Positions 1-24,188 of a stretch of 24,188 nucleotides of DNA are shown here, piece after piece (position 1 is the stretch's first letter; each line of letters opens with the position of its first letter). The DNA comes from an uncultured Chitinophagaceae bacterium (GTDB taxonomy: Bacteria > Bacteroidota > Bacteroidia > Chitinophagales > Chitinophagaceae). The DNA lies in contig CAKSVK010000036.1 of assembly GCA_934502905.1 (NCBI GenBank), positions 1 to 24,188 on the forward strand, read 5' to 3'. The translations under genes and the position numbers were made by a program. The notes under the pieces are model-generated. The model saw only the letters and a list, made by a program, of their open reading frames with translations, had not been told where the DNA came from and did no database searches.

Positions 1-41
1 CATCAAACTCACGCCAGGCCAGAAATACCTGTTCTCTTCTT

Positions 42-49
42 TATCTTTG
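42..49 (+). promoter_or_regulatory. Candidate -7 promoter box for the hydrolase/PorP pair
   Basis: TATCTTTG is an exact match to the Bacteroidota -7 element TAnnTTTG and lies about 100 bases before the hydrolase start. No clear TTTG -33 box is seen 19-21 bases upstream. The call therefore rests on one element only. The first 146 bases hold no convincing gene. Confidence 0.3.
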
Positions 50-146
50 CTTTAAAGACAGCAACCGTTGGGATGAAACACGGGCAAGACCGGTCTTGTG
101 AACATCAGCCCTACGAAAAAGGTATGCGAAATACAAGAACAGATCT

Positions 147-1340
147 ATGACGGACCTCATTAAATCATTGCTTGCTGCGATCATCTCACTGGCAGCCATA
201 TCCTGTAGCAAGGATGAGGATATAGCACCCGGCAACCACAGCCGCGGCGATCTTATTGAAGCCCTGGAGAAAGGCAGCCTGAGCAAAGCCGAAATTATTG
301 AGCGGGTAACAGAACTGGATGCCCGTGGATTTGCCGAATATGATGTTACCTATGAAACGATAACCTACCGCACCCTGTATATGGGTAAACCTATAGACAG
401 CCGCGGCCTGCTGATATTACCCAAAGGAGCTCCTAAAGTACACCTGCTGATGTACTGTCATGGTACAGAATTGCCTTCCGTGCGGTTGAATGTGGAGAAG
501 ATAACCCCTTCACTGTATGATGGAGGTACATCTGGCTTCAACGATGTGCGCAATATGGGATTGGGTTGGGCTGCAGCGGGATATGTCATATTCATACCGG
601 ATTATATTGGCTTCGGTCATACTTTAGGTAAGGATCATCCTTATGTATATTTCCCCGAAATGTTCCTGTCGAATATAGATGGCTTGCTGGCAGTAAAAAA
701 AGTGATGCAGCAAAAAGGGTTGGATTACGATAACCGGCTGTTCCTTGCCGGATGGTCACAGGGAGCCGGGGCGGCAGTGTCTGCGCACAAATATATCCAG
801 GAAAACTACGCAGATGAGTTTACCGTGGTTGCCAGCTCGGGACTGGCAGGTCCTTATAATTTCAATCGCTTTGCCGAAAGTTTTTTAGAAAGAAAAAATG
901 AGAACATTAACGCATTACCCATTTTTTCATGGGGATTATATTCATTGAATAAGTTTTCTGCGCTCCGGCGGCCGACAGACCAGCTATATAGCTATCCTGT
1001 TTACGACCAGTTTTCGTCTATCCTGGTGCCTTCCAAAAAACCTGCGGAAGTGTTCAGCGATTATTTTCTGAAACGTTGGGCCGACGGCTCGGACCTTGCA
1101 TTAAAGCAGGCATTGGCTGCCAACAGCTTTCATCAGGGTTGGAAGCCCCAGGGTAAAGTGTTCCTGCACCATGGTGACGCGGACAGCCTGGTGCCTGAGT
1201 ACAACACGGAAGACGCCTACAACGGACTAACTGCTGCGGGCGGTGATATCAAAAAATACATTTATCCAGGGGGAACGCATATCAGTGAGCTGGGCAATTT
1301 TATTTCCAATACATTAACCGAGTTTAATCTGCTGCGATAA
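147..1340 (+). CDS. Lipoprotein alpha/beta hydrolase (secretory-lipase-like)
   Basis: 397-residue predicted lipoprotein esterase or lipase acting in the envelope. The N-terminus is a short hydrophobic signal ending in a lipobox-like LAAISC with Cys20, followed by an acidic-rich linker (SKDED). The hydrolase fold shows the nucleophile elbow G-W-S-Q-G with Ser204, an HGxxDxxVP segment placing the acid at Asp346 (Asp344 is an alternative), and G-G-T-H with His378. These form a complete catalytic triad in the usual order. The layout resembles the LIP/secretory lipase families, but the substrate cannot be read from sequence. ATG 147 is chosen because it opens directly onto the signal peptide. Its TAA overlaps the ATG of the next gene by one base, which suggests translational coupling to the PorP/SprF-like gene. 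Fold is confident; exact substrate is unknown. Confidence 0.85.
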   Translation: MTDLIKSLLAAIISLAAISCSKDEDIAPGNHSRGDLIEALEKGSLSKAEIIERVTELDARGFAEYDVTYETITYRTLYMGKPIDSRGLLILPKGAPKVHLLMYCHGTELPSVRLNVEKITPSLYDGGTSGFNDVRNMGLGWAAAGYVIFIPDYIGFGHTLGKDHPYVYFPEMFLSNIDGLLAVKKVMQQKGLDYDNRLFLAGWSQGAGAAVSAHKYIQENYADEFTVVASSGLAGPYNFNRFAESFLERKNENINALPIFSWGLYSLNKFSALRRPTDQLYSYPVYDQFSSILVPSKKPAEVFSDYFLKRWADGSDLALKQALAANSFHQGWKPQGKVFLHHGDADSLVPEYNTEDAYNGLTAAGGDIKKYIYPGGTHISELGNFISNTLTEFNLLR

Positions 1341-2181
1341 TGAAAAACATTTGTGTGACCATCGCTATAATTGTACTCTCTCAGGGCTTGAATGCGCAAA
1401 ATTCTATCCGTCCCAATATTTACCTGCAGGATATGCAGTACTATAACCCCGCGGTAGTAGCAATAGACAGCAATCACCGTTTACAGACAGCCGTGTATGG
1501 CAAGCATAAATGGGTGGACAATGAAGATGGTATCTGGAAAAAACCAATGAATATCTGGGTGAGTCATGCCGGCAGGATCGGGCATGGGAATTCTTTTTAC
1601 ACAGTTTCTTATGTTAATGACAGGTATTCTTTTTTTAACCGGAATGCATTATACCTGGGATATGTGCGGCAAATACAAAAAGGGGCATCTATCTTTAGCT
1701 ACGGTGGGCGTATAGTGGCCAATATAGACGTTGTTAACTGGAGCAGGTTCGAATTGCCGCATAATAAAACCGGTAAAACAGGTTACTTCAATCCTGATCT
1801 GGACCTGGGCGCAGCTTATCAATATAAGAGGTTCACTATAGGAGCGTCAGCACAGGTGCGAAAGAAGCAGGGGCTACTTTGCTCAGGAATTACCGGGAAA
1901 TCAATATAAGCCTGAGCTACCGGCAAAATATAGGCAGGCAGTTTGCTATTACTCCTTTTGTATTATTGGCTAATGAGCGCAGCACATTGATGGATGCAGG
2001 GTTATGTTTTACCTTGTTCAACCGGATAAATGCTTCCTATGCCCTGCGTGTAAATGAGTTAAAGAGCGTTATTGTACTTGATGCCAATGTGTATAAAGGT
2101 TGGAGTATAGGTATGGCTTACGACAGATCATCGTTAGTATCAGATAATAATTTTGATTTTGTGGTAAGGCATAGGTTGTAA
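1340..2181 (+). pseudogene. PorP/SprF-family outer-membrane protein, frameshifted
   Basis: Two adjacent reading frames together encode one PorP/SprF-like protein of about 280 residues, near the family's usual ~300. The first (1340-1909) has a signal peptide ending near LNAQ, then the family-typical D-M-Q-Y-Y-N-P-A-V segment and beta-strands, and stops at 1909. The second continues in the -1 frame to 2181 (NYREINISLSYRQ..., barrel strands, final VVRHRL). The break lies around 1855-1866. Adding one A to the short A run at 1861-1863 would give ...QVRKEAGATLLRNY..., joining the frames smoothly. Known family role: outer-membrane component of type IX secretion/gliding, often anchoring secreted partners. 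Here it is coupled to the upstream lipoprotein hydrolase. It is either a recent pseudogene or a sequencing error; a programmed frameshift is less likely because no slippery heptamer is evident. Confidence 0.75.
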
Positions 2182-2475
2182 TGATACAGATATATAGAAA
2201 TGAGGTGCCCGGGCTGAAAACCCATTCCATGATACCGGAATAAGGTTTTTGACCGGTTTTACAATCATTCATGCATTCTCCTCCGGTGGTCGGATTCGTG
2301 TCATTTCTGTATTCAGCCTGCCGGTTCATAGTTTCGTAAATGTATAGACCGATACATTTTGACTGTTCACCTCTTTTATTTTTCCTTAGACAGGGCCGGA
2401 GCTAATTTCGTTTTATCAAACCGGTAATAACCCGGCATCAAACGAAGTTTTAATTCTCTTAACAAATTCTCTGGT
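2182..2475. other. Intergenic region before the beta-helix lipoprotein
   Basis: 294 bases without a convincing gene. The minus-strand open frame here has no recognisable domain and overlaps the end of the PorP-like gene. No clear terminator was found. A weak promoter candidate lies at 2403-2410. Confidence 0.5.
2403..2410 (+). promoter_or_regulatory. Possible -7 box of the beta-helix lipoprotein gene
   Basis: TAATTTCG differs from TAnnTTTG at one base and lies 65 bases before the ATG at 2476. The -33 region is T-rich (near 2379-2383) but has no exact TTTG. Weak evidence. Confidence 0.25.
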
Positions 2476-4017
2476 ATGCAATTATCCAATCGGTCCTTGG
2501 TTTTTTCCCTGTTGCTGACTTTTGTATTGTCTCAATATGCCTGTAAAAAAACAGCTGATATAACGGGCGGAACCGTTGCAAATAACTCCGATATCAGCAG
2601 TGTTTATACCTCCGGAACTCCCGAGGGAGGAACGGAAACCGCCTATGATGAAGATGACCTGATTGAAAACTCAACATTCACATCGGTGGTCAATATTCAA
2701 TATGGCAGTGAAATAGTTGTTGCCAATCCACTGGAGAACAATGGTGTTTCTGTAACCGTGAACGGCGGTGACGTAACCGTGGAATCTACCGTAAAGGAAG
2801 TGGAGTACGTCTTGACCGGTACAACAGCGGGTGGTTCGTTTAAAATATACAGTTCTAACAAATTCAAGCTTACGCTGGATAATATTTCCATCACCAGCAG
2901 CAACGGGCCTGCTATCAATATACAGTCGTCCAAACGTGTTTTTGTGAATGTGCCGGAGAATACAAGCAGCAGTCTTACCGATGCAGCCATTTATACCGAA
3001 GTTGCAGGAGAAGATATGAAAGCAACCCTGTTCAGTGAAGGTCAGCTGATATTTACAGGCAGTGGTAATCTCAGTGTAGCAGGAAGATATAAACACGCCA
3101 TTGCCAGCGATGACTATATCAGGGTCGTCAATACAAATATTACCATACCATCTGCAGTTACAGATGGTATTCATACCAATGACGCATTTATAGCTGACGG
3201 CGGCTCTTTTAATATTACGGCAGAAAGTGATGGTATAGAATGTGAAGAAGGATTCATTGTTATCAACGACGGTGTATTTGTGCTGAACACCGGAGATGAT
3301 GGTATTGCAGCCTCCTATGAAGATGGAGATGCTGCCATTACCCCCTATGTAACCATCAATAACGGTGATATCACCGTAAATTCTGCAGCGGGAGAGGGGA
3401 TTGAGAGCAAGAGTATATTGACGATCAATAATGGGAAAATAGTAACGAATACTGCTGATGATGGGCTGAATGCTGGAACGGCCATTTACATTAACGGCGG
3501 AGACATCTACTCAAAGAGTACGGGAAATGATGCGATGGATTCCAACGGTACATTTACCATTACCGGGGGAAAAGTAGTGGCTGTCGGCAGCGGTCAGCCT
3601 GAAGGAGGGATCGATGCGGATAACAATACTTTTAAAATTACGGGCGGCATTGTAGTGGGTATAGGTGGCACTACCACTTCACCGACAGCTTCTGTTTCTA
3701 CAGCACCCGGTGTGATCATGGGAGCCGGAGAAGCCAGTAAGATCGTTCATATAGAAGATGCGGACGGGAACGAGGTCCTGACCTTTCTTGCCCCGGTTTC
3801 TTATAGCACGTTGCTGTTCGCCAGCTCTAAAATGAAAACCCATACAACTTATACGGTTTACACCGGTGGATCGGTAACAGGAGGAACAGATTTTTATGGC
3901 TTATATACAAGCGGCACTTATTCGGGTGGCGTTTCCGGCAGCACGTTTACTACTTCCGGTATGGTGACACAGATAGGAGGCTCTACAGGACCGGGTGGCG
4001 GTGGGGGCAGGCCGTGA
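2476..4017 (+). CDS. Lipoprotein with Cthe_2159-like carbohydrate-binding beta-helix
   Basis: 513 residues. A hydrophobic signal ends at Q-Y-A-C (Cys23), a relaxed Bacteroidota-style lipobox, so the protein is probably lipidated. Residues ~60-430 resemble the Cthe_2159 family (Pfam PF14262), known in Clostridium thermocellum as a cellulose/pectin-binding right-handed beta-helix. The helix shows as recurring D-G-I/L-type turns: DGIHTND (~230), SDGIECEE (~251), DDGIAAS (~274), GEGIES (~306), DDGLNAG (~328), NDAMDSN (~351) and GGIDADN (~378), spaced roughly 21-32 residues apart. The many Asp residues at these turns suggest calcium binding (inference). The C-terminus is rich in Gly/Ser/Thr and ends in a Gly run followed by RP. 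It stands alone, with its own terminator. A surface glycan-binding or adhesive role is likely; no catalytic site is visible. Confidence 0.8.
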   Translation: MQLSNRSLVFSLLLTFVLSQYACKKTADITGGTVANNSDISSVYTSGTPEGGTETAYDEDDLIENSTFTSVVNIQYGSEIVVANPLENNGVSVTVNGGDVTVESTVKEVEYVLTGTTAGGSFKIYSSNKFKLTLDNISITSSNGPAINIQSSKRVFVNVPENTSSSLTDAAIYTEVAGEDMKATLFSEGQLIFTGSGNLSVAGRYKHAIASDDYIRVVNTNITIPSAVTDGIHTNDAFIADGGSFNITAESDGIECEEGFIVINDGVFVLNTGDDGIAASYEDGDAAITPYVTINNGDITVNSAAGEGIESKSILTINNGKIVTNTADDGLNAGTAIYINGGDIYSKSTGNDAMDSNGTFTITGGKVVAVGSGQPEGGIDADNNTFKITGGIVVGIGGTTTSPTASVSTAPGVIMGAGEASKIVHIEDADGNEVLTFLAPVSYSTLLFASSKMKTHTTYTVYTGGSVTGGTDFYGLYTSGTYSGGVSGSTFTTSGMVTQIGGSTGPGGGGGRP

Positions 4018-4042
4018 TTGAATAATTTGCTTTTTTCATGTC

Positions 4043-4085
4043 AGCGGGTCGTTTTCCGTAATGGAAAATGATCCGCTTTTATTTT
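4043..4085 (+). terminator. Strong intrinsic terminator
   Basis: A 15-bp stem (4043-4057 with 4063-4077, two G-U wobbles) and a 5-base loop GTAAT are followed directly by TTTATTTT. It ends the beta-helix lipoprotein gene and reaches the stop codon of the convergent HxlR gene. Confidence 0.85.
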
Positions 4086-4428
4086 ACTTTCCAAAAACTT
4101 CCTGCCGGTGTTTTATACCCCAATCCTGTAACTCTTTGATCACCTTTTGTAACGTTTTGGAATATTCGGTGGGAGTATATTCTGTACGTACAGGAAAGCC
4201 ATTCACAACAGTCCGGGTTACCAGCTTGTTAATCTCCATATCCTTGAGCTCCTTTGCCAAAACCTTGGTGGAGAGTTTCGGAATACTTCGTTCTATTTCC
4301 CTGAAATGTTTGTTGCCCTCCCAAATGGAAATCAAGATCAGGATCTTCCATTTGCCGCCGATAATATCCAGTGTATCCCTTACAGGCACCAATGCCGACA
4401 GGCATTCTGTATGTTCTTTCTTCTTCAT
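4084..4428 (-). CDS. HxlR-family winged-helix transcriptional regulator
   Basis: 114 residues, the usual HxlR length. It contains the family core D-x-I-G-G-K-W-K-I-L-I-L, the recognition region REIERSIPKLSTKVLAKELKDME, and the wing R-T-V-V-N-G-F-P-V-R-T-E-Y. Cys9 just before the helix-turn-helix corresponds to the N-terminal cysteine that some HxlR members (YodB, HypR) use for redox or electrophile sensing. The start chosen is ATG 4428, preceded by AGGAAGA. An upstream in-frame ATG at 4494 is rejected: the 22 extra residues are a translation of the DNA operator repeats (NQLP...NQLP), and that ATG lies before the inferred transcription start. The gene is divergent from the DoxX gene and probably represses both itself and that gene. 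Confidence 0.9.
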   Translation of the reverse strand: MKKKEHTECLSALVPVRDTLDIIGGKWKILILISIWEGNKHFREIERSIPKLSTKVLAKELKDMEINKLVTRTVVNGFPVRTEYTPTEYSKTLQKVIKELQDWGIKHRQEVFGK

Positions 4429-4451
4429 TCTTCCTTTTTGATTACCCGAAG

Positions 4452-4481
4452 GTAACTGGTTACTAAAAGGTAACTGATTAC
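4452..4481. promoter_or_regulatory. Tandem palindromic operator, probable HxlR binding site
   Basis: Two dyads lie 18 bases apart centre to centre: GTAACTGGTTAC (4452-4463, perfect GTAAC/GTTAC inverted repeat) and GTAACTGATTAC (4470-4481, one mismatch). They fall inside the HxlR leader and reach the -33 position of the DoxX promoter. That placement suits simultaneous repression of both genes. Binding by this HxlR protein is inference. Confidence 0.65.
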
Positions 4482-4491
4482 AATAGGAAAT

Positions 4492-4510
4492 CAAAATTAA
4501 AATAATTTTG
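4492..4510. promoter_or_regulatory. Back-to-back -7 boxes of the HxlR and DoxX promoters
   Basis: CAAAATTAAAATAATTTTG is a perfect inverted repeat made of TAATTTTG on the plus strand (4503-4510, for DoxX) and the same box on the minus strand (4499-4492, for HxlR), with a 3-base spacer. Both match TAnnTTTG. Exact TTTG -33 boxes are absent in both directions. Predicted starts are near 4516 (+) and 4486 (-). Confidence 0.5.
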
Positions 4511-4535
4511 ATTTCTAAATTTTAAAATAAAAGAA

Positions 4536-4913
4536 ATGAAACGAAATATCCTTTTAGTTCTATGTACGCTGCTGGGTTTAATGATGATCAACTCCGGGTT
4601 AAACAAGTTTTTTAATTATATGCCTGTTTCCGCACCCACTGAAGAACAAATGAAGATCTTCGGGGCCATGATGACGCTGAAATGGCTGATACCATTAGTA
4701 GCTATTGTTGAAATTGCCGGGGGCATCTTAATGATCATTCCTAAAACCAGGGCTTTGGCAGCTCTTGTACTGTTACCTGTTTTGACGGGCATCGTTGCAC
4801 ATCATTTAGCGTTGGATGTTGCAGGTATCGGAATAGGATTACTATTATTTGCCATTAATGTTTGGGTGATCATCGAAAACAGGGAAAAGTATTTACCGAT
4901 TGTAAGCAGGTAA
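4536..4913 (+). CDS. DoxX-like small membrane protein
   Basis: 125 residues with four hydrophobic segments (about 4-24, 48-66, 70-88 and 93-113), which is the four-helix layout of DoxX-like proteins. Shared features are the early M-x-N-S-G-L-N-K-F segment after helix 1 and the A-x-V-E-I-A-G-G-I-L-M-I stretch in helix 2. DoxX relatives are inner-membrane proteins linked in several bacteria to thiol or oxidative-stress functions, but their biochemistry is mostly unsettled. The gene is divergent from an HxlR regulator carrying an N-terminal cysteine, a common pairing that suggests induction by redox-active or electrophilic compounds (inference). It converges on the lipid-enzyme operon with only 21 bases between. 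Confidence 0.8.
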   Translation: MKRNILLVLCTLLGLMMINSGLNKFFNYMPVSAPTEEQMKIFGAMMTLKWLIPLVAIVEIAGGILMIIPKTRALAALVLLPVLTGIVAHHLALDVAGIGIGLLLFAINVWVIIENREKYLPIVSR

Positions 4914-4934
4914 ACATCTGGCAGGGCGGGTAGT

Positions 4935-5816
4935 TTATGCCACTGCTTTTTTCTTATTTTCTACCAGTAAGGCATGCAATACCTCGGTGGATAACCCGTG
5001 CAGGGTCAGCCGGAATGCAGCCCCCAGCGTGGGTAACGGTATCATGGGGTGTTTGTTGTTAAGCGCTACCAGCTTCTCAGGGCAATTCATGATCGTTGCT
5101 GCATAAATGCCGATCACTTCATCCAGCTGCAGCGAATTGGATGCCCGCCAGAAATCATGGTCTGTCAGGAAAAGCTGGTACACCGGTGTAAATATTTCTA
5201 TGGCGCTCGACAGGTCCAGGAAATTGGTCCATTTGTCCCTGAACTCCTCGAACGGAATGGGACCTGTGGAAATAGCGCTGAAATCCGGGTGGAGTACATG
5301 CTCAATTTTCAGTTGCTTTTCTCTAATGGCATTATTAAGATTGATAATAAAATTATATAGGTTTAGATCGTGCTCCAGGAACAGGTTGTTTTTCACATCG
5401 TTTACGGATAACGGCTTTAGCGGGTTCATCGGGATGTCTTCTGCGCCTTTCACGTTGTCCTTTATAAAACGAAGCACTTCTGATCCGAGGTAGAAATGCC
5501 GGAGGATCAGAAAATTGGCTTCAGGTGTAATGAAATACTTCATACCTACATACAGGCAACGGTGCAGGGTTTTCGGCATATTGATCAGGTTGGGAAATAT
5601 TGCTTTTATGATCTGTATCAGTATAATGAATATCCTGGCGATTACGCGGACAAAAGGCAGGAAAAACTGCCTGGTCTTTTTGCTGGAATCATACAGGAAT
5701 GCGGCCTTGGCATCCGGGCTGAACGGAATGCTTTTGTCCAGGTAGAGGGCATGCCAATGGCTCGGATCACGGGGATCATTTTTCAGGTTCTCAAAGTATT
5801 CACTGGTATGAAGCAT
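4935..5816 (-). CDS. Unrecognised protein, last gene of the ketosynthase operon
   Basis: 293 residues; family not recognised. One strongly hydrophobic segment at ~51-75 suggests a membrane anchor or membrane-dipping helix. The rest appears mainly helical with scattered acidic/His pairs (H107...E113 in ILRHFYLGSEVLRF, E148-H149 in FLEHDLNLY, D219-H220-D221 in FLTDHDFW) that could belong to a metal site; this is speculative. Hydrophobic positions near the C-terminus (TLGAAFRLTLHGLSTEVL) complete the protein. It starts 9 bases after the ketosynthase-oxidase stop and so is almost surely co-transcribed. A role in the same lipid pathway (acyl transfer, scaffold or further oxidation) is inferred from position only. 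Confidence 0.75.
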   Translation of the reverse strand: MLHTSEYFENLKNDPRDPSHWHALYLDKSIPFSPDAKAAFLYDSSKKTRQFFLPFVRVIARIFIILIQIIKAIFPNLINMPKTLHRCLYVGMKYFITPEANFLILRHFYLGSEVLRFIKDNVKGAEDIPMNPLKPLSVNDVKNNLFLEHDLNLYNFIINLNNAIREKQLKIEHVLHPDFSAISTGPIPFEEFRDKWTNFLDLSSAIEIFTPVYQLFLTDHDFWRASNSLQLDEVIGIYAATIMNCPEKLVALNNKHPMIPLPTLGAAFRLTLHGLSTEVLHALLVENKKKAVA

Positions 5817-5825
5817 ACATAGCGT

Positions 5826-7700
5826 TTAATAGTTACCAATTTCTGCCAGTTGCATCTGGTATAGTTTAGCTACAACTTTGGCTGTTTTCAGCACTCTTTT
5901 AGCAATATCTTCTGTAAGTAACTCAGAATTGAGTGCATTTTCAAATCTTTCAAAATGATTTTCGTTGCTGTCGCTGGTTTCGTGATACGTGAAAAACGAG
6001 ACCTGGTCATCTTTCAGGTCCAGCAGGTGTTGAATAGCGCGTCCCCAGTTGCCGGCGATCCTGTTGCCCAGCCCTTCAATGATAAACATACCACCGAGCA
6101 GATCGAACGGGTTGGGCTGGCTGGCCCGTTGGAACATGAAAGCGCTTAACGCTTCACTACCGATATTTTTCTCACCGTTATAAAGATCTTCCTTCGTGCC
6201 TCCGCAGTTAATGTAATTCTTCTCCAGTATCTGGTAGTCCCGGTGCTCGTCTCTTGAATGGCTGATGAAGGAAGAACGCACATCAAAGTATTCCATCGTT
6301 ACATTGGATGCCGCCCGGGCTATCCATTGCGATCCGTCGATTACCTGTTGCCGTAAGTTCAGCAGCAGCAATTTATAGTCTTCCAGGGTGATCGTCCCAT
6401 CGTATATCTTTTGGATGACCGGTGTGTTCCTGAGCCGTGTTTCAAAATCCACCCACACAGATGCTAATCCTCTCACCAGCCATTCCTGGACGGGTTTACC
6501 TTCCGTGGTGATCTGTGGCGGCAGTATGTCATCTTCTCGGCTGATCAACGGTGTTTTTGCCGGTGCTGTATTGTCCACTACGGTAAGTTGCATGTACGTG
6601 GTGATGAACCGCCCGCTTTCGGGAACCATGCATAGTATTTTTTGCCCGTTTTTCAGTTGGTGGTTATACAGCAGCTCTTCCAGCATGATAAAAATAGAGG
6701 CAGCGCCCGTATTACCCTTGGAATGCAAATTGGTAAACCATTTTTCTTCCGGTATTTCCAGCCCTCCTTTTTCCAGCAGGTCTACGATCGGTTGCTTGAA
6801 ATATTCTGAGGAATAGTGACACACCAGCCAATCCATTCCTTTCGGATCTATTTTGTTTTCATCTACCAGGTTGAAGAAATGCTGTACCCCCAGGCTCACA
6901 ATATTGTTGACGATACGGAGATCTTGCTTCAGGTTGATAGCGCCAGCCGCATCCGCATCGGAAAAGCTGTTGTAATCCATCCAGCTCTTTCCCGCGGTAC
7001 CATTCCCGGTTTTATTGATGCCGGCATACATGCAGGGTTCAAACAGGTGGGCGTAGGAGCGGATGTCTATCCATTCGATCCTGAAGCTTATGCCGCTGCC
7101 GGGTTTATCCTGCATTAAAAATGCGCCGGCACCATCCGATAACATCCAGCGCAGAAAATCTGTTTCCAGCGGTAAACCACCATGCATAACAGCATCCTGG
7201 TGCGTGAACCGTTTTGCCTTGAACATCCGGCTGGGAAGCTCGCCGGCACAGGCAACAGCATGGGATACTTCCCCGCTTTGGATATGCAGGAAGGCATTTT
7301 TAACCGCCATGATCCCGGATGCGCAAACACTTTGGTGGCTGGAAACAGCGCAAACAGGCAACGCAGCTTCTGCCTGTACCATGCTGGCAAAGCCAGGCAC
7401 CGGCAGGTCGCTTTGGGTAGTGGCTGCGGATAGCAGCTCTATATTTTCTTTATGAAGTTTTGCTTTCTGCAGGCAGTCTGCTATGGCTTTGGCCGTCATG
7501 CTGCTGACGGATTCTGTCGTATTCTGCTGTTTGTCCAGCGCATAGTAACGGGTATGGATACCGTTTTGTTTCAGCATCCTGCTTTTGCTGCGCGATGGCT
7601 GATTATTTATGTAGCCGAGATAATCCTCTATTTCCTCGTTGGAGACAGGGTTACCGGGCAGGTATTTTCCGATGGCATTGATATAAACAGGTGATCTCAT
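5826..7700 (-). CDS. Fusion: beta-ketoacyl synthase III + heme-oxygenase-like di-iron oxidase
   Basis: 624 residues with two enzyme domains. Residues ~1-375 are a thiolase-fold KAS III (FabH-like) domain with the full triad: Cys126 (S-V-C-A-S-G), His295 (V-C-H-Y-S-S) and Asn330 (K-G-N-T-G-A-A-S). It should join an acyl thioester to another acyl or malonyl unit. A Pro-rich linker (~376-400) leads to residues ~405-624, an all-helical heme-oxygenase-like/iron-containing redox domain. Candidate iron ligands are His481, Glu485, His486, Glu542 (F-I-I-E-G-L-G-N-R), His573, Asp577 and Glu580 or His582 (F-F-T-Y-H-E-T-S-D). Relatives with this fold include UndA (fatty acid to terminal alkene), SznF and CADD. 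The gene sits 7 bases after a membrane hydroxylase gene and 9 before an unknown gene. The fusion suggests that a newly condensed acyl chain is handed directly to an oxidative step (inference). It is too divergent to be the housekeeping FabH. Confidence 0.85.
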   Translation of the reverse strand: MRSPVYINAIGKYLPGNPVSNEEIEDYLGYINNQPSRSKSRMLKQNGIHTRYYALDKQQNTTESVSSMTAKAIADCLQKAKLHKENIELLSAATTQSDLPVPGFASMVQAEAALPVCAVSSHQSVCASGIMAVKNAFLHIQSGEVSHAVACAGELPSRMFKAKRFTHQDAVMHGGLPLETDFLRWMLSDGAGAFLMQDKPGSGISFRIEWIDIRSYAHLFEPCMYAGINKTGNGTAGKSWMDYNSFSDADAAGAINLKQDLRIVNNIVSLGVQHFFNLVDENKIDPKGMDWLVCHYSSEYFKQPIVDLLEKGGLEIPEEKWFTNLHSKGNTGAASIFIMLEELLYNHQLKNGQKILCMVPESGRFITTYMQLTVVDNTAPAKTPLISREDDILPPQITTEGKPVQEWLVRGLASVWVDFETRLRNTPVIQKIYDGTITLEDYKLLLLNLRQQVIDGSQWIARAASNVTMEYFDVRSSFISHSRDEHRDYQILEKNYINCGGTKEDLYNGEKNIGSEALSAFMFQRASQPNPFDLLGGMFIIEGLGNRIAGNWGRAIQHLLDLKDDQVSFFTYHETSDSNENHFERFENALNSELLTEDIAKRVLKTAKVVAKLYQMQLAEIGNY

Positions 7701-7707
7701 AATTATG

Positions 7708-8442
7708 CTATTGCTTGTTTTTGGGTAAAGAAGTTTTAAACAGTTGATCCAGGTAGGGCAACATAAAACCGAAGTTGCCCTGGCTCCATTTGTGGTGCAT
7801 CGTATGGCGGAAAGTAAGCCGGCTTACATCTTCTATGTCCGCGGTTGTTTCTTTCTCATGGTTACAATGACCGATAAGGTTAAGTATGATGCTCATAACG
7901 GGCAAGCTGAGAACGGAAAAAATGTGAAAATCGTGCACTGCCAGCGGGAAGAACACCACTGTGCCCAGCAGGAATGCTTCTACCCAGTGGAAGCTGAAGA
8001 CCGAATAGACCGTAGGCTCCTTTGACTGGTGATGCACATAATGCACATGTTTCATAAGCCATTTTCGATGCAGCAGCCAGTGGACCGCATAGAAATGGAT
8101 TTCATTCCAGAGGAACATTACAGGTATTTCCCAGAGACAGCTCCAGGCATGGTGGAACCTGATATGGAAATAACCGTTGTGGATAAGCCAGGGCAGGGGG
8201 ATGGCCTGTATGCTGAATATCAGGATGGAAACCATGGAACGGCTGATCTCATGACTAACCTGTCCCTTGTGCAAATTTTGGTATATCGCGTGCACTTTCC
8301 CTTTCGATCTCAGGCTGCGCAATATTACAGAAGCAATAAAAGTACCGCCGAAATACAGGGTGGAGAAAAACAGGAAAAAGAACAAAAATGACCAATACCA
8401 TTCAGAAAATATAAAATGGTATATGTTTTCGAGTCTTTCCAT
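7708..8442 (-). CDS. Sterol desaturase/fatty acid hydroxylase family membrane di-iron enzyme
   Basis: 244 residues, a compact member of the FA_hydroxylase superfamily (PF04116). Hydrophobic stretches at ~16-42, 70-88, 100-120, 155-170 and 175-192 embed it in the inner membrane. The three His clusters are intact: H121-x3-H125-R, H134-x2-H137-H138 and H213-x2-H216-H217, with H192/H195 in G-H-C-N-H as an extra pair. The family uses a non-heme di-iron centre and O2 to hydroxylate or desaturate lipids. First gene of the operon: the ketosynthase-oxidase fusion follows after 7 bases. No TAnnTTTG box was found in the 120 bases upstream and there is no Shine-Dalgarno sequence. The exact lipid is unknown; a hydroxylase acting on a long acyl chain is the best guess. 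Confidence 0.88.
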   Translation of the reverse strand: MERLENIYHFIFSEWYWSFLFFFLFFSTLYFGGTFIASVILRSLRSKGKVHAIYQNLHKGQVSHEISRSMVSILIFSIQAIPLPWLIHNGYFHIRFHHAWSCLWEIPVMFLWNEIHFYAVHWLLHRKWLMKHVHYVHHQSKEPTVYSVFSFHWVEAFLLGTVVFFPLAVHDFHIFSVLSLPVMSIILNLIGHCNHEKETTADIEDVSRLTFRHTMHHKWSQGNFGFMLPYLDQLFKTSLPKNKQ

Positions 8443-8500
8443 GCTTTTTATTGTAATTACTTTATTTACGTAGGATCACCTGCATATGTAGGGTTATTTC

Positions 8501-8536
8501 ATAAATAAATATACCTGTCAATTTGCTGACAGGTAT
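8501..8536 (-). terminator. Intrinsic terminator of the tail-specific protease gene
   Basis: A perfect 10-bp inverted repeat, ATACCTGTCA (8511-8520) with TGACAGGTAT (8527-8536), has a 6-base loop. Read on the minus strand it lies 27 bases past the protease stop and is followed by ATTTATTTAT. It separates the protease gene from the downstream lipid-enzyme operon. Confidence 0.7.
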
Positions 8537-8563
8537 ACTGAAAAAACATTATTTTCTCTCCGG

Positions 8564-10711
8564 TTATTTCGATTTTACGATAGCTTCCTGGCTGATCATG
8601 TTGTTCATGATCGTCACTGTTTCATTCAGGTAAATGTCTGTCTTTAAATTTTTCAGCCAGGCGCTCTGACGTTCTTTTTTGGCTTCGTCATTTGCATACC
8701 TGTTACTGTCATCCGCCAGTAATTCCACCGGTGTTTCGGTTTGCGCCTTTAAAAGGGTTTCCATTTCTTTGGCGATGTTTTTTATCTGCTTTTGCTCTTC
8801 CTGGTATTTTTTCAGGTTCAATGTCAGTTCCTTATCATTCAGTTTTGCCAGGACGGCTGCGTTGGCTTTGATCTTTTCGAAAGTAGGACTTGTCTGTACC
8901 CGTTTATTCTCAGCTTGCTTAAGGGCGTTCAATTCTCCCCCGGATGTCCAGGGTGTATAGGTGGCCATGGAAATTTCATCCCATTTTAAAGCATCGGGGT
9001 TGTCCTTTTCCCGGAACTTGAAATGTTCCAGTTGATCGGGGATCACGATATCCGGGGTCACTCCCTTTAATTGAGTAGAGCCTCCGTTGATCCTGTAGAA
9101 CTTTTGCAAGGTAAGCTTCAGGAATCCAAGCTCATCTTCCGACTGTGATAAAAGTCCTCTGCCGGCTTCCAGCCCGATATTTCTTTGCACGGTACCTTTC
9201 CCGTAGGTAGAAGTGCTGCCGATAACAACAGCCCGATTATAATCCTGCATAGCAGCAGCAAAGATCTCTGATGCAGAGGCGCTGAATTCATTCACCATCA
9301 CGGCCAGCGGACCGTCATACAATACGCCTTTTACCTTGTCCCTCAGAACAGTAGGCTTACCTTGCCGGTCTTTTACCTGTACGATCGGACCTTCATCAAT
9401 AAACAATCCTGCCATCTGGATTACGTCATACAATGAGCCCCCACCGTTGTTGCGAAGGTCGATAATGATGCCGTCTACATTTTCTGCTTTCAGCTTTGTG
9501 ATTTCTTTGGCAACATCTTCTCCGGATTTCGCACCGTTCGGCCGCTCCCAGTCTGCATAAAACTCAGGTAAAAACAGGTATCCTATCTTACGGCTTCCTT
9601 CATTTATAATAGCGCTCCTGGCAAAAGTTTCTTCTATTACTATTTCATCGCGGATAAGCGGAACAACTTTGGTGCTGCCGTCTGTTTTCCTTACGGTGAG
9701 CCTCACTTCTGTTCCTTTTTTACCCCTGATCAGCTTCACGGCGTCCTCGGTGTCAAAGCCGGCCATATCCTGCGGCTCTTCGTTTCCCTGCCCAACTTTG
9801 GTGATGACGTCGCCTATCTGTAATTCCCCGGATTTCCAGGCGGGGCTGCCGGTAACAAGAGAAACGATTTTTATGTTCCCGTCTTCCCGTCCTAATGATG
9901 CCCCGATGCCAAAAAAGCGTCCGCTCATATTTTCATCAAAAGACCTTTTTTCAAGCGGCGGAAAAAAAGTGGTATGAGGGTCCATGGATGAGGTGATCGC
10001 GTTTACAAAAACGTTGAATTTTTCATCCTCGTTAAATTTGTTCCGTAAACGGTCTGCCGAGCGGTTGGCAAACTGTAATACCTTTTCCCTGGCATCTTTC
10101 TCCAGGTCTTCATTTGTTTTTATCTTTTCTTTTTCTTTTGCCTCTTTGGCTTTTTCATTCGTATTCAGCAGATCGGCATATCTCACCAGGGTCTGGTATT
10201 TTAATCTTTTCCGCCACAGGTCTTCTCTTTCTTTTTCATTTGTGGGAAAGGTGAGCTTGTCCCGGTTGTCATTCAGTGTTTCGTTGGCACTAAAGTCAAA
10301 CGGTTTGGATAAAATATCCTTATAGGCTGCAAAATATTCTTCTGTTCTTTTCTGAAAGATCTTATTGATGGCGGCAAAAGATTCGAACGATGCACCGCGG
10401 ATCTCGTCATCAATTTTTGTTTCATAAATTTTCAGCACATCGATATCCGATTGCAGGAAAAACTGTTTTTCCGGATCCAGTCCTTCAAGGTATTTTTTGA
10501 AAACATCTCTGGAAAAAGCGTCATCGATCTTTTTGGGCTGATAGTGTCCCTGTTCCAGCATAATACCTACCTGTTTTAATATCTTTTCATATTTTGAGGG
10601 AGGATTGCCAAGTCCGATACTTTGAACAGCAATAAAAACACCGGTGACGATAAACGCTATTACAAAAGGTAAAGTTTTTTTATTGAACATAATGCGAAAC
10701 ACTTTTTGCAT
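8564..10711 (-). CDS. prc: Tail-specific (carboxy-terminal processing) protease, S41 family
   Basis: About 715 residues, the long Prc/Tsp form. An N-terminal hydrophobic segment (LPFVIAFIVTGVFIAV) gives export or inner-membrane anchoring. Numbering is from an upstream TTG at 10717: helical N-terminal domain ~38-240, PDZ domain ~260-345 (with G-R-F-F-G-I-G-A-S), S41 catalytic core ~365-560, and a Lys-rich C-terminal domain. The catalytic pair is Ser481 in F-S-A-S-A-S-E and Lys507 in T-Y-G-K-G-T-V-Q, matching E. coli Tsp with one extra residue between. It degrades or trims periplasmic proteins from their C-termini. The start is uncertain: ATG 10711 is given here. ATG 10690 is equally plausible and would fit a -7 box at 10722-10715; it leaves the signal sequence intact. 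Confidence 0.93.
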   Translation of the reverse strand: MQKVFRIMFNKKTLPFVIAFIVTGVFIAVQSIGLGNPPSKYEKILKQVGIMLEQGHYQPKKIDDAFSRDVFKKYLEGLDPEKQFFLQSDIDVLKIYETKIDDEIRGASFESFAAINKIFQKRTEEYFAAYKDILSKPFDFSANETLNDNRDKLTFPTNEKEREDLWRKRLKYQTLVRYADLLNTNEKAKEAKEKEKIKTNEDLEKDAREKVLQFANRSADRLRNKFNEDEKFNVFVNAITSSMDPHTTFFPPLEKRSFDENMSGRFFGIGASLGREDGNIKIVSLVTGSPAWKSGELQIGDVITKVGQGNEEPQDMAGFDTEDAVKLIRGKKGTEVRLTVRKTDGSTKVVPLIRDEIVIEETFARSAIINEGSRKIGYLFLPEFYADWERPNGAKSGEDVAKEITKLKAENVDGIIIDLRNNGGGSLYDVIQMAGLFIDEGPIVQVKDRQGKPTVLRDKVKGVLYDGPLAVMVNEFSASASEIFAAAMQDYNRAVVIGSTSTYGKGTVQRNIGLEAGRGLLSQSEDELGFLKLTLQKFYRINGGSTQLKGVTPDIVIPDQLEHFKFREKDNPDALKWDEISMATYTPWTSGGELNALKQAENKRVQTSPTFEKIKANAAVLAKLNDKELTLNLKKYQEEQKQIKNIAKEMETLLKAQTETPVELLADDSNRYANDEAKKERQSAWLKNLKTDIYLNETVTIMNNMISQEAIVKSK

Positions 10712-10714
10712 GTT

Positions 10715-10722
10715 CAAAAATA
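10715..10722 (-). promoter_or_regulatory. Possible -7 box of the protease gene
   Basis: TATTTTTG on the minus strand matches TAnnTTTG exactly. No TTTG is found at the expected -33 distance. If real, transcription would start near 10708 and favour ATG 10690 as the protease start. Confidence 0.3.
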
Positions 10723-10854
10723 ACGGAATTATCAGATGAATTGTTGCTAAATTTCTAATGTTTTAGCTAATGATTTGTAAAATGTTCATAACCGGCAGCC
10801 AGGAATGATGGAAGGAAAACTCCCGATGCGCTGATATTACAGGAAGAGGCATGA

Positions 10855-10892
10855 AAAAGCCGGAAAAACTGTTTTCAGCTATTTTCCGGCTT
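10855..10892 (-). terminator. Intrinsic terminator of tRNA-His
   Basis: A perfect 11-bp stem, AAGCCGGAAAA (10857-10867) with TTTTCCGGCTT (10882-10892), has a 14-base loop. On the minus strand it is followed by a T run and begins one base past the tRNA 3' end. Confidence 0.85.
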
Positions 10893-10893
10893 G

Positions 10894-10968
10894 GGTGGCT
10901 AACCGGGCTCGAACCGGCGACCCTCAGAACCACAATCTGATGCTCTAACCAACTGAGCTACAGCCACC
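10894..10968 (-). tRNA. tRNA-His (anticodon GTG)
   Basis: The minus strand folds as a complete cloverleaf. The acceptor GTGGCTG pairs with TAGCCAC, the D-arm region reads TAGCTCAGTTGGTTAGAGC, and the anticodon stem TCAGA/TCTGA holds the loop TTGTGGT with anticodon GTG. The T arm is GCCGG-TTCGAGC-CCGGT. The extra G(-1) required by histidyl-tRNA synthetase is encoded (10968), opposite C73 (10894). The 3' CCA is not encoded in full (only CAA follows C73), as is common in Bacteroidota. It stands alone between its own promoter and terminator. Confidence 0.97.
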
Positions 10969-10986
10969 ATTTTTTGTATCGGGATG

Positions 10987-11017
10987 CAAAAATAAATTAA
11001 AAACAAATCCACACAAA
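10987..11017 (-). promoter_or_regulatory. Promoter of tRNA-His
   Basis: On the minus strand TTTG (11017-11014), a 19-base spacer and TATTTTTG (10994-10987) match the Bacteroidota housekeeping consensus TTTG-N19-21-TAnnTTTG exactly. It ends 18 bases before the tRNA 5' end. Confidence 0.75.
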
Positions 11018-11162
11018 AATAAAGTTATAACGTTCATTACGATGTAAGGCGAATTACTTAACGTTTATTAACGAAAATGCTCACTAGCTTGCAGCCTGTT
11101 AAATATCCCTAAATGCTATAATACGGGGCTTTAACGCCGAAAAACGCTAAAAACAAATCTTT
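11018..11162 (+). other. Upstream region of the barrel receptor gene with TTAACG repeats
   Basis: There is no gene here. Short related words recur: TAACGTT, ATTACG, TTAACGTTTATTAACG (two TTAACG copies 10 bases apart, 11058-11073) and TTTAACG near 11132. They may be regulator or sigma-factor sites for the receptor gene. No standard TAnnTTTG box was found on the plus strand. Confidence 0.3.
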
Positions 11163-13763
11163 ATGAGATTATTTCCACTTCTTTTTCTGTGTTTCATTTC
11201 AACTGCATTATCTGCCCAGCCTCCGGGGAGGGCGGGGGGAGGTATGCAGCAATCTGCTAACGGCAGGTTTTATGGTCGTGTGCTGGATGCATCCAACAAC
11301 AAAGGTATTGAAGCCGCTTCTGTTCAGTTGTTGCAGTTCCGCTTCGATTCTGTTCAGAAAAAACAGGTGGAAACTTCGGTAGGCGGGCAGCTGACTACTG
11401 CCAGGGGTGGTTTTACACTGGAAAATCTTCCCGTACGGGGCAAATTCCGGCTGGAAATAACTGCTATCGGCTACAAAACCTACGAAACGGATGTATCTTT
11501 TATTTCTCAAAACGGCCAACTCAATTTTGATAAGGATCTGGGTAATATCAGGCTGGAACAGGATATACAGCAACTGGGGGAAGTGACGGTAACCGCCACC
11601 AAGCCTATGATACAGATGGGGGTGGACAGAAGGATATTTAACGTGGATAAGAATATCAGCACCACCGGGCAAACGGCATCAGAGATCATGAGAAATGTGC
11701 CGGGGATCAACGTGGATATAGACGGGAATGTAAGCCTGAGAAATTCTTCACCTACTATTTTTGTGGATGGAAGACCTACCACATTTACGCTGGACCAGAT
11801 ACCCGCTGAAAATATTGAAAGCGTGGAGATCATCACCAACCCTTCTGCAAAGTTTGACGCTTCGGGAGGCATGGCCGGTATCCTGAATATTATTCTTAAA
11901 AAGAACAAAAGGACAGGATATAACGGGAATATCAGGGCCGGCATAGATTCCCGCGGCAGGGTGAACGGAGGAGCAGATATCAATATCAAACAGGGAAAGA
12001 TCAACTTTTTTGCTGCCATTAACTATAACCAGCGCCGCAGCATCAGCCGGGGAGAGACCTATCGTGAAAACCTGTTTACGGATAAGGAGAAAAATACCAT
12101 CCTGAATCAATACAGCAAATCTACCAACGACGGTTATTTTATGTTCGGCAGGATCGGTTTTGACTACCTGATCGACAACCGCAATACGTTGACGGTTTCC
12201 ATGGCTATGCCCAACGGTCAGTTCAGCAGCAGCCAAACGGATTATATCAACGTGGATACGATGTCTGCCATCGTCCGTTCCCAGAAAGCGGACAGGACCA
12301 CGGATAATAAGCGGACCTTCAAAAACTTTGGTCCTGCCATAGGATATAAATACCTGTTTCCCCAGCCGGGCCATGAGTTTACAGCCGATGTTAATTTCAA
12401 CACCAGTTCCAATTCGGGTGGTGGCGATTACCGCACGATCTATTACAAAGCGGATGGTTCTCCCGAAGAAAATCCTGCTTTACAAAAGCTGAATGGCTCC
12501 GGCAGCAGCACTTACTGGACGATCCAGACAGATTATGTACGCCCGCTGAAAAGCGGGAAGCTGGAAGCCGGGTTACGGTCTGCCGTCAGGGATAACAAGA
12601 ACATCAATCAAAACTTTTATTATGATTATGGCAGCGGCGTATTCGTAGATATCCCTTCTGTGAGCTCGAATTATAAGTATAACGACCAGGTACATGCGGC
12701 TTATACCACCTATTCCAATAAAATAGGAGAAAGCTTTTCTTACCAGGCCGGGCTCCGGGCGGAAAGCTCCAGGTACAGGGGAACACTGCTGAATACCGGC
12801 GAGACATTTTCTAACACCTTTCCCCTGCAGCTCTTTCCCAGCGTGTTTGTAACGAAATCTTTCGGTGGCGGCAACGATCTGCAGTTCAATTATTCCAGGC
12901 GGGTGAACCGTCCCAACTTCTTCCAGTTGATACCGTTTTATGATGTATCGGATGTGCTGAATATCAGTGTGGGGAACCCCGCATTGCGTCCTGAATTCAC
13001 CAACTCTTTTGAAATGAACTACAGTGTTCCGCTTGGCGGCGGGCATTCAATTCTTACATCGGTATATTACAAACATACCAATAACCTTATTACCCGTTAC
13101 CAGAGCCTGAAGCAGAATGTGCCGCTTCCGGACGGCGCGCTGGATTCTGCCATGGTTATTTCATTCATCAATGCCAATTCCAGCAGGTCGTATGGATTGG
13201 AATTTACTTCCAGGAATCCGTTGGCGAAGTGGGTGGACGTGACTACCAATCTCAATTTTTACAACGCCCGTATAGACAACAGCGGACTGGATTCCGCATT
13301 GGGGGTGAACGACCGCTGGGCATTCTTCGGCAAAATGAATGCAAACTTTAAGCTGCCGGCAAACTTTTCCATACAGTTATCCGGCGACTACCAGTCCCGC
13401 ACCCTGGTGCCCCAGGACGGTGGAGGCAGGAGAGGACCGGGCGGTGGTGGTTTCATGGGGGGCGCCAGCGGCGCTTCTCAGGGATATATCAACCCTAACT
13501 ATGGTGTGGATATAGCGGTCCGTAAAGAATTTTTTAAAGATAAAAGACTGGCAGCAACCTTAAGTGTAAACGACATCTTCAAAACCCGTATTTATAGCGC
13601 ACATTCCGAGAACGCTTATTTTGTCCAGGATATGTGGAGGAGAAGGGACTGGCAGGTATTCCGCCTGAACCTGTCCTATCGTTTCGGAAAATTTGATGCA
13701 TCCCTGTTCAAGCGGAAGAACAACCGCATGGGCGAAGGGGGAGGAGACGACATGATGAATTAG
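11163..13763 (+). CDS. TonB-dependent-receptor-like outer-membrane beta-barrel protein
   Basis: 866 residues. A signal peptide ends near A-L-S-A|Q. Residues ~35-135 form a carboxypeptidase-regulatory-like (CarboxypepD_reg) beta-sandwich (GRFYGRVLDA...KGIEAASVQLL). Residues ~140-255 form a plug domain, including E-S-V-E-I-I-T-N-P-S-A-K-F-D-A-S-G and GILNIILKK. The remainder is a beta-barrel of the OMP_b-brl_3 type, with aromatic-rich strands to the end. A Gly-rich loop (GGGRRGPGGGGFMGG, ~757-772) lies near the last strands, and the tail is charged and Gly-rich rather than ending in Phe. No TonB box is obvious. Members of this group are thought to import or sense oligopeptides, siderophores or glycans; the ligand is not visible. 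No SusD-like partner gene lies next to it, which argues against a classical glycan-uptake locus. Confidence 0.9.
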   Translation: MRLFPLLFLCFISTALSAQPPGRAGGGMQQSANGRFYGRVLDASNNKGIEAASVQLLQFRFDSVQKKQVETSVGGQLTTARGGFTLENLPVRGKFRLEITAIGYKTYETDVSFISQNGQLNFDKDLGNIRLEQDIQQLGEVTVTATKPMIQMGVDRRIFNVDKNISTTGQTASEIMRNVPGINVDIDGNVSLRNSSPTIFVDGRPTTFTLDQIPAENIESVEIITNPSAKFDASGGMAGILNIILKKNKRTGYNGNIRAGIDSRGRVNGGADINIKQGKINFFAAINYNQRRSISRGETYRENLFTDKEKNTILNQYSKSTNDGYFMFGRIGFDYLIDNRNTLTVSMAMPNGQFSSSQTDYINVDTMSAIVRSQKADRTTDNKRTFKNFGPAIGYKYLFPQPGHEFTADVNFNTSSNSGGGDYRTIYYKADGSPEENPALQKLNGSGSSTYWTIQTDYVRPLKSGKLEAGLRSAVRDNKNINQNFYYDYGSGVFVDIPSVSSNYKYNDQVHAAYTTYSNKIGESFSYQAGLRAESSRYRGTLLNTGETFSNTFPLQLFPSVFVTKSFGGGNDLQFNYSRRVNRPNFFQLIPFYDVSDVLNISVGNPALRPEFTNSFEMNYSVPLGGGHSILTSVYYKHTNNLITRYQSLKQNVPLPDGALDSAMVISFINANSSRSYGLEFTSRNPLAKWVDVTTNLNFYNARIDNSGLDSALGVNDRWAFFGKMNANFKLPANFSIQLSGDYQSRTLVPQDGGGRRGPGGGGFMGGASGASQGYINPNYGVDIAVRKEFFKDKRLAATLSVNDIFKTRIYSAHSENAYFVQDMWRRRDWQVFRLNLSYRFGKFDASLFKRKNNRMGEGGGDDMMN

Positions 13764-13790
13764 GAATCAATTCCTGTTCAACAACACATC

Positions 13791-13841
13791 TGGTGGTTGC
13801 CGCGCTCCTGCATGGCGACCATCAATTCTGTTGGAATTTTT
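13791..13841 (+). terminator. Probable terminator after the barrel receptor gene
   Basis: The stem GGTGGTTGCC (13792-13801) with GGCGACCATC (13814-13823), 10 bp with two G-U pairs, has a 12-base loop. A T run follows at 13837-13841, about 13 bases after the stem, so the hairpin is good but the T-tract is displaced. Confidence 0.4.
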
Positions 13842-13860
13842 CTATTCTCACCTATCTTTG
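13829..13860 (+). promoter_or_regulatory. Promoter of the Wzi/RemB-like gene
   Basis: TATCTTTG (13853-13860) matches TAnnTTTG exactly. A TGTTGG (13829-13834) sits about 18 bases upstream as an imperfect -33 box. The expected start near 13867 gives a leader of about 68 bases. AAGGA lies 11 bases before the ATG. Confidence 0.5.
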
Positions 13861-13934
13861 GCAATTAGTGTCCTGTTTCATCCGTTTCTAAAGGATATCT
13901 CAGACAATTCTAAAACCAAGGAATACACAACCTC

Positions 13935-15629
13935 ATGCCGGTAAAATCGTTTGCCCCTCTTATAGCTGCTTTGTTTTCATGTTTTACCGTATTCAGCCAG
14001 TCCGACCGCATTCCTTTAGGGAACAAGCAGTACAATTTGCTGGACAGGCTTGATATCAAGCTGCAAAATGATTCAGTCCTTTCCCTGTCTTTTGTAAAGC
14101 CTTTTAACAGGAAGATCGTTACCCAAAGAGTAGAATGGGTGGATTCCGTGGAAAAGGCCGGCGAACTGCCGGTAAAGCTCTCCGGAGTGGACAGGTTCAA
14201 TATGCACAGCCTGCTGATGAACAATGCCGAGTGGACCACCGATGGGGGAATGGCTTTCCGGAGAGAAAAACCTTTCCTGAAGTATTTTTTTAAAACAGAC
14301 GCTCATTTATATGAATCGTATTCCAAAGATTTCTCTATTGTTGTGGACCCCGTGCTGAATTTCCAGGCTGGTAAATCTTCCAAGGTGGATCAGTCTCTTT
14401 TTGTAAATACCCGTGGCATTTCTGTTCGCGGCAACATTATTAAAAAGATCGGTTTCTATACTTACCTCACGGAAAACCAGGAAAGGGACCCGTTGTTTGT
14501 ACAGCAGTACACCTCCGCCCATGATGGCATACCCGGCGCCGGTTATTACAAAACATTTAAAAATAACGGGTACGATTATTTCGACGCAAGGGGCGGTATT
14601 GATTTCTCTGCATCCAGGTTTTTCAATTTCCGCTTCGGGTACGACAAGCTGTTTTTGGGAAATGGTTATCGCAGCCTGCTGCTGAGTAATTTCAACAATA
14701 ATTTTTTGTACCTGCAGATGGATGTACATGTAAAAAAGTTCAGCTACAAATCGGTATATGCCGAACTGATCGCACCGTTTGACTCCAGGACCAACAGGGA
14801 TACCGTACGGTATAAAAACTACATGGCTTTCCATCACCTCGGCTTCCAGGTGAACAGGTGGCTGAACCTGGGTGTATATGAAAATGTATTTTACAACGGA
14901 AGGAATGGCATTGAACTAAGTTATCTCAACCCGGTTTTATTTTACCGTTCCATTGAAATGCAGTTGGGTAGCGGCAATTCAAAAGCAACCATCGGGGTGG
15001 ATTTTAAAGCCAACATTAAAAGAACGGCACAGTTATATGGCCAGCTGGTGATCGGCGAGTTTTTTATGAAAGAACTTCTTCGCTATAACAGGGGTAGCTG
15101 GCTGAATAAGCAGGCATTGCAGCTGGGCGGAAAATACATTGATGTGGGAGGCGTTAAAAACCTGGATCTGCAGGTAGAAGCCAATTGGGTACGTCCCTTT
15201 ATGTACACCCATAGTAACAGTGTTACAGCGTTTACACATTATAACAAAGAGCTGGCGCATCCCCTGGGTGCCAACTTTAAGGAATATATCGCATTGCTGA
15301 AATACCAGCCCCTGAACAGGTTATACCTGACGGCAAAGCTGTTCTATTCCGAACAGGGGCTTGACTCCGCCGGCCAGAATATGGGCAACAACCTGTTTGT
15401 AAGTTATTATACACGACCGAGAGACTATGACTTTTTCATCGGGACGGGCGAGCTGGCCAAAAGGACCCAGGTAAGCTTTTCCGCTTCTTATGAATTTCTG
15501 CAGAACTTGTTTGCAGATGTTAACATCAGCAACAGGTTCTACAATATACCTACCCGTTCAAAACGAAACGAATTCTTTTTCTCCGCCGGCGTACGGTGGA
15601 ACATCGACAGAAGAGAGTTTGAGTTTTAG
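13935..15629 (+). CDS. Wzi/RemB-like outer-membrane beta-barrel protein
   Basis: 564 residues with a signal peptide (~1-21, ending T-V-F-S-Q). The rest reads as alternating aromatic/polar beta-strands. The stretch F-G-Y-D-K-L-F-L-G-N-G-Y-R-S-L-L-L (234-250) resembles the conserved core of Bacteroidota proteins annotated as capsule-assembly Wzi-like or gliding-associated RemB. Wzi in E. coli is an outer-membrane lectin that holds capsule at the surface. RemB of Flavobacterium is a surface protein linked to gliding. Which, if either, applies here cannot be settled from sequence. It has its own promoter and no capsule or gliding genes beside it. The final strand (SAGVRWNIDRREFEF) ends in Phe, as expected for a barrel recognised by the BAM machinery. 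Confidence 0.7.
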   Translation: MPVKSFAPLIAALFSCFTVFSQSDRIPLGNKQYNLLDRLDIKLQNDSVLSLSFVKPFNRKIVTQRVEWVDSVEKAGELPVKLSGVDRFNMHSLLMNNAEWTTDGGMAFRREKPFLKYFFKTDAHLYESYSKDFSIVVDPVLNFQAGKSSKVDQSLFVNTRGISVRGNIIKKIGFYTYLTENQERDPLFVQQYTSAHDGIPGAGYYKTFKNNGYDYFDARGGIDFSASRFFNFRFGYDKLFLGNGYRSLLLSNFNNNFLYLQMDVHVKKFSYKSVYAELIAPFDSRTNRDTVRYKNYMAFHHLGFQVNRWLNLGVYENVFYNGRNGIELSYLNPVLFYRSIEMQLGSGNSKATIGVDFKANIKRTAQLYGQLVIGEFFMKELLRYNRGSWLNKQALQLGGKYIDVGGVKNLDLQVEANWVRPFMYTHSNSVTAFTHYNKELAHPLGANFKEYIALLKYQPLNRLYLTAKLFYSEQGLDSAGQNMGNNLFVSYYTRPRDYDFFIGTGELAKRTQVSFSASYEFLQNLFADVNISNRFYNIPTRSKRNEFFFSAGVRWNIDRREFEF

Positions 15630-15906
15630 GATTAGTGTTGCCCGTAATAATAGCTGGAGTTACAGCATCTGCCATTGGTCAGGTAACCTTTCATCACCGT
15701 TGTTGGGCGTGAGGTATGTAACGGATATGGCATGACGACAGATGTTTGAAAATATATATTTTTTGGACTTATGCTAATAAGTCCTTGTTCATTACTTTAT
15801 ATATGACGCAGCACAGGCTGGTATAGGAATACCCAATGATGCTGAAATAGAATTTTCGTTATCAGTTTTGGAGAAGCGTGTAATTGACTAAATTGATGAA
15901 AATTAC

Positions 15907-15978
15907 GTCAGTTAACTAACTTTTTTTATATAAAAATCGTCAGTTTATTGACTGTTTTTATATAAAAATCGTCAATAT
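15907..15978 (+). repeat. Two and a half 32-bp tandem repeats before the AAA ATPase
   Basis: The word GTCA begins at 15907, 15939 and 15971, exactly 32 bases apart. The 20-base block TTTTTATATAAAAATCGTCA occurs identically at 15923-15942 and 15955-15974. Each full unit starts GTCAGTT; the second contains an inverted CAGT...ACTG. The last copy overlaps the position expected for the -33 box of the following promoter, which suggests an operator. Only two blocks and no unique spacers are present, so it is not a CRISPR array. Confidence 0.75.
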
Positions 15979-15991
15979 AATATAAAACAGC

Positions 15992-15999
15992 TATATTTG
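15992..15999 (+). promoter_or_regulatory. -7 box of an apparently leaderless ATPase mRNA
   Basis: TATATTTG fits TAnnTTTG and ends 4 bases before ATG 16004. With the usual 5-7 base distance to the start, transcription would begin at or next to the A of the start codon. No Shine-Dalgarno is possible. Confidence 0.45.
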
Positions 16000-16003
16000 G
16001 TGC

Positions 16004-17128
16004 ATGCTACAAAGGGCTTTATACAACAATATCCTGGCAAATACAGGTAAGCAAAAAGTAAGCATTTTGCTGGGGGCGAGACGGGTAGGTAAAACGCATT
16101 TATTGCAGCAAATCAAAAACGACACACCGAAAAGTTGTCTTTGGTTGAATGGCGAAGATGAAATCGTAGCTACTGTTCTCGAAGAAAGAAGTATTGCTAA
16201 CTACAAAACCCTTTTGCAAGGCTATGAACTGCTGATAATAGATGAAGCGCAATATATAAATGATATAAGCAGAAAAGTAAAGCTCATGATCGATGAGATA
16301 AGCCCCCTGCATATTATCATTACAGGCTCAAGTGCTTTTGACATGCAGCAGACCGGTGAGCCGCTGACAGGTCGTAGCATTACCTATACCATGTTCCCGG
16401 TGGCACAAATGGAGCTGGTAAAACAGGAAAATCTTATTCAAACAAAAGAACTTTTGAGTGAACGGCTGGTATTTGGCAGCTACCCCGAAGTAATTACATT
16501 ACCTACGCTTGCTGAAAAGCAGGAATATCTTTTTGAATTGATCAATACTTACCTTTTAAAAGATATATTGGCATTTGAAAATATAAGAAACCCGCAAAAG
16601 CTGAAGGATTTGCTGGTATTGCTGGCTTACCAGATTGGCGGCGAAGTCTCCTTTGACGAATTGGGCAGGCAATTGGGGCTTAGCAAGAATACAGTTGAGC
16701 GGTACTTAGACCTGCTTAGCAAAGTGTTTGTAATATATAATCGAAGGGGATACAGCAGAAATTTAAGGAAAGAAGTAACGAAAAGCAGCCGATGGTATTT
16801 TTATGATAATGGTATACGCAATGCACTTATCAGCAACTTTAATTTGCCTGCATTGCGACAGGACATGGGCATGTTGTGGGAAAATTATATTGCAACCGAA
16901 CGGTTGAAGTATAATACATACAACCATCTTTTTGTGAACAGTTATTTCTGGCGTACATACGACCAACAGGAAATAGACCTGGTAGAAGAGCAAAATACAG
17001 CACTCAATGCTTATGAGTTTAAGTGGAAACAGGATAAAGCAAAAATTCCGGTTGCATTTGCAAAAGCATATCCGGGCGTTTCGTTTTCGGTAATACATTC
17101 GAACAACTATCTCCATTTTATTACCTGA
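16004..17128 (+). CDS. AAA ATPase with DUF4143 (AAA_14 family)
   Basis: 374 residues. The ATPase domain (~1-150) has Walker A G-A-R-R-V-G-K-T (24-31), Walker B L-L-I-I-D-E-A-Q with Asp80-Glu81, and a sensor segment I-I-I-T-G-S-S (~104-110). A winged helix follows at ~213-240 (SFDELGRQLGLSKNTVERYL). The C-terminal DUF4143 part contains E323-I-D325 and Y-E338-F-K340, which resemble a PD-(D/E)xK nuclease motif. These proteins are common, patchily distributed and often next to direct repeats; their function is poorly known, and defence or mobile roles have been suggested. The flanking features here, 32-bp repeats upstream and a repeat region downstream, support an accessory gene. Autoregulation through the repeats via the winged helix is inference. 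Confidence 0.88.
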   Translation: MLQRALYNNILANTGKQKVSILLGARRVGKTHLLQQIKNDTPKSCLWLNGEDEIVATVLEERSIANYKTLLQGYELLIIDEAQYINDISRKVKLMIDEISPLHIIITGSSAFDMQQTGEPLTGRSITYTMFPVAQMELVKQENLIQTKELLSERLVFGSYPEVITLPTLAEKQEYLFELINTYLLKDILAFENIRNPQKLKDLLVLLAYQIGGEVSFDELGRQLGLSKNTVERYLDLLSKVFVIYNRRGYSRNLRKEVTKSSRWYFYDNGIRNALISNFNLPALRQDMGMLWENYIATERLKYNTYNHLFVNSYFWRTYDQQEIDLVEEQNTALNAYEFKWKQDKAKIPVAFAKAYPGVSFSVIHSNNYLHFIT

Positions 17129-17141
17129 TATATGTATGTTC

Positions 17142-17419
17142 CTGCAGGAGGAGACATTGCGGAGAACGAAAGGGAGCCGTACGCTATTATCCATCGAGCG
17201 TTGCGTGGGGACACGCAACGGGGCGGCGGAACTGTTGTTGGTGAAGCCGGCACGCATATCTTACGTCCAACGTCAACAACGGCGGGAGTGCGATGCCCCG
17301 GCACGTGTTGCTTTGGAATATTACCATTGTTGGTGATGCTGCATACATGTTGCTCATGAACAGCAGCGAGGTTCCTCACCCCGCCAGGGTATTGCAAGAG
17401 GAGACATTCGGAGTACGGA
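17142..17419. repeat. Structured intergenic element bounded by ~28-bp direct repeats
   Basis: Near-identical ~28-base repeats (17142-17170 and 17392-17419, sharing GAGGAGACATT and CGGAG-ACG, about 25 of 29 positions) lie 250 bases apart. Between them are a perfect 9-bp hairpin with a GGGA tetraloop (CGTTGCGTG 17199-17207, CACGCAACG 17212-17220) and an internal direct repeat TTGTTGGTGAAGC/TTGTTGGTGATGC (17235, 17327). There is also a repeated CCGGCACG (17247, 17298), possible GGGGC/GCCCC pairing, and a small GAGG-TT-CCTC hairpin. No transposase is present. The short open frames crossing it show no domain. It may be a dispersed non-coding repeat or structured RNA; the type is not identified. 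Confidence 0.5.
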
Positions 17420-17442
17420 TCTATCTGGGTGTATGTCAATTT

Positions 17443-17476
17443 TTTGTCAAACTGTCCGTATTCGGTTTACTCTTTG
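17443..17476 (+). promoter_or_regulatory. Candidate promoter of the MFS transporter gene
   Basis: TTTG (17443-17446) is followed after 21 bases by TACTCTTTG (17468-17476), one base longer than TAnnTTTG. It lies 26 bases before the preferred start at 17503. Confidence 0.35.
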
Positions 17477-17502
17477 CATCTTTGCACCCTTATACTCATC
17501 AG

Positions 17503-18726
17503 ATGGGGACTACAAAGAATGCTGCGATCGGCTTTATATTTATAACGCTTACGATTGATGTGATTGGATGGGGGCTGATCATTCCTGTGATGCCCGAGCT
17601 GTTGGTAGAGCTAAAACATATTCCCTTAAATGAAACCAGCAAATATGGCGGATACCTGGTATCGGTGTTTGCAGCCATGCAGTTTTTATTTGCTCCGCTC
17701 ATGGGAAACCTGAGTGACCGGTTTGGCAGGAGACCGGTCATACTTATTTCATTACTTGGATTTTGTGTTGATTATATCATATTGGCCCTTGCGCACAATT
17801 ATGAGCTGCTCTTTGCAGGACGTATATTGGCAGGTATCACAGGTGCCAGCTTTACAGCTGCCAGCGCTTATATTGCCGATATAAGCACCGACGAGAACCG
17901 TGCCAAAAACTTCGGGCTCATCGGCGCTGCATTTGGTCTTGGCTTTGTGCTCGGACCCGCGCTGGGTGGACTGCTTGCCGGCTGGGGGCTGCGGGCGCCG
18001 TTTTATGCCGCAGCTATCCTTTGCTTTGTAAACTTTCTCTACGGTTATTTTGTATTGCCAGAATCATTAAAGCAGGAGAACAGGCGGCCGTTTGAGTGGA
18101 AAAAAGCAAACCCGGTCGGCTCATTGATGTTTTTACGGAAGCATACAACCATCGCCGGGCTGGTAATTGCCTTTGTTTGCATCTATCTTGCCGCCCATGC
18201 CGTGCAAAGCAACTGGAACTATTTTACGATGTACGTTTTTGATTGGACGGAAAAGCAGGTAGGCTTTTCCCTCGCGATAGTAGGTATCCTGGTGGCTGCT
18301 GTGCAGGGCGGGCTTATCCGTTTTGTTAACCCCAGGCTGGGTGATGAAAGAAGCGCTTATGCTGGATTGTTGCTGTATGCCATAGGACTGACACTATTTG
18401 CCTTTGCTACCCAAAGCTGGATGATGTATGTGTTCCTTATACCTTATTGCCTGGGAGGCATCTCCGGCCCTGCGTTACAATCTATCATTACCAAACACGT
18501 TCCCAAAAATGAACAGGGGCTGCTGCAGGGAAGCCTCACCAGTCTTATGAGCCTGACTTCGATTTTTGGTCCGCTGATCATGACGAGACTTTTTTATTAT
18601 GCCACTCTCAGGGAGTCCACTATTCATTTCCCCGGTGCGCCCTTTTTGCTGGGCGCTGTGCTTATGCTGGTAAGTATCTTTCTTTCCTGGCGGGTTTTAA
18701 GTAAAGAGCGGAAAGGGAATACATGA
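17503..18726 (+). CDS. TCR/Tet-type MFS drug exporter
   Basis: 407 residues with about 12 hydrophobic segments, matching MFS DHA1 proteins of the tetracycline-resistance (TCR/Tet) group. MFS motif A is present between helices 2 and 3 (G-N-L-S-D-R-F-G-R-R-P). The helix 5 antiporter motif region G-A-A-F-G-L-G-F-V-L-G-P-A-L-G-G marks it as a drug:H+ antiporter type. The early I-D-V-I-G-W-G-L-I-I-P-V-M-P segment of helix 1 is also typical. The start at 17503 is chosen because residues from it begin directly at helix 1. The longer frame from 17293 would add 70 residues encoded by the upstream repeat element. Actual substrate is unknown; many chromosomal members do not give tetracycline resistance. 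Confidence 0.9.
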   Translation: MGTTKNAAIGFIFITLTIDVIGWGLIIPVMPELLVELKHIPLNETSKYGGYLVSVFAAMQFLFAPLMGNLSDRFGRRPVILISLLGFCVDYIILALAHNYELLFAGRILAGITGASFTAASAYIADISTDENRAKNFGLIGAAFGLGFVLGPALGGLLAGWGLRAPFYAAAILCFVNFLYGYFVLPESLKQENRRPFEWKKANPVGSLMFLRKHTTIAGLVIAFVCIYLAAHAVQSNWNYFTMYVFDWTEKQVGFSLAIVGILVAAVQGGLIRFVNPRLGDERSAYAGLLLYAIGLTLFAFATQSWMMYVFLIPYCLGGISGPALQSIITKHVPKNEQGLLQGSLTSLMSLTSIFGPLIMTRLFYYATLRESTIHFPGAPFLLGAVLMLVSIFLSWRVLSKERKGNT

Positions 18727-19078
18727 TGCACAATTGCAGGGATGTGCTGACTGCTGCACGCGGGCAAATGTCATATGCCGGAGACGTATTTTGTATTCGG
18801 TGAGAAAAAATTCTCATTGCGGCACAGTCAGAGATAAACGAATTCGTAATAAAAGTTCAAATCTTATCAGGCGGGTATCCCGTCCGTAGTGTCTGCTACG
18901 GCTATGGTGCCCCGCCGACCGGAAAATTTGCCCAGGTCGAAAACTTGGATACTCCCTGTTTCGGTAGCATTTATTTCGCAAATTGTATTATATTTATTTG
19001 CATGTTTATCCGGGATCTTGCTGTGGCTGTCGAGTTCTGTGGTACGGACCTGTCTCGCTGATACTGCCTTAACCAAAT
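18727..19078. other. 352-base intergenic region with hairpins
   Basis: No gene is supported; open frames on both strands lack domains and run into the kinase gene. A small perfect hairpin TGAGAA-AAAA-TTCTCA (18801-18816) may end the MFS transcript. A nested structure lies at 18870-18916: GGCGGG (18870-18875) can pair with CCCGCC (18911-18916), enclosing CCGTAG-TGTCTG-CTACGG (18884-18901). No TAnnTTTG promoter was found for the kinase gene. Confidence 0.5.
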
Positions 19079-20917
19079 ATGAAAATGGCTAAAGTCATAG
19101 CGCTTGCTGCATGGTTATGCTTTACGCCTGTGTCTTCTTTTGCTCAAGAAATTTCTGACAGCCTGTACTCTTTCTCTTCTGCTACACCCCCGGCTGTTAT
19201 TCATGTTAAGCCTTCGGAACTTCATTATTCTCCTTACAATGGTCAGAAGATAGACTTTGGAATCATTACCCATAACAAATGGTGTTATATCGTTGTCAAA
19301 GCAGCACTTCCTGCGGGAGCGGAATATATATTGTCTATAGACAATACGAGCATTGACAGCGTATTGCTTTTCCGGCTGACAGGCAATACCTGGCAAGCAG
19401 CGTATACCGGTGGGAATCTTGTTCCGTATGATCGTAATAGAAAATATGTATGGCATACAATACCGCTCAGTCCGGTTGAAGGAAGAACCTGTATCCTAGC
19501 AGCATTTCATGACCAGGGTAAGAATATCAATGTGGGGTATAAGATCATGAAGGCAAGCGACCTGGATAAGCGCTATGCCGGATTCGACAGGCTGATCTGG
19601 TTTTACATGGGGGGTATATTCCTTATCCTTGCTGCTGTGGTATATGGCTGGTTTGTTTTCAGGAATACCGTATTGCCATATTATGCCCTGTATATACTGA
19701 GCGTTACTGCGTGGATACTGGCACATTACGGCTATTTGTATCCAATGTTATATCCCCGCTTTCCTGTGCTCAACGGTATCGCAAAACCACTCTCTATTTC
19801 CTGCGGATTGCTGTTTTTCAGCATGCTTTTACGTACGCTGTTCAGGCAAATGCTGCAAAAGGATGAAGTCAGTCGTTCCATATTAAAGTATATCATGTGG
19901 TTGGGTGTTATGATGCCGGTTACATTGATCGCATATCTTGTGTTGCCTAAAGAAGCGTATATGCCCGCATTATTTAATGTAGGGTGGCACAGTTACTTTG
20001 CAGTATCATTTATATGCATACTGCTGGTGCTGACGCGGTTATTTGAAAAAGATGCGACAGCCAGGTTATTTGCACTAGCAATGGGCATCATGGCGGCCAT
20101 GGCAATCCAGCAGGTGTTGTCCAACGCAGGATTTTTTTATAATTACATGCTGAATGAGCATGGTATGTTGCTTGCCAGCATGGCTGAAATACTGGTGCTT
20201 ACTTTCGCTACTTTCCGGAATATATGGGAGGAAAAAAAGCGTATATCCATGCAGGTTGTGCAATTGCAGGAAGAATACTCCCGTGCCCTGGAACAACTGG
20301 TAACGGTTCAGGATAATGAACGCAAAAGAATTGCCGGTGAGCTGCATGACAGCATAGGCCCCATGCTGGCAGCCATTAAAATAAATTTCCAGCGTGCCAT
20401 GAAAGCAAAAGCTCCCAACCCACCCGATGCCCTGGTCGCCAAAACGGAGGATATCATAGACAGCTCGATGGCTGAGATCAGGAATATCTCCCACCAGCTG
20501 ATGCCGAAGGGGTTATCGGCTAAGGGGCTGGCAGCTTCCCTGTCTGAGTATATCGGTAATATACGGGAGGTATACCATGTACCTGTTGACTTTAAGCATA
20601 ACATAACGGTTGCTTTACCGCCGGATGCGCAATTGAATGTGTACAGGATCATGAGTGAACTTACCCTGAATGCTGCGAAGCACGGTCGGGCGTCCTGCAT
20701 TTCAGTATTCCTTGAAACCCCTGACGGAGCTATCATTGCGACGGTAGCGGATGACGGACGGGGATTTGATCCCGGACAGGTGAACGGTTCTTCTCTCGGA
20801 CTTAAAAATATTGCCAGCCGTGTAGGGTACCTGAAAGGGACGATGCAAATAACATCTGCTGCGGAAAAGGGTACATGTATTGCAATAACGATACCCCAGG
20901 GTGATTCCGGGGTTTGA
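19079..20917 (+). CDS. 7TM sensor histidine kinase (7TMR-DISM type)
   Basis: 612 residues. A signal peptide (~1-22) precedes a periplasmic beta-sandwich sensor domain (~25-165, 7TMR-DISMED2-like). Seven hydrophobic helices lie between ~173 and 380 (7TMR-DISM). A coiled linker (~383-412) leads to a HisKA_3 dimerisation domain with the phospho-acceptor His423 in E-L-H-D-S-I-G-P. The HATPase domain has the N box E-L-T-L-N-A-A-K-H (Asn531), the G1 box D-D-G-R-G-F-D (558-564) and S-S-L-G-L-K-N-I (571-578). HisKA_3 kinases pair with NarL/LuxR-type regulators, and one lies convergently just downstream, so the two are probably cognate. The ligand is unknown; such sensor domains are thought to bind carbohydrate-like or other small molecules. 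Confidence 0.93.
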   Translation: MKMAKVIALAAWLCFTPVSSFAQEISDSLYSFSSATPPAVIHVKPSELHYSPYNGQKIDFGIITHNKWCYIVVKAALPAGAEYILSIDNTSIDSVLLFRLTGNTWQAAYTGGNLVPYDRNRKYVWHTIPLSPVEGRTCILAAFHDQGKNINVGYKIMKASDLDKRYAGFDRLIWFYMGGIFLILAAVVYGWFVFRNTVLPYYALYILSVTAWILAHYGYLYPMLYPRFPVLNGIAKPLSISCGLLFFSMLLRTLFRQMLQKDEVSRSILKYIMWLGVMMPVTLIAYLVLPKEAYMPALFNVGWHSYFAVSFICILLVLTRLFEKDATARLFALAMGIMAAMAIQQVLSNAGFFYNYMLNEHGMLLASMAEILVLTFATFRNIWEEKKRISMQVVQLQEEYSRALEQLVTVQDNERKRIAGELHDSIGPMLAAIKINFQRAMKAKAPNPPDALVAKTEDIIDSSMAEIRNISHQLMPKGLSAKGLAASLSEYIGNIREVYHVPVDFKHNITVALPPDAQLNVYRIMSELTLNAAKHGRASCISVFLETPDGAIIATVADDGRGFDPGQVNGSSLGLKNIASRVGYLKGTMQITSAAEKGTCIAITIPQGDSGV

Positions 20918-21110
20918 ATCCTAAGGAATGGAAAGCAGCTGCAGTCCTCAGGTTTCAGACTGAAAGGCATGCGATAAGCTTATTGTTTATAGTCCGCCTT
21001 TCACGTTGCACCTTTGTCTTTTATCGTTTCTTACAATCATGATCGTCGTTGAAGAGCGAGGGCTTTCCCCGGGCATCCTTCCGCCGCGGCAGAGAGACCG
21101 GGAAAGTGTT
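20918..21110. other. Convergent intergenic region between kinase and regulator
   Basis: 193 bases with small dyads: TTTCAGACTGAAA (20952-20964) and a longer stem CTTTCCC (21063-21069) with GGGAAAG (21100-21106) over a 30-base loop, followed by TGTTTTAC. Either could help terminate the kinase transcript; neither is a canonical terminator. Confidence 0.3.
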
Positions 21111-21749
21111 TTACAACTTTACCAACCCCATAGCATTTGCCTTCAATAACAGCCCGATCCGGTTTTTTACATTGAACTTTTCAAATAGCCTTGCCCGGTA
21201 GGTATCCACGGTAGATTCGCTCAGGAACATTTTTTCCGCGATCTCTGTATAGCTCAGGTCCGTACACATATATTGCAACAGCTCCTTTTCCCTTTCTTTC
21301 AGCTCAGGAACCGCCTCTGTATTCTTTTTTGATATCTGCCGGCTGATCTGTCTGGTGATCAGCGGTGTATAATAAAACCCGTATTTCACAATGGATTGAA
21401 GAGCGCTGAAAAGCTCTTCTGCGCTTACACTTTTCAGTAAATATCCTTTCACGCCGTATTGCAGCATCTTGATAACGCTGGTATCATCATTTTCCATAGT
21501 AAGCGCCAGCGTATGTACCGGCATATTGTTTTGAAACAGCCATTCTGCTACTTCAATGCCGTTTTTCCCCGGCATGTTAATATCCAGCAGCAATATGGCA
21601 GGCGTTTTCCCGGGATCCTGCATTATTTCAACAGCTTCATTACCGTCCTGTGCTGTCCATATTACACTGAACCCCTCAAGGTCGTTGATGAGGGATTCCA
21701 GTGAATCGCAGAATATCCTATGATCATCGGCAATGGCTACGGTAGTCAT
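21111..21749 (-). CDS. NarL/LuxR-type response regulator
   Basis: 212 residues. The receiver domain (~1-120) has the acidic pair Asp8-Asp9, phospho-acceptor Asp56 (L-L-L-D-I-N-M-P-G), Thr84 (L-A-L-T-M) and Lys106 (Y-L-L-K-S), so it is complete. The C-terminal LuxR helix-turn-helix (~148-210) includes ELKEREKELLQYMCTDLSY, then T-E-I-A-E-K-M-F-L-S-E-S-T-V-D-T-Y. It should act as a phosphorylation-controlled DNA-binding regulator, probably a partner of the convergent HisKA_3 kinase. Targets are not visible; the divergent small outer-membrane protein gene at 22009 is a reasonable candidate by position only. Confidence 0.93.
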   Translation of the reverse strand: MTTVAIADDHRIFCDSLESLINDLEGFSVIWTAQDGNEAVEIMQDPGKTPAILLLDINMPGKNGIEVAEWLFQNNMPVHTLALTMENDDTSVIKMLQYGVKGYLLKSVSAEELFSALQSIVKYGFYYTPLITRQISRQISKKNTEAVPELKEREKELLQYMCTDLSYTEIAEKMFLSESTVDTYRARLFEKFNVKNRIGLLLKANAMGLVKL

Positions 21750-21869
21750 TTTTTCAGCAATAGGTATTAAAGGTACTGAAGATTATAAAGGGGAAAACAT
21801 GAAAGCTATCATGGTTTTTCCTGACAGAATTGTAGGATTTTTCCTGATAAACGCATAGAAGTGGAAGAG

Positions 21870-21877
21870 TAGTTTTG
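21870..21877 (+). promoter_or_regulatory. Possible -7 box for the small outer-membrane protein gene
   Basis: TAGTTTTG fits TAnnTTTG but has no TTTG at the -33 distance and would give a leader of about 125 bases. Weak. Confidence 0.2.
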
Positions 21878-22008
21878 AAACAGCAAATTTGATCTGCATA
21901 GCAACCGGTAACAGATCCCTTTACAATATACAATATCTTCTGAAGCGCCTCCTGCCGTACCGTTCCTGTTATATATCCTTTTCTTAAAAACAACAATAAT
22001 ATACCATT

Positions 22009-22755
22009 ATGAGACGCTTTTGTTTTATGCTTATCTGCCCCTTTATTTTCTCCCTTGTCTCTTATGCCCAAACCGACAGTGCCGTTGCAAAACCCTGGAA
22101 ATCGCCTTTTAAAAAAAATTATATCCGGCTGGGTATTGATAAGCTTGGCGGCAGCCTTAACACAGCGGTTACTCCTGCACAAAATATACATGAGGGCAAT
22201 TTTGGAGCAGGTAACGGGTATACGCTGGAATTTGGTCATATCTTTTATTTTTTAGGCAGGAAAAAGCAGCGAATATTTAATGCCGGGCTCGACTGGACTA
22301 TTATCAGTCTTGCCTATAACCCGCTTAACAAATGGGAAGATTACGCTTCCAAAAGAAATGAAAATGTGGATATGGGAACACCGTTCCATGTATCAGCCAG
22401 CTCAAAGCTTGGCCCTATAATAGCCGTTAACCCGGCAGACAAGCTGGTGATAGAAGCCCGGTTTCAGTTGACGTATGCATTGCATTACAATACTTATGAA
22501 TATTATGTAGATAAAGGAAATAACCAGATATATCTCTATGGGTTTGACAGTGACAGCTATTTAGACAACAGGGGTATGGGAACCAATATAGGCGCTACGT
22601 TGCGCTATGGCTTTTTTGGTTTTGCGGTTGACTGGTCAAATGCCAAAATTTCTACCGCTTACTATCTACAGGAAAATCCGCAGCAGGAGGGAATAAACGG
22701 TGCTGAAAAAGTGCCGTATAAGCATTTGCAGGTGAAGTTGAGTTTTACGTTTTAG
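22009..22755 (+). CDS. Small outer-membrane beta-barrel protein, family unknown
   Basis: 248 residues with a signal peptide (~1-20, ending S-Y-A-Q). The mature part alternates polar and aromatic residues in short strands (FNAGLDWTIISLAY, LVIEARFQLTYALHY, GATLRYGFFGFAVDW). It ends with K-L-S-F-T-F, a terminal Phe typical of barrels inserted by BAM. No named family is recognised. It is divergent from the response regulator gene with 259 bases between, so it might be controlled by that system (inference). The start is supported by the signal peptide directly after the ATG. Confidence 0.75.
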   Translation: MRRFCFMLICPFIFSLVSYAQTDSAVAKPWKSPFKKNYIRLGIDKLGGSLNTAVTPAQNIHEGNFGAGNGYTLEFGHIFYFLGRKKQRIFNAGLDWTIISLAYNPLNKWEDYASKRNENVDMGTPFHVSASSKLGPIIAVNPADKLVIEARFQLTYALHYNTYEYYVDKGNNQIYLYGFDSDSYLDNRGMGTNIGATLRYGFFGFAVDWSNAKISTAYYLQENPQQEGINGAEKVPYKHLQVKLSFTF

Positions 22756-22994
22756 GAGGATGATAGGTGAAATAATTACAGAGGTACTACTGAAAAATCT
22801 TGTTGTAGATGGAATTTATTTTAAATGCTTAAAAACGGCTATACCGTTTAAAACAGAATAAACAGCGTAAGCCGGAGAGTTGTGCGCAATGGCAGTAAGA
22901 GACTGTAACAGTGTAAGAATGCACTTGAATAGGGAAGAGTTAGGTCTACAACTATATCAACTTTCTTGATTTTATTCTCAATTAAAACTATAAA

Positions 22995-23318
22995 ATGAGC
23001 ACAATTACATTTATTCTTATCGCAGCGTTTGGTTCGGCTGTGCAAGAAGTAATTCATCTTTATGATTTACGGAATACGCTTCATGAAGAAACTTCAACCT
23101 TTTTAAAATCGTGGAAATATTGGGCAATTACTTTAACCATGGTTATCGTTTCCGGCTTAGGCACATGGATACTTTATGGCGATAATCTCACAATTAAAAG
23201 CGTAGTATTTATTCTTGGGGCTGCCTTTCCACTACTTTTTAAAAAGTTGGTAGCTGGTGCAACTACAAAAGGTCAGACAGAATTAGGTGGGTTTACAATT
23301 AAAGACTACTTCAAATAA
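22995..23318 (+). CDS. Small three-helix membrane protein, partner of the caspase-like gene
   Basis: 107 residues; family not recognised. Three hydrophobic segments (~4-20, 41-60 and 68-85) and a basic/polar C-terminal tail (KGQTELGGFTIKDYFK) indicate an inner-membrane protein. An amphipathic acidic stretch (RNTLHEETSTFLKSW) connects helices 1 and 2. It ends 5 bases before the next gene, so the two are almost certainly one operon. The pair is visibly richer in A+T than the receptor and kinase genes. There is no Shine-Dalgarno; the start is preceded by an A-rich stretch. Possible roles are a membrane-acting effector or an anchor for the downstream protein; neither is established. Confidence 0.7.
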   Translation: MSTITFILIAAFGSAVQEVIHLYDLRNTLHEETSTFLKSWKYWAITLTMVIVSGLGTWILYGDNLTIKSVVFILGAAFPLLFKKLVAGATTKGQTELGGFTIKDYFK

Positions 23319-23323
23319 ACTTT

Positions 23324-24073
23324 ATGAAAGCATTGCTATTATCATTCCTGACTGTTCTATCAATTAATTTGGCATATAACCAAGAGCTAACGTTGTTTGA
23401 CAGACCAAATACGATTATTCTACTTAGTATGCCGGCTAATGAAACTGAATTCAATAACATTTTCAATAGAAGTCCTTCACAACGAGAACTAAACAATATT
23501 GTTACTCTTCTAAATCAGCATAAAGATTTAAAAAACGTTTACGTACTACAAAAACCAAGTGACTTAGACAAAATGATGGAAACCGTTTTAAGCAAAGCGG
23601 ATAGTAAGCAGTATGATGAGTATATCCCAAGAATTGGCTTTTCAGTTGTAGGGCATAATGATGAAGGAGATTTTTATTTTCCTAATGGAGGAACTATGAA
23701 GTTGGAAGATGTGGAAAAAAAATTTCAAGGTATTCCAGGAATGTTTCTTAGTTGTAATGCTCAAAAATATGGAGTTACAGGTGTGGATTATAAACTAACA
23801 TATTCAGAGGCTCTAGGCATAGCAACCGACATTGACGACATCGTAACGGAAATGCACGACAAAAAAGCTTGCAATATTTATTTTGACACACCACGAAAGA
23901 TTGCAACAACAATGATGAAAGCTCTTAACAAGAAGTCAAGAGTAAAATATACCGCCAAATTTTTTGGTGTCGCTGGTGCGCTAACAGGTGGATTTGTTCT
24001 TGTTAAACAACTTGACTCTTCCGAAAATCAACGGGAAACTGATAGCACGGTTAACAACCAAGAAGTAAATTGA
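23324..24073 (+). CDS. Exported or anchored protein with caspase/CHAT-like His-Cys motif
   Basis: 249 residues. The N-terminus (MKALLLSFLTVLSINLAYNQ) looks like a signal peptide. A second hydrophobic stretch (~213-228, F-F-G-V-A-G-A-L-T-G-G-F-V-L-V) near the end may be a membrane anchor. The central region resembles caspase-hemoglobinase folds. A beta-strand ends in F-S-V-V-G-H-N with His111, then D-E-G-D-F-Y-F-P-N-G and an amphipathic helix, and a second strand ends in M-F-L-S-C-N-A with Cys144. This order, His then Cys on neighbouring strands, matches CHAT and caspase proteases, although the His-Cys gap of 33 is short. The family assignment is tentative. It is coupled to the small membrane protein upstream (5-base gap) and is AT-rich (40 G+C in 120 bases at 23341-23460). 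Confidence 0.65.
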   Translation: MKALLLSFLTVLSINLAYNQELTLFDRPNTIILLSMPANETEFNNIFNRSPSQRELNNIVTLLNQHKDLKNVYVLQKPSDLDKMMETVLSKADSKQYDEYIPRIGFSVVGHNDEGDFYFPNGGTMKLEDVEKKFQGIPGMFLSCNAQKYGVTGVDYKLTYSEALGIATDIDDIVTEMHDKKACNIYFDTPRKIATTMMKALNKKSRVKYTAKFFGVAGALTGGFVLVKQLDSSENQRETDSTVNNQEVN

Positions 24074-24188
24074 AAATATCAAAATGTGCCGAAGCTATGA
24101 CCACACAACATGGGATTTTGTATAAGTGTAATTGAATGTCGTAAGCATTTTGTAGCGGACTCAACGTTTAGTGGATGCTGCACGATTC
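24074..24188. other. Window end, no gene seen
   Basis: 115 bases after the caspase-like gene. No open frame of useful length, hairpin or consensus promoter was found. Confidence 0.5.

What the first reader, a model, noticed from the sequence alone, without database searches (positions are those of the whole stretch)
4935..8442. Three-gene operon pairing a ketosynthase III/di-iron oxidase fusion with a membrane di-iron hydroxylase
Seen: gaps of 7 and 9 bases link an FA_hydroxylase-superfamily protein with all three His boxes, a KAS III with an intact Cys126/His295/Asn330 triad fused to a heme-oxygenase-like oxidase domain, and an unknown protein. Known: KAS III enzymes build acyl chains; heme-oxygenase-like di-iron oxidases such as UndA and SznF do unusual oxidations; the hydroxylase family oxidises membrane lipids. 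Inference: the operon makes an oxidised acyl product (an alkene, hydroxy-lipid or specialised membrane lipid) not assigned to any pathway I know. No acyl carrier protein or polyketide genes are adjacent, so substrates probably come from primary fatty acid synthesis.
Basis: partly seen in the sequence, partly recalled or inferred. Interest (0 to 1): 0.85.

Follow-up and report, generated by a model that had tools for sequence, protein, structure and literature searches.

The report
Ring-forming ketosynthase fused to oxidase
A small, conserved gene set in scattered bacteria joins an enzyme that probably stitches two fatty chains into a ring with oxygen-using enzymes and a protein family of unknown function, pointing to a ring-shaped lipid-like product that may not have been described yet.

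The parts
7708..8442 (-). Membrane fatty-acid-hydroxylase superfamily protein (PF04116), 244 aa, first gene of the unit
   Evidence: PF04116 76.9 bits; in 299 genomes matches at E 1e-20 or better only in 7, all fusion-bearing
6573..7700 (-). StlD/DarB-like ketosynthase domain (residues 1-376) with Cys126, Glu154, Arg184, Cys223, His295, Asn330
5829..6518 (-). Haem-oxygenase-like oxidase domain (about residues 395-624); candidate metal ligands Glu420, His481/Glu485/His486, Glu542, His573, Asp577, His582
   Evidence: PF14518 28.9 bits at cut-off 28.9; 3dde E 4.1e-7 with profile A3; residues invariant
5826..7700 (-). Whole fusion gene, 624 aa
   Evidence: model m5344fa5a56a2 pLDDT 88.5
4935..5816 (-). 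DUF6999 (PF22523) protein, 293 aa; invariant His107, His149-Asp150, Asp201, Asp232, near-invariant His273 and Glu278
   Evidence: 404.2 bits; conservation over 237 rows; model ma2e8fbdeb9e1 pLDDT 89.2
8508..8539 (-). 14-pair stem followed by a T-rich stretch, after the S41 protease stop and before the unit: possible boundary
   Evidence: the number of terminator-like sites in the region equals the shuffled mean (5 against 5.0), so only a hint

Best explanation
A dedicated, patchily distributed biosynthetic unit. The StlD/DarB-like ketosynthase condenses two acyl thioesters from fatty acid metabolism and closes a 2,5-dialkyl-cyclohexane-1,3-dione ring (family chemistry plus active-site match, not shown here). 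The fused haem-oxygenase-like domain receives it directly and oxidises it with O2, either aromatising it to a resorcinol, as DarA is reported to do in flexirubin makers, or adding oxygen to the ring (inferred). DUF6999, the constant partner, carries seven strictly kept His/Asp/Glu residues and probably catalyses a further metal- or acid-base-dependent step on the same ring (inferred). Where present, the dedicated membrane hydroxylase oxidises an alkyl side chain (inferred). Shown: gene order, co-occurrence, domain identities, kept active-site residues, separate-gene version in Pseudoalteromonas.
Against: The ketosynthase scores under both curated cut-offs (411.9 against 450; 374.3 against 550), so substrate and product may differ from DarB. 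Glu154, kept in all 21 fusions of the tree, is Asp in at least three of the 44 rows (P0036, P0043, P0048). The tree branch between fusion and DarB-like rows has 60/100 support. The PF14518 hit is only at its cut-off, and the Pseudoalteromonas protein has no PF14518 hit at E 0.1. DUF6999 has no fold match, so its role is a guess. In 10 of 21 fusion genomes a DarA match is present and could act on the product. G773 has DUF6999 without the oxidase domain, and a distant locus (L093) has a ketosynthase and a DUF6999-like gene without it.
Confidence: 0.5

Rival explanations
1. The ketosynthase makes a different head-to-head product (beta-keto acid, pyrone or linear ketone) and the oxidase cleaves or decarboxylates it, UndA-like, to an alkene or ketone; DUF6999 assists.
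For: The score is below the curated DarB and StlD/DarB cut-offs and Glu154 is Asp in some fusions; oxidases of this fold do C-C cleavage (UndA, passages of PMC13108848).
Against: The other residues tested are kept and the closest structure is StlD; no sequence relation to UndA was detected, the only solved match of the oxidase profile being 3dde.
Confidence: 0.2
2. The unit makes or remodels a membrane lipid: the ketosynthase supplies an unusual acyl chain and the membrane hydroxylase (plus, in Fluviicola, a desaturase) oxidises lipid tails.
For: Dedicated membrane hydroxylase in 16 of 23 loci; second hydroxylase in Sinomicrobium L010/L011; desaturase between the genes in L014.
Against: Seven of 23 loci, including three Chitinophaga, lack the hydroxylase next door, and G710 has no match at E 1e-20 anywhere in its genome; the distribution (8 of 299) is too patchy for a core membrane lipid.
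Confidence: 0.17
3. The unit is a paralogue that merely contributes to flexirubin or ordinary dialkylresorcinol production.
For: Eight of 15 fusion genomes carry a DarB over the cut-off and the same eight match the presumed DarA.
Against: Seven of those 15 have neither; fusion and DarB-like ketosynthases separate in the tree; none of the seven ketosynthase-only loci has DUF6999.
Confidence: 0.06
4. The oxidase domain has lost catalysis and serves as a scaffold or sensor.
For: Weak Pfam score and a two-residue insertion between Asp577 and His582 against the Pseudoalteromonas form.
Against: All eight candidate ligand residues are invariant in 44 fusions.
Confidence: 0.05

Closest known systems
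DarB/DarA dialkylresorcinol (flexirubin) pathway
   Same: Ketosynthase nearest to the same subfamily; same tested active-site residues in the tree rows; fatty-acid-derived substrates expected; same phylum
   Different: No presumed DarA at the 16 fusion loci; fused haem-oxygenase-like domain; DUF6999 partner; own group in the ketosynthase tree
StlD, ketosynthase of bacterial stilbene formation (PDB 5gk0-5gk2; pathway recalled)
   Same: 39% identity over 369 residues, rmsd 1.7; the position changed in the H302A mutant aligns with His295
   Different: The solved StlD is a single-domain ketosynthase of about 380 residues; no fused oxidase
Haem-oxygenase-like di-metal oxidases (UndA, CADD, SznF; 3dde)
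   Same: Helical domain with Glu...His...Glu...His-x3-Asp-x(2-4)-His residues like the 3H/3C set described in PMC13108848 (passages)
   Different: No sequence match to a characterised member in the solved structures; fused to a ketosynthase; the review's main text has no occurrence of 'ketosynthase', 'fused' or 'fusion'
OlsE-type ornithine lipid hydroxylases (NF052566)
   Same: Weak profile similarity, FA_hydroxylase superfamily
   Different: 17.5 bits against a cut-off of 475: not an OlsE

Membership tests
StlD/DarB-type ketosynthase | Score over NCBI's curated cut-off (NF005293, 450 bits) | tested here: not met
   411.9 bits for the window protein; 14 unbroken fusions in 15 genomes 409.8-438.9 bits, the fifteenth (G012) in two pieces
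StlD/DarB-type ketosynthase | Catalytic Cys-His-Asn plus Arg184 and Cys223 shared with StlD | tested here: met
   21 of 21 fusions, 15 of 15 DarB-like rows and StlD; also invariant in 44 rows. That these residues mark the chemistry is inference
StlD/DarB-type ketosynthase | Glu at position 154 | tested here: inconclusive
   Glu in 21 of 21 tree rows but Asp in at least three of 44 rows; its role is recalled
StlD/DarB-type ketosynthase | Forms a 1,3-cyclohexanedione | not testable with these tools
   needs an enzyme assay
Dialkylresorcinol (dar) pathway | DarA aromatase with DarB | tested here: not met
   No member of the presumed DarA group F7 at the 16 fusion loci or in the window; no match in 11 of 21 fusion genomes. 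The query is called DarA because it sits beside a DarB-like gene; no family model names it
Haem-oxygenase-like di-metal oxidase | Family profile match | tested here: met
   PF14518 28.9 bits at cut-off 28.9; 3dde E 4.1e-7
Haem-oxygenase-like di-metal oxidase | 3 His / 3 carboxylate ligand set | tested here: met
   Glu420, His481 or His486, Glu542, His573, Asp577, His582 invariant; ligand roles by analogy only
Haem-oxygenase-like di-metal oxidase | Fold match of the domain to solved members | tested here: inconclusive
   Ketosynthase matches filled the lists shown; the domain was not folded alone
FA_hydroxylase superfamily | PF04116 profile and His boxes | tested here: met
   76.9 bits, cut-off 31; His positions
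DUF6999 | PF22523 profile | tested here: met
   404.2 bits, cut-off 27
DUF6999 as a member of a known fold | Significant structural match | tested here: inconclusive

The most novel reading that the evidence does not exclude
DUF6999 is a new enzyme family (possibly metal-dependent: three His and four Asp/Glu kept from Bacteroidota to Gammaproteobacteria and in a distant relative) that, with the haem-oxygenase-like oxidase, converts StlD/DarB-made dialkyl cyclohexanediones into a new class of oxygenated ring lipids, for instance hydroxyquinone-like redox or signalling compounds, built directly from primary fatty-acid thioesters and produced by scattered members of Bacteroidota, Gammaproteobacteria and perhaps Paenibacillus.
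Probability: 0.3. Interest if true: 0.8.

Novelty: new variant of a known kind. Interest (0 to 1): 0.64.

Why it matters
If right, a 3-gene, about 3.5-kb unit is enough to turn two ordinary fatty-acid intermediates into an oxidised ring, a compact route to dialkyl ring lipids. It would give a function to DUF6999 (1563 proteins at E 1e-3 or better among 2383 candidates with the window protein), add a ketosynthase-oxidase fusion to the haem-oxygenase-like oxidases, and offer an O2-dependent alternative to the DarA aromatase. The unit is small enough to express and test directly.

Tried and rejected
Literature: no paper held the word DUF6999, at least three of 'ketosynthase / heme oxygenase-like / fatty acid hydroxylase / Bacteroidetes', or both 'beta-ketoacyl-ACP synthase III' and 'iron-containing redox enzyme'. 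Of the wider searches I saw listings only: 30 of 60 papers, 25 of 64, 18 of 18, 20 of 208, 11 of 11, 12 of 47; no title or abstract start there told of such a fusion. Passages were seen of four papers: PMC13108848, PMC4578411 (no occurrence of DarB or StlD), PMC3949708, PMC3992019. The library is open-access PMC; Fuchs et al. 2013 (Angew. Chem.) on the widely occurring ketosynthase is known here only as a citation and might mention fused forms.

DUF6999 as a cousin of the oxidase domain: hhalign probability 0.3%, rejected. DUF6999 as an HD-domain oxygenase: the His...HisAsp...Asp pattern suggested it (recalled), but no such structure stood out in the lists. No solved relative of the hydroxylase by sequence at E 1. 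PHROGs gave nothing for the three proteins.

Hydroxylase in Chitinophaga: all 15 fusion genomes have FA_hydroxylase genes, but among the loci fetched none from Chitinophaga was closer than 29% to the window protein; not all places were fetched. Promoter and terminator scans are at chance level.

Plasmids gave only the one Pseudoalteromonas locus. The genome of L002 was not among the handles given.

Mended on checking: 'DarA' is a presumed label; the unbiased linkage count is 16 of 16 (not 17); Glu154 varies to Asp in some fusions.

Full report
What is there. Three genes on the minus strand, 8442 down to 4935, separated by 7 and 9 bases: a 244-aa FA_hydroxylase protein, a 624-aa fusion and a 293-aa DUF6999 protein. 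Upstream lies an S41 protease whose stop is followed by a 14-pair stem (8508-8539); downstream a convergent DoxX-like gene ends at 4913. No ACP or polyketide gene was found among 19 window ORFs scanned against Pfam, and no window gene joined the presumed DarA group F7.

The oxidase domain. PF14518 scores just at its cut-off (28.9); a profile of nine such domains finds one solved structure, 3dde, at 4.1e-7. Glu420, His481, Glu485, His486, Glu542, His573, Asp577 and His582 are invariant in 44 fusions and in nine rows that include the free-standing Pseudoalteromonas protein. This fits the three-His, three-carboxylate set described in PMC13108848 (passages); which residue binds which metal is inference. 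The fold lists did not test this domain, because ketosynthase matches filled them.

Conservation., a search with the fusion, gave 23 loci: 16 with the fusion (L001-L016) and 7 with a ketosynthase only (L017-L023). In six of those seven a gene of group F7, here presumed to be DarA, lies upstream on the same strand, next to the ketosynthase in five; the seventh (L022) has none of that group; none of the seven has DUF6999. No family model names F7; it is called DarA because it sits beside DarB-like genes, as darA and darB do in C. pinensis. With six further loci (L086-L091) and the window there are 23 fusion loci. DUF6999 follows on the same strand in 23 of 23, within 35 bases in 21; the exceptions are L010 (287 bases) and L014 (771, with a fatty acid desaturase between). 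The hydroxylase precedes in 16 of 23, in seven of them overlapping by exactly 4 bases; it is missing next door in L007, L008, L012, L016, L086, L090 and L091. Selection: the 16 came from a search with the fusion alone (16 of 16 with DUF6999); the six others were reached by DUF6999 and, independently, by the oxidase domain; the window was given.

Co-occurrence. In 299 genomes (family of G001, a Maribacter), DUF6999 is in 9 and the oxidase domain in 8; both in 8. The ninth, G773, has a lone 229-aa DUF6999. Fisher p 6e-15, or 2e-8 after removing the four seed genomes; relatedness of genomes is not corrected for. The window-type hydroxylase (E 1e-20 or better) is in 7 of the 299, all among the 8; the one without is G710. 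In 296 genomes (phylum of G006, a Chitinophaga) strong matches of both fall in the same 4 genomes, G006 being the seed; one weak DUF6999 (G234) and one weak oxidase match (G158) do not overlap. In 195 genomes (family of G006) only G006 itself has DUF6999. The unit is rare and patchy. The two larger samples share at least G197.

Split version. On a Pseudoalteromonas sp. THAF3 plasmid the ketosynthase, an 'iron-containing redox enzyme family' protein and DUF6999 are consecutive separate genes (ketosynthase plus oxidase 47% identical to the fusion). Fusion in one phylum and adjacency in another argue that the domains work in one pathway; this is one locus. Upstream there sits a 185-aa protein, hydrophobic and with four His kept in five aligned relatives; in the four other contexts looked at it has no ketosynthase beside it, so a role as hydroxylase substitute is only a suggestion.

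Not simply the flexirubin pathway. Eight of 15 fusion genomes also carry a DarB over the cut-off, the same eight that match the presumed DarA; overall a DarA match is in 10 and not found in 11 of 21 fusion genomes, nor in G773 (22 genomes). The fusion unit therefore occurs without the dar genes in about half of the genomes.

Judgement. Gene linkage and domain identities are solid; the ring product rests on family chemistry; the roles of the oxidase, DUF6999 and hydroxylase are inference. 'No described pathway' rests in an open-access library only, most of them seen as partial listings.

Noticed in passing
L093:1404-5132 (genome G234): An StlD/DarB-like ketosynthase overlaps by 8 bases a DUF6999-like ORF that keeps all seven conserved His/Asp/Glu residues; a flavin monooxygenase is downstream and no oxidase domain was matched. 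Ketosynthase and DUF6999 may be the older pair.
   Followed up: partly
L065:9660-10217: 185-aa hydrophobic, His-rich protein without a Pfam or NCBIfam match sits directly upstream of the split ketosynthase in Pseudoalteromonas; relatives occur on Pantoea, Erwinia, Bradyrhizobium and other plasmids, some annotated 'diguanylate cyclase'.
   Followed up: partly
L014:11845-12630: Fluviicola has a fatty acid desaturase inserted between the fusion and DUF6999.
   Followed up: no
L010:13054-13767 and L011:12774-13502: Sinomicrobium carries a second, distant FA_hydroxylase after DUF6999.
   Followed up: no
L013:10001-11877: The fusion gene of a Taibaiella MAG is in two frames (real break or assembly error not decided).
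   Followed up: no
L092:7477-8166 (genome G773): A lone DUF6999 gene lacking its N-terminal part (profile 63-275), with no oxidase-domain match in the genome: perhaps a remnant.
   Followed up: partly
L101, L102: Phocaeicola and Prevotella plasmids carry a TetR regulator next to a DarB-like ketosynthase without an annotated DarA beside it.
   Followed up: no
L100:4709-11116: A Streptomyces plasmid has ACP, a StlD/DarB-like ketosynthase (42% to the window), an unknown 321-aa protein, FAD monooxygenase, SCP2, FabF and P450 in a row.
   Followed up: no
window 16004-17128: AAA_14/DUF4143 ATPase in the same window.
   Followed up: no
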